Below, piece after piece: positions 1 through 48,160 of a DNA stretch of 48,160 bases. Origin of the DNA: Microcaldota archaeon (GTDB lineage Archaea; Micrarchaeota; Micrarchaeia; Micrarchaeales; CABMGC01); assembly GCA_021852055.1 (NCBI GenBank), contig JAJZOD010000014.1:1-48160 (forward strand), written 5' to 3'. A program made the position numbers and the translations under genes. Under the pieces are notes generated by a model. That model worked only from the letters and a program-made list of their open reading frames with translations, did no database searches and had not been told where the DNA came from. Numbering within the stretch: position 1 is the stretch's first letter; the number at the start of each line of letters is the position of its first letter.

Positions 1-1
1 G

Positions 2-169
2 CAGCTTTGGCTATCTTTGAAGAGAAAGGTGATGTACCAAACCTTCAATGTAATAATATCGTATCTTGAAGATTCAGGCAAGATTTTGCAGAAGAACGGT
101 AAGATAATCTGGATATGGAACCCCGAATTGGTTAAGAAGTATAGCAATAGCAACTTGGTGTTGAAATAA
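2..169 (+). CDS. C-terminal part of a possible antitoxin or wHTH protein (cut by window edge)
   Basis: The frame is open from the window edge to TAA at 167-169, about 55 codons, with an internal ATG at 32. The tail contains the run YLEDSGKILQKNGKIIWIWN, a short wing-like segment of the kind seen at the ends of small archaeal DNA-binding proteins and antitoxins. It ends 8 bases before the start of a RelE-like toxin, and that order (antitoxin first) is typical of type II toxin-antitoxin pairs. The antitoxin role is inferred from position. The family cannot be named because the N-terminus lies outside the window. Confidence 0.5.
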   Translation, partial: QLWLSLKRKVMYQTFNVIISYLEDSGKILQKNGKIIWIWNPELVKKYSNSNLVLK

Positions 170-177
170 ACGGCAAC

Positions 178-498
178 ATGAAGATTAGTGTAGTCTTTGC
201 AGATGAAAAACTGCAAAAGGCGTACTTTAAGGTAAAGGGAGAAAATCCAATTCTTTACAAGTTCCTTGACAGGGCAACAGATGATTTGAAGGCTAACCCT
301 AAATGTGGTATAGAGATACCTAAACGTTTGATTCCGAAAGAGTATAAACAAAAATACGGAATAAACAACTTATGGAAGTACAACCTTCCTAATGCTTGGA
401 GGCTTGTCTATTCTATAACTGGTAATGAAGTCGAGATAATTGCCATACTGCTTGAGTGGTTTGACCATAAAGACTATGAACGACGCTTTAAGTACTGA
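178..498 (+). CDS. RelE/YoeB-like toxin (type II toxin-antitoxin)
   Basis: A 106-residue protein with the size and layout of RelE/ParE-superfamily toxins: an N-terminal strand (MKISVVFADEKL), a helical hairpin, then an antiparallel sheet with NLWKYNLPNAWRLVYSI and EIIAILLEWFDHKDYERRF. The basic and aromatic residues near the end (Trp-Arg in the central strand, His-Lys-Asp-Tyr-Glu-Arg) match the usual pattern of ribosome-dependent mRNA endonucleases of this group, though subfamily residues were not checked by alignment. It follows the putative antitoxin by 8 bases. The 3' end overlaps the convergent recombinase remnant by 11 bases. It belongs to the accessory patch beside tRNA-Glu and could serve to stabilise it. 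Confidence 0.75.
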   Translation: MKISVVFADEKLQKAYFKVKGENPILYKFLDRATDDLKANPKCGIEIPKRLIPKEYKQKYGINNLWKYNLPNAWRLVYSITGNEVEIIAILLEWFDHKDYERRFKY

Positions 499-1198
499 TT
501 TTTCTCTTCGGAAGTTCTGCTTGTTCTAATGAAAATGCTTTATCTATCTCCTTGTATAACTCCTGCTTGGTAGTGCTTATGTAGGTTAGAGTTACGCCAG
601 TTGCCCTATGCCTTGCAAACTTGGCCGTAAGTATGATATTGCCATTTGTCTGCTTGGAGAAACTGGTTATTGCATAATGTCTGAGGCTATGAGTAGTAAG
701 CCTATGTAGGTTTCTTGGAACTCTATTATAATTGGTCTCATCGCTGCTATCGTATATTCTATCTAGTCCTGCTCTCTTGACATAATACCTGAACCTGTTT
801 CTAACATAATCTTTGCTTAGATATTGCTCGTTTCTTTCGCTGTAATATCCGTCTTCTTTAAAGAATAGATAACCATTAGATGTTTCTATCTGCTGGTTGT
901 TTTGCTTTAGGTATTCAAGTGTTAGTCTGAATAGAGGTATTGGTATGATTAGAGTATCCAATGTGTTTGATTTTTCACTCTTTATTGTAAGTTCTCTTGT
1001 TTGGAAGTCAATATCCCTGATGTTTAGTCTAACTGCTTCTCCTACTCTTAGGCCAAGCTGCGCTTGATAGGAGAAGAGCAGTCGAAATTTCTGGTTGTCT
1101 GTAATCCTGAAGAACATCTGAACCTCCTGTTCGGTGAAGCCTTTGTTCAGGCTTCCGTATTTAGGAGGTTGGTTCTTCGCGAACTTCTTCAGGAACTG
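488..1198 (-). pseudogene. Tyrosine recombinase (XerC/D-type integrase), N-terminus lost
   Basis: The catalytic domain of a phage-type integrase is complete. It has the first catalytic Arg in GLRVGEAVRL, the beta-hairpin Lys region (TIKSEKSN), HSLRHYAIT (H-x-x-R), FARHRATGV (second His) and the nucleophile Tyr in LTYIST. The first ATG is at 1117, yet the recognisable family segment GFTEQEVQMFFRI begins upstream of it. The frame is open only to 1198 and is closed by TAA at 1199-1201. Beyond that stop the same frame runs on for 28 codons to a TGA at 1286-1288 with no clear core-binding domain. The gene therefore looks decayed at its N-terminus. It may also express a catalytic-domain-only protein of 209 residues from 1117. 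It lies next to tRNA-Glu, a common integration site. Confidence 0.75.
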
Positions 1199-1301
1199 TT
1201 ATGGATGATTTTCTTTATGAACTTCATTTGATGATGATTCAGCTTTGGAAGCACTGAATACAAGTTGTTTATAAGACTTTCTTATTCAGATTCCTTTTTC
1301 T

Positions 1302-1398
1302 GATTTGAACCCATTCTTCTAGGGTATATTGATTATCTAGGATTTGAACCCGCGACTTACATCGTGAATTTTGAATGCTCCCATCGGGATTTGAACCC
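1302..1398 (-). repeat. Three spaced copies of a tRNA T-arm core; att-like site
   Basis: On the minus strand the 11-mer GGGTTCAAATC occurs three times, at 1388-1398 (inside tRNA-Glu), 1341-1351 and 1302-1312. The middle copy shares 13 bases with the tRNA (CGGGTTCAAATCC) and follows a GTCG stretch like the end of a variable loop. No acceptor or anticodon stem can be built for the two outer copies, so they are not tRNA genes. Tandem partial tRNA 3' segments beside an integrase are what repeated site-specific integration and excision leave behind. That origin is inferred. Confidence 0.55.
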
Positions 1399-1450
1399 GA
1401 GTTGCAGGGTTGAAAGCCCCGCGTCCTTGGCCGGACTAGACGATAGGAGC
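1376..1450 (-). tRNA. tRNA-Glu (anticodon TTC)
   Basis: A 75-nt cloverleaf folds on the minus strand. The acceptor GCTCCTA pairs with TGGGAGC (one G-T). The D-stem is GTCT with GGAC, the anticodon stem CGGGG/CCCTG surrounds loop CTTTCAA with anticodon TTC, and the T-arm is TCGGG-TTCAAAT-CCCGA. The discriminator is A. CCA is not encoded and there is no intron. An AT-rich promoter-like stretch lies above 1460. The 3' half is probably the attachment target of the neighbouring integrase. Confidence 0.95.
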
Positions 1451-1527
1451 CCGCAGTTGATTTGAGTAATATACTTAATGCTTCTGATTTATAAACATTC
1501 TTGGGTAATTACTCAGTTAGTGGAGGC

Positions 1528-2163
1528 ATGAAGGGCATATTTGTATGTATCGAGGGCAACGACGGCTCGGGGAAGACTACGCAGGTTGGATTGCTCAGGG
1601 ATTCCTTATGGAAGAAAGGGATAGACACCAGCGTTTACTCATATCCTACCCACGATTCGCGTTATGGGCGCATAATACGCGATGAGTTCCTGACAGGCAA
1701 GGCAGAGCTTAGCGTTGAAGAGCAGTTTCTTTTGTACCTGCTTGATATGCAGGCTGACAAGAAGAGGATAATTTCAGACCTTGAAGGTGGAAAGGTGGTA
1801 ATAACCGACAGATACTTCATATCGACAATAGCTTACCAGTCTGCAGGAACCTTCGATTACGAAAAAGCCAAGGCTGTTGAAGAGATCATGGGCCTCCCTA
1901 GGCCGGATGTGATATTCTACATAGACATACCTGTGCTTGTAGCTTTCGAGCGCAAGATGAAGCAAAAAGGCAAAACAGATAGGTTTGAAGGCGCAAGGAG
2001 CTATCTCACCAAGGTAGGTGGCCTGTATGAAAGGTTATACGATGAGAGGTATGGTTCCCAAAAATGGGTGAAGATAGACGGCCTTAGGACTATAGACAAG
2101 ATACATGAGACAATATATGAAGGAGTAAATAGCATGCTTGATGATATACGAAGGAGGGATTGA
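1528..2163 (+). CDS. tmk: Thymidylate kinase
   Basis: Phosphorylates dTMP to dTDP with ATP in the cytosol. From ATG 1528 the product is 211 residues. It has a P-loop GNDGSGKT at about 9-16, the thymidylate kinase DRY motif in VVITDRYFIST, and a Lys/Arg-rich lid region (RKMKQKGKTDRF) near 150. The frame also offers TTG at 1501, but ATG 1528 puts the first strand in its usual place and lies about 35 bases downstream of a TTTATAAA element near 1489-1496, so it is preferred. The stop codon abuts the ATG of dcd, so the two genes for dTTP synthesis are co-transcribed. Confidence 0.93.
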   Translation: MKGIFVCIEGNDGSGKTTQVGLLRDSLWKKGIDTSVYSYPTHDSRYGRIIRDEFLTGKAELSVEEQFLLYLLDMQADKKRIISDLEGGKVVITDRYFISTIAYQSAGTFDYEKAKAVEEIMGLPRPDVIFYIDIPVLVAFERKMKQKGKTDRFEGARSYLTKVGGLYERLYDERYGSQKWVKIDGLRTIDKIHETIYEGVNSMLDDIRRRD

Positions 2164-2706
2164 ATGATATTGTCAGATTTCGACCTTGAAAATATGATAA
2201 GAGCTAAGAGGATAGTGATAGAGCCTTTTGATAAGGAGATAATACGCGAGAATGGAATAGATCTCCGCATATCTGATGAGATAGGAAGGCATAACCCAGA
2301 GCGCGGGGAAGATTTTATTGTCGACCCGTCTAAGGATGAGCATGTTGAAAATGAATACATCCTTGAAAAGAACCCAGATGGGAACATAGTGAAGCCGCAT
2401 GAGCAGGTCCTTATGTCGACAGTGGAGTACATTAAGATGCCCGATAATCTTATGGGATTCGTTGAACAGAGGAGCACATGGGCAAGGCACGGGCTTATGC
2501 TTCCGCCGACAATAATAGACGCAGGATTTGAGGGCAATATAACATTAGAGGTATTCAATTCGAGCTCGCACGGCATACTCCTAAGGCCAGGCCTGCGCTT
2601 TGCACACGTAATATTTGCAGCTACGCTTAACAGAGTCAGCAATGATTATAAAGGTAAATATCTGGGGCAGCGTGGAGTGCGGGTGCCTAAGGTAATACAT
2701 AAGTAA
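2164..2706 (+). CDS. dcd: dCTP deaminase (dUTPase superfamily)
   Basis: A 180-residue trimeric beta-fold enzyme that deaminates dCTP to dUTP; some archaeal homologues also hydrolyse dUTP to dUMP. The family signature RSTWARHGL carries the conserved Ser and Arg. IDAGFEGNITLEVFN carries the catalytic Glu. GLRFAHVIF and the C-terminal YKGKYLGQRG complete the active-site lid. The start ATG directly follows the tmk stop. The pairing makes sense because this enzyme supplies dUTP/dUMP for dTMP synthesis and Tmk acts on dTMP. The sequence alone does not show whether it is bifunctional. Confidence 0.92.
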   Translation: MILSDFDLENMIRAKRIVIEPFDKEIIRENGIDLRISDEIGRHNPERGEDFIVDPSKDEHVENEYILEKNPDGNIVKPHEQVLMSTVEYIKMPDNLMGFVEQRSTWARHGLMLPPTIIDAGFEGNITLEVFNSSSHGILLRPGLRFAHVIFAATLNRVSNDYKGKYLGQRGVRVPKVIHK

Positions 2707-2820
2707 TTGGCGCGCTAAGAATGGTAGTGATAGTGCATAGAGGAAATGTCATACCTCGATTGATTACCTCGCCGGGCCTTGCGTTGAACGTGATTCTAAA
2801 TACAGCTACCGCTCGAGATT

Positions 2821-2850
2821 AATCAAAAAGAAAAAGAAGAAGAAAGAAAT
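2821..2850 (-). terminator. Poly-pyrimidine/T-rich terminator of the PRC-barrel gene
   Basis: Just past the stop codon of the leftward gene the minus strand is almost pure T with scattered C. Archaeal RNA polymerase stops on such U-runs. Between dcd and this tract (2707-2820) I see only short GGTAG/CTACC and GAGG/CCTC pairings and no convincing gene. Confidence 0.6.
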
Positions 2851-2856
2851 AGTTTA

Positions 2857-3138
2857 CTATCTTGACAGGTCGTTTATCTCTTCCCTGCTTGCAGATTCCT
2901 CTCGCGTTCCTGTCGGCCCGCTTACGAGCACTACGTCGCCTATGTTCTTGACGCTTTTGTAGAGTATACTCTTTTTCTTGAGTATTGTGGTCGCATCGGT
3001 CTTTGCATTCTTCCACGGAGTCATGAGCAATCTGCTCACTTCGCCCTTCTCCAGGTCTATTATAACATCCTGGACGTCTCCCACATACTGTCCGTCGTCA
3101 CTGTAAATGTCCATCCTGTAAATCTCGGAGATTTTCAT
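2857..3138 (-). CDS. PRC-barrel domain protein
   Basis: A 93-residue stand-alone PRC barrel. The first strands read MKISEIYRMDIYSDDGQYVG, followed by DVQDVIIDLEKGEVSRLLM, the usual pattern of this small beta-barrel. Archaeal single-domain members are widespread and poorly characterised. PRC barrels occur in RNA processing (RimM) and cell-division (CdvA) proteins. Ser, Arg and Glu residues dominate the tail. It is monocistronic and leftward, with a T-rich terminator. A specific role cannot be given. Confidence 0.82.
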   Translation of the reverse strand: MKISEIYRMDIYSDDGQYVGDVQDVIIDLEKGEVSRLLMTPWKNAKTDATTILKKKSILYKSVKNIGDVVLVSGPTGTREESASREEINDLSR

Positions 3139-3225
3139 ATTATCGCCTTTATTATACTCTAATAAGCAGTTATTTAAAACTTTTCCCCAGGATTGGAGTT
3201 GTGGAACTCCATGATATTTTCCGTT

Positions 3226-4383
3226 TCATGGCTGCATCCAGTCTATTTCGTAATAGTCTGATGCACTTCCGGGGAGTTTTATCTGCCTTACCTTATAGTA
3301 GGTTACTGCAGTTTCCCTGTCTGTAATGGCAAGCACAAGATCTAGGCCCATAGATTTCGCTTTTGTTATTGAACCTGCAAACTCACTGCCGCCAAGGTAC
3401 TCCTCTTCGCCAATAGACAGCATAACATATCTGGGTGGTGATGACTCTGGATTTTCAGCTTCTCCACCACGCCTGTGGTATAAAACAAAATCAGGCAGTA
3501 TCTTTTTCTTTGTTATGTTCCCTGGGACTGCCAGTATAAACGTCTTACGCACGGAATGGGCAACGCGTATTGCTCTAGCCCATTCAGAGATAAGAAGCTT
3601 TGATTCCTTCGGGAACACATGGATTACGTGCTTTGAATGCGTCCAGGCTCCGCTGCCGTTCTTCATTGGTGTCGCTCCGGGAAAATATACGCGGAAGTTA
3701 GTGCCGAATTTGAAGCCCGTCTTTATTATATAACCCTTGTCCCGCCAGTCAGCATATACGTAATAAAGCTTGAGAAAATCTTTGTGCTGTAGTGCTCCTG
3801 ATTTTATAATTTCTGCTCTGCTGGCGTTTTTGATTTTGAGGATATTTTTATCAAGCAGGTAGAGCGTCTCGTATATGTCGAGCTTATTGAGCTGACCCCT
3901 TTCGGCTGCTTTGTATGAGCCATATTGGCCAAACCAGAGGCGTTCATACATGTCCCTTCCGTTCTTCTTATCGTGTACCATTGTTGTCAGGTCTGAAAAG
4001 AAAAAGGATCCGGACAGCCTGTAGCGTGGGAGCGCAATCTTGTCTTTTGGATAGGATTTTACTGGATTCTTGTGTGTTGCGGCGTACTGCGAATCTGCAG
4101 CCCGTATTATAAGCCCCCTGTCACGCCAGTCCCTGTAGGTGAAGTATTTGGCTATGAACTTTTTGGAGTTGGAGAACATCGACGCCAGTTCTATAAAAGA
4201 CAGCTCTGCGCCTTTTCTGCTGCACTTTGCATTTCTGACATCCATGAGGTACAGGGCTTCAAATATATTCAGGATAAGCCTGTGGCCTTCCTGTTTCCCG
4301 AAGAACCCTTTCTTGAGCGTGTCCATGGTTGACTGGTCGTCTGTGAATATCTTGTTTTTTGATGCGTATTTTAACTCAAGCAT
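3226..4383 (-). CDS. endA: tRNA-splicing endonuclease, three-unit epsilon2 type
   Basis: Cuts introns at bulge-helix-bulge motifs in pre-tRNA. About 385 residues in three units. An N-terminal unit ends in YRDWRDRGLII. A second, similar unit has YADWRDKGYIIKTGFKFG and all catalytic residues: Tyr in NFRVY, His in WTHSKHVI, Lys in AHSVRKTF. The third unit (ILPDFVLYHRR, then a SITKAKSMGLDLVLA segment and TYYKV) resembles a C-terminal half without the catalytic residues. This alphaN-alpha-betaC layout matches the epsilon2 enzyme described from ARMAN-1/2, which works as a homodimer and accepts non-canonical intron positions. TTG 4389 lies two codons upstream, but ATG 4383 is the natural start. The divergent neighbour is taw1, another tRNA-maturation gene. 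Confidence 0.9.
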   Translation of the reverse strand: MLELKYASKNKIFTDDQSTMDTLKKGFFGKQEGHRLILNIFEALYLMDVRNAKCSRKGAELSFIELASMFSNSKKFIAKYFTYRDWRDRGLIIRAADSQYAATHKNPVKSYPKDKIALPRYRLSGSFFFSDLTTMVHDKKNGRDMYERLWFGQYGSYKAAERGQLNKLDIYETLYLLDKNILKIKNASRAEIIKSGALQHKDFLKLYYVYADWRDKGYIIKTGFKFGTNFRVYFPGATPMKNGSGAWTHSKHVIHVFPKESKLLISEWARAIRVAHSVRKTFILAVPGNITKKKILPDFVLYHRRGGEAENPESSPPRYVMLSIGEEEYLGGSEFAGSITKAKSMGLDLVLAITDRETAVTYYKVRQIKLPGSASDYYEIDWMQP

Positions 4384-4421
4384 ATGCAAGCATTTTGTTG
4401 CTTTGTATTATTAATGTTTCG

Positions 4422-4430
4422 CTTTTAATA
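4422..4430 (+). promoter_or_regulatory. TATA box of taw1
   Basis: CTTTTAATA is centred about 23 bases before ATG 4449. That spacing predicts a leaderless or nearly leaderless transcript and supports the chosen start over the in-frame ATGs at 4359 and 4479. Confidence 0.5.
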
Positions 4431-4448
4431 TTAAGCGTAGGTTTTTGT

Positions 4449-5480
4449 ATGCCTGGTAAACAGGTTGTCGCAGTTGATATGCTGGAAAAGGAGCAGACGC
4501 CGAATCTGCCAGACGAGCTTGGACGAATGATGAAAAAGCAGGGTTACCATTTTGTGGGAAGACACTCTGCCACAAAGATATGCAATTATACATCAGACAG
4601 CCTGAAGGGCGGCGAAAGTTGCTATAAACACAGGTTTTACGGCATACGGAGCTGGAGGTGCATACAAGCCACGCCAGCCATAGGCTGCAACCTCGCATGC
4701 ACGTTCTGCTGGAGAATCATACCTGAGGAAGAGGGTTTTAAATGGAACGAGCTTAACGCTGGAGGGAGGTGGGACGACCCGGACAAGATAGTTGAAGGCC
4801 TGATTAATGAACATAAACGCATAATTACCGGATATAAAGGCAATGAAAAGGTTGATATGAAAAGATGGGACGAATCCAACGATCCCGCACATGTAGCACT
4901 GAGCCTTACTGGAGAGCCGTTGTTTTACCCGAAGATGAACAGGCTCCTGGAGGCGTTCCATGAAAAAGGCATAAGCACATTCCTGGTAACTAATGGCACC
5001 ATGCTTGGCGCACTGCAGGCCCTTGAGGTGATGCCTACGCAGCTTTATGTATCCATACAGGCACCAAACAAAGAGCTGTATGGGAAGATTACGCGCCCAA
5101 AGAACCTTACTGCAACATGGGACAATTTTATAAAGTTCCTTGAGCTGTTTTCTCACCTGCAGACAAGGCGTGTGTTTAGGCTCACGTCAGTAAAAGGATT
5201 GAACATGGAAGACGCAGAGGGATATGCAAGACTAATAAGCATCGGAAAACCCCACTATGTTGAGGTCAAGGGCTTCTCTTACGTAGGCGGCGCCAGGAAT
5301 AAGCTGCGCGGTCTGTCGTATGAACAGATGCCGAGGAAGGAGAGCATACTCGAATTTGCGGGGCTCATAGCAGAAAAGTCAGGGTACATTGTTGTTGATT
5401 ATCACGAGCATAGCAATGTTGCGCTTCTGTGCGCTGATAAGGCGGCAGCTGCAGCGCGGATAATAAAGTTCCAGAAGTAG
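4449..5480 (+). CDS. taw1: tRNA 4-demethylwyosine synthase Taw1 (radical SAM)
   Basis: Condenses pyruvate with N1-methylguanosine-37 of tRNA-Phe to give the tricyclic base 4-demethylwyosine, first committed step of wyosine synthesis. The 343-residue protein has the radical-SAM triad C80-x3-C84-x2-C87 (GCNLACTFC) and three upstream cysteines (C45, C58, C71) that fit the ligands of Taw1's second iron-sulfur cluster. It also has the family segments LSLTGEPLFYP, STFLVTNGT, YVSIQAPN and VKGFSYVG. The reading frame is open upstream to 4359, but those codons give a hydrophobic stretch foreign to the family. It is followed 9 bases later by the membrane-protein gene at 5490. Confidence 0.93.
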   Translation: MPGKQVVAVDMLEKEQTPNLPDELGRMMKKQGYHFVGRHSATKICNYTSDSLKGGESCYKHRFYGIRSWRCIQATPAIGCNLACTFCWRIIPEEEGFKWNELNAGGRWDDPDKIVEGLINEHKRIITGYKGNEKVDMKRWDESNDPAHVALSLTGEPLFYPKMNRLLEAFHEKGISTFLVTNGTMLGALQALEVMPTQLYVSIQAPNKELYGKITRPKNLTATWDNFIKFLELFSHLQTRRVFRLTSVKGLNMEDAEGYARLISIGKPHYVEVKGFSYVGGARNKLRGLSYEQMPRKESILEFAGLIAEKSGYIVVDYHEHSNVALLCADKAAAAARIIKFQK

Positions 5481-5489
5481 TGGTTTGAT

Positions 5490-6548
5490 ATGGCTACCTC
5501 TAGTTCAAGAAAAAAAAGAAATTCTGAGCAGTATTCTGATTATAAGAAAAAGATAACCAGCGCGAAAAGGGTGATGATGTTGATCTTCGGAGGCAGCATC
5601 GCAGTATTTATAGTCATAATAGCAGCAGCCATAGCCAATGAAGGCGCCGCTGCGTTTGTATCCTCTCTGCTTTCGGTGAACCTGTTTTATCTGCTGATTG
5701 CGTTGCTGGTGGTGTTTGCCAGCAATATAATGAGATACCCGAAATGGGAAAGATATATGAAGAGGCTCGGAATAAAAATAAGCCGCGCAAAGAACATCAT
5801 GATTTACCTGTCTATGTCGTCTATGGAGATAACACCGGGCAGATGGGGCAGGGCTATAGTGTCATACACTATAAACAAGCTTACCAGAGTGAAATTTGCT
5901 GCCATGTTTCCTGCGATTGTGGCCGACATATTCACCGACTTCTCAGGTTTTGCGATAGTATGCCTGGCAGCGGCCCTTTTTATAGGCAAATACGTTGCCT
6001 TGTCTTTTTTTGTAACGTTCCTGCTGCTTCTGCCGTTCATATTCCTTTATGTTCGTGGGCCTTTTGATTTTGTAAGAAGGAGGTTTGGCAGGATAAAATG
6101 GCTGAGGGGGTTCTTTTATAATGCCATAATTTATTTTAAAAGCAACAGAAAGCTCAGGAACAGCGATTACATATACTCTATGGTATTTACAATACCGTCG
6201 ATGTTCCTCAACGGCGTTGCCCTTTATTTTGTAATTCTTGCACTTGGAATAAACATACCGTTAAGCACAATGCCGCAGGTGATTTTTATCTTCTCGTCAT
6301 CGCTCCTGCTTGGCATAATAACAGGCATACCTGCTGCGCTCGGAGTGACTGATGGCGTGCTGATAGGGTACCTGGTGCTGTTCTTCGGAGGCTTTGGCTT
6401 GGACTTCGGCCTGGCATCGATAATATCAATACTATTCAGGATAGTGAACTGGTGGTTCGTAGAGGGGTTTGGGTTTGCAGCACTCGCATACACTTTCAAA
6501 TACTGGAAGCTGCCTGAGCATAAGGCGCGCGCAGTTGCCGGGGTATGA
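5490..6548 (+). CDS. LPG-synthase-type/UPF0104 flippase-like membrane protein
   Basis: 352 residues: a basic N-terminal tail and about eight membrane helices. The motif SSMEITPGRWGRA and the run GIPAALGVTDGV before the last helices match the integral-membrane domain shared by lysylphosphatidylglycerol synthase (MprF) and COG0392/UPF0104 proteins. Members are thought to move lipids or lipid-linked intermediates across the membrane. No aminoacyltransferase domain is present, so it is not a full MprF. It lies 9 bases behind taw1, probably in one transcript, and is convergent with radA. Confidence 0.8.
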   Translation: MATSSSRKKRNSEQYSDYKKKITSAKRVMMLIFGGSIAVFIVIIAAAIANEGAAAFVSSLLSVNLFYLLIALLVVFASNIMRYPKWERYMKRLGIKISRAKNIMIYLSMSSMEITPGRWGRAIVSYTINKLTRVKFAAMFPAIVADIFTDFSGFAIVCLAAALFIGKYVALSFFVTFLLLLPFIFLYVRGPFDFVRRRFGRIKWLRGFFYNAIIYFKSNRKLRNSDYIYSMVFTIPSMFLNGVALYFVILALGINIPLSTMPQVIFIFSSSLLLGIITGIPAALGVTDGVLIGYLVLFFGGFGLDFGLASIISILFRIVNWWFVEGFGFAALAYTFKYWKLPEHKARAVAGV

Positions 6549-6638
6549 GTGTTTTGAGATTACGCGGCATACGCCGGAATCTAATCCTGAACTTAGGTTT
6601 TTTCTGCTTCTAAGCTTGAATTGGCAGCGCAGAGCGCA

Positions 6639-7589
6639 TCAGTCCTTTATGCCGTTGGGTGTTATCTTCATTACGGCTTCCCCCTCCGGCATGCTTGGGG
6701 AGTCGACAAGACGGATAATGCGTTTGTCTTCTTTGCTTTTGCGCAGGTATAGGCGGGTTGTTGCAGCATGCGCCATTATGTTGCCGCCCACAGGAGTAGT
6801 AGGATCGCCGAAAAGTATGGCAGGGTTGTCCATTACCTGATTGGTTACATAAACAGCAAGATTGTATACATCTGCAAGGCGCTGCAGCTTGTGTATGTGT
6901 GAATTGAGCTTTTGCTGCCTCTCCCCCAGAGCGCCGCGCCCGGGAAACTCTGATCTGAATAGGGCCATAAGCGAATCTACAACTATAAGTTTTATGTTGT
7001 TTTCTTGTATTGTCTTGTCTGCCTTTTCTATCGCGAGTATCTGCTGCTCTGTATTCTGCGTATGGACAACAAGCACATTTGAAAGCGCTTCTTCTGGATT
7101 AAGGCCTGCCGCCTTGGATATGGCTTCTATGCGTTCCGGCCTGAAGGTGGACTCAGTGTCAATAAAAAGGGTTTTGCCGCCCATGCCGCCGCTGCCGACA
7201 GGCAGTTGAACATTCACAGAGAGCTGAAAACCAAGCTGTGTCTTGCCGGATGCAAACTTGCCGTAAGCTTCTGTTATTGATTTTGCTTCAAGCCCGCCGC
7301 CCAGGAGATCGTCGAGCTCTTTTGAGCCTGTTGTTATGCGTCCGATTGACTTTCTCTGTTCGTATACCTGCGCACCTGTGCTGAACTCAAGAATAGTTGC
7401 ATTCTTTGCCGCCTCAACTGCCTTTTTGGCGTTATCCACACTCATTCCTGAAAGCTCAGCAAGCTCGTGCGGATCGAGAACTGCTATCTTCTCTAATGTA
7501 TCGTGGCCTGAGGCTTTAAGTTTCTCTGCAGTTGTAGGCCCTATGCCGGGCAGGTCTTCTATCTCTTTGATGCCTTTTTCCTTTACCAT
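6639..7589 (-). CDS. radA: DNA repair and recombination protein RadA
   Basis: Archaeal RecA/Rad51 recombinase that forms filaments on single-stranded DNA and drives strand exchange. It has an N-terminal helix-hairpin-helix domain (DLPGIGPTTAEKL), the FxxA-like polymerisation segment near TGAQVYEQRK, Walker A YGKFASGKTQ, Walker B LIVVDSLMALF, an ATP-cap region GERQQKLNSHIHKL, and loop-2/C-terminal parts (VYVTNQVM, GGNIMAHAATTRLYLRK). Length 316 is typical for a RadA without an intein. The frame extends to a TTG at 7610, but ATG 7589 matches family starts. A TATA-like ATAAATAAAC (plus-strand reading, 7631-7640) is correctly placed. Confidence 0.96.
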   Translation of the reverse strand: MVKEKGIKEIEDLPGIGPTTAEKLKASGHDTLEKIAVLDPHELAELSGMSVDNAKKAVEAAKNATILEFSTGAQVYEQRKSIGRITTGSKELDDLLGGGLEAKSITEAYGKFASGKTQLGFQLSVNVQLPVGSGGMGGKTLFIDTESTFRPERIEAISKAAGLNPEEALSNVLVVHTQNTEQQILAIEKADKTIQENNIKLIVVDSLMALFRSEFPGRGALGERQQKLNSHIHKLQRLADVYNLAVYVTNQVMDNPAILFGDPTTPVGGNIMAHAATTRLYLRKSKEDKRIIRLVDSPSMPEGEAVMKITPNGIKD

Positions 7590-7707
7590 GACATACCCCA
7601 GGAGTTGCAATAGTATAAGGCACGAAAGGTATAAATAAACGATTTAGGCAATACTACCAAAGCATGTGAAACATGTAATGTACTCTGTAGCCTTTCATAA
7701 TTAGTAT

Positions 7708-7765
7708 AGGAAGAGGCCAGCACAATCTAATGCGCCGGCAAGGCGACCAGTATACTCTTCCTACA
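7708..7765 (+). ncRNA. Hairpin followed by ACA; possible H/ACA guide RNA
   Basis: AGGAAGAG (7708-7715) pairs perfectly with CTCTTCCT (7755-7762), and ACA follows at once at 7763-7765. Inside are an upper CGCC/GGCG stem (7733-7736 with 7742-7745) and unpaired flanks that could be a guide pocket. Archaeal H/ACA RNAs have a hairpin ending directly in ACA. I see no clear kink-turn for L7Ae, and the minus strand folds just as well (followed by ATA), so this is only a candidate. It lies in the 253-base gap between radA and the DUF92 gene. Confidence 0.28.
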
Positions 7766-7842
7766 TAGAAGACGTGATAATAATAAAGAGCTCAGGTTTA
7801 TAAAGCTTTGTTAATAGTGGAAATTTTCAAAATTATGATTTT

Positions 7843-8526
7843 ATGGTCTCTGTTCTTACGCTTGATAAAAAGGGCTTGTTGTCCGCTGTTCTCCTGGGGC
7901 TTCTCCTGCTTCTGCTTGGGCGTTCAGAGGGTCCGCTGTTCTTCTTTTCAATGCTGTTCTTCCTTATTGCCGGAGCGGCAGTTACAAGAATCAAGGCTTC
8001 TAGAAAAAAGGTGTTGGGGGTGCATGACCCTGACCGGGGCTGGCGCAATGTCTGGGCCAATGGAGCTGTGCCTTTTTTCGTAGCTGTGCTGTATTTTATT
8101 AGCAGTTTCGTAGACCAGCGTGCCGGAACGGCCATAACTGTTGCATATATCGCTGTGGTTGCAGCCATAACTGCAGATAAGTTCTCCAGCGAGCTCGGCG
8201 TCCTTGATAAAAAAACATATATGCTGTTGACTGCGCAAAGGATAAGGCCGGGGACATCCGGAGGTGTGTCAGTTTTGGGCCTTGTTTTCGGCCTTTTGGC
8301 AGCAGTTCTTGTTGCAGGAGTTTTCGGTTTGACATACTTTGGTTCTGTTGCTGTTTTTGTGCTTATAGCGGCTGCGGGGTTTGCAGGGGATCTGGTTGAC
8401 TCTGTGTTTGGTTATTTTGAGGACAAAGGAACAGGCAATAAATTTACCACAAACGTGGCTTGCGGCGCTTCTGCAGCCGTAGTTGCACTGGTTGTTTACT
8501 CCTGGCTGTATCTTTATCTTATATAA
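7843..8526 (+). CDS. DUF92 / VTE6-TMEM19-like membrane protein
   Basis: 227 residues with about six membrane helices. The family signature is clear: RGWRNVWANG, ITADKFSSELGVL, PGTSGGVSVLG, and GFAGDLVDSVFGYFEDKGTGNKFTTN. In plants the homologue VTE6 is a phytyl-phosphate kinase that uses CTP. Archaeal members have no proven reaction but may act on isoprenoid phosphates, which would suit the prenyl-lipid genes elsewhere in the window; that is inference. TATA-like TTTATAAAGC lies about 40 bases before the ATG. It converges with the PAC2 gene and overlaps its end by 13 bases. Confidence 0.87.
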   Translation: MVSVLTLDKKGLLSAVLLGLLLLLLGRSEGPLFFFSMLFFLIAGAAVTRIKASRKKVLGVHDPDRGWRNVWANGAVPFFVAVLYFISSFVDQRAGTAITVAYIAVVAAITADKFSSELGVLDKKTYMLLTAQRIRPGTSGGVSVLGLVFGLLAAVLVAGVFGLTYFGSVAVFVLIAAAGFAGDLVDSVFGYFEDKGTGNKFTTNVACGASAAVVALVVYSWLYLYLI

Positions 8527-9275
8527 GACAGGTTGTCTTTGGATTGGTACTGCCCCTCCTGCTGTTTTGAGGCTTCTTCTATATCTTTTATTATCTTCTC
8601 GGTTTCCTTCTTTATCTTATCTAGATTTGAGAAGTCTATGTCAATATTAAGAAGGTCTTTCAGCACTGCAAGCACTGCTTTTGCAGCATTTGCATCTATC
8701 TCCAAGAGCCCGGTTTCGCCCATTATGCATGCGCTTTTTATGCCGTATCTTTTTGCCATTGCTGGTATGAGGCCTGCTGCGCCGTATATAGAGCCGGCTG
8801 CCTTTCCGAAGATTATGCCTTTTCCTTCAAGTTCTTTCTTGAACCCCGCAGAGTTTGCTACGCCGTATACTTTTGGGTTGTGCACATATTGGTTTGCAGC
8901 ACTATAGCCGCCTATTGTGATGATGGTTTTGCCGCCTATGGATTTATAAAATTTTATTATGCGTTCGTTTACAGAATACTGCCCTCTCGTTGTTGCTGGC
9001 TGAGTATCTCCTACAAGCACCAGTATGCTTCTCCCTTTCTTGCCTTTGCAATGGTAAAAACGGTTGCTGACAAGCCTGAGGCCGCCGTCAGACTGCATTA
9101 TGGCTTGATGTGGAAAATAAGGCGAGTACAGCACAGCAAACTTCTTGCCGTCAAGCTCATTTTTAATATGCTCGGCAACAAGGCTGCCGACGTTCCCTAT
9201 ACCGGGAAGGCCCACCACAAGCACAGGGTCTGCCAGCTTTTGTTTTTTATCGTAATATATTTTTGTTTTTTCCAT
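8514..9275 (-). CDS. PAC2-family proteasome-assembly chaperone-like protein
   Basis: 253 residues of the PAC2/COG1938-type fold. The N-terminus VLVVGLPGIGNVGSLVAEHI, the FPHQAI segment, LVGDTQPATTRGQYS, IITIGGY and the GAAGLIPAMAKRYGI run match archaeal PbaA/PbaB-like proteins linked to proteasome assembly and to the eukaryotic PAC1/PAC2 chaperones. The charged C-terminal helix (about 205-245) may form a coiled coil. The ATG follows the TAG of the aIF2-alpha gene directly. This is a common archaeal gene order, so the protein is translated as the last member of the translation-factor operon. Confidence 0.85.
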   Translation of the reverse strand: MEKTKIYYDKKQKLADPVLVVGLPGIGNVGSLVAEHIKNELDGKKFAVLYSPYFPHQAIMQSDGGLRLVSNRFYHCKGKKGRSILVLVGDTQPATTRGQYSVNERIIKFYKSIGGKTIITIGGYSAANQYVHNPKVYGVANSAGFKKELEGKGIIFGKAAGSIYGAAGLIPAMAKRYGIKSACIMGETGLLEIDANAAKAVLAVLKDLLNIDIDFSNLDKIKKETEKIIKDIEEASKQQEGQYQSKDNLSYIR

Positions 9276-10052
9276 CTAATCGTGCTTCTCGTTTTTCATT
9301 GAAATGAGGATCTTGCTCTGGTGTTTTTCCAGTATATCTTTAGCTTTTTTAATCTTCTCCTCTGCATCGAGGTAGTTGCTGCCCTCGGCAGAAAGCCTGT
9401 ATTTTGGCGCGCCGAGATACAGAACACCGACTCCGTTTTTTTCTATGTCAGTAAGTAGCTCGCGAATGAGCCGTATCCCAATGGCAGGGTCGTTTGAGCG
9501 TATATCAGCCAGATATGATACAAAGTACTTTTTGGGTTTGATGTTCTTCTGCACTATTTCAAGAAGTGACTCCTCGAACTTTTTGTTTTTGAAAGCGTCT
9601 GCGGCATGCGAATCCTGAACAACAGAATTTATTATCTCGGTGTAGGTGTTAAATGTTGCTGAAGCTGTAAGTTTGAGGCCGGCTAACTCTTCTTTTGTTT
9701 TTATTCCGGCTGCTGCAGCTGCCTGTTCGAAAAGCTTCTCATAGCGCTTTTCAAGGCCGAATTCCGTTAGTTTGTCTGCTTTCTCCTTGCTTTTGGCTTT
9801 TTTTATTGATACGTCTACAGAACCTTTATCTGCGTCTACCGCTATTACCTTTCCTACATCCCTCTGCCCTTCCTTAACAAACTCGTGTATGTTTTTGATC
9901 CAGCCCGAAGCTATTTCTGATATTGGAAGATATGCATCTTTGGAGTACTCGACCAGCTCTACATATGCTCCATGTGGCATGATTTTTTTGATCTTTATTA
10001 TTACTAGCTCGCCGTTCTGTGGCAGCGGTTTTTGGATTATCGTTAATTTCAC
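9276..10052 (-). CDS. eif2a: Translation initiation factor aIF2 subunit alpha
   Basis: Alpha subunit of the heterotrimer that brings initiator tRNA to the ribosome. Residues 1-80 form an S1/OB domain (GELVIIKIKKIMPHGAYVEL, DAYLPISEIASGWI, GKVIAVDADKGSVDVSIKKA). A helical domain follows, then the gamma-binding alpha/beta domain (YFVSYLADIR, IGIRLIRELLTDIEK, GAPKYRLSAEG, YLDAEEKIKKA). 258 residues is near the family norm. The GTG start overlaps the eL44 stop (GTGA), so translation is coupled. The initiator tRNA gene lies 0.9 kb away. Confidence 0.94.
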   Translation of the reverse strand: MKLTIIQKPLPQNGELVIIKIKKIMPHGAYVELVEYSKDAYLPISEIASGWIKNIHEFVKEGQRDVGKVIAVDADKGSVDVSIKKAKSKEKADKLTEFGLEKRYEKLFEQAAAAAGIKTKEELAGLKLTASATFNTYTEIINSVVQDSHAADAFKNKKFEESLLEIVQKNIKPKKYFVSYLADIRSNDPAIGIRLIRELLTDIEKNGVGVLYLGAPKYRLSAEGSNYLDAEEKIKKAKDILEKHQSKILISMKNEKHD

Positions 10053-10342
10053 CTTTTAATCTCCAATTTCTTTTTCGTTCTTCTGCCAAACGTCCTTTCT
10101 ACATTTTTCTTGCATACCTTGCACTCAAGAAGGACCTTCTGCTTCTTCCCCAGCTTCTTAGGATGTATTTTAGGCTCTACGCTGCCAACATATCCCTTAA
10201 TTGCGCGGTTGTGGCGCCTTGTGGCTTTGCTCAGGCCGCGCTGCTTGCCTTTCGAGACGTTCTTTACAACATGCAGTGTGTGCTTATTGCAATAAGGACA
10301 AAATGTGTTTATCGTGTTTGCTATTTTCATAACATCTACCAT
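10049..10342 (-). CDS. rpl44e: 50S ribosomal protein eL44 (L44e)
   Basis: 97 residues, very basic, with one C4 zinc ribbon: CPYC near the N-terminus and CKVC near the C-terminus, separated by the conserved SKGKQRGLSKATRRHNRA stretch that contacts 23S rRNA near the E site. The ATG at 10342 gives four extra residues before MKIANTINTFCPYC. The internal ATG at 10330 corresponds to the start of most homologues and may be the true one. It is the second gene of the GINS-eL44-aIF2alpha-PAC2 operon and ends in a 4-base overlap with aIF2-alpha. The eS27 gene that often sits between these two in other archaea is absent here. Confidence 0.95.
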   Translation of the reverse strand: MVDVMKIANTINTFCPYCNKHTLHVVKNVSKGKQRGLSKATRRHNRAIKGYVGSVEPKIHPKKLGKKQKVLLECKVCKKNVERTFGRRTKKKLEIKR

Positions 10343-10343
10343 T

Positions 10344-10802
10344 CTAGTTTGTTGTTTCTCCTATGTTGTTTTTTAGTATAAATTGTATGTCAGCGTCATC
10401 TTGGACTGTTATTATCTCATTCTTTTTATAAGGCCCTAATTTGTTGCCGTTTGATGTTATTATTTCCGGAACGTCCGCGCTTATTCTTATGTGTACTCCT
10501 TGCATGGGTTCCTTTTTCTCCAGAAGCCTTTTTATATCAACAAAGAGTGCTTCCTCTTCTAGAGGAATAGGCTTCGGTGGCTGCCTCCCATATGCCAGAT
10601 ATATCAAAAGCTTCTGTATACGCTTTGTTTTTAAGTTATTTAAAAGTTTGTTATAGTTGTCTTTTATCTCTTCTGTGCTTCCTGAATTGATATTTTCTTG
10701 AATTGTAGCATAGAAGTTTGAAGGTAGGACAAGAAGTTCGCCTGTTCTTCTTTCTTCTGAAAGTTTTCCATACAGCAGCTCTATTGCCTTGCCTATTTCC
10801 AT
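10344..10802 (-). CDS. GINS complex subunit, Gins51/Sld5-Psf1 class
   Basis: 152 residues. An N-terminal helical A-domain (GKAIELLYGKLSEE, then the long KDNYNKLLNNLKTKRIQKLLIYLA segment split over two helices) precedes a small C-terminal beta B-domain with the hallmark VPEIITSNGNKLGPYKKNEI, like the YGPF-K-D motif of archaeal Gins51. A-then-B order fits Gins51 rather than Gins23. GINS binds MCM and the recombinase-J-like GAN at the replication fork. This gene heads the operon, with AT-rich TATATATA-like promoter sequence at about 10838-10855. The stop lies one base from the eL44 start. Identification rests mainly on the B-domain motif. Confidence 0.78.
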   Translation of the reverse strand: MEIGKAIELLYGKLSEERRTGELLVLPSNFYATIQENINSGSTEEIKDNYNKLLNNLKTKRIQKLLIYLAYGRQPPKPIPLEEEALFVDIKRLLEKKEPMQGVHIRISADVPEIITSNGNKLGPYKKNEIITVQDDADIQFILKNNIGETTN

Positions 10803-10940
10803 ACACCATCACCCCAGATTGCCACTATTCATCACTTGTTATATTATATATAGATTATTTTTTCTTTAAAATACTAACATATTATTGGCATACGGTTACT
10901 TTGATTAGTGGACATGTGGGGTATACGGATGAGATGGATA

Positions 10941-11015
10941 TAGCGAGGGGTGGATTTGAACCACCGATCTCCGGGTTATGAGCCCGGCGGGCACTCCTGG
11001 CTACCCTACCTCGCT
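10941..11015 (-). tRNA. Initiator tRNA-Met (anticodon CAT)
   Basis: 75-nt cloverleaf on the minus strand: acceptor AGCGAGG/CCTCGCT, T-arm GGTGG-TTCAAAT-CCACC, anticodon stem CCGGG/CCCGG around loop CTCATAA. The A1-U72 pair and three consecutive G-C pairs at the base of the anticodon loop (29-31 with 39-41) are hallmarks of archaeal and eukaryotic initiator tRNA. There is no intron and no encoded CCA. Confidence 0.95.
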
Positions 11016-11030
11016 GTGTTATTTAGCTGT

Positions 11031-11050
11031 TGTGCTTTTCAACAAGCACA
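11031..11050. terminator. Short perfect hairpin between TFE gene and initiator tRNA
   Basis: TGTGCTT (11031-11037) pairs with AAGCACA (11044-11050) over a six-base loop, 16 bases upstream of the tRNA on its strand. It could help separate TFE transcription from the tRNA. The function is not shown. Confidence 0.3.
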
Positions 11051-11123
11051 CGTGCACAGTTTTGCTATGTAACAAGATGACTTTAGTTGTATAAAGAATA
11101 AATATACTCGCTTTTGCTTACAT

Positions 11124-11960
11124 TTATTGATGTGCAGCTGCCATGTATATGTGCTCTGCCTGCTCTTTGTTTATCATTGTTAGATTCTTGCCACAACTAC
11201 ATTTGAATTTAGCTTCGAATGCAAGCTCAAACGGAAGCACCATTCTGGTTTTTTCAGAGCAGTCCATGCAAACGAAAAAGTCATTGCAGTTTTCAGGGAG
11301 CACCTGCTGAGTCTTCAATTCAGTTGTTACCTTATTGCCGAGCATATCTACAGCATCATAATCAAGGTACCAGATAAAGCTCAGCCATCCTTCATTATTC
11401 TTGTTTATGTTATACCTGACTATGCCGTATGTATTGAGCATGTTAAGCATGCGCCGGGTTTCATTAAGCTTCATCGTCAGCGATTCAGATATCTTATCAT
11501 CAACACACGGGCCGGCAAGAAGCACATCTATTATGTCATTTGCACGCGTACCTACGTTTTTTGATATAAATTCCAAAAACTCAGTGCCTGTTGTTATAGT
11601 TCTGGCCTTGTTTACTGCCTGTGTCTCCTTAAGATTTATCGCAGCCTGCTCTGCGGCTGCAGCAGCCTCTTTTCTAATGGCGGCAGGGCTCTTAACTGTT
11701 TTAGTATTGTTATTTTTGTTTTTATTAATCGAGTATCTGCTGGTTTTCGGCTGCTGCTTCTTAATGTTTACAAGTCTATCGGCATTCCTGCCCTTCCTAT
11801 CCTTAGATACGGCGGTTTTATCCTGTCTGCGCGCATGTTGCCCGGCTTTTATTTTATGATTTTTAGCGATGACCTTACTGCTCTGTAGATTCTGAGTCCT
11901 TACAACCCTGAATTTATTCCTCCTTGTAACAGATTGCCTCTGCTTCTTATTATTTTTCAT
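11124..11960 (-). CDS. tfe: Transcription initiation factor TFE alpha, with basic N-terminal extension
   Basis: Archaeal homologue of TFIIE-alpha, which stabilises the open promoter complex. The winged-helix domain spans about residues 120-205 (ANDIIDVLLAGPCVDDKIS, LNETRRMLNMLNTYGIVRY, EGWLSFIWYLDYD). A zinc ribbon follows at about 225-265, with ligands C-x2-C (VCMDCSEK) and C-x-C (KCSCGKNL). Most TFEs have C-x2-C in both knuckles. Residues 1-110 are an added region rich in Lys, Arg, Gln and Asn with a patch of alanines, probably disordered and nucleic-acid binding; ordinary archaeal TFEs lack this. ATG 11960 is preferred to GTG 11969. A TATA element lies near 11997-12007. Confidence 0.88.
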   Translation of the reverse strand: MKNNKKQRQSVTRRNKFRVVRTQNLQSSKVIAKNHKIKAGQHARRQDKTAVSKDRKGRNADRLVNIKKQQPKTSRYSINKNKNNNTKTVKSPAAIRKEAAAAAEQAAINLKETQAVNKARTITTGTEFLEFISKNVGTRANDIIDVLLAGPCVDDKISESLTMKLNETRRMLNMLNTYGIVRYNINKNNEGWLSFIWYLDYDAVDMLGNKVTTELKTQQVLPENCNDFFVCMDCSEKTRMVLPFELAFEAKFKCSCGKNLTMINKEQAEHIYMAAAHQ

Positions 11961-12197
11961 GGCCACCACAAACAGCAGTAATATTATGCATCTTCACATA
12001 TAAATACCTTTTTAAACACACAGGCGCATATACAAGCACAACAACCTACAACACACAAACTCACTAAATAACCACTAAACACCTATTTAACTGCAAACTC
12101 CAATAGACAGACAAGCACTCACTTTACACAAAATACACAAGTTGTCATTATTTATAATTAATCATCAATAACTAACTGATAATCAATCGGTGGCATC
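11961..12197. promoter_or_regulatory. Divergent promoter region, tfe / prenyl synthase
   Basis: 237 AT-rich bases without a gene. Leftward: TATTTATATG-like TATA at 11997-12007. Rightward: TTTATAATTA at 12151-12160 and a Shine-Dalgarno-like GGTGG at 12189-12193 before ATG 12198. No tRNA or strong hairpin was seen. Confidence 0.5.
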
Positions 12198-13238
12198 ATG
12201 GACAAAACTGACCCTGCTGACTTCAAAGAGTTCATAGCGCTCCACAAGGATGCAGTATACAAAAAATTATGCGAGTATATGCTGCCTGAGAGCCCGGAAA
12301 TATTTACAAAACAGATAATGCCCGTATATGTGCACAGAAAAGGGCAGTACCGCAGGCCGTCTTATCTTATATTGTGGGCTCTTTTATATAACGGCAAACT
12401 TGAGGACTCTATTCTACCTGCAGCAGTCCAGCAGCTGTCAGAAGACTGGGTGCTCATGCACGACGACATAATGGACAACAACGAGTTGCGCAGAGGACTC
12501 CCTGCTGCTCACAAGCTATTTGGCACAGACTACGCCATACTCGGCGGCGACGCTCTACATGTGATTATGTGGAAGATGGCGCACGAAGCTTCAAACAGCC
12601 TCGGCGCGAACGGCAAACGGTATTTCTACAAAGCAAACGACATAATACTCAAAACAGTATATGGCCAATATATAGACGTAAGGCTGACAAAAGAGAAAAC
12701 AGACATTACCAAATTTACCAAAGACGATTACTTCGAGTCTATTTACGCAAAATCCGCATACTACTCTGTATTCGGTCCAATGCAGTGCGGTGCAATAATA
12801 GCCGGTCAGTCCGATGATGTAATAGAAGGAATAGCCGAATACGGAACTCCGGCAGGGAATGCCTTTCAAATAAAAGATGACATACTTGACTGCACATCAA
12901 CAGAACAGAAGCTTGGCAAGACCATAGGGAACGACATATTAGAGGGCACGAAGACCCTCATTCTCTGGCATGCTGTCAGCAATGCAAGCACAGGCGAACT
13001 CCAGGAACTTAAGCACATATATACAAAACCAAGGTCACAGAAGACCGCCGGAGACGTTACGAAAGCCATAAACATGTTCATGAAACTCGGCTCTATAGCG
13101 TATGCACAATCCGAGGCCGAACGCCTTGCCGCTGAGGCCGTAAAGAGGTTTGACAAGGCAACCTCACATATCAAGGAATCACATCTGAAGGAGATAGCGC
13201 GCGAAGCGATAGGATACGCAGCAAAAAGGCACGAGTAG
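12198..13238 (+). CDS. Polyprenyl (geranylgeranyl) diphosphate synthase
   Basis: Head-to-tail condensation of isopentenyl diphosphate with allylic diphosphates to give the C15-C20 chains of archaeal lipids. 346 residues, all alpha-helical. The first Asp-rich motif DDIMD is at 89-93, followed by LRRG. GTDYAILGGDAL and the second Asp-rich motif in FQIKDDILD (about 230) are followed by GKTIGNDILEGTKTL. The residue before the first motif (HDDIMD, with Trp-Val-Leu-Met upstream) sets chain length, but product size cannot be fixed by eye. The geranylgeranyl reductase at 34366 acts later in the same lipid pathway. Confidence 0.93.
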   Translation: MDKTDPADFKEFIALHKDAVYKKLCEYMLPESPEIFTKQIMPVYVHRKGQYRRPSYLILWALLYNGKLEDSILPAAVQQLSEDWVLMHDDIMDNNELRRGLPAAHKLFGTDYAILGGDALHVIMWKMAHEASNSLGANGKRYFYKANDIILKTVYGQYIDVRLTKEKTDITKFTKDDYFESIYAKSAYYSVFGPMQCGAIIAGQSDDVIEGIAEYGTPAGNAFQIKDDILDCTSTEQKLGKTIGNDILEGTKTLILWHAVSNASTGELQELKHIYTKPRSQKTAGDVTKAINMFMKLGSIAYAQSEAERLAAEAVKRFDKATSHIKESHLKEIAREAIGYAAKRHE

Positions 13239-13317
13239 ACGGAGCGCATCTATTGTATTGTACTTGTGCAGTAGTGAAATGCACTTCGGATATCCGTGCT
13301 TCTATTTTTGACAAATA

Positions 13318-13392
13318 TGGGCTCGGTGGGATTTGAACCCACGACTTGCTGGTTAAGAGCCAGCCACTCTGACCAAACTGAGTTACGAACCC
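13318..13392 (-). tRNA. tRNA-Lys (anticodon CTT)
   Basis: 75-nt cloverleaf on the minus strand: acceptor GGGTTCG/CGAGCCC, anticodon stem GCTGG/CCAGC with loop CTCTTAA, T-arm GTGGG-TTCAAAT-CCCAC, discriminator A. There is no intron and no encoded CCA. It ends 79 bases from the convergent prenyl-synthase gene. Confidence 0.95.
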
Positions 13393-13406
13393 AAAATAAG
13401 CTATTA

Positions 13407-14732
13407 CTATTTAACGTTCTCCCTTATAAATTTATTTATTATGCTGTCAAGCCCTTTGCCTATAGGTTCAAGCTCGTAGCTCACCTGGATTACTGGCTTG
13501 TTGACTTTTACTATATTATTCAGGTCTGTTGGTGTAGCAGAAAGCACAACGTCACACTCCGCCCTGTTTATGGTAGTTTCAAGGTCTTGCTTCTCTTTTT
13601 TGCTATATCCTACCGCAGGAAGCTCTCTGCCTAGCCTTTTGTACTTCTCATAGGTCTTTTTTATCTCCCCAACAGCGTACTTCTTTGCATCCACTACGCT
13701 CCCCACGTGATATTTCTTTGCGGCTACTGTCCCTGCGCCAAACATCATACCACCGTGCGTTATTGTTGGCCCATCTTCTATAACAAGAACCTTTTTGCCA
13801 CGCACAGAACTGCCATCTTTTACCGAAACCTCAGAGTTCGCCTTTATTATCTGCGCCTTGGGGTTTATGGCCTTCAGGTCTTTTACTACTTTGTCAATCT
13901 CTTTTTTTGTTGCCGAATTAACCTTGTTTATTAGAAGCACGTCTGCCATGCGCGCAACAGTTTCCCCTGGATAGTACGTCAGCTCATCCCCTGCACGCAA
14001 CGGGTCTATTACAGTAATAAGGAGGTCTGGCTTGAAGAATGATGCATCATTGTTGCCGCCATCCCACAGAACCACATCAGCCTCCTTCTCCGCGCGCCTG
14101 AGAATCTTCTCATAATCCACTCCTGCATAAACTACAAAACCTCTTTTTATATGTGGCTCATAATCCTCGCGCTCTTCGACAGTTGTCTTATATTTATCAA
14201 GATCCTTCAATGTGGCGAATCTCTCTACTATTTCATCCTTAAGGATTCCATACGGCATAGGATGCCTGACTGCCACTGCACGCACGCCTTGTTTTTTAAG
14301 AAGCCCCAATATATACCTGCTCGTTTGGCTTTTACCACAGCCTGTTCTAACTGCACATACTGCTATCACCGGCTTTTTTGATTTAATATATGTATGTTCG
14401 GGGCTGACAAGCCAGAAGTCTGCGCCGCAAGAGTTCACAAGGCTGGACTTCTGCATTACTTCCTCATTAGGCTGATCGCTGTATGACATTACACAAATAT
14501 CAGCACTGAGCCTTTTTATGAGTGAAGGAAGCTCGGATTCATCATAAATGTGTATGCCTTTCTGGTAAAGCCTGCCCGAAAGCACGCCAGGGTAGTCCTT
14601 ACCTGAGATATATGGGATTTGGTTTGCCGTAAATGCTACAATCTCATATTCTGCATTATCCCTGAAAAGCACATTAAAGTTATGGAAGTCCCTTCCCGCA
14701 GCACCCAAAATAATTACTCGTTTTTTCCTCAT
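13407..14732 (-). CDS. COG2403 GTPase / cyclic 2,3-diphosphoglycerate synthetase-like
   Basis: About 441 residues from ATG 14732. The N-terminal part has a Rossmann-like start (RVIILGAAGRDFHNFN) and the segment ICVMSYSDQPNEEVM. The central P-loop domain has Walker A AVRTGCGKSQTSRY, DVVLWDGGNND, and LLINKVNSA (NKxD-like). It ends with IEDGPTITHGGMMFGAGTVAA. Methanothermus and Methanopyrus homologues make cyclic 2,3-diphosphoglycerate, a thermoprotectant, but most archaeal members are unproven and described only as GTPases. The frame is open upstream to 14804, but a CTTATATG element about 25 bases before ATG 14732 supports a leaderless start there. Confidence 0.75.
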   Translation of the reverse strand: MRKKRVIILGAAGRDFHNFNVLFRDNAEYEIVAFTANQIPYISGKDYPGVLSGRLYQKGIHIYDESELPSLIKRLSADICVMSYSDQPNEEVMQKSSLVNSCGADFWLVSPEHTYIKSKKPVIAVCAVRTGCGKSQTSRYILGLLKKQGVRAVAVRHPMPYGILKDEIVERFATLKDLDKYKTTVEEREDYEPHIKRGFVVYAGVDYEKILRRAEKEADVVLWDGGNNDASFFKPDLLITVIDPLRAGDELTYYPGETVARMADVLLINKVNSATKKEIDKVVKDLKAINPKAQIIKANSEVSVKDGSSVRGKKVLVIEDGPTITHGGMMFGAGTVAAKKYHVGSVVDAKKYAVGEIKKTYEKYKRLGRELPAVGYSKKEKQDLETTINRAECDVVLSATPTDLNNIVKVNKPVIQVSYELEPIGKGLDSIINKFIRENVK

Positions 14733-14802
14733 GCAATCATTATCTAATAACATATAAGTAATAAAGCTGTTGCTGAATTTCAAGTGCACGCGCTCTCTAA
14801 TC

Positions 14803-14866
14803 ATAAAATAAGGAAAAAGAAAGGAAAAGAAAACAAAAAATAGTTAAAAAAGAAAAAAAAAGAAAT
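14803..14866 (-). terminator. Long T-rich terminator
   Basis: More than 60 bases of almost pure A/G on the plus strand (T/C on minus) follow the stop of the small membrane protein gene at 14869. It includes runs of six to nine T on the minus strand, as archaeal terminators do. Confidence 0.6.
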
Positions 14867-14868
14867 GT

Positions 14869-15255
14869 CTAATCTTTGTAGGTAAGCCCGAGTATGCTTC
14901 CTATAAGGCCCAGTATGAACCCTATGACAAACCCACCAAGTATCGAAAGGCTAAGTATTGTAAATATCAGCCCTACAATAGACCACTTCCGCACCTTCTT
15001 GCTGTCAGTGCTGTACATCAACACAGCGGACAATATCATCACTATTGCAGATATTAGTCCTATCCCTGCCAATACCCATGTGATTGTTGATACCCCGGAT
15101 GCGACGCTCGATGTTATACCATAAGAGCTAATCGCATTGCTCAGGCTGTTTACTGCAGCAGCTGCAAATACCGCCAACGCAGCACCTATCAGAACTATAA
15201 TTCCACCTATCAACAGCAGCACAAACGCAGCTGTTGGCTTATTTCCGCTAGCCAT
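14869..15255 (-). CDS. Small four-helix membrane protein (DUF4064-like)
   Basis: 128 residues with about four hydrophobic helices: 10-35, 55-82, 90-108 and 108-125. A Ser-rich outer loop (SNAISSYGITSSVASG) lies between helices one and two, and a short charged loop (STDSKKVRKW) between two and three. The Gly-rich last helices (GGFVIGFILGLIGSILGL) recall the DUF4064 type of small membrane proteins. The function is unknown. It is monocistronic and divergent from gyrB. Confidence 0.6.
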   Translation of the reverse strand: MASGNKPTAAFVLLLIGGIIVLIGAALAVFAAAAVNSLSNAISSYGITSSVASGVSTITWVLAGIGLISAIVMILSAVLMYSTDSKKVRKWSIVGLIFTILSLSILGGFVIGFILGLIGSILGLTYKD

Positions 15256-15398
15256 AATCTCACAATAATAAGTATACCCAAAACCTTAAAAATCTTTACT
15301 TTTAGCCTTCTTTTATCCTTAAACTGCATAATCGGCGTGCAATCCCCAAAAACCGCACATGCAAACAAAAAATACGTCTACAAAAAGCCATACCAAGC

Positions 15399-15407
15399 TT
15401 TATATTC
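15399..15407 (+). promoter_or_regulatory. TATA box of gyrB
   Basis: TTTATATTC lies 29-37 bases before ATG 15436, the start that matches GyrB families. The upstream open codons from 15337 would lie across this promoter and are not taken as coding. Confidence 0.5.
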
Positions 15408-15435
15408 TTTCAAATCCTTAAGCTATTGCGATTCC

Positions 15436-17346
15436 ATGCCAGAGAATGCTTCAGAGTACGATGCATCAAAGATAGTTGTGCTTGAGGGACCGCAGGGTAT
15501 ACGTAAAAGGCCTGCAATGTACATAGGCTCAACAAGCTCGCATGGTGTAGTGCATCTGCTGTTTGAGGTAATAGACAACGCCGTAGACGAGGCGATGGCC
15601 GGATACTGCCACAACATCTTCATACGCCTTTACAAGAAAGAAGACGGAAACATAGCCGAGGTAAGCGACGACGGGCGCGGCATACCCGTTGGCATGATGC
15701 CCAAATACAACAAAAGTGCGCTAGAGGTTATAATGACTACTTTGCACAAAGGCGCAAAGTTCGACAGCGAGGCGTACAAGGTATCTGGCGGTCTGCACGG
15801 CGTTGGGCTTACTGTAGTTAATGCGCTGTCAGAGTTTACCGAAGCGGTTGTAAGAAGAAACGGCAAGACGTACAGACAAACATTCAGCAGGGGTGTCCCT
15901 ACTTCTGGGTTAGAAATAATGGGTGACACGCAAGAGCACGGCACAACAATAACATTCAAGCCAGATGCAGAGATATTCAAGACAACTACATTTGACTCAA
16001 CCCTTCTAAAAGAGCGCCTGACGTACACAACATACCTGAATCCTGGTCTGCGCATAACCCTCAAAGATGAACGCTTTGAGCAGGCAGAAGAGACGTCATA
16101 CCTGTCAAATGAAGGCATAAAAGATTTTATCAAGTTCCTTAACAAAGACGCAACAACAATAACCGAAATAATAGATCTAAAGAAGGTTGTGGATTCAACC
16201 TCGATAGAATGCGCACTGCAGTATAATACGACATATGAGGAGCGACTGGAATCCTTTGTCAATACAATAAAAACTACAGAAGGCGGCACGCATGTATCTG
16301 GCTTCAGGGCAGCTATATCTCGGTCGCTTATAAATTACATGTCAAAGAACGATAAAACCAAGGGAGATGCACGGATAACAGGGGAGGATGTCCGCGAAGG
16401 CCTCTGCGCAGTAATATCAGTTCTAATGCAAAATCCAGAGTTTGAGGGCCAGACAAAGGAAAAGCTTGGTAATGCACAGCTCAGGTCTATAGTTGAAACA
16501 GAGGTGTACGCTTTATTCTCCAGATATCTTGAAGAGCATCCTCAGGAGGCACGTGCAATAATAGAGAAGGCAACATCGGCGGCAAACGCCCGCGAGAGTG
16601 CAAGAAAGGCAAGGGAGCTCTCAAGGAAGAGGAGCCTCCTTGACAGCACAGTACTCCCTGGAAAGCTTTCAGACTGCATAGAAAGCGATCCTGCAAAGAC
16701 CGAGATATTCATAGTCGAAGGCGAAAGCGCCGGAGGTTCGTCAAAATCAGGGCGTGATAAGAACACGCAGGCCATACTGCCGCTGCGCGGAAAGATACTT
16801 AACGTAGAAAAAGCAAGCTACGAGAAGATATTCGACAATACAGAGATAAAATCCATGATAACTGCCTTCGGCACCGGTATAAAAGAGACATTCAATGCAG
16901 AAGGCGCGCGCTATCATAAAATAATAATAATGACAGATGCCGACGTGGACGGGAGCCACATACGCACGCTGCTGCTCACATTCTTCTATAGATACATGCG
17001 CAAGCTCATAGAGCTCGGATATGTATACATAGCCCAGCCCCCTTTATACAGGGTAAAATTAGGGAAAAGCGAGATTTATGTTTATACCGATGAAGAGCTG
17101 AACGGGCTTAGGACAGGGCCAAATGAAGATGCAGAGACGCAGCGCTACAAAGGTCTTGGGGAAATGAACCCGGAGCAGCTCTGGGAAACAACAATGAATC
17201 CTGAAAAGCGCGTTCTCAAGAAGGTTCAGATAAAGGATGTGCAGATAGCCGACAGCCTGTTTACCGTGCTAATGGGGATAGATCCAGCGCAGCGGCGCAG
17301 GTTCCTGCACGACCACGCAGAGGAAGTAAACTTCCTCGACGTATAA
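15436..17346 (+). CDS. gyrB: DNA gyrase subunit B (bacterial type IIA)
   Basis: ATPase subunit of gyrase, which introduces negative supercoils. 636 residues. GHKL ATPase: [10 protein letters not shown] (catalytic Glu and Asn box), [24 protein letters not shown], and the transducer QTK loop (GQTKEKLGN). TOPRIM domain: [45 protein letters not shown]. Tail: [13 protein letters not shown] and the end [11 protein letters not shown]. No large insertion is present. Archaeal gyrases came from Bacteria by transfer, and many Euryarchaeota and some DPANN lineages carry them. The stop is 4 bases before the gyrA start, so the two subunits are co-expressed. Confidence 0.97.
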
Positions 17347-17350
17347 TGTG

Positions 17351-19798
17351 ATGCTTATGCCAAAGATAAATAATGTCAATCTTGAAGACGAGCTGCAGTC
17401 AAGCTACATAGACTATGCAATGAGCGTTATTATAGGCAGGGCCATACCAGATGCGAGGGACGGCCTTAAGCCAGCGCAGAGGAGGATATTATATGCAATG
17501 TACCGCATAAACAACGTCCACAGCCAGCCGACAAAAAAGAGCGCAAGAGTCACCGGCGAAGTAATAGGAAAGTATCACCCGCACGGGGACATCGCTGTTT
17601 ATGATACAATGGTAAGGATGGCACAGGACTTCTCAATGAACCATTTGCTCGTTGAAGGCCAGGGCAACATGGGCAGTGTCGATGGCGACCCTCCGGCGGC
17701 AATGCGATATACAGAGGTTCGCCTGACAAAGCTTGCTGAAGAAACCCTTGAAGACCTAGACAAGGAAACGGTGCAGATGACTCCAAACTTCGACAACACC
17801 GAGGAGGAGCCCAGCGTCCTCCCAGGTAAGATTCCTAATCTGTTAATCAATGGATCATCCGGGATAGCAGTAGGCGTAGCGACTAGCATGCCGCCGCATA
17901 ATCTCAATGAGGTCTGCGATGCAATAATCTACTGGCTTATGAACAAGGAAGCAAGTGTGGACGACATGCTCAAGATAATAAAAGGCCCGGATTTCCCTAC
18001 GGGAGGCATAGCCATAATGTCAGGCAACTCCTACAATGGATACAAGGCAGGCAGGGGCCAGCTGTCCATAAGGGCGAAGGTCGAGACAGACCTTGAAAAG
18101 AACCGACTTGTAGTTAATGAGATACCGTACACTGTCAACAAAGCATCACTCATAAAGTCAATAGCAGAGCTTGTCCGCGAGAAAAAGATAACCGGGATAC
18201 GGGACATACGCGACGAAACAGGCCGCCAGGGCATGAGCATAGTCATAGAGCTCAAGAGCGGCGAGGATCCGAACCAGATAATAAACCAACTTTACAACCA
18301 CACACAGATGCAGACCACATACCCTTTAATCAATCTAGCAGTGGTTGGCACAAGCCTGAAGAGCTTCAATATACTCCAACTGATAAACACATACATAGAC
18401 CACCGGCTTGATGTGATACTGAAGCGCAGCATGTTTGATCTTGGCGTCGCAACAGACCGCCTTCACATAGTCGACGGCCTTGTAATAGCCCTGGCCAACA
18501 TAGACGAAGTGATAAAAACAATAAAGAAAAGCGAGGAGCTTTCCGATGCCAGAAGAAATCTCGTCGAGCAGTTCAGGCTTTCGGAGAAGCAGTCAAATGC
18601 CATACTCGACATGAAGCTTAGCAGGCTGACGCACTTGGAGGGTACGGCCCTTCTTAAGGAGAAGACAGAGCTTGAGGCAAAGATAGTGTCCTTCAAAGAG
18701 CTCATAAACAGCAGGCAAAAGCAAGAAGAGATAATTATACAGGACATGAACGACCTGAAGAAGAGATACGGTCGGGCAAGGCGCACAGAGATAATCCAGG
18801 CAGAGGAAGGCATAGACATAGCAGACGAGGACATGATAAGCAACGAGACAGTGACGCTTATACTTACGAATTCCGGCTACATAAAGCGCATGGCAACAGA
18901 GAACTACAAAGAGCAGGCTCGCGGAGGCAAGGGCACAATATCAATAAACCTCAATGACGGAGACTTTGTAAAACAGATAATAACATGCAACAACAAGGAT
19001 TATGTCCTCTTCATATCCGACAAGGGCCAGGCGTACTGGCTTAAGGCATACAACATACCTGAAAGCGGGAGGTACTCCTCAGGCAAGGCCATTGTAAATC
19101 TGCTTAACATAGACAACGAGAAGATAGTGCACATGATGGACATCTCCATGTCTGGGGATTTCAAGGTGGTGTTTCTTACTGAAAAAGGCCTTGTTAAAAA
19201 GACAGAGGCCAAGCTGTTTTCTCACCCAAGGTCAAACGGCATACGCGCAATAACATTAAACGAAGAAGACAAAATAGTAGATGTTATAACGTACTCAAAA
19301 GAAAAGTATCTATTCATAGTTACACGCAACGGCAAATCGATAAAGTTCGAAGAGGGCAAGATCCGGTTTACCGGAAGGGCAGCCATGGGCGTGAGAGGAA
19401 TCAGGCTCAAGAACGACAAAGCAGCCAACATAATAGCGGCCAATGAAACCGGAATGATCCTTTCTGTAACAGATAAGGGCTATGGAAAGCTCACTGATCT
19501 TGATAAGTACAGGTCGCAGAGCAGGGGAGGCACCGGAGTCATAAATCTCAAAGTAAATGACAAAACTGGCTCCGTAGCCAAGGCCATATTTGTGGGCCAT
19601 GATGGTGAACAACTTATCCTAATAAACTCCGCAGGCGTGTCTATAATAATACCTATCTCTTCGATAAGAGTTACAGGCAGAGCCGCCAGTGGAGTGCGGC
19701 TCATGCGCCTTGATTCGACAGCCACAGTCACTGACGCGCGCATATTTGAGTCAGATGCGCAACATGGCACGGCTGACGCAGCGCCAGATCCAGCCTAA
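17351..19798 (+). CDS. gyrA: DNA gyrase subunit A
   Basis: DNA breakage-reunion subunit, about 815 residues. The winged-helix region has [35 protein letters not shown] and the catalytic Tyr in [12 protein letters not shown]. The tower and coiled-coil follow to about 490. The C-terminal beta-pinwheel starts near 505 and carries a GyrA-box-like QARGGKG, where bacteria usually have QRRGGKG. Repeated [16 protein letters not shown] and [10 protein letters not shown] blades follow. The box is what separates gyrase from topoisomerase IV, so supercoiling activity is likely. Starts at GTG 17348, ATG 17351 and ATG 17357 are all possible. Confidence 0.96.
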
Positions 19799-19835
19799 AA
19801 CCCAAATTCAACGGCGTATTTGCAGCCTAAAAAAC

Positions 19836-22622
19836 CTAACGCTGCCGCTTGCTTTCTGCGCCTTTCTTCCAAAACCTCGCATTTTTGATGAATGCCCTCT
19901 GCGCAACCAACAAATCCTTTACAAACTCGGCATCACTTCTCCTCATCATTTTAAGCACCCTGCCTGCGGTGGAAACTCCTATACCATACATAGACAGCGC
20001 AAGCACCCCTCTCCATCCATATGCTTCTACTAATCCTGCTTCATTTACTGCATGCTTATATGCATCGAGCCCTGCGGCATTCAACCTCTGCCCGCTCCTT
20101 CTTTTCACAAGGGCGTTGTAGCTGTCGTCGGAATATAGACAAACCATCGGACTGCTGCATCGCCTGCACAGTATCTTTTTGGTGGAAAGCTCACTGATCT
20201 TGATATGCTCCTGGTATGTAAAAAGGCAAAATGTGCAAAGAAGCTGTGCATCTTTCCCGTCAAACCTCTTCATGACCTGGGCAACATCCTCGTTCCCCGG
20301 ATCCGTTCTCGACATGAATTCAGAGTAACTGACTGCAGAGCGCAAGATTTCCATAGAAAGCGGAGAACCCCAACCCACCTGCACTATCTTGGTGCTGCCA
20401 TCCTTTATCTTCTTCAGGAATTCTGATGCAGTGCTGTAATCCACGCCGTTCTTTTTTACATCCCTCAGCGTTTCTTCATAAACCACGCTGCCTTTGTAAA
20501 AATCTACGAGCTTGTTTATTCTACTTTTTGTAATAACTGCCTTCTTTTCTATAACCCCGAACAGCTTCGCAATCTGCACAAATTTATACCTGAAAGCTGC
20601 AGAGTGCTCCAGTATCTCAAGCGAGCTGGCTTCTGTCTTCCATAAGTCTAGAAAAATTCGCCTGATATCGGGCGGTTTTCTCAGGTATCTTATATCTACA
20701 AGTATGGCGTATGGTGTTGCCTTGACCTGTGCCTCAGTGCCTGCCTTGCTAAATACAGAAGCAACGGCCCTGGCTACAAATTCATTCGCAAGCGTTCCAA
20801 GTGCAGTATGCACTATTATGTAATCGTCAGATTCCTCAATGTAAATAAATTCCGGCCTAGGCATGAAAAACTTATTCTGCTCCTCCGAAAACTTCTTTAT
20901 GCTGCTCAATGCCTCGGAATCTGCCACACCCTCAAGCCTAGTGCTCTGTTTGATAAGGCCTACTGCAGCTTCTGCAATGGTTTTTGATACGGGTATGTCT
21001 TCGCCCTCCCAGTCTGGCACTGCTGCGCTGATATCGTCGCTTTGCTCCGCCATAATGCAATTGTCCTCTATGCTTATGACATTCCAAGGCACGCCCTTTG
21101 TTATGAATGTGCTGCCTTCGTCTATATTGGTAAATACAAAACGTTCGTCGAGCGTTGATATTATCCTGTTAGTGGAAGCGCGCTTTACTATGAATCTTCT
21201 TGAATCAGGTATAACGCTTATGTTCTCTATAGCGTAGGTTCTGCTCCTCCTGCCTATGGCAATAGCTCCATTCCTCAACTGTATGGTTCCTATGCTGCAG
21301 CAAAAGTCAACAACATTCATGAACTTCTCAGCGCTGAGGCCAGAATACACGTAACTGCGCCTGATTATATTATAAGCATTTTCAGTTTTTATCTCACCAT
21401 ATTCGAGTGCAATGCTGGATAGCTGATTTGCAAGAACGTCAAGCGCCATAGACTCTGATGTATATCCTTCAAGCCTGCCATTCTTCGCTTCTATCACTGT
21501 TGCTGCCGCTTCCAATGCTTCAAGCACTCCGGATACTACAATAACCCCTGTCGAAGTCAAGCCCTCCCTATGCCCTCCCCTCCCCACTCTTTGCAGAAGC
21601 CTTCCCGCCTGCCTGGGCGATCCGTACTGCACAACCATATCTATCCTGCCTATGTCTATGCCAAGCTCAAGCGAGCTTGTTGCCACTATGCAGTTTATCT
21701 TCCCATCCTTGAAGCCGTTCTCTATCTCTATCCTTTCATCTTTATCCAAGGAGCTGTGGTGTATCCCCACATAACTGAAACCTTCAAGCCTGCCCAAGTA
21801 TATGATCTTGCTGCCAAGTGCCTCGACTACCTGCCTGGTATTTGCGAATACAAGCGTTGCCTTCGAACTCTTTATTATATCCTCAAGATACTCTATTCTT
21901 GCCATTGCGCTATCATCAACTCCGAAGCTCGCCTCAAAATCTACGTGTGCTCTTCTAGGTTTGAGCGGCATTGTAACATAAACAACGAGCTGTTTTTCAA
22001 CATCAGATTCTACAACAGCATACTTTTTCCCATTGAATAAGAAACGTCCCGCTTCTCCTATGTCGCCTATTGTCGCGCTCAGTCCTATCCTGATGAAATT
22101 CGGAGATAGTTCTGCAAGCCTCTCCAAGGCAACTGCCAACTGCGCCCCTCTCTTGTTATGGTATAATTCGTGGAGCTCGTCAACTATGACAAACCTCAGG
22201 TTCTCAAAAGACTTTCTAAGCCTTCTTGAAAGCAGCATGTTCTGTATGCTCTCCGGCGTTGTTATAAGCACATGCGGCGGCGTTTCCGCCTGCTTCCTCC
22301 TCTCATTCTGGGTAGTGTCTCCATGCCTGACGGCTATGTTTATTCCCAAGACCCCACACAGCTCGCCCAGCCTTTTCATCATGTCCCTGTTCAGGGCTCG
22401 CAGCGGAGTAACATACAGTGCAAATACGCCTTTCAAATCCGCAATGCTGCACGCGCTCTCAAGCACTGGAAGCATTGCAGCCTCCGTTTTCCCGCTGCCT
22501 GTCGGCGCTGTTATTATGCAGTTGCCTTTGCTGCTTATAACCTCGAACGCTGTTTCCTGCAGCTTGTTTAGCCTTCCGATGCGCTCAACGAACACAGAGC
22601 GCGCTGCACCCATGCACTCCAC
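19836..22622 (-). CDS. lhr: Lhr-type superfamily 2 helicase
   Basis: 928 residues. Motif I APTGSGKTEAA, Ia VTPLRALNRD, Ib TTPESIQN, motif II VDELHEL, motif III LSATIGD, IV LVFANTRQ, V ATSSLELGIDIG, VI QRVGRGGH. A winged-helix and a large C-terminal Lhr-core region follow. Near residue 810 lies a four-cysteine cluster (CTFC and CRRCSSP), probably a zinc finger. Lhr enzymes unwind DNA and DNA-RNA hybrids 3'-to-5' and are tied to repair or RNA turnover. The start may be GTG 22622 or ATG 22613. The stop of the membrane-protein gene is one base upstream of the GTG, so the helicase is the last gene of a three-gene operon. Confidence 0.9.
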   Translation of the reverse strand: MECMGAARSVFVERIGRLNKLQETAFEVISSKGNCIITAPTGSGKTEAAMLPVLESACSIADLKGVFALYVTPLRALNRDMMKRLGELCGVLGINIAVRHGDTTQNERRKQAETPPHVLITTPESIQNMLLSRRLRKSFENLRFVIVDELHELYHNKRGAQLAVALERLAELSPNFIRIGLSATIGDIGEAGRFLFNGKKYAVVESDVEKQLVVYVTMPLKPRRAHVDFEASFGVDDSAMARIEYLEDIIKSSKATLVFANTRQVVEALGSKIIYLGRLEGFSYVGIHHSSLDKDERIEIENGFKDGKINCIVATSSLELGIDIGRIDMVVQYGSPRQAGRLLQRVGRGGHREGLTSTGVIVVSGVLEALEAAATVIEAKNGRLEGYTSESMALDVLANQLSSIALEYGEIKTENAYNIIRRSYVYSGLSAEKFMNVVDFCCSIGTIQLRNGAIAIGRRSRTYAIENISVIPDSRRFIVKRASTNRIISTLDERFVFTNIDEGSTFITKGVPWNVISIEDNCIMAEQSDDISAAVPDWEGEDIPVSKTIAEAAVGLIKQSTRLEGVADSEALSSIKKFSEEQNKFFMPRPEFIYIEESDDYIIVHTALGTLANEFVARAVASVFSKAGTEAQVKATPYAILVDIRYLRKPPDIRRIFLDLWKTEASSLEILEHSAAFRYKFVQIAKLFGVIEKKAVITKSRINKLVDFYKGSVVYEETLRDVKKNGVDYSTASEFLKKIKDGSTKIVQVGWGSPLSMEILRSAVSYSEFMSRTDPGNEDVAQVMKRFDGKDAQLLCTFCLFTYQEHIKISELSTKKILCRRCSSPMVCLYSDDSYNALVKRRSGQRLNAAGLDAYKHAVNEAGLVEAYGWRGVLALSMYGIGVSTAGRVLKMMRRSDAEFVKDLLVAQRAFIKNARFWKKGAESKRQR

Positions 22623-22623
22623 T

Positions 22624-24252
22624 CTACACTACGTATGCAGATCCTCCTGCAGTAAAGCTTCTGTTAGCAATGCTGTAGTTCATGCCTATCTTCAGCGTAA
22701 GCCCTATGGGCAACCCTGTTATTGTATTGCCATTATCATAGCACGGCACTGTAACATTCGCATAGTCGTTCGCCGGGATTATCGAATTCATAGGGTAATA
22801 AGACGGACTGCCGATGCTGTAGCAGTACATTGAAGATATACGGATGTTCTGGTTTAGCTTGTTGTACAGCTTCATGCTCATGTTTCCAAATGCTAAGACT
22901 GGCGAGTAGCACGAAACGCTTGCGTTAAACCCGCAGGTGCTGTTTATTCCTGATATAAACTGCCTGTTTGCCCCTGAAACATTCAACTTCTGCAGTATTG
23001 CAATATTGTTATATGACTGTTTTGTCACGCTGCTTGTGTTTACAAGCGACATCACTGTAAGATTTCTAGAGCCTACGTACGCGCTTGTCTTCACTAAAGA
23101 CAGCCTGCCAACCGCTCCTGAAACAGGGAGCACAACTGTCGAGCAGTAACTTACATTGTCTGCAGAAGTTATGGGCCCATAACATGTATAATCCGGGTTC
23201 ATGCTTGGCGCTTCTGAAACATATGATATTGCATTTGATGCGCTGGCAGCAAATATCACTCCGCTGCTGTTCCCTTCGCTTGAAAAGCCGCTGAAATTTG
23301 CAATTATTTCAGTTCCGTTAATCATCGGGATCCGCTGCTGCATAATATTTCCTGTGCTGTTTTTAGTTGTGTTAAGAACTGATGCGCAGCTCCCTGCTCC
23401 TTCGTAGGCAAGGTTCTTTATCCAACCGCCGGAATACCAACTGCACAGCGTTGTGTTGCTGTTAAGCGTTATCACGCTTACCCTATTGCTGTCTATTGTG
23501 GCGTTCGAAACGGTCACATTCTTGTCCTTAAGCCCATAAGCCCATATCCCTGCTATGTTGCCTACAAGCGATCCCTGTATCCACATCGAGTACTCTGTGA
23601 AATTCTTGTATGTCGCTTCTGCCGAATAAATGCTCTGCGTATAATTGTATGTAAGATTAAGCATAGGGCTGAAGAATGCATCAACTGCAGGCATGTCTGA
23701 AAGCCCGAGGCTGCGTATGCTGTAGTTCGCATTAAGATACGAGGAAGTCAGATACCCTGCGCTGTTCATATATGAGCTGCGCATGCTTATCCAGTTGCCA
23801 GTTAGGTATTCTGCGGGATTTGGAGCATCAGGCTCCATGACCGTTACGTGGTAATTTACAGACGATTCGCTCCTGTTACTAATCTTATAAAGCATTCCCG
23901 GATCTGCTTCAAAGCTTATGTTAAAGCTTCCAGGAACCGTAAACTGCTTGGTGTAGTTTATCTGCGTGCTGTTGTGCTGCGGCATGCTTACATTATATAC
24001 CTCTGCAAGAGTGCCGTTAACAAAAACTCCAACCCCGAGTCCTTTAAATGCCTTGCCTCCATAGTTGGATACAACCAAAGGCACAGTAATGCTCTGGTAT
24101 GGATATATACGCGCTGTAGCATTTCCTGAGAGCTTCAGTGCAACATCTATTGTGCTGTTCGGCTGCGTAGAAAACTCCAGATAGATTACCGCAACAGCAG
24201 CCAAGGCCACTGCAATTATTACAATCCAAATATATTTCTCTTTCTTCTCCAT
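22624..24252 (-). CDS. Membrane-anchored extracellular protein, sequon-rich
   Basis: 542 residues. A short basic start is followed by one membrane helix (WIVIIAVALAAVAVIYLEF, about 9-28), then a long extracellular part. Residues 35-140 look like a CARDB/COG1470-type beta-sandwich (IYPYQSITVPLVVSNYGG, AFKGLGVGVFVNGTL). The rest is beta-rich with many Ser, Tyr and Asn and several cysteines. More than a dozen N-x-S/T sites make it a probable AglB substrate. The family beyond the first domain is not recognised. It is 3 bases behind the winged-helix gene and immediately before lhr. Confidence 0.7.
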   Translation of the reverse strand: MEKKEKYIWIVIIAVALAAVAVIYLEFSTQPNSTIDVALKLSGNATARIYPYQSITVPLVVSNYGGKAFKGLGVGVFVNGTLAEVYNVSMPQHNSTQINYTKQFTVPGSFNISFEADPGMLYKISNRSESSVNYHVTVMEPDAPNPAEYLTGNWISMRSSYMNSAGYLTSSYLNANYSIRSLGLSDMPAVDAFFSPMLNLTYNYTQSIYSAEATYKNFTEYSMWIQGSLVGNIAGIWAYGLKDKNVTVSNATIDSNRVSVITLNSNTTLCSWYSGGWIKNLAYEGAGSCASVLNTTKNSTGNIMQQRIPMINGTEIIANFSGFSSEGNSSGVIFAASASNAISYVSEAPSMNPDYTCYGPITSADNVSYCSTVVLPVSGAVGRLSLVKTSAYVGSRNLTVMSLVNTSSVTKQSYNNIAILQKLNVSGANRQFISGINSTCGFNASVSCYSPVLAFGNMSMKLYNKLNQNIRISSMYCYSIGSPSYYPMNSIIPANDYANVTVPCYDNGNTITGLPIGLTLKIGMNYSIANRSFTAGGSAYVV

Positions 24253-24255
24253 AAA

Positions 24256-24726
24256 CTACACCTGCTGCTCCTTGCTTTTCAAGCCATTGACTACCTCGCC
24301 AACCTTTGCCGCTATATTAGTGTAAAATGCTTCAAAAGTGCTCCTTGTCCATACCTGCGGGTCAAATCTGTCCCCTATGCTCGGCGGGCTGAAGCAGAAC
24401 CTGCCTTTGCTGTTCTCCACAAAGCCCATATTTTTCAAACGAAGAAGGTGGTAGCGCAGCGTCTTTTCATTTATGCTCTCCCAGTTGTTGTTTATGTAGT
24501 CTGTAAGCTCCTTGACATTCGGATCCTGCTTTTTTATAAATTGGTAGTATACAAGAGCATCAAGAACAGCAACAGCGCTAAGCCTTGATTCACCTGGGTT
24601 TATTATGCCGAAAGACAGCGCAAGCCATCTTATTGCAGAGCGCCGTGTGTCCAAAACCTCCCTGCTTACCCTAAGGTCGCGTATTGTAAGCTCCCTCTCT
24701 ATAAGTTCTGCCTCGTTCACTTCCAA
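24256..24726 (-). CDS. Winged-helix DNA-binding protein
   Basis: 156 residues. The middle (LDALVYYQFIKKQDPNVKEL, TDYINNNWESINEKTLRYHL, LRLKNMGFVENSKGRFCF) reads as a winged helix: recognition helix EKTLRYHLLRLKN followed by a short wing. The flanking helices could dimerise. It is the first gene of the operon with the surface protein and the Lhr helicase, with a GATTTATATTTAAAC TATA region at 24747-24761. It is probably a transcription regulator, possibly of its own operon. No named family is recognised. Confidence 0.65.
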   Translation of the reverse strand: MEVNEAELIERELTIRDLRVSREVLDTRRSAIRWLALSFGIINPGESRLSAVAVLDALVYYQFIKKQDPNVKELTDYINNNWESINEKTLRYHLLRLKNMGFVENSKGRFCFSPPSIGDRFDPQVWTRSTFEAFYTNIAAKVGEVVNGLKSKEQQV

Positions 24727-24874
24727 AAAATCATTATTCTTACGCAGAGTTTAAATATAAATCTTTCCTGCCGTGACCTATCCTGCAAATTTGCCCTTCC
24801 AGATGCCATAAGCGAACCCTGCCTATGTGCCTTACCTATGCGCCGGTGCCATGCTCGACACGCCAATATAGAAA

Positions 24875-25189
24875 CTACACTGAAATGAGTTTTTCCAAAG
24901 CATCAATATTGTCGTCCGGAGATGCACCTACGCTCTTCCGAGCACCGCACTTCTCACAAACATAATATATGGTATAGTTGCCCCTGGCATAAACAGTCCT
25001 CTCGGCACGCATAATTCCATGGCATTTCTCACTTCTATCTCCTGGCATATTGTCAACATGCTTACTTGCAAGGCAGGAAGCGCAATGGTCAGTGTAGCCG
25101 TTGCCTCTTGTCAAAGATCCGCATCTAATGCAGGAAAAGTTCTCTATCTTCCTTCTGAACCTTCCCTTGCCTTGTATCTCATCTGGCAA
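24875..25189 (-). CDS. RNHCP-domain zinc protein
   Basis: 104 residues with the RNHCP pattern: FSCIRCG, then a His-Cys-x-x-Cys-Leu element with SKHVD, then PGDR, a Cys-His-Gly-Ile-Met segment and VCEKCGARK. The cysteines suggest two zinc sites. The family occurs in bacteria and archaea without a known role, and the folds suggest nucleic-acid binding. It ends before about 150 bases (24727-24874) that hold the promoter of the winged-helix gene and nothing else I can name. Confidence 0.82.
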   Translation of the reverse strand: MPDEIQGKGRFRRKIENFSCIRCGSLTRGNGYTDHCASCLASKHVDNMPGDRSEKCHGIMRAERTVYARGNYTIYYVCEKCGARKSVGASPDDNIDALEKLISV

Positions 25190-25209
25190 AAAATCACACC
25201 AGAATCCAA

Positions 25210-25578
25210 TTACGCCTTCTGTGCATAATCACTTATCACGGGAATCAAGGCCTGTCTGCCCATGTACGCCTCGTAGCCTATGTAAAGTCCGTACAGCCAT
25301 GCTAAAAGAGCAAATAAATCAAGGAGTATCAGCGCAACTATAAAAACTGCAAAGAATGAAAGTATTAATGAAAGTATTGCATAAATAACAAGGAACGCGA
25401 TACCGTATAGTATTGCCTGCACAGCGTGGAATCTAAGTCTCTTATCCTTCTCCGCGTACAATATGTATACTACTATGCCGGTAAGTATTGGCACAAGATA
25501 TGCAATTATAAACATTATCTTATCTTCTGACTGTGTGTGCTGTTCTGGGCGCGAATCCTCTTTTTTCTGAGCTGCCAT
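25210..25578 (-). CDS. DUF4870/Tic20-like small membrane protein
   Basis: 122 residues from ATG 25578. A charged Gln/Glu-rich N-terminus is followed by three or four membrane helices. The signature KDKRLRFHAVQAILYGIA fits the DUF4870 pattern (R-x-H-A-x-Q-A). The family is common in prokaryotes and has no defined function. The longer frame from 25596 adds six residues and is less likely. It sits 20 bases upstream of the RNHCP gene and is probably transcribed with it. Confidence 0.78.
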   Translation of the reverse strand: MAAQKKEDSRPEQHTQSEDKIMFIIAYLVPILTGIVVYILYAEKDKRLRFHAVQAILYGIAFLVIYAILSLILSFFAVFIVALILLDLFALLAWLYGLYIGYEAYMGRQALIPVISDYAQKA

Positions 25579-25675
25579 TGTGCCACCTTCATGCAATTAT
25601 TGCATGATATACTCCGCATATCTGTTTAATAAATTATTCCTTTTTCGGCTCAAAACAAAATACACAGGCACTCCA

Positions 25676-25981
25676 TCAGTTCAGCATTATTTCTATATGA
25701 ACTGTGTCAGGTACCGGTATCCGCATTATCTGCCTTAGGACCTGCTCGCTGCCGTCAACCTGCACCAGCCATTTGTGTATGCGCATCTGCCAGTGCTCAA
25801 ATGTATGCGATCCATCGCCACACGGCGTCTTCCTTGTGGAAATCTTCAGTTTTCTCGTAGGCAGCGGAACAGGGCCGCTGAACTTTATTCCTGAAGTCTT
25901 TGCTATGTCTATTATCTGCCTGGCTATGTCACGTGCGTCGTTCTTGCTTCTGCTTATAAGTTTTATGCGTGCTATCGGCAT
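25676..25981 (-). CDS. rps10: 30S ribosomal protein uS10
   Basis: 101 residues, the normal archaeal length. Conserved parts: ARIKLISRSKNDARDIARQI, SGPVPLPTRKLKISTRK, GDGSHTFEHWQMRIHKW, and the C-terminal IPVPDTVHIEIML. It binds 16S rRNA in the head of the small subunit. It follows the EF-1A gene by 14 bases, the usual archaeal tuf-rps10 pair. Confidence 0.97.
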   Translation of the reverse strand: MPIARIKLISRSKNDARDIARQIIDIAKTSGIKFSGPVPLPTRKLKISTRKTPCGDGSHTFEHWQMRIHKWLVQVDGSEQVLRQIMRIPVPDTVHIEIMLN

Positions 25982-25995
25982 CTATTCACGTGCTA

Positions 25996-27264
25996 TTATG
26001 TCTTCTTGACTACGTCCAGTATGACTCCTGCTGCAACAGTCGAGCCCATATCCCTTATGGCGAATCTGCCCAGCTGCGGGAAGTCGCTGTACTTCTCTGC
26101 GCATATAGGCTTGGTAGGCTTAACCTTAACCAATGCTATATCCCCGTTCTTTATGAACTCTGGATTCTTCTCAAGGGTCTGGCCAGTCTTGGGGTCCTTC
26201 TTCTCGAGTATCTCTGTTATAGTAGAAGCTATCTGTGCAGTGTGTATGTGGAACACAGGAGTGTATCCCTTTGCTATGGCTGTCTTGTGATTTATTACCA
26301 CTATCTGCGCAGTGAACTCTGATACTACTGTTGGAGGGTTATTTGCAGAACCTACGACATCTCCTCTTTTAATGTTTTTCCTATCAACATCCTTAAGGTT
26401 AAACCCTACGTTGTCACCAGGCTCTGCCTGCTGCAGCTGCTGGTGGTGCATCTCAACACTCTTCACCTCTGTCTTTATGCCCTCAGGCATTATTATAATC
26501 TGCTCCCCAGGTTTCATTACGCCTGTTTCAACCTTTCCTACAGGCACTGTACCAAAACCTTTTATGCTGTATACGTCCTGTATAGGCAGCCTCAGTGGCT
26601 TGTCAGTAGGCTTCTTAGGCACTGTGAATTGGTCAAGCTGTCCAAGAAGCGTATTGCCCGTATACCACGGCAGCTTGTCAGACTTTGTAGCAACGTTGTC
26701 TCCCTGAAGTGCAGAATAAGGCACAAAAGGCACTTTGCTTACGTCGTAACCTACAGTCTTCAGCAGTTCTGTGACCTTCGCCTTGATATCCTCATACTTT
26801 GCCTTATCGTAACTTGCTGCGTCTATCTTGTTTATGCCGACTATTATCTGGCTTATCCCAAGAACCCTGGCAAGATACGCGTGCTCCCTTGTCTGTGCTT
26901 GAATGCCGTCTACTGCAGACACTACAAGCACTGCAGCGTCAGCCTGGCTGGCGCCTGTAATCATGTTCTTGACAAAGTCCCTGTGGCCCGGTGCATCTAT
27001 TATTGTGAAATAATACTTCTGCGTCTGAAAGTCCCTGTGCATTATGTCTATAGTTATGCCGCGCTCACGTTCCTCCTTTAGCTGGTCCATAACGAAGGCG
27101 AACTCAAACGAAGGCCTGTTGAACTTGGCGACCTCCTCTTTTATCTTCTTCATGTCCTGCTCTGTAACTGCCTTTGTATCGTAAAGCAGTCTTCCTACTG
27201 TCGTCGACTTTCCGTGGTCAACGTGCCCTATAAAAATCACATTCATGTGTGGTTTATCTGCCAT
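25996..27264 (-). CDS. tuf: Translation elongation factor 1-alpha (aEF1A)
   Basis: Delivers aminoacyl-tRNA to the ribosome with GTP. 422 residues from ATG 27264: P-loop GHVDHGKST, switch I with ERGITID, G3 [16 protein letters not shown]4 NKID ([11 protein letters not shown]), and domains II and III ([46 protein letters not shown]). The frame is open for a further 66 codons to 27462, but those residues are unlike the family, and [14 protein letters not shown] is the standard beginning. Confidence 0.97.
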
Positions 27265-27569
27265 ATCATACACCGTATTCAATAGAATTGATAATTCTGT
27301 AAATCCTGTAAATCTGTAATGTAAAAGACCAGCAGCAAAGAAAACTCCCGTCTGCCTCGGCATCAGCCTTTTCTTAACACTCATACTATTGCCAGATAAC
27401 ATATTTAAATCTTTCTTAATAAGGCATGTGTTGCAGGCATAAACAATTTTCCTCGACAACACTGTTTGTGCTGCACGCCGTGCCGCGCTACCGGATTTTT
27501 ACATATTTTATTGTGGCTGTTGCACGAAATACATATATACCAGTTTTTATACACATACCCAAAGATTAC
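27265..27569. promoter_or_regulatory. Divergent intergenic region between EF-1A and the 27570 gene
   Basis: 305 bases without a gene. Leftward TATA-like ATTTAAATATG (plus 27402-27412) implies a leader of about 115 nt for EF-1A. Close to its start the plus strand has three near-tandem copies of CTGTAAAT (27297-27320). Rightward, CATATATACC and TTTTTATACAC (about 27532-27552) lie before ATG 27570 at leaderless spacing. No RNA gene was recognised. Confidence 0.4.
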
Positions 27570-28100
27570 ATGGCCAAAAATAAACAAATAATCACAAAAG
27601 CAGTCCCTCTCACAGGCGGAAATAGCACCAGCCAGGCACAATCTGCAGATCTGCAGGCGCATCAAGATGTAATTCAAATTCTAAGGCGTCAGACAGCTCC
27701 GGATGACAGCGAACCGAATGCCAGTGTACTACACGGCAATATAACACTCCAGAGGGCTTTTGATAACCGCGATTATCATACAATCACTTCAGTTGCACGT
27801 CAAACAAGGGATCCGCAAGCACAGGCTGTTATATTAAACAGGGTAGTGGAAGATAACGATATTTCAATTCCAACAAAAGCATACATTGTCGAGGCACTTG
27901 TAGAAAACCCGTCTATCCACCCTCTTGTGCAGCTTCAGATACCAACTTCTGAGGTATTTATAGTTGCCCTGCGCAGGCTCGCGGGGAAGCCATATCTATG
28001 CCCAGGGATGCGCCGCTTCATGTCTGGCCATGTAAACGGGCATCCATTTTATGACATAGAAGTGCTTAGCACTCTGGCAAAAACACAAAACACACAGTAG
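27570..28100 (+). CDS. Hypothetical protein, predicted helical
   Basis: 176 residues from ATG 27570, chosen because a TTTTTATACAC element lies about 20 bases upstream and because the earlier codons (from 27426) span the promoter. The polar N-terminus (QAQSADLQAHQ) is followed by regularly spaced amphipathic stretches (LHGNITLQRAFDNRDYHTIT, QAQAVILNRVVEDND, TKAYIVEALVENPSIH, EVFIVALRRLAGKP) that suggest a small HEAT/TPR-like helical array. No membrane segment and no catalytic motif are visible. Family unknown. A second small unassigned gene follows 73 bases later. Confidence 0.6.
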   Translation: MAKNKQIITKAVPLTGGNSTSQAQSADLQAHQDVIQILRRQTAPDDSEPNASVLHGNITLQRAFDNRDYHTITSVARQTRDPQAQAVILNRVVEDNDISIPTKAYIVEALVENPSIHPLVQLQIPTSEVFIVALRRLAGKPYLCPGMRRFMSGHVNGHPFYDIEVLSTLAKTQNTQ

Positions 28101-28173
28101 CAGCATGGCATAGCGGTTTACTATAATTGAGGAAAAGCTAAAATAATGGCAAGTCGAATATATTTCAGATAAG

Positions 28174-28635
28174 ATGTCAATTAAATACTGGGAGTTTGAA
28201 GATGCGCCATTAAAAGAGAAGCTCAAAGAGCCCAGTGTAAAGGAGGTAGCAAAGATATACTTCGACAACGAGACAAGGGCCTATAGGTTTGCCACTGCTC
28301 TTATGGAAGTCAAGAAACACGGCTCACTGCGTCTTAAGGAGTGCAGTGCAGAACTTCCGCTGGCTACGTGGAAGCGCTATCTAGACTTTGGCGTCACAGT
28401 AGGTATACTCAAGCACGAGAACAGCATATACAGTTTCACTGACAGATACTCAAAACCTTTCAGGAATATACCTATATACATCAAATCGTGGATAGAAAAG
28501 GAAGGTGCCGAGGATCTCTCTCTTATATTCGCAACTGCAAAAACCGGCCGCCAGGCGCACAGAGGAGGCAAAATTCTGCCTGCAGCTGCTGAAGATAAAA
28601 CAGAAAAAAGAAAAGAAGAGCCATTTATAAAGTAG
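28174..28635 (+). CDS. Hypothetical protein, possible winged helix
   Basis: 153 residues. The segment SLRLKECSAELPLATWKRYL followed by GVTVGILKHENSIYSFTDRY reads like helix, recognition helix and wing, so a DNA-binding role is possible. The C-terminus is charged (EDKTEKRKEEPFIK) and likely flexible. A CGAATATATTTCAG element about 20 bases before ATG gives a leaderless start. It overlaps the end of the convergent cysS gene by 11 bases. No family is recognised. Confidence 0.55.
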   Translation: MSIKYWEFEDAPLKEKLKEPSVKEVAKIYFDNETRAYRFATALMEVKKHGSLRLKECSAELPLATWKRYLDFGVTVGILKHENSIYSFTDRYSKPFRNIPIYIKSWIEKEGAEDLSLIFATAKTGRQAHRGGKILPAAAEDKTEKRKEEPFIK

Positions 28636-30064
28636 ATGCATACCAGATTGTACCCTCTTCGGTATCCTCCACCGTTATGCCAAAATCCTTCCTGAGCCTG
28701 TTTCTTATGGAGTCTGAAGCGGCAAAATTCCTTGCAGAGCGCTCCTTCTCCCGCGCCTCAATAAGTTCAGCAGCCTCTTTAGGCAGAGAAGTGGTCAGAT
28801 GTTTTGCAAAATCAAGCCCGAGCACCATGTCGAAATCCAAAAAGGTTTTTATAATAAGCTCTGCATCTGCTTTGCTGAGTTTCATCGACCTTGCAGCATT
28901 CCTAAGTTCGTGGATCTTTGTCATAGCAACAGGCACGTTAATGTCGTCGTAAATACACTCCAAAAATGCTGCTCTTACACTTTTTATCTTTATTGAAAGA
29001 TCTGCATTTATCCCAAGGTCTGCATCTGCCTTAACTGCGCTTGTTCTACTTACAAATGCATAAAGTGATTTCAGTGAAATTTGTGCGCGCTTTAATTCAT
29101 CAAAAGTGAAGTTAAACATGCTCCTGTAATGCACTGTAAGGCACAGATACCTGAAGCTTAAAGGCAGATATCCTTTCTTGACAAGATCCTCTATAGTATA
29201 AATATTGCCTATGGATTTTGACATCTTCTTTCCGTCTACAGTTATAAAGGCTCCGTGCACCCAATATCTCACAAATTTTGTTCCTGTTACTCCTTCTGAT
29301 TGCGCTATCTCATTAGTATGGTGAACTGGTATGTGGTCTGTACCTCCGGCATGTATATCTATCTGCCTGCCGAGGTACTTCATGCTCATGGCGCTGCACT
29401 CTACATGCCATCCAGGGAAGCCCCTGCCGTATTTTGTGTCCCACACCATCTCCTTTTCCTCATGAGATGCAAATCTCCATACAGCAAAATCCGTAATGTT
29501 GCGCAGACCCTGCGGTCTCTGCACTCTTGCTCCGCCGCGCAGCTCCCTGTTCATTCTTGAAAATGTTGTTCCTGCAAGCTTGCCGTAGTCGGCTGACTTT
29601 GACGTATCAAAGTACATCCCTGTTTCTGCTTTGTAAATAAGGCCTTTTTCATCAAGCTCTTCTATAAGTTCCAACATGCTGTCTATGTGATCAGACGCTT
29701 TGCAAACAACATCCGGCTTAATTATATTAAGCTGGCTCTCCTCATCAAAAAACTTTTTTGTGTAGAAATCAGCAATCTCGACAGGGCTTCTGTGTTCTTT
29801 CCTAGCCTCTGCTCTTATCTTGTCCTCTCCGATGTCTCCATCACCCATATTATGTCCTACGTCTGTGATGTTCATTACATGCTTTACCTCATATCCGTAA
29901 AAAACAAGTACGCGCCTTAGCACATCCTCCGTTATAAACGTACGCATATTACCTATGTGGGCATAGAAATATACTGTAGGGCCGCATGCATAAAAACCGA
30001 TTCTTTTGTCGTCTAACGCCCTTAAAAGCTCTTTTTTTCTGGTCAGCGTGTTGTATATGTGCAT
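28625..30064 (-). CDS. cysS: Cysteinyl-tRNA synthetase
   Basis: Class I synthetase, 479 residues. HIGH signature FYAHIGNMRT, KMSKSIGN signature, and zinc ligands in ACGPTV, HVECSAMS and the HHTNE region (VHHTNEIAQSE). The core ITDVGHNMGDGD loop and the C-terminal helical DALR-like domain (AREKERSARNFAASDSIRN) are complete. It charges tRNA-Cys directly, so this organism need not rely on the SepRS/SepCysS route. It is monocistronic and leftward. Confidence 0.96.
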   Translation of the reverse strand: MHIYNTLTRKKELLRALDDKRIGFYACGPTVYFYAHIGNMRTFITEDVLRRVLVFYGYEVKHVMNITDVGHNMGDGDIGEDKIRAEARKEHRSPVEIADFYTKKFFDEESQLNIIKPDVVCKASDHIDSMLELIEELDEKGLIYKAETGMYFDTSKSADYGKLAGTTFSRMNRELRGGARVQRPQGLRNITDFAVWRFASHEEKEMVWDTKYGRGFPGWHVECSAMSMKYLGRQIDIHAGGTDHIPVHHTNEIAQSEGVTGTKFVRYWVHGAFITVDGKKMSKSIGNIYTIEDLVKKGYLPLSFRYLCLTVHYRSMFNFTFDELKRAQISLKSLYAFVSRTSAVKADADLGINADLSIKIKSVRAAFLECIYDDINVPVAMTKIHELRNAARSMKLSKADAELIIKTFLDFDMVLGLDFAKHLTTSLPKEAAELIEAREKERSARNFAASDSIRNRLRKDFGITVEDTEEGTIWYASTL

Positions 30065-30083
30065 GCAAATCCTAAATATGCCC

Positions 30084-30881
30084 TCAGCTTAAGTTAAGGC
30101 TCTGATTTACAAGGCCTGTATTCTGTGGATACGGGGTTCTGCTAAGGTAAAAGCCGCCTATTGCTATAAAATCATAATGCGTTGCTGGTGTGGATATTAC
30201 ATCTGCGACAACACGCACGCTTACGTTGCTGCACATAAGCGGGGCAAGGTTCATACTCTCATTCATGAAAATATGGTAATTCCCGCCATTCTCTCCAAAT
30301 GTATTGTAATAAGCACGCTCTACAGGCTGCCCGTTCTTGAGTATCTCTACATATATGTTGTTGTTCTGCGGCGAGGCTATCTGAAAGTTAAGATAAGGCT
30401 CTGTAACTTCAAAGACCTGCGAGCTGATGTTTCCTGGAGATATGGAAAGCCCGCCCTGGTACGTAGATGCAAAGAATATGCCGTTATATCCCGTCCATTT
30501 ATTCGCATTTGTGTAGTTGTTGTTTACAAAATAACCGTTCACAGAATTGCTGTTTTCATAAGTTATGTTTATTGGTGCACTGCCAAAGCCTGTGCCAGTA
30601 ACATTCCAGCCTATGAAGTTTCCTGTGCTAAAATTGCCATTATATATATTCACTTTATTCGTCCGGGCAAGGCAGCCCTGGTAAGATTGTATGGTGGATG
30701 TTGAGGGCGGCGTGACTGTAATTGTAGTGCCTACTGAAGTAGTGCTTGATGTTGCTACTGTTGTAATAGTTGTATTTTGCAATGCTGTGCTATTTCTGTT
30801 TCCAAAAACAATGTACAAAATAACTACCGCAACGAGTGCAACTGCAACTATTAGCGCAATCTCGTATTTTTTAACAGCCAT
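30084..30881 (-). CDS. Membrane-anchored extracellular protein with CBM-like domain
   Basis: 265 residues: one N-terminal membrane helix (IALIVAVALVAVVILYIVFG), a Thr/Ser-rich linker (about 30-65) and a beta-sandwich. NGNFSTGNFIGWNVTG is like the opening of carbohydrate-binding CBM4/9 or Dockerin-type jelly-roll modules, where N-G-(D/N)-F and G-W are conserved. YLNFQIASPQNNNIYVEIL supports the fold. Sequons are frequent (NVTG, NITY, NISS, NESM, NVSV). It may bind surface glycans. It lies 19 bases upstream of cysS on the same strand. Confidence 0.6.
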   Translation of the reverse strand: MAVKKYEIALIVAVALVAVVILYIVFGNRNSTALQNTTITTVATSSTTSVGTTITVTPPSTSTIQSYQGCLARTNKVNIYNGNFSTGNFIGWNVTGTGFGSAPINITYENSNSVNGYFVNNNYTNANKWTGYNGIFFASTYQGGLSISPGNISSQVFEVTEPYLNFQIASPQNNNIYVEILKNGQPVERAYYNTFGENGGNYHIFMNESMNLAPLMCSNVSVRVVADVISTPATHYDFIAIGGFYLSRTPYPQNTGLVNQSLNLS

Positions 30882-30975
30882 CGTCTCGTAAGTAATGAAA
30901 GCATAAGCATTATTATACTTTATGCAATAAACAATATCAGAATCATAATCAGTACGTGGTGTTTATCTGGGCAGC

Positions 30976-31080
30976 ATACCAAGAAAGTGGAAGAAAAAGG
31001 GCAGAATGCGCTGGAAGTGGGTAAAGAAGCGCAGGAAAAGGATAAAGAGAGCCCAGAAACGCAGAGTCGGAGATCTGTGA
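30976..31080 (+). CDS. rpl41e: 50S ribosomal protein eL41 (microgene)
   Basis: A frame ending at TGA 31078-31080 encodes [20 protein letters not shown] followed by [14 protein letters not shown], 34 residues. The pattern [17 protein letters not shown] is that of archaeal eL41 (L41e), a single-helix, Arg/Lys-rich protein at the subunit interface. The only ATG in the frame is at 31006 (24 residues, beginning [10 protein letters not shown]). The conserved PRKWKKKGR lies upstream of it and has no ATG, GTG or TTG ahead before a stop codon, so initiation at ATA 30976 or a nearby rare codon is possible. TATA-like TTATACTTTATG lies near 30915. The opposite-strand frame here has no protein-like features. 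Confidence 0.8.
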
Positions 31081-31202
31081 TTTCGGGCTTTGCCATTAAG
31101 GCACATCCGCGCAACAGCCTGCAAAAGTAAAAAGAATCGGATAGCTGTGCTTGGGCGCATACAACAAAACTGCGCCAGGCAATAAAACCACTGACTAACA
31201 GA

Positions 31203-31757
31203 TTACGCAAGAGTGCGTATCTGATATCTGCCTCTTTTTTCTATATCCGCAAGCCGCGATATGGTCCTCTTATAAGTTTTGTTATCCTCAGAGTAACCAC
31301 GCAGAAATGCAGCAAACTCTTTTTTCGATATTGATCTTTTCATAAGCAGGAGGTCCAGCGCCTGTTCTTCAGCGCTATGCGTAATCTCCGCAAGTCCAAA
31401 ATCTATTATGTATGTGCGCCTGTCTGCGAGCATTATGTTTGCGGGAGTAAGATCGCCATGTGCAACTCCAGAGCTGTGCATGTCCCTTACAATCCTGCCT
31501 AATTTCCTGTAAAAATAAATGCCCATTTTCAGGTCCCTAAGCAGTTTGCCATCCAGCCTCTGCATGACTATGCTATGTTTTCCCACACATATGAGCGCAG
31601 GAACCGGCACTCCGCTTCTGTAGAGCACAGCAAGGATCTTTGCCTCTCTCCTTGTTCGCAACTGCCTAAGTTCTTCATCAAGCTCATGTATCCTATACTT
31701 CTTAGGCTCTCTTGATTTGATTATAAAATCAGTGCCGTAGAATGCAGCAGTGTACAT
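31203..31757 (-). CDS. bud32: KEOPS kinase/ATPase Bud32
   Basis: Small RIO-like kinase that works with Kae1 in making t6A37 of tRNA. Catalytic HGDLTPANIML, metal-binding IDFGLAE, ATP Lys in FIIKSREPKKYR with helix HELDEELRQLRTRREAKIL. 184 residues from ATG 31757. The conserved N-terminal loop R-G-A-E-A is encoded just upstream of this ATG (codons FDRGAEAV, 31758-31781), in a frame that overlaps the end of kae1 and has no ATG, GTG or TTG before TAG at 31806-31808. True initiation is therefore non-standard (CTG 31797-31799 or ACG) or occurs by frameshift from Kae1. Confidence 0.9.
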   Translation of the reverse strand: MYTAAFYGTDFIIKSREPKKYRIHELDEELRQLRTRREAKILAVLYRSGVPVPALICVGKHSIVMQRLDGKLLRDLKMGIYFYRKLGRIVRDMHSSGVAHGDLTPANIMLADRRTYIIDFGLAEITHSAEEQALDLLLMKRSISKKEFAAFLRGYSEDNKTYKRTISRLADIEKRGRYQIRTLA

Positions 31758-31782
31758 TACCGCCTCAGCGCCTCTGTCAAAG

Positions 31783-32757
31783 CTACCCGTAGAAAACAGC
31801 CTCGTCTATCCTATATCTCTGCATAAAATCGCATTTTTTCAAAGGCACGTCTGCACCTTTCAACAGCAACCTCTCTGCTACATACGCTATCATTGCGCCG
31901 TTGTCTGCGTTATACTCATTCGGTGCACGTGAAAATCTTGCATTATGCTCTTTTGCAACACAGTTTAACATATCGGCAAGCCTGTTGTTCTGCGCAACCC
32001 CCCCGCATACGCACAGCTCTCTGCTTTTTGTAAGCAGTAGCGCTCGCTCTGTTGCTTCACAAAGCATTGCAAATGATGTTTCCTGAACCGAGTAGCACAG
32101 GTCCTCCTTTTTGGCTTTGCCAATAAGCTGCGAAGATTTTGTCAGAAGCCCAGTGAATGAAAAATCCATGCCCTTTACAGTATACGGCAGCTGTAAATAA
32201 GCACCGCTGCGCGCAAGAGACTCTATCTCAGAGCCCCATGCGTGGCTTAACCCTAACTTTCTAGCAAAAGCATCAAGCATGTTGCCAATGCCCATGTCAA
32301 ACGTCTCTCCAAGTATCGCATACCTATGCGCGTTCTTGTCGAATTTGAGTATCTGCGAATTTCCGCCGCTTACGTAAAGTGCAAGCGGGTCATTCATATA
32401 TGCAACATGCTTTGTTATTTCGACATGTGCAAGCCCGTGATTTACCGGAACTATTGGTACATTCAACCTGAATGCCAAAGATTTTGCTGTAAGCTGTCCT
32501 ACTTGCAGGCATGGCCCTAAACCCGGTCCGCGCGTGTATCCTATACCAGTTATGTCTTTGATTTGCAGGCCGCAGGAATCAAGTGCCTTCTCAACAGTCG
32601 GTGCAGAGTTCTCAATGTGGAACTCGGCAACCTCTGCAGGTATCATGCCCTTGTTTGTTATCCTATACATTGATTTCTCATTGGCAAGTATCCTGCCGTG
32701 ATCAACTACCCCAACCCCAAAAGTATGTGCGCTGCTCTCTATGCCAAGCACTGCCAT
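31783..32757 (-). CDS. kae1: tRNA N6-adenosine threonylcarbamoyltransferase Kae1
   Basis: Transfers threonylcarbamoyl to A37 of ANN-decoding tRNAs as part of KEOPS. 324 residues. ASKHA fold with VLGIESSAHTFGVGVV, metal site NHGLAHVEITKH (H-x3-H), YVSGGNSQIL, GETFDMGIGNMLDAFARKLG, VCGGVAQNNRL and NADNGAMIAY. ATG 32757 fits the family; the frame extends nine codons further. The stop TAG 31783-31785 lies inside the extended Bud32 frame, one base out of register. In several archaea Kae1 and Bud32 are one fused protein. Confidence 0.96.
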   Translation of the reverse strand: MAVLGIESSAHTFGVGVVDHGRILANEKSMYRITNKGMIPAEVAEFHIENSAPTVEKALDSCGLQIKDITGIGYTRGPGLGPCLQVGQLTAKSLAFRLNVPIVPVNHGLAHVEITKHVAYMNDPLALYVSGGNSQILKFDKNAHRYAILGETFDMGIGNMLDAFARKLGLSHAWGSEIESLARSGAYLQLPYTVKGMDFSFTGLLTKSSQLIGKAKKEDLCYSVQETSFAMLCEATERALLLTKSRELCVCGGVAQNNRLADMLNCVAKEHNARFSRAPNEYNADNGAMIAYVAERLLLKGADVPLKKCDFMQRYRIDEAVFYG

Positions 32758-32815
32758 ATTATCGTTCAGGATACACAATCGCAAAATAAAATACTATCCA
32801 TAAACGGTAAATAAA

Positions 32816-34300
32816 TCAGCCAACGCTGCCAAAGCCGAAGCCCGGCATTACTCCGTTTGGTGGGTAACTTCTAACTCTCAAATAATCAACAATTATTGCA
32901 TTACCGTCATTCCAAATACTCCCTAATCCAGTTGTTACAGTGGGTAATGATAAAGAATTTGAATCAGATGCATATGGTATGTAATTATAATAGAACTCAT
33001 TTTTTCCACCACTTCCCCAATATACACTTAAAAGATAGTTCCCCGAAGGTATTCCTCCGGCAACTTGGTCTCCGCTATATTCTGGAGCATTAGGTCCTGT
33101 AACTAAAGGAAAAGTTGTATGCCAACCTGTGCAAGCATCATCACCCCATGTTAAACCATTACCAGAAGAAACAGTATAATAACCAAAACCAAACCATCCA
33201 CATGATGTAATATATGGAGTGTCTGCATAATAATCAATAATTTGTTGAGAATTAATTCCGTAGTTTGTTGAAGTGGTCTGGGCCCATTCACTATTTTTTA
33301 ATGTCAGTCCGTTATCTACAAGACCTGCTGTTGATGTCTGCCAGCCATTAGGTACTGACGCACCAGCAAAGTTCCAATAATTAGAAAACACACTTCCGCC
33401 ATTGTCATATTGACCATAAGTGCTTTGGAAGCAGCCTGAAGCACACCACAGCTGCGGCGCATAGCCTGTGTAACCTGATGTAACTGGCGCACTGTTTGGC
33501 ATGAAGTTCATGTAGATGGTGAGCGTGTTGCTGCCTGAACCGGCAGCACCGAGTGTACTGCTGCCCAGATTTACCCATGCAACTGTGTTTGTCGCTGCAG
33601 TAGACGCACCGCTCTCTAACCATGCATACATTGGCGTGCTTCCGGGCAGCCCTGCAGGCGCACCTGATGTGAATTCGATGTTGCTTAGGTTTGATGCTTC
33701 GTACTGCGAATACTGCGACAATGATGGATTGAAGGAAATCATCTGCTGGAAGTTTGCCGATATACCAGTGCTCTGCTGATTCGACAGTTGTATCGGAATA
33801 TAATAGCTTAATGTACCGAGTGATCCAGCTGTTGATGGAGTTATGGCAATAGTTCCAGATGTGGTCTCTGCTATGCCATCTAGGTTATCAGTGTAATAAA
33901 CAGTCATATAACCGCTGTAATACTGACCTCCAATATTTTTCTCAAATATGGCATTCGAAGAGGTGTAGCACTGCGTAAGAAAGTTCTGCTGCGAGCCGCT
34001 GTTCATCTTAACGTTAGGAACCTGCACAATTTTATTTATATATGACGTACTTTGATAGCACGCTATACTAGTAACCGTAATCGGGTTGCCGGTTGTCTGC
34101 TGAAGCGTAAGCTCCACTATGCCATTAGTATTCATTATGTAGTGTACGCAGCTCCAGCCGTCCTGAATGGTGCAAACTGGGCCTGTTATGCCCTGCGTGT
34201 TGAAAAATCCAAGCTCAAAAATAGTAACAATTGCAATGCCAAGTATGATAAGCATCCATCCATAACTTATCAAGTATTCCATTGCGCTTTGCAGTTTCAT
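32816..34300 (-). CDS. Pilin-like secreted protein with DUF2341 domain
   Basis: 494 residues. The N-terminus KLQSAMEYLISYGWMLIILG is a class III-type (archaellin/pilin-like) hydrophobic helix preceded by a short basic segment and is likely to be processed or assembled like other archaeal surface filaments. After a cysteine-containing region, a DUF2341 jelly-roll starts near 170 (YYIPIQLSN, FTSGAPAGLPGSTPMYAWLE, LTIYMNFMPNSAP). The C-terminal half (from about 300) is rich in Gly, Tyr and Trp and is encoded by more AT-rich DNA than the first half. GTG 34306 is an alternative start. Role: cell surface, otherwise unknown. Confidence 0.72.
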   Translation of the reverse strand: MKLQSAMEYLISYGWMLIILGIAIVTIFELGFFNTQGITGPVCTIQDGWSCVHYIMNTNGIVELTLQQTTGNPITVTSIACYQSTSYINKIVQVPNVKMNSGSQQNFLTQCYTSSNAIFEKNIGGQYYSGYMTVYYTDNLDGIAETTSGTIAITPSTAGSLGTLSYYIPIQLSNQQSTGISANFQQMISFNPSLSQYSQYEASNLSNIEFTSGAPAGLPGSTPMYAWLESGASTAATNTVAWVNLGSSTLGAAGSGSNTLTIYMNFMPNSAPVTSGYTGYAPQLWCASGCFQSTYGQYDNGGSVFSNYWNFAGASVPNGWQTSTAGLVDNGLTLKNSEWAQTTSTNYGINSQQIIDYYADTPYITSCGWFGFGYYTVSSGNGLTWGDDACTGWHTTFPLVTGPNAPEYSGDQVAGGIPSGNYLLSVYWGSGGKNEFYYNYIPYASDSNSLSLPTVTTGLGSIWNDGNAIIVDYLRVRSYPPNGVMPGFGFGSVG

Positions 34301-34365
34301 TTTCACACGCTATACTTTGGATGGCAAGTAATAAAAATGCAAGTAATAAAAATACATTAACAATA

Positions 34366-35490
34366 TTATGCATCCGTGCCGCTCTTCCTGAAAATCATGT
34401 TCTTCAACATCTTTGTCGGCGAATCCATGTCTCCATATCTTCCGAGCAGGGAACCGATGCCCATAAATCGCATGGCCTTTATGCCAAACTCGATTCCTCC
34501 AGCCCAGCCTCCTGAATAAATCCTGTTCACTACTGAATGAATAGCAGTGTCTGTGCCGTATTTGCTTTTGTAAAAAGATTCGTAATCCCAGAGTTCTGCC
34601 TCGCCATCAAAATATCTGTGTATTGTCTTTGCTGCAAGTATCGCCGCATTGCCTCCGAATACAATGCCTCCTCCTGTCGATGGCTTTACCTGCCCTGCGG
34701 CGTCTCCGACAAGCACAACCCTCCTCCCGGCATCTACTATCCTGCGCCTAAGCCTCATCGGTATTATGCTGGCCTGCCCGTCGAGTATCTTGGCCTTTGA
34801 CAATATACCCGCAACCTCCTTCCTGTGTAGGAAGCCTTCAAAAACCTTTTTGCTGTTCAGCCCATGGCGCCCAGGGCGTATGCCGATGCCTGCTTCAAGT
34901 ATGCCTTCTGAATTTGGGCACAACCACCCAAAAAGGCCGTTGTACTCCTTGTCAAAAAAAAGGTCTACGATGCCTTTGTCCTGCACTTCAACATCAAATT
35001 CAGCTTTATATGTAAGCACATAACTGCGCAACTCTCCCATATTGTAATGTTTTGCCACAACAGATACTGCACCATCTGCGCCGACAACGACGCCGTTGTC
35101 AGTACCAATGGCATTCAATGAAGATGGCGTTACCCTCTCGCCAAGAACTATTCTGGCGCCTTCAGCCTCTGCCTGCTCGCGGCATAGTTCGTTGAAATGC
35201 CTGCGCTCAAGCACATGCGCGACAGCGCGTTTTGATTCTATAAAAACAGCAGACTTCCCTGCGTGGAGCCTGGCTCCGTAAAGTGTATTTGTGACGGATT
35301 TTTTGTAGTCCACGCCAATGGACCTCAGGCCGTTTATTGAGACTATGCCCGATGCACGCACAGGCACTCCCAGTCTGGTTTTCTGATCGTAAACTATGCT
35401 GCTTATGCCTGTCTTCCCAAGCTCCCTCGCAGCTATCAATCCAGCTGTTCCAGCTCCTATAATTGCGACGCTGCGTTTTGTGTTTATCAT
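34366..35490 (-). CDS. Geranylgeranyl reductase family protein (archaeal lipid saturation)
   Basis: 374-residue flavoprotein. FAD-binding GAGTAGLIAARELGKTG, the GG-doublet-like PVRASGIVS motif, VVGADGAVS, and the second nucleotide motif VVLVGDAAGQVKPSTGGGIVFGG are those of digeranylgeranylglycerophospholipid reductases, which saturate the isoprenoid chains of archaeal membrane lipids. YNGLFGWLCPNSEG is a substrate-pocket segment. ATG 35490 is used because the seven codons upstream add nothing known. It divergently faces aglB across 116 bases. Confidence 0.88.
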   Translation of the reverse strand: MINTKRSVAIIGAGTAGLIAARELGKTGISSIVYDQKTRLGVPVRASGIVSINGLRSIGVDYKKSVTNTLYGARLHAGKSAVFIESKRAVAHVLERRHFNELCREQAEAEGARIVLGERVTPSSLNAIGTDNGVVVGADGAVSVVAKHYNMGELRSYVLTYKAEFDVEVQDKGIVDLFFDKEYNGLFGWLCPNSEGILEAGIGIRPGRHGLNSKKVFEGFLHRKEVAGILSKAKILDGQASIIPMRLRRRIVDAGRRVVLVGDAAGQVKPSTGGGIVFGGNAAILAAKTIHRYFDGEAELWDYESFYKSKYGTDTAIHSVVNRIYSGGWAGGIEFGIKAMRFMGIGSLLGRYGDMDSPTKMLKNMIFRKSGTDA

Positions 35491-35606
35491 AAAATAACCA
35501 AAATGATACAAATACTTAATAATGTTTACTAAGACTATACATACCGCTTCGAAAATAAATAGCTTAGTCTTATGTAATTAAGGAGCAAGCGAAATAACTG
35601 ATTTAC

Positions 35607-38600
35607 ATGATTTTGGAAGTCATTATAGGGATACTTGCAATAGTGTTGCCTGGATTCTTCCTTGCGCTTGCGCTGTTGAAAAAGACAGGCATGCACCTTG
35701 CCTCAATATTTATAATAGGCATATTTTTCGGGATCATATTCCCACCAGCAATGATATGGATCGAATCCTATCTTATACCATTTATACATGCATTCACCTT
35801 CTCTGCTGGGCTTTATAACATAAATGTTGTAATTCTTACTGTGCTGGGCATAATCCTGTCGTACTGGCAGGGTGCCCTTACGGTCGATCTTATACCTTCT
35901 GCACTGCGCAGTCGCAAAGCGCCTACTTTATCTACAATTAATGCGGATTACAAGCAGCGCATTGCAGAGCTGCGCAGCAAGACCACACATCTTGGCACCG
36001 ACATGAAACTGATGCGCGATCACGAGCGCGAAGAGCAGGAGCTCAGCAGAAGCCACCAGAATGAGATAAGCATGCTCAAGCAGAGGGGTGCGGGAGAGGA
36101 GGAGATAAGCAGCGTAATAAAGCAGCACGAGAACCAGGAGCGCAGGCTTTATGAGGATCACGAGCGCGAAGAGCAGTCGTTAATATCAAAAGAGGACGTT
36201 AAGAAAGGCACATTTCCTGTTGTATGGACATTGCTTCTGCTTCTTATGATAATAACGTTCGCTTCAAGAATAGCCAACATAGGCGTAGCGCCGAAGTTTT
36301 TTGAGTTCGATCCATATTTCGACATGATGGCTACCCAGCAGATACTTACATACGGATATCAGCTTTTCACAACCCATGCTGCATGGCCGACTCTTGTTAA
36401 TGGCACTATACAAAGGATACAGCCCGCAGTACCATATCTTGAGGCTTACTGGTACCAGCTCGCGAACCCATCAAGTACATCGACCATAAATCTCGCTTCG
36501 CTAAGCACAGTCAGCAGCGTTTACCCTCCACTACTTGCCGCGCTTCTAGTGTTTGTTGTATTCTTATTTGTTTACCAGCTGTATGGAGATTTCCCTGCGC
36601 TTGTCGCAGCAGGCCTTGCAGCAGCCATGCCGGCCCTGCTTACAAGCTACATAGCAGGCGAGCAGCTTCTTGAGCCTTGGGGCATCACTGCCATGTTCTT
36701 CTTCTTTGCAACTTATCTGCTTGCAGTTAAAAATCCAAAAGAGAAGCGCTATGCAGTACTTGCAGGCATAGCATTCGTTTCAAACTTTCTGGGTGCGCAC
36801 TACTATACCGTGACAACAGGCCTTCTTGCCGTATACATAGTGCTTCAGGGCGTAATCAACATACTGAGAAGAAAGGACATGATGGACTTCTATAAGATGA
36901 ATGCAATAGTCCTTATAGTTATAATAATAGGCTATGCTGCCTACGGGCCTTACAATGCAGTCTACGGCGGCGGCGTTCCCTCAATGCTGGGTATACCAAC
37001 TATAGTCGCATTCCCTCTGTTCGCGCTGATACTTGTAGTGCTGTTCGAGTATATACCTATTCTAGCAAAGAAGTACAATATACTCAAGGGCATTACAAAA
37101 TTAACTTATTACGAGTGGCTTGCAGCTCTTGCAATCATAATAATACTGCTTCTTGTGTTCACGCCTTTAGGAAATCCTGTAAAGAAGTACATAGCGTTAA
37201 GTGAGCGTTTCACAACGCCTTCATCGCCGCTTTTCATGACGGTGCAAGAGTACGCGCCAACCGGCATTACATATGATTTCGGAAGCTCCAGTGCATTTGG
37301 AGTGATTGGTGGCGATATAGCTGGATTTCCGGTGCTTATGTGGATAGCCCTCATAGCTTTCGTGTGCATAGAGCTGTACAACATAATTCGCAAGGATTCA
37401 AACACAAGCATACTTTCAATATCAATACTTGTAGTGCTAGCAGCTGCAGGCATGAGCGAGGTCAAGTACATGCCTCACTTCGGAGTCGCGTACATAATCG
37501 TGGTAGCCATAATAATAGGAGAAGCTGCGCTTTACATCAAACGCCTTGCCCCTGGCAAGAACGGAACATTAACATCAGTGTCAGCAATAATCTTCATAAT
37601 AATATTAGCAGAGATGGCGCTTACCTCGCAGGTTTACTCTGCTGTAATAACAGCAGCCGCTCTTGCAATCCTTCTGCTTTTATACTTCTCAAGCGCAAAG
37701 AATCCTACAGAGGCGTATGCAATGCGCATCCTGTTTCTTTTCGGCGCGTATATTTTCATGATGGAGTCACTGTCTATAATATCTGTATTTGCAGCTGCGT
37801 CTAATCCAAACTGCTCTGCCATAGCCAACAGCACCAACATATATGGATACACAATGTTCTGCAACCAGGTGCCGCAAGCGTGGCTTTCTGCAATGGCATG
37901 GGCTGCAAAGAACATAGGTCCAAATGCACCGAGGATACTTGCATGGTGGGACTATGGAGACTGGATAAACTGGTTCGGGAACAGCAATGCTGTTATACGC
38001 GGGGACAATGCAGTAGCGTCGCTTGACTATGCAGTCGCTGCCCAGTACGTTATGGGCATAAACAGCAGCTTCGGGCCATCATCGCTCGCAAGCTTCATGA
38101 ACAGGAACACCATACAGGCAGGCTATGTGCTTTTTGACGACCAGCTTGTGCCGAAGTGGTCTGCTCTGGATTTCCTAGGTTGCGTTAACCAGAACCAGAC
38201 AAGCCAGGCATATGCAACATCACAAGGCAAAAAGTACGGTGCAAACTTCATTATAGGCACGTCGCAGTGCGAGTATGCGCATGATCCTGTGTACATAAAT
38301 ATTCCTTCACAGCCAACAGTTCAGGATTACTGCAGTTTTTCAAATTCATCAGTTACTGCAGTTTACTCGATAATGACCTACGGTGAGACTGTGCCTCAGC
38401 TTATAAACCAGACATATTGCGTAAGCACTACCCCGAATAAGGAAGGCGTTCTTAATGTATATACAACAAACGGCATGAAAACTAACATACTGCTTGCAGT
38501 AAACTCAGAAATGTACAGGGGGCCAGTGCAGTTCACACAGGGCGGTCCCGCTTATTTGGAGTTTATGGCAATGTATCTGCCTAACGGGCCCAACAAGACG

Positions 38601-38831
38601 ATAACAAATGCGCCCACGGCCTTCTACAACAGTAACTATTATCGCGGTTTCTTCTTTGGCTATCTGTCGAACGCATTTACATTAGTGTATCCAAGCAACT
38701 TCACCGGCATAAACTTCATAAACTCTACAAACTCCGTAATGATATTCAAGCTTAACAACTATACGGCATCACTGCCGGCGCGCACGCCGAAGCCAAGCTG
38801 GGTAACTAACAACTACTCAATACCAGGGTAG
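35607..38831 (+). CDS. aglB: Oligosaccharyltransferase AglB with N-terminal coiled-coil module
   Basis: STT3/AglB transfers lipid-linked glycan to Asn in N-x-S/T on the outer membrane face. 1074 residues. The canonical enzyme begins near 200: TM1 VVWTLLLLLMIITFA, catalytic FDPYFD at about 234-239, many helices to about 730, then the acceptor-binding WWDYG at 780-784 and a soluble domain. Before it are about 200 extra residues: three membrane helices (MILEVIIGILAIVLPGFFLA onward) and a charged region (about 110-195) of coiled-coil type holding two copies of DHEREEQ. This module is not part of ordinary AglB. The GT4 gene follows 74 bases later. Confidence 0.93.
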   Translation: MILEVIIGILAIVLPGFFLALALLKKTGMHLASIFIIGIFFGIIFPPAMIWIESYLIPFIHAFTFSAGLYNINVVILTVLGIILSYWQGALTVDLIPSALRSRKAPTLSTINADYKQRIAELRSKTTHLGTDMKLMRDHEREEQELSRSHQNEISMLKQRGAGEEEISSVIKQHENQERRLYEDHEREEQSLISKEDVKKGTFPVVWTLLLLLMIITFASRIANIGVAPKFFEFDPYFDMMATQQILTYGYQLFTTHAAWPTLVNGTIQRIQPAVPYLEAYWYQLANPSSTSTINLASLSTVSSVYPPLLAALLVFVVFLFVYQLYGDFPALVAAGLAAAMPALLTSYIAGEQLLEPWGITAMFFFFATYLLAVKNPKEKRYAVLAGIAFVSNFLGAHYYTVTTGLLAVYIVLQGVINILRRKDMMDFYKMNAIVLIVIIIGYAAYGPYNAVYGGGVPSMLGIPTIVAFPLFALILVVLFEYIPILAKKYNILKGITKLTYYEWLAALAIIIILLLVFTPLGNPVKKYIALSERFTTPSSPLFMTVQEYAPTGITYDFGSSSAFGVIGGDIAGFPVLMWIALIAFVCIELYNIIRKDSNTSILSISILVVLAAAGMSEVKYMPHFGVAYIIVVAIIIGEAALYIKRLAPGKNGTLTSVSAIIFIIILAEMALTSQVYSAVITAAALAILLLLYFSSAKNPTEAYAMRILFLFGAYIFMMESLSIISVFAAASNPNCSAIANSTNIYGYTMFCNQVPQAWLSAMAWAAKNIGPNAPRILAWWDYGDWINWFGNSNAVIRGDNAVASLDYAVAAQYVMGINSSFGPSSLASFMNRNTIQAGYVLFDDQLVPKWSALDFLGCVNQNQTSQAYATSQGKKYGANFIIGTSQCEYAHDPVYINIPSQPTVQDYCSFSNSSVTAVYSIMTYGETVPQLINQTYCVSTTPNKEGVLNVYTTNGMKTNILLAVNSEMYRGPVQFTQGGPAYLEFMAMYLPNGPNKTITNAPTAFYNSNYYRGFFFGYLSNAFTLVYPSNFTGINFINSTNSVMIFKLNNYTASLPARTPKPSWVTNNYSIPG
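36018..36176 (+). repeat. Exact 21-base direct repeat inside aglB extension
   Basis: The 21 bases at 36018-36038 recur exactly at 36156-36176, 138 bases (46 codons) apart and in frame, coding for DHEREEQ twice. This suggests a segmental duplication within the coiled-coil region. Confidence 0.85.
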
Positions 38832-38905
38832 AATGACGACAAATCTGAACTGCAAACCGAAGCAATAAATAGCTGCAGTGAGCTATTCCAATGTTGAGGG
38901 ATTTG

Positions 38906-40042
38906 ATGAAACTGTTGATAGTTCAGCCGTATTTAAACCTCAAAGGTGGAGCAGAGCGCGTCATCCTGAAAATAGCGCAGCACTATAGTGCAAGCATATA
39001 CCTTCTTGAGTACTCTCCAAAGACAACATTCCCGGAGTTCAAGGACATAGACATCAAAAAAGTGGGCAAGAAGGTGCCTTTGTCTGACATGCTGCCTTAT
39101 CGTGCGTCCCAGGGCCTTCGATACGGATATAATTTCTACAACCTAAAACTACATGAAGATTATGATGTAGTCAATGCCCACATATCCCCTAGTGAATGGA
39201 TACGGCACAACAACCCACGCGTGCTATGGTACTGCCACACCCCTCCAAGAGAGGTATATGACCTGTACGAGGCCAGGATGCGCAACAGGACCTACAGGCA
39301 GAAGCTGCTCTACTCTGCAATGGCAAAGACGTACAAGTTTGTTTCTAAAGGGGTTGTGAAGAGAATAGAGGTCATAGCAGCAAACAGCACCAACACCCAG
39401 AGCCGCATTAAAAAATACTATGAACGGAAGTCTGTTGTAATAAATCCTGGCATAGATGTTGAAGAGTTCACAAACGAAGGCGATGCAAGATACTTCTTGT
39501 ACCCATCACGCATAACCCCTAACAAGAGGCAGGAGTATGTCATAGAGGCATTCAGAAGGTTCTGCCAGAAAAGTAAGCGGAAGTACTCGCTGGTTCTTGC
39601 CGGCACTTTATCCAATGACCCTGAGCATAAGGCTTATGCTGCAAGACTTGCGGCGCTTTCCAAGGGCCTTGATGTAAAATTGCGCACGAACCTCTCAGAA
39701 AACGAGATGAAAAAGCTATACTCAAGCTCAACTGCCGTTCTTCTGGCTCCGCAGAATGAAGACTTCGGCATAGTGTATCTAGAGGCGATGGCCAGCGCAA
39801 AGCCTATAATCTCAGTAAATGAGGGTGAGCCGAGCAGAATTATAAAAGAAGGCAAAACCGGCTTTCTTGTTGTATCACCGCAGCATATGGCAGACCGGAT
39901 GCTGGAAGTCTGTTCAGACGCGTCCATTGCAGAAAAATTAGGCAGAAACGCAAGAAGCAACGTAGAGGAAAACTATTCGTGGAGTGCATTCTTTAGGAAG
40001 TTTGACAAAGCGCTTGCGCAAGCCAAATCCTCAAAAATTTAA
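38906..40042 (+). CDS. GT4-family glycosyltransferase
   Basis: 378-residue GT-B enzyme. The N-terminal MKLLIVQPYLNLKGGAERV has the glycine loop of GT4 proteins. C-terminal motifs: YPSRITPNKRQEYVIEAF, LAGTLS, and the nucleotide-sugar signature LAPQNEDFGIVYLEAMASAKPII (E-x7-E) followed by GEPSRII and GKTGFLV. A GAGGG at 38895-38899 is at Shine-Dalgarno distance from ATG 38906, preferred over ATG 38891. It lies directly behind aglB, so a role in building the N-glycan is likely. Donor and acceptor cannot be told. Confidence 0.9.
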   Translation: MKLLIVQPYLNLKGGAERVILKIAQHYSASIYLLEYSPKTTFPEFKDIDIKKVGKKVPLSDMLPYRASQGLRYGYNFYNLKLHEDYDVVNAHISPSEWIRHNNPRVLWYCHTPPREVYDLYEARMRNRTYRQKLLYSAMAKTYKFVSKGVVKRIEVIAANSTNTQSRIKKYYERKSVVINPGIDVEEFTNEGDARYFLYPSRITPNKRQEYVIEAFRRFCQKSKRKYSLVLAGTLSNDPEHKAYAARLAALSKGLDVKLRTNLSENEMKKLYSSSTAVLLAPQNEDFGIVYLEAMASAKPIISVNEGEPSRIIKEGKTGFLVVSPQHMADRMLEVCSDASIAEKLGRNARSNVEENYSWSAFFRKFDKALAQAKSSKI

Positions 40043-40062
40043 GATGATACCTGCCAAAAGCG

Positions 40063-40377
40063 CTATTGCGGAGGTATGACGTAGTGCGATATGATACGCG
40101 CAGCCCTTTCAAGAACTATCTTTATGTTCTTTTCTGTGTTGGAGCCAGTGCATATAAGCTTGCCGTTCTTGAAAAGTATTATTACGGCTTTAGGCTCCTT
40201 CATCCTGAATATGGCACCGGGAAACTGCTCGGGCTCATAATCCACCTCCTTGACATTTTTTGACAAAGAGAAAAGATCTATGTTTGCATGAAGGTCAGAA
40301 CTTACAACTATGTTCTGTATCTTTATCTGAGGGTTAATCTTCCCTCTGCCTTTCTTCTCTGGTTCTGATTTTGCCAA
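40063..40377 (-). CDS. tbp: TATA-binding protein with a single TBP repeat
   Basis: 104 residues: a basic tail (SEPEKKGRGKINPQ) and one complete TBP repeat of about 89 residues. IKIQNIVVSSDLHANIDL, YEPEQFPGAIFRM, AVIILFKNGKLICTGS and a last helix EKNIKIVLERAARII give strand-helix-strands-helix. Both DNA-kinking Phe positions of a repeat are present (EQFPG, LFKNGK). Normal archaeal TBP is 180-200 residues with two repeats. Here TAG follows ISHYVIPPQ, with no second repeat after it. An in-frame TGA lies at 40399-40401, and a TATA box at 40407-40414 leaves room only for the TTG start at 40377. The product would have to dimerise, or pair with another half, to form a TBP saddle. Confidence 0.88.
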   Translation of the reverse strand: MAKSEPEKKGRGKINPQIKIQNIVVSSDLHANIDLFSLSKNVKEVDYEPEQFPGAIFRMKEPKAVIILFKNGKLICTGSNTEKNIKIVLERAARIISHYVIPPQ

Positions 40378-40406
40378 TTTATCACAGTATATTATCTTTC
40401 AAAGCC

Positions 40407-40414
40407 TTTATAAA
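40407..40414 (-). promoter_or_regulatory. TATA box of the single-repeat TBP gene
   Basis: TTTATAAA, palindromic, centred about 34 bases before the TTG at 40377. It predicts a short leader and shows that transcription begins downstream of any place where a first repeat could be encoded. TBP may bind its own promoter here. Confidence 0.55.
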
Positions 40415-40440
40415 CCCTGCCTCCACTGTACGTTTCATAA

Positions 40441-40660
40441 AATCCTCCAGGACAGGCACCCGCAATCTCAAGGTTGACCTACATAAAATTGATGAGTGTC
40501 CAAACTGCGGAAATCCTCTAAGAAAAATGAAAAGAACCTTAAGAAGATAATCATCGATATCAAGGACACAGGAACTGAGACAACAACGTACCTACCAAAG
40601 ATTGGGTATTGTGATAATTGCGAAGAATTAGTCAAAGCAGCAATCCAAACACTCTTCTAA
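40441..40660 (+). pseudogene. Frameshifted zinc-ribbon protein remnant
   Basis: One frame encodes KVDLHKIDECPNCGNPLRKM and stops at TAA 40548-40550. Across the A-rich AGAAAAATGAAAAG the neighbouring frame continues as KNLKKIIIDIKDTGTETTTY followed by LPKIGYCDNCEELVKAAIQT and ends at TAA 40658-40660. Joined, they give a small zinc ribbon with two C-x2-C pairs. A one-base slip in the A-run separates the halves, so this is a decayed gene, a sequencing indel or a programmed frameshift. No good start codon is seen. It lies in the 528-base gap between tbp and the propeller gene. Confidence 0.45.
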
Positions 40661-40726
40661 ACATGAAGTACTGAATAACTTAAGTTCGCCACTTCTTAAA
40701 AATCTATAAGGTATGCGGATAATATG

Positions 40727-40801
40727 AAGAGTTATGCAGCAGTCATCAATGTTCATAACTCTTAAACACGAAGGCAGAAGTTATTCATAATATCTGAATA
40801 A
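40727..40801. repeat. Two perfect inverted repeats upstream of the propeller gene
   Basis: AAGAGTTATG (40727-40736) pairs with CATAACTCTT (40754-40763), a 10-base stem with a 17-base loop. Downstream TTATTCA (40781-40787) pairs with TGAATAA (40795-40801). They could be operators or an RNA leader structure. They lie 105-180 bases before the start at 40906 and outside any recognised coding sequence. Confidence 0.45.
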
Positions 40802-40905
40802 TTTGCTACTGAATTATCTCAGAGCAACAAATCTTTAACTGTTACGGACAACGCAATGTTTTTAAATGTTTACTGTATACACATATTCGGTATATCGGTG
40901 TATGG

Positions 40906-43521
40906 TTGGAAGGTTTTAAAGCACAGGCAACTCTCGAGTTCATAGTGCAGTATTCCAGCGAGCTCATCATACTCGCAGCAGCAGTTGCAGCCGTTTACTT
41001 AATATCAATACCATCAGGGCAGCAAACTCTAGGCAACTCCCCTTCATATTGCTACATAACCCCTAACCTTAACTGTTACCAGCTCATTGTAACTTCAAAT
41101 GCAGTTGCAACTAGTATCACCGTATTTTTTACAAACAACATAGGAAAGTCAATATACCTACCATCTAACTCTTTATACGTGGCTCCAACTGCTGCAAGCA
41201 GCTTCACGGCAGGCACATGCAACACCACCGTCCTAAAATCAGGAAAGTCTGCATCGTGCACTGTATCTTTGCAAAACTTCAAGATAAGCACAGGCATACA
41301 GATAGAGCCGTCGTTCTTCGTAAGCTATAAAGTGTGCAATGATGCGTCATGCAGCAATCCAAACACACTACAAACCATTAACACATCAGGCAGCGCAACG
41401 TCATTTGCTGTAACCTCAACCATAAGCACCTCTACAACATCCACAACCACAACGTCATCTACTACATCAACCACATCTACAACGACAATATTGCCGCAGC
41501 TTACGGTTTATGCAAGTGCATCGTCAGGTGTCATATTCTTAGGAAGCTCATCAACCCTTACGGCAACAGCCTCTGGTGGAGTATCTCCATACACCTACAA
41601 TTGGTACGAAGAAGCTCCTGGTCTGTCCAGCTACACTGCAATACCTGGTGCAACTTCAACGTCTTATATATTTCAGGCGCCATATCAGGACGGCACATAT
41701 TCGTTTATAGCATCTGCGACGGACTCTGAATCACCGGCACATACATCAAACAGCTTGCCTGTCAACGTGATTGTAAAATCAGGCGGCACCTACGCTTATG
41801 TGGTTGATACTGTATCAAACAATGTTTCAATAGTCGACACATCAACAAACACAGTCGTCGGCACAATCCCTAAGTCTCAAAAGCCAGTTTCTCTGAACGG
41901 GTTCGAAGATGTTGCTGTCGCACCCAGCGGCACCTATGCATACACTACAAACTTCCTGCCAAACAACGTTTCAATAATCGACACTGCTACGAACACCGTA
42001 GTTGGCCAAATAAATTCAGCAAACTTCGACGGACCAACTGGCGTTGCATTCGCACCCAGCGGCACCTACGCCTATGTGGAAAATTATAACGCAAATACCA
42101 CAACTATAATCAGCACAGCCACAAACTCAGTTGTCGGTCAGATCACCGGTTTAGCGTATCCTATGTTCGTTGCATTCGCACCCAGCGGCACCTACGCATA
42201 TGTAACGGATTACAACTCAACTAATGTGACTATAATCAGCACAGCAACAAATTCAGTAACTGGAAATATTGTGGGCATGTCCTACAACGGAACTGTAGGA
42301 GCCGAAGGCATTGCATTCGCACCAAACGGCACCTACGCATATGTAGTCTACAGCAACATTGATAACGTCTCAATAATCGACACTGCCACAAACTCAATTG
42401 ACGTAATATCTGTAAATCCAGAAGCACCGGCGCAAAATGGTTACGGGACAGTAGGATTTAATTATCCTGTCGGCGTGGCATTCTCACCCAGCGGCACCTA
42501 TGCATACATCTCCAATTCCGGCTCAAACAATATTGTTATAGTCAATACAATTACGACGTTCATAACAAATTCCATAAATTCTACCGAACCTCTAAATTCT
42601 ACCAATGTAACAGGAATATTAAATGACCCTATGGGAATTGCATTCGCACCAAACGGCACCTACGCTTATGTCTCAAATTATGGTTCTGGTGCTCTTTCGG
42701 TAATCAACACTGCCACAAATACTGTATTGAATTCAATACCTCAATCTGTAACTCCATTTTATGAACCTACGGGCGTGGCATTCTCACCCAGCGGCACCTA
42801 TGCATATATTGCAAATACCGCAAACATATTAATAGTTAATACAGCAACAAATACAGTTACGGGTGCAATAAACTCTGGTCTCGGAATACCCACCCGTACC
42901 CTTGTTCTAGATGTTGCATTCGCACCAAACGGCACCTACGCATACGCTACTAGCTACCCTGCGCACAATATATCTATAATCAATACGGCAACAAATTCAG
43001 TCACTGGACATATAAGTTTCGGGGCTAATTATCCTGTTGCTGTAGCATTTTCGCCTTCTGGCACTTATGCATATGCTACAGATGTCAATTCCTCCTCATC
43101 TTCTGGTCCGGGTTACTCCCATGATAATGTGATTATAATCAATACAGCAACAAATACGATAACTGGTCTAATAAAAGGCAATTTTGACAATCCACAGGGC
43201 GTTGCATTCGCACCAAACGGCGCCTACGCTTATGTTGTAAACCTTGTATCTGGCATAGGTGCTCCGAACGTTTCCATAATCAATACGGCAACAAATTCAG
43301 TCACAGGCGCAATAAATTCTAACAGCCTCTTTAATTCACTTGGCGTTGCATTCGCACCAAACGGCGCCTACGCATACGTAACAAATGCGTACTCTGGAAC
43401 AGCCCCTCACACAGCAAACTTATATGGTAATATGATCATAATAAACACGGCAACAAATTCAGTCACAGGCGCAATAAATTCTGGATTTAATTACCCATAT
43501 GCTGTTGCAATTTCGCCATGA
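40906..43521 (+). CDS. Pilin-anchored YVTN beta-propeller surface protein
   Basis: 871 residues from TTG 40906, the only start consistent with the N-terminus. A class III-like hydrophobic segment (AQATLEFIVQYSSELIILAA) is followed by a small cysteine-containing domain, a Thr/Ser linker (about 165-195), an Ig/PKD-like domain (about 198-290, TATASGGVSPYTYNWY) and 12 YVTN repeats of 43-55 residues, each opening TYAYV and closing GVAFAPSG or a close variant. Such repeats form propeller blades in archaeal surface-layer proteins. Many N-x-S/T sites occur. It is convergent with the Gly/Tyr-rich protein gene. Confidence 0.85.
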   Translation: MEGFKAQATLEFIVQYSSELIILAAAVAAVYLISIPSGQQTLGNSPSYCYITPNLNCYQLIVTSNAVATSITVFFTNNIGKSIYLPSNSLYVAPTAASSFTAGTCNTTVLKSGKSASCTVSLQNFKISTGIQIEPSFFVSYKVCNDASCSNPNTLQTINTSGSATSFAVTSTISTSTTSTTTTSSTTSTTSTTTILPQLTVYASASSGVIFLGSSSTLTATASGGVSPYTYNWYEEAPGLSSYTAIPGATSTSYIFQAPYQDGTYSFIASATDSESPAHTSNSLPVNVIVKSGGTYAYVVDTVSNNVSIVDTSTNTVVGTIPKSQKPVSLNGFEDVAVAPSGTYAYTTNFLPNNVSIIDTATNTVVGQINSANFDGPTGVAFAPSGTYAYVENYNANTTTIISTATNSVVGQITGLAYPMFVAFAPSGTYAYVTDYNSTNVTIISTATNSVTGNIVGMSYNGTVGAEGIAFAPNGTYAYVVYSNIDNVSIIDTATNSIDVISVNPEAPAQNGYGTVGFNYPVGVAFSPSGTYAYISNSGSNNIVIVNTITTFITNSINSTEPLNSTNVTGILNDPMGIAFAPNGTYAYVSNYGSGALSVINTATNTVLNSIPQSVTPFYEPTGVAFSPSGTYAYIANTANILIVNTATNTVTGAINSGLGIPTRTLVLDVAFAPNGTYAYATSYPAHNISIINTATNSVTGHISFGANYPVAVAFSPSGTYAYATDVNSSSSSGPGYSHDNVIIINTATNTITGLIKGNFDNPQGVAFAPNGAYAYVVNLVSGIGAPNVSIINTATNSVTGAINSNSLFNSLGVAFAPNGAYAYVTNAYSGTAPHTANLYGNMIIINTATNSVTGAINSGFNYPYAVAISP
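41790..43520 (+). repeat. Twelve tandem coding repeats with near-identical DNA core
   Basis: The blade boundary GCATTCGCACCCAGCGGCAC plus about ten following bases (or the AAACGG variant) recurs almost unchanged through the propeller region, for example near 42050, 42176, 42314, 42646, 42914 and 43204. The sequence between copies diverges. Such conserved cores favour recombination that changes blade number. Confidence 0.85.
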
Positions 43522-43658
43522 TAAAATAAACATGGCCTACGCTATGCCTTTACTACTATGTACTTTTTTGCATTAATAGCATAAGCCAAAGCAAATGCAA
43601 CATTTTCTCCTGCCAATGTTGGAGGAGTTCAGCAAATACCACTGCTAGCATGCTTTGG

Positions 43659-44636
43659 TTACCGTTGCGCAGGGAGTATCTCGATCTCTGAAGTGGTTAT
43701 TGTTTTTGTAACTACTGTAGTAGTTACTGTTTTTGTTGTTTCTGTTGTGGCATGCTTTTCCGCTGCCGGCTCTTCACGCTGTTTAACCACCGGAGTTCCT
43801 GCTTCTTTGTGTGCTGATGCCTTGCACTTGCTGTTTTGTCTAAAAAGCCCAAACATGCCAAAGAGGCCTGATGTTTTATATGTCTGACCGCTTTCTGAAA
43901 CCTTTGCAGTTTTGCCTGACTGTTTTTTATCCGATGTGTTGTTTTTGCGCTGGCTGAGTTTCAAAGGTACAACTCCATGACTTGTTGTAAGGTATATCGT
44001 ACCGGGAGTTACAGTCACAGGCGCAGGCATGACCGTGCCGCCAAAGCTGTCTGATGCAGAGGTGCTCTGCGCTGCGGGCGGGTCTGCATATGGATATGCA
44101 TAGCCAGGTGCGCCATAAGTTGGTGCACTATACGCGGCATATGGGGTATACTGCGTGTACGGCATATACTGCTGATACTGTTGGTAATAGAGGCCGTATG
44201 CAGGTTGACCATTATTCAAGATGCTGTTTGTTATGCCATAAGACAACGCGCCAGCAGCGCCAGCCGCAAGGCTTCCTATGCCGCCTCTGTAGTAGCCCCC
44301 TCCACAATAACCGCCATACCCCCCATAGCCGTAGTAGCCCCCGTATGGGTATCCGCTTGCCCTTGCTATTACTCCGTCAAGAGCGCCTATGCCTGCACTT
44401 ATGCCGACCCGAGCCCAGAAGTTGCCTCTGGCCTCTGCCTTTCCCTGATTAAAAAGAATCGGTGCAGCTATTACAGCAGCAGCCAAGCCTATCTTAAGGC
44501 CTGTAGCACTCCTGCATCTTGTCTCGCTCCGTGCAAGCAGCTTAACTGACTTATCGGATTCAGCAACAGTATTTTCATTTATGCTGATGCCTGATGCCAC
44601 AGAACCATATCCCTTTTTAACACCAAATACAGCCAT
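43659..44636 (-). CDS. Gly/Tyr-rich low-complexity protein
   Basis: 325 residues. One hydrophobic segment (GLKIGLAAAVIAAPILF, about 46-63) is followed by a glycine-zipper stretch (ARVGISAGIGALDGVIARA), a Gly-Tyr block (about 95-120, YGYGGYGGYCGGGYYRGG), a second zipper (GGIGSLAAGAAGALSYGI), a Gln/Tyr/Pro-rich region, then a Lys/Ser-rich part and a Thr/Val-rich tail (TETTKTVTTTVVTKTITTSE). Glycine zippers suggest membrane association or self-assembly, and the Gly-Tyr block recalls phase-separating or adhesive proteins. No family is recognised. Confidence 0.6.
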   Translation of the reverse strand: MAVFGVKKGYGSVASGISINENTVAESDKSVKLLARSETRCRSATGLKIGLAAAVIAAPILFNQGKAEARGNFWARVGISAGIGALDGVIARASGYPYGGYYGYGGYGGYCGGGYYRGGIGSLAAGAAGALSYGITNSILNNGQPAYGLYYQQYQQYMPYTQYTPYAAYSAPTYGAPGYAYPYADPPAAQSTSASDSFGGTVMPAPVTVTPGTIYLTTSHGVVPLKLSQRKNNTSDKKQSGKTAKVSESGQTYKTSGLFGMFGLFRQNSKCKASAHKEAGTPVVKQREEPAAEKHATTETTKTVTTTVVTKTITTSEIEILPAQR

Positions 44637-44735
44637 CTAATTACCATTATACAATACTCCCGTCCAGATATTTATGCGTTTTCACAGGTTTCGGGAATTT
44701 ATACTGACATATACAATTATGCATAAGGTACGTTT

Positions 44736-44803
44736 GACGTGCAAAACGCACAAAACTAAGCTGTAGGAGTGCAATCTGCACGTCGTAAAGGAATATATAA
44801 ATA
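44736..44803 (+). promoter_or_regulatory. Inverted repeat and TATA box upstream of thermosome gene
   Basis: GACGTGCA (44736-44743) and TGCACGTC (44777-44784) form a perfect inverted repeat ending a few bases before the strong TATA element AATATATAAATA (about 44792-44803). This is where archaeal heat-shock regulators usually bind or where activators sit. Three weaker TATA-like elements follow (near 44843, 44870 and 44901), so the exact start of transcription is open. Confidence 0.5.
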
Positions 44804-44917
44804 CCTTTTGCCCTAATAAATAGGTATGTATCTTAATCGGGATTTATACTTTAATGTTTGATGCTTAGTATAAACAGGTGGATGCATTCTTCTTAAAACG
44901 ATATATAGGTGTATGAA

Positions 44918-46573
44918 ATGGCAGAAAATCAACTAGGCGGACAACAGTATCTTATTTTGCCTGAAGGGGCAAGCAGGCTCATAGGTAAGGAGGCGCAGCG
45001 CACAAACATAGCAGTAGGCTATGCTGTGGCAAGCATAGTGCGCACAACGCTCGGGCCAAAGGGCATGGACAAGATGCTTGTAAGCGAGCTTGGCGACATA
45101 ATAATAACAAACGACGGCGCCACAATACTCGAAGAGATGAACGTGGAGCACCCTGTGGCAAAGATAATGGTCGAGATAGCAAAGACACAGGACAAGGAAG
45201 TCGGCGACGGAACAACAACTGCAGTTATAATAGCGGGCGAGCTTCTCAAGAATGCAGGCACAATGCTGGATCAGGGCATACCTCCTGCAGCCATAATCAA
45301 AGGCTATGAAATGGCGCGCAATAAAGCAGCAGAAGAGCTTGGAATAATGGCAAGCAGCGTTACAATAGATGACCAGGATAAGCTTCAGAAGATAGCGATG
45401 ATATCTATGGGCTCTAAAAATATAGGCAGCCCAGATACTAAAAAGCACCTTGCGGCTCTTGCTCTGCAGTCACTGAAACAGGTTGCCATGCGTGACGGGA
45501 ACAAGGTGTCAATAGACCGCGATTTCATAAAGATAGAGAAAAAAGAAGGCGGTAGCATAGAAGACACCACATTTATAAATGGCGTCTTGATAGACAAAGA
45601 GATAGCGCATCCAGGCATGCCGAAGATTATAAAGAATGCGAACATAGCGCTTCTTGATGTTGCCCTCGAGATTGAGAAAACAGAAACAGACGCAAGGATA
45701 GAGATCACAAGCCCAGACCAGATGCAGGCGTTCCTGATGCAGGAAGAGAAGATGCTCAAGGACATGGTAGAGAAGATAAGCAAGAGCAAGGCCACAGTCG
45801 TATTCGTGCAAAAGGGCATAGATGACGTAGCGCAGCACTATCTTGCAAAAGCCGGGATAATAGCAGTCAGGCGCGTAAAGAAGAGCGACATGGAGAAGCT
45901 TGCCAAGGCTACCGGTGCAAGGCTGGTTACAAGCCTGGACGACCTCACACAAAAAGACCTCGGCTTCGCAGGCACAGTAGAAGAGCGTAAGATATCAGGG
46001 GAGCAGATGATATTTGTTGAGAAGTGCAAGGATCCAAAGAGCGTAACAATGTTTGTGCGCGGCGGCACAAAGCAGGCAGTGGACGAGGTAGAGCGCGCAA
46101 TGACCGATGTGCTTGGCGCGCTGGCAAGCGCTGTAGAATCAGGCAAATACGTTACAGGCGGCGGCAGCACAGAGATGGCTGTATCAGTCAAGCTTCGCGA
46201 CTACGCAACAGACGTAGGCGGCAGGGAGCAGCTGGCAATACAGTCTTTTGCAGATGCACTTGAAGTAGTGCCTAAGACGCTCGCAGACAGCGCAGGAATG
46301 GACGCCATAGATACACTGGTAGCTTTGAGAAGCAAGCATAAGACTAAAGACGGAAGAAACTACGGCGTCGATGTCTACAAGAATACGATGTCGGACATGG
46401 ACAAACTCGGAGTAATAGAGCCTCTAAAGGTAAAGCTTCAGGCGCTTTCAAGCGCAACAGAGGCATCGGCTTCGATACTGCGCATAGATGATATGATAAG
46501 CTCCAAGGGCAGGTCTCCTGCAGGAGGCGGCGGCCCTGGCGGAATGCCTGGCGGCGCAGGCATGGAGGATTGA
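44918..46573 (+). CDS. thsA: Thermosome subunit (group II chaperonin)
   Basis: ATP-driven protein-folding chamber. 551 residues: [39 protein letters not shown] (catalytic Asp and P-loop-like motif), the helical-protrusion apical domain near 250-280, [32 protein letters not shown], and a C-terminal Gly/Met-rich tail ([15 protein letters not shown]) typical of the family. ATG 44918 is used; GTG 44909 lies three codons earlier. A hairpin and T-run follow the stop. Confidence 0.97.
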
Positions 46574-46606
46574 TCAAAAACCTCTGGCGCATCCAAATTT
46601 AATAAT

Positions 46607-46627
46607 GCCCTATTTATTTTTCAGGGC
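46607..46627 (+). terminator. Hairpin/T-rich terminator after the thermosome gene
   Basis: GCCCT (46607-46611) pairs with AGGGC (46623-46627). The loop is the T-rich ATTTATTTTTC. It lies 34 bases after the stop codon. Confidence 0.45.
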
Positions 46628-46775
46628 TTACACAACCACAATTGCATAATAAATTAAGAATACGTAAATTAATGTGTAAAAACTGTTAAAGCAAAACCAA
46701 AACTAAAAAAACAAAATTTGATGCGATGGGAAAGGTAATAAGCGAACGCACACCCTGCTTGTATAAAGTGTTGCA

Positions 46776-47336
46776 ATGAGTAAGGTCATAATAACAGGCA
46801 CTCCCGGCTCAGGAAAGACCACTATACTTTCAAAGCTGTCAAAGGAGTTCAGGATCGTGAGCATAGGCACAGAAATGATGAAACGCCTCAGCAAGAGGCT
46901 AGAATCAAGGGACGATATACGCAGAAATCTCTCACACACAGAGATAAAAGCCATGAGAAAGATAGTCTTGGAGGATATCTCAAAGATTAATGAGAACATA
47001 ATAATAGAGTCACATACCTCCATAAAGAACGGAAAGAAGTACGAACTCGGATTCTTTCCTGAAGACTTCCCAATGCTTATGGATGTCACTGCGATAATAT
47101 ACATAGACGCTTCGCCAAACGACATACTTCTACGCAGGATAAACGATAAAACGAGATCCCGCGAAGCTGAATCCGCAGATGAGATAACAGAGCAGCGCAG
47201 CGTAAACCTCAGCCTGGCCGCTTTTTATGCACAGGCCCTTGGCACACCTTTATATATCATAATAAACAGACAAGATATGGTAGACACAGCGAGAAAGGAA
47301 GTCGAGCAGGCAATAAAAGAGTCTTTCTCGCAATAA
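46776..47336 (+). CDS. adkA: Adenylate kinase, archaeal type
   Basis: AMP + ATP to 2 ADP. 186 residues: P-loop ITGTPGSGKTTI at the N-terminus, VSIGTEMMKRLSKR, IIESHTSIKNG, IYIDASPNDILLRR and a short Arg-rich lid (RSREAESADEI). This is the AdkA (COG2019) form rather than the bacterial Adk with a long lid. TATA-like TTGTATAAAG lies just upstream, at about 46759-46768. The next gene, DUF106, follows 20 bases later, as in the common archaeal secY-adkA-DUF106 cluster, though secY is not adjacent here. Confidence 0.93.
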   Translation: MSKVIITGTPGSGKTTILSKLSKEFRIVSIGTEMMKRLSKRLESRDDIRRNLSHTEIKAMRKIVLEDISKINENIIIESHTSIKNGKKYELGFFPEDFPMLMDVTAIIYIDASPNDILLRRINDKTRSREAESADEITEQRSVNLSLAAFYAQALGTPLYIIINRQDMVDTARKEVEQAIKESFSQ

Positions 47337-47356
47337 GGTAATATAAGGTAATCCAT

Positions 47357-47866
47357 ATGGTATTTTTGCAACAGGCGACAATTGGTCTTGTATTTCTGGG
47401 CATAGGTTATGCGCTGTTTTCAGTATTCATACAGCGCAGGCTCTCTAATGTAGACAAGATGTATGAGCTCAGGGCTACAATGAGCGACAAGACGAAGAAG
47501 CTCATGGCCCTGGCAAAAAGCAATGCTCCAAAAGAGCAGATGGCGCAGCACCAGAAGGAGCTCACCGACATAAGCATGCAGAGCATGAAAAATCAGATGA
47601 AGCCGATGATAGTGATACTGCCTGTCCTGGCAATATTGGAGTATGCTGTCCTTCCGGGCATATTTCCGTCGACATTCACATTCAGCTTATTGGGCTTCAG
47701 CCTTACATACCAGATGTTCTTTATCGTTGTCATATTCATAGTCGGCCTAGTTCTCTCAATATCAATGTCGATGTACGACAGGCGCAGGCTCAAGGACAAA
47801 TACAATTTCGGGCTTCTACAGCCATCGCATAAGCAGCAGCCAGAAGACAGCAGCGCAGTAGTTTAG
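47357..47866 (+). CDS. DUF106 / Oxa1-YidC-like membrane insertase
   Basis: 169 residues: TM1 near the N-terminus (ATIGLVFLGIGYALFSVFI), a charged cytoplasmic coiled-coil (about 28-75, with KTKKLMALAKSNAP and HQKELTDISMQSMKNQMKP), then TM2 and TM3 (MIVILPVLAILEYAVLPGIF and MFFIVVIFIVGLVLSISMSM). This is the three-helix layout of the archaeal DUF106 proteins, homologues of YidC, Get1, EMC3 and TMCO1 that insert membrane proteins. It is co-oriented with adkA. Confidence 0.92.
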   Translation: MVFLQQATIGLVFLGIGYALFSVFIQRRLSNVDKMYELRATMSDKTKKLMALAKSNAPKEQMAQHQKELTDISMQSMKNQMKPMIVILPVLAILEYAVLPGIFPSTFTFSLLGFSLTYQMFFIVVIFIVGLVLSISMSMYDRRRLKDKYNFGLLQPSHKQQPEDSSAVV

Positions 47867-48098
47867 CACTCCTACGTATCTATATAATGCATTGTAATGC
47901 ATAATTGGCACACTATAAGATACACACTGTAATGGTAAATTTATAATTGTAGCAGTTTGGCAGCAATGCCAGGTTATAAAAGCGGCGATTGAACAGCAAA
48001 GCTGTCAGTTCTACTATCAATAACCCCCGCCAACTGTATTATCCCGAAATAAGGTTCTCTCGGTAAACGATAAATTCGTATACGACGAAGAGACCACT
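47867..48098. other. Intergenic stretch before the right-edge transposase
   Basis: 232 AT-rich bases. They contain an ACAGC/GCTGT mini-hairpin near 47994-48006 and two TATA-like AATTTATAA/GTTATAAAA elements. No gene was seen. Confidence 0.35.
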
Positions 48099-48160
48099 AT
48101 GAGGACACTAAATCTAGGCCAAGTTCGATGGATAATGAGAGAAATGAAGAAAGGGGACTT
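48099..48160 (+). CDS. Start of a transposase/integrase-like protein (cut by window edge)
   Basis: ATG at 48099 opens a frame encoding MRTLNLGQVRWIMREMKKGD and runs off the window. The motif of a short start followed by W-I-x-R-E-x-x-K-G-(D/E) is the N-terminal helix-turn-helix of archaeal IS-type transposases (for example the IS481 group). Only about 20 residues are visible, so the element type is uncertain. The frame is open upstream for some codons. Confidence 0.5.
   Translation, partial: MRTLNLGQVRWIMREMKKGD

Follow-up and report, generated by a model that had tools for sequence, protein, structure and literature searches.

In all archaea and eukaryotes, the TATA-box-binding protein (TBP) is assumed to consist of two lobes that go back to one ancient duplication. 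Reviews and evolution papers on TBP derive its two lobes from a duplication (PMC7221094, PMC4910066, PMC7289017), and one dating method published for TBP presupposes that this event happened only once (PMC4910066). A gene encoding just one lobe, located in a genome of a Microcaldota archaeon, thus raises the question of whether it is a damaged or supplementary copy or whether half a TBP serves here in place of the whole. The window, i.e., the whole stretch of DNA that was analyzed (48,160 nucleotides of contig JAJZOD010000014.1), hosts this gene, hereafter B, in the following arrangement.

40063 to 40377, minus strand: gene B, single-lobe TBP paralogue, 104 codons encoding 104 amino acids, TTG start at 40377, TAG stop
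40407 to 40414, minus strand: TATA box TTTATAAA of gene B, about 30 bases before the start codon
38891 to 40042, plus strand: glycosyltransferase (Pfam Glycos_transf_1), tail-to-tail with gene B

The reading frame is closed at both ends, as stated in the initial annotation, namely by the TAG stop and by an in-frame TGA upstream of the start (40401-40399, minus strand). Orthologues of B carry an ATG at the position of the TTG, with identical residues after it (MAKS...), which makes TTG the likely start. The distance from the TATA box to the start codon fits a near-leaderless spacing, and its position agrees with a genome-wide motif at -30. The glycosyltransferase adjacency is conserved across the two families of the order, termed f1 (the family of the window genome) and f2, with synteny in the loci L387 and L389 (f1) as well as L393, L395, and L396 (f2), which indicates that B is one old orthologue; an FAD oxidoreductase is found near B in both families, too. 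Two further elements were recognized close by. An 871-amino acid protein (40906-43521, plus strand) with a Thr/Ser-rich linker and repeated GTYAYV..NTATNSV-like units resembles a beta-propeller-like surface protein, its WD40 and cytochrome D1 matches being weak only. Short overlapping open reading frames upstream of B (40371-40660, plus strand) show CPNCG and CDNC motifs in two frames and are perhaps the remnant of a decayed or frameshifted zinc-ribbon protein.

The B protein gives one match to PF00352, covering residues 17-98 over profile positions 1-84/85 with 89.4 bits (cut-off 22.9), in line with the full single TBP repeat noticed at the outset. The 15-residue basic tail described along with it did not hold, since the basic stretch MAKSEPEKKGRGK forms an N-terminal head in front of the lobe (residues ~17-98). 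The two tandem repeats of a canonical TBP are not present: the protein comprises one stretch of 104 amino acids only, without an in-frame second lobe. Against the NCBIfam TATA-box-binding protein models (PRK00394 set), it reaches at most 86 bits compared with whole-protein cut-offs of 181-347, which it misses because half of the length is absent; scores that far below the annotation cut-offs may explain why half-TBPs went unremarked. Apart from PF00352, the TBP-like domain of RNase HIII (DUF3378) was the sole family listed for the protein; it scored 21.1 bits with a cut-off of 27, and there is no fusion to RNase H. The AlphaFold model depicts one well-defined TBP lobe (mean pLDDT 92.9), which was superposed by Foldseek on one lobe of 1cdw_A with an rmsd of 0.8 A over 84 columns (TM 0.78 by query and 0.46 by target). 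The residues expected to contact DNA and the transcription factor TFB were located as follows.

40228 to 40236, minus strand: Glu48-Pro49-Glu50, acidic pair, mapped by alignment to C.L3.2 and C.L3.4
40222 to 40224, minus strand: Phe52 of YEPEQFPG, first DNA-contacting Phe, invariant in the lobe alignment
40171 to 40173, minus strand: Phe69 of ILFKNGK, second DNA-contacting Phe, invariant in the lobe alignment, position L5.1 of PMC7221094 as mapped by alignment

Both DNA-contacting Phe residues are thus kept, as had been noticed before. Alignment with both canonical repeats revealed that the lobes share this Phe pair and, in addition, the Glu-x-Glu of the C lobe. This TFB-contacting motif of the stirrup has been reported as a C-lobe signature in canonical TBP (PMC7221094). 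It was found in 23 of 24 B lobes, in all 70 lobes of the A/S type, and in both lobes of micrarchaeal two-lobe TBPs, compared with 21 of 97 canonical N lobes; the corresponding figure for canonical C lobes is biased by the sampling pattern (YEPEQFPG). TATA binding, bending, and TFB recruitment by the lobes of B and of its paralogue A are predicted on this basis.

The assembly hosting the window (1.02 Mb, 14 contigs, 90% complete) was searched as a whole for members of the family, giving exactly two matches, both single-lobe and on different contigs. The second one is gene A.

C7:69894-70139, minus strand: gene A, single-lobe TBP, PF00352-family match in a 113-amino acid open reading frame

Neither a two-lobe TBP nor a further lobe was detected in this genome, even at E<=10 with a profile built from 45 lobes. 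This speaks against the suggestion of the initial annotation that B could be additional to a normal TBP, the presence of which had been named as a counterargument. Such an absence would count for little by itself at 90% completeness, but closed and near-complete relatives show this state again. The two lobes, identical to each other at 42 of 79 lobe positions, are accompanied by a single TFB gene of the ordinary kind, with its two cyclin repeats. A and B are both under strong purifying selection; among B orthologues dN amounts to 0.04-0.13 where dS, often saturated, is at least 1.26. Loss of a second repeat through assembly error, as well as a frameshift or a pseudogene, is ruled out for B by this selection and by the same length of the orthologues within genus and family.

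Extension of the search toward the phylum level recovered TBP in 96 of 98 relatives and in 232 of 245 phylum genomes. Based on the TBP genes read in each family, 15 out of 26 families examined contain single-lobe TBP only (f1, f2, f8-f11, f13-f15, f17, f19, f21, f22, f24, f25), and the families f3-f7, f12, f16, f18, f20, f23, and f26 have two-lobe genes. Both A and B occur in nearly all genomes of f2 and in many of f1. The two genes are also present in Mancarchaeum acidiphilum Mia14, the genome of which is complete and circular (952,257 bp; PMC5498576; G064 in our set). Only one gene, of the A type, is present in several f1 genera and in most of the other single-lobe families. In five such genomes, among them one in a single contig (G034) and one being 97% complete (G008; the others are G043, G126, and G119), nothing else was found at E<=10, so A alone must suffice there. 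In family f11, three half-TBP genes per genome were observed (L035/L285 in G120 and L086-L088 in G116), two of those in G120 lying ~1.3 kb apart on one contig; these triplets are plausibly an intermediate toward fusion or a set of pairing partners.

Outside Micrarchaeota no half-TBP was found, neither among the named archaea sampled nor in the phylum Woesearchaeota. The former sample came from scanning GTDB genomes for a YEPEQFPG DNA pattern, which favors TBPs carrying this motif; its non-micrarchaeal TBPs were all two-lobe save contig-edge or fragmentary reading frames and one divergent haloarchaeal plasmid copy. A bathyarchaeal 86-amino acid frame (L108) resembles a fragment, with full copies alongside. 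In Woesearchaeota, TBP was detected in 117 of 119 genomes, every match listed lying in a frame of at least 180 amino acids. The f1-type half-TBPs L102 and L149 stem from two bins titled Marsarchaeota that are probably mislabelled. A canonical two-lobe TBP in a genome with A and B (L063, G086:C43:2733-3251) groups with Thaumarchaeota, sits on an 8.4-kb contig, and was probably mis-binned. A viral origin was dismissed, as the TBPs in archaeal virus contigs and phage records are two-lobe (one locus seemingly frameshifted) and distant.

The gene neighborhood connects the one-lobe and two-lobe forms. The gene of ribosomal protein L21e (Pfam PF01157) adjoins the A/S or the two-lobe gene in f1-f12, f14, f16, f18-f23, and f26, the two being divergently transcribed where gene order was read. 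No L21e gene turned up in the short loci that were read in f13, f15, f17, f24, and f25 or near TBP in the other sampled archaea. One and the same L21e locus hosting either a one-lobe or a two-lobe gene implies that the same gene switched its lobe number in place. B, in turn, is never located beside L21e, and this position together with its glycosyltransferase and FAD oxidoreductase context in f1 and f2 marks it as an old duplicate of the order. The direction of the switch was approached with a 41-genome RpoB tree that had four canonical-TBP archaea as its root. Micrarchaeota are monophyletic therein (100/99), the first branch (f10, f13, f15, f17, f22, f24) and the second (f9) are single-lobe, and the two-lobe families fall into three nested clades. 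Parsimony on this tree suggests a single-lobe crown ancestor of Micrarchaeota with three changes; a single two-lobe clade was not rejected (p-AU 0.32).

A tree of 82 lobes over 85 columns places all micrarchaeal lobes, whether single or taken from two-lobe proteins, in one clade (99/98) and the canonical C lobes in another (97/95), with A and B as sisters (93/86). Uniting micrarchaeal and canonical C lobes by constraint carries a penalty of 40.6 log units (p-AU 0.043), the equivalent constraint on the N lobes likewise 40.6 (p-AU 0.054), and that of B with canonical C lobes 30.5 (p-AU 0.037), so these decisive tests stand only near p = 0.04-0.05 on ~85 columns. Attachment of the micrarchaeal clade outside canonical N lobes gave a p-AU of 0.39, with DPANN C lobes 0.41, and with DPANN N lobes 0.20. 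Re-duplication or homogenization within Micrarchaeota is thereby supported. Identity between the two lobes of one protein is mostly 60-80% in micrarchaeal two-lobe TBPs, compared with 42-61% in canonical ones aligning without gaps; these identities are ungapped, and the full-lobe values are too low for the indel-bearing L093, L115, L129, L255, and L262. Within a 38-residue core, identity reaches up to 37/38. The two-lobe TBPs of f4 and f5 share 35 of 37 and 33 of 35 codons between lobes, which points to recent duplication or gene conversion, and conversion in this fashion could mimic re-duplication. In L092 and L252, protein identity within the core is 92-95% and synonymous sites have diverged, a pattern that points to selection for symmetry. 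One two-lobe protein of f12 (L255, G184) departs from the near-symmetry seen in other families, its lobes having diverged strongly (core 17/38).

Promoters were examined in genomes of each type. In G034, which has A only, an AA-rich element is followed by a TATA element of ~8 bp at about -30, with a log-likelihood of 127.7 compared with at most 55.6 in shuffles. A-only, A+B, and two-lobe genomes alike show a TATA/BRE-type motif near -30, its log-likelihood being about twice that of the best shuffle. Hence TBP/TFB promoters appear to operate with one kind of lobe, and we infer a homodimeric saddle as the simplest mechanism for them. A palindromic TATA as signature of such a homodimer was looked for as well; the motif is real, its symmetry varied with register, and the bootstraps were wide. 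The natural two-lobe protein of G117 is predicted to adopt the usual saddle (TM 0.88-0.91 to 1mp9_B).

Taken as a whole, we consider it probable that two single-lobe TBPs replace the canonical protein here, form its saddle as a dimer, and were fused again in other families. A and B together would replace TBP in the micrarchaeon of the window. A, next to L21e, would be the main, vertically inherited TBP gene of a phylum with a single-lobe ancestor, and B would have arisen by duplication in the last ancestor shared by both families of the order, later being lost in several genera. Two lobes are thought to associate via the surface that joins N and C lobes in an ordinary TBP, yielding a saddle on the TATA box, as A/A where A is the sole gene and as A/B (perhaps also A/A or B/B) where both are present. 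The presence of partner A in the genome fits the initial proposal that B probably acts as a homodimer or pairs with another half-TBP. With the Phe pair and the acidic stirrup on every lobe, such a dimer would offer TFB two equivalent docking ends. Direction in archaeal transcription is set by the contact of TFB with the BRE (PMC7289017), which makes a symmetric TBP workable; here it would come from TFB contacting the BRE upstream of the TATA box. In the other families, the single-lobe gene would have duplicated internally in place, giving a new two-lobe TBP with lobes that are near-copies of the half-TBP and of each other instead of resembling canonical N and C lobes.

Other readings were weighed against this one. 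Micrarchaeota may have split before the TBP duplication and kept the original half-TBP, the two-lobe form arising later in other archaea and eukaryotes. The separation of the micrarchaeal lobes, as one clade, from canonical C lobes, the non-rejection of their placement outside all canonical N lobes, and the single-lobe state being ancestral within the phylum on the RpoB tree are consistent with this. However, it requires Micrarchaeota as the first archaeal branch, outside other DPANN with canonical TBP; a published rooting puts the ultrasmall archaea inside the tree and regards their odd features as derived (PMC4316627), the lobes throughout bear the Glu pair specific to the canonical C lobe, and the best lobe tree sets them among N lobes. 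We therefore regard this reading as unlikely, secondary loss of the canonical TBP being the likelier course because DPANN relatives possess it. Equally improbable is the combined version in which a retained pre-duplication dimeric TBP is ancestral to all two-lobe TBPs and the duplication was repeated at least once. B, as a later duplicate of A, would not be the relic even if one exists. Of the ancestral state claimed in the initial annotation, the resemblance to the proposed TBP ancestor and its ancestry within the phylum stood; its being the ancestor of all TBP is unlikely, as several attachments of the micrarchaeal lobes fit the trees and loss is likelier.

It is most unlikely that a canonical gene was cut in two, with A as the old N lobe and B as the old C lobe. 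B does match the C-lobe part of nine out of ten NCBIfam TBP models and A the N-lobe part of five out of ten, and A begins with IENIV and B with IQNIV like canonical N and C lobes, but grouping B with canonical C lobes was rejected (marginally, on the 85 columns), A and B are sisters, and most single-lobe families have one gene only. One lobe binding half a TATA site as a monomer, with TFB supplying the rest, would explain why a single gene suffices in many genomes and would accord with the need of many archaeal TBPs for TFB in stable binding (PMC7289017). Two lobes are nevertheless required for the saddle and for the 8-bp bend produced by known TBP, a motif of about that length exists in the A-only genome, and the fusion of two copies in part of the phylum is easiest to understand if lobes function in pairs; a monomer is accordingly very unlikely. 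More room is left for B being a specialized alternative or regulator, acting as B/B or A/B on a subset of promoters in the manner of the multiple haloarchaeal TBPs, which is doubtful as it stands and compatible with the main explanation for A. B may thus be something other than a heterodimer partner: several f1 genera lost it while keeping A, the two differ at nearly half of the lobe positions, and its neighbors are glycan and lipid-type genes instead of the L21e cluster. On the other side, nearly all f2 genomes and many of f1 retain B, which is subject to strong purifying selection and has all DNA- and TFB-contacting residues.

Comparison of the preferred explanation, paired single-lobe TBPs, with known systems delineates what is particular to it. 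Canonical archaeal TBPs (M. jannaschii 2z8u, S. acidocaldarius 1mp9, P. woesei 1pcz/1ais) have the fold, the Phe pair, and the acidic stirrup in common with the lobes described here, and one TFB and TATA promoters co-occur in both, but they carry two distinct lobes per chain instead of one per gene. A single lobe per chain is also known from the TBP-like N-terminal domain of RNase HIII and other single bacterial TBP lobes (PMC7221094); the former is the substrate-binding domain of an enzyme, whereas the present lobes are free-standing with archaeal TBP sequence. More than one TBP gene per genome in some lineages is a feature shared with haloarchaea, the haloarchaeal proteins being two-lobe and not halves like A and B. 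In the split genes of Nanoarchaeum equitans and Micrarchaeum (PMC4316627), a function of a reduced archaeon is likewise divided among pieces with genes of their own; A and B differ from them in being paralogues that each copy one lobe, instead of the two cut halves of a gene.

DPANN papers state only the presence of TBP (PMC8407392, PMC8204110), and no description of a half or single-lobe TBP in Micrarchaeota was found in the open-access literature, subscription papers lying outside this survey. A half-TBP spread over most of a phylum is thus apparently unreported. It breaks the assumption of a universal two-lobe TBP and, with neighbors re-fusing the gene in place, provides a living model of the proposed TBP ancestor. 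The system permits testing the contribution of the second lobe, comparing dimer with single chain and symmetric with asymmetric TATA recognition, and with two TFB docking ends on a symmetric TBP, the way in which direction is set becomes testable, too.

Single TBP-like lobes were also encountered in a different context. Divergent proteins of ~100 amino acids lie beside type I restriction-modification genes in G175 of family f21 (L386:1765-2067, plus strand; PF00352 43 bits) and in Ca. Methanofastidiosum (G260, L385 near 1438-1689, minus strand; 57 bits), the main TBP being located elsewhere in each genome. An HsdS-type specificity subunit neighbors one of them and an N6 methylase the other, and both proteins are possibly small regulators of the restriction-modification system.
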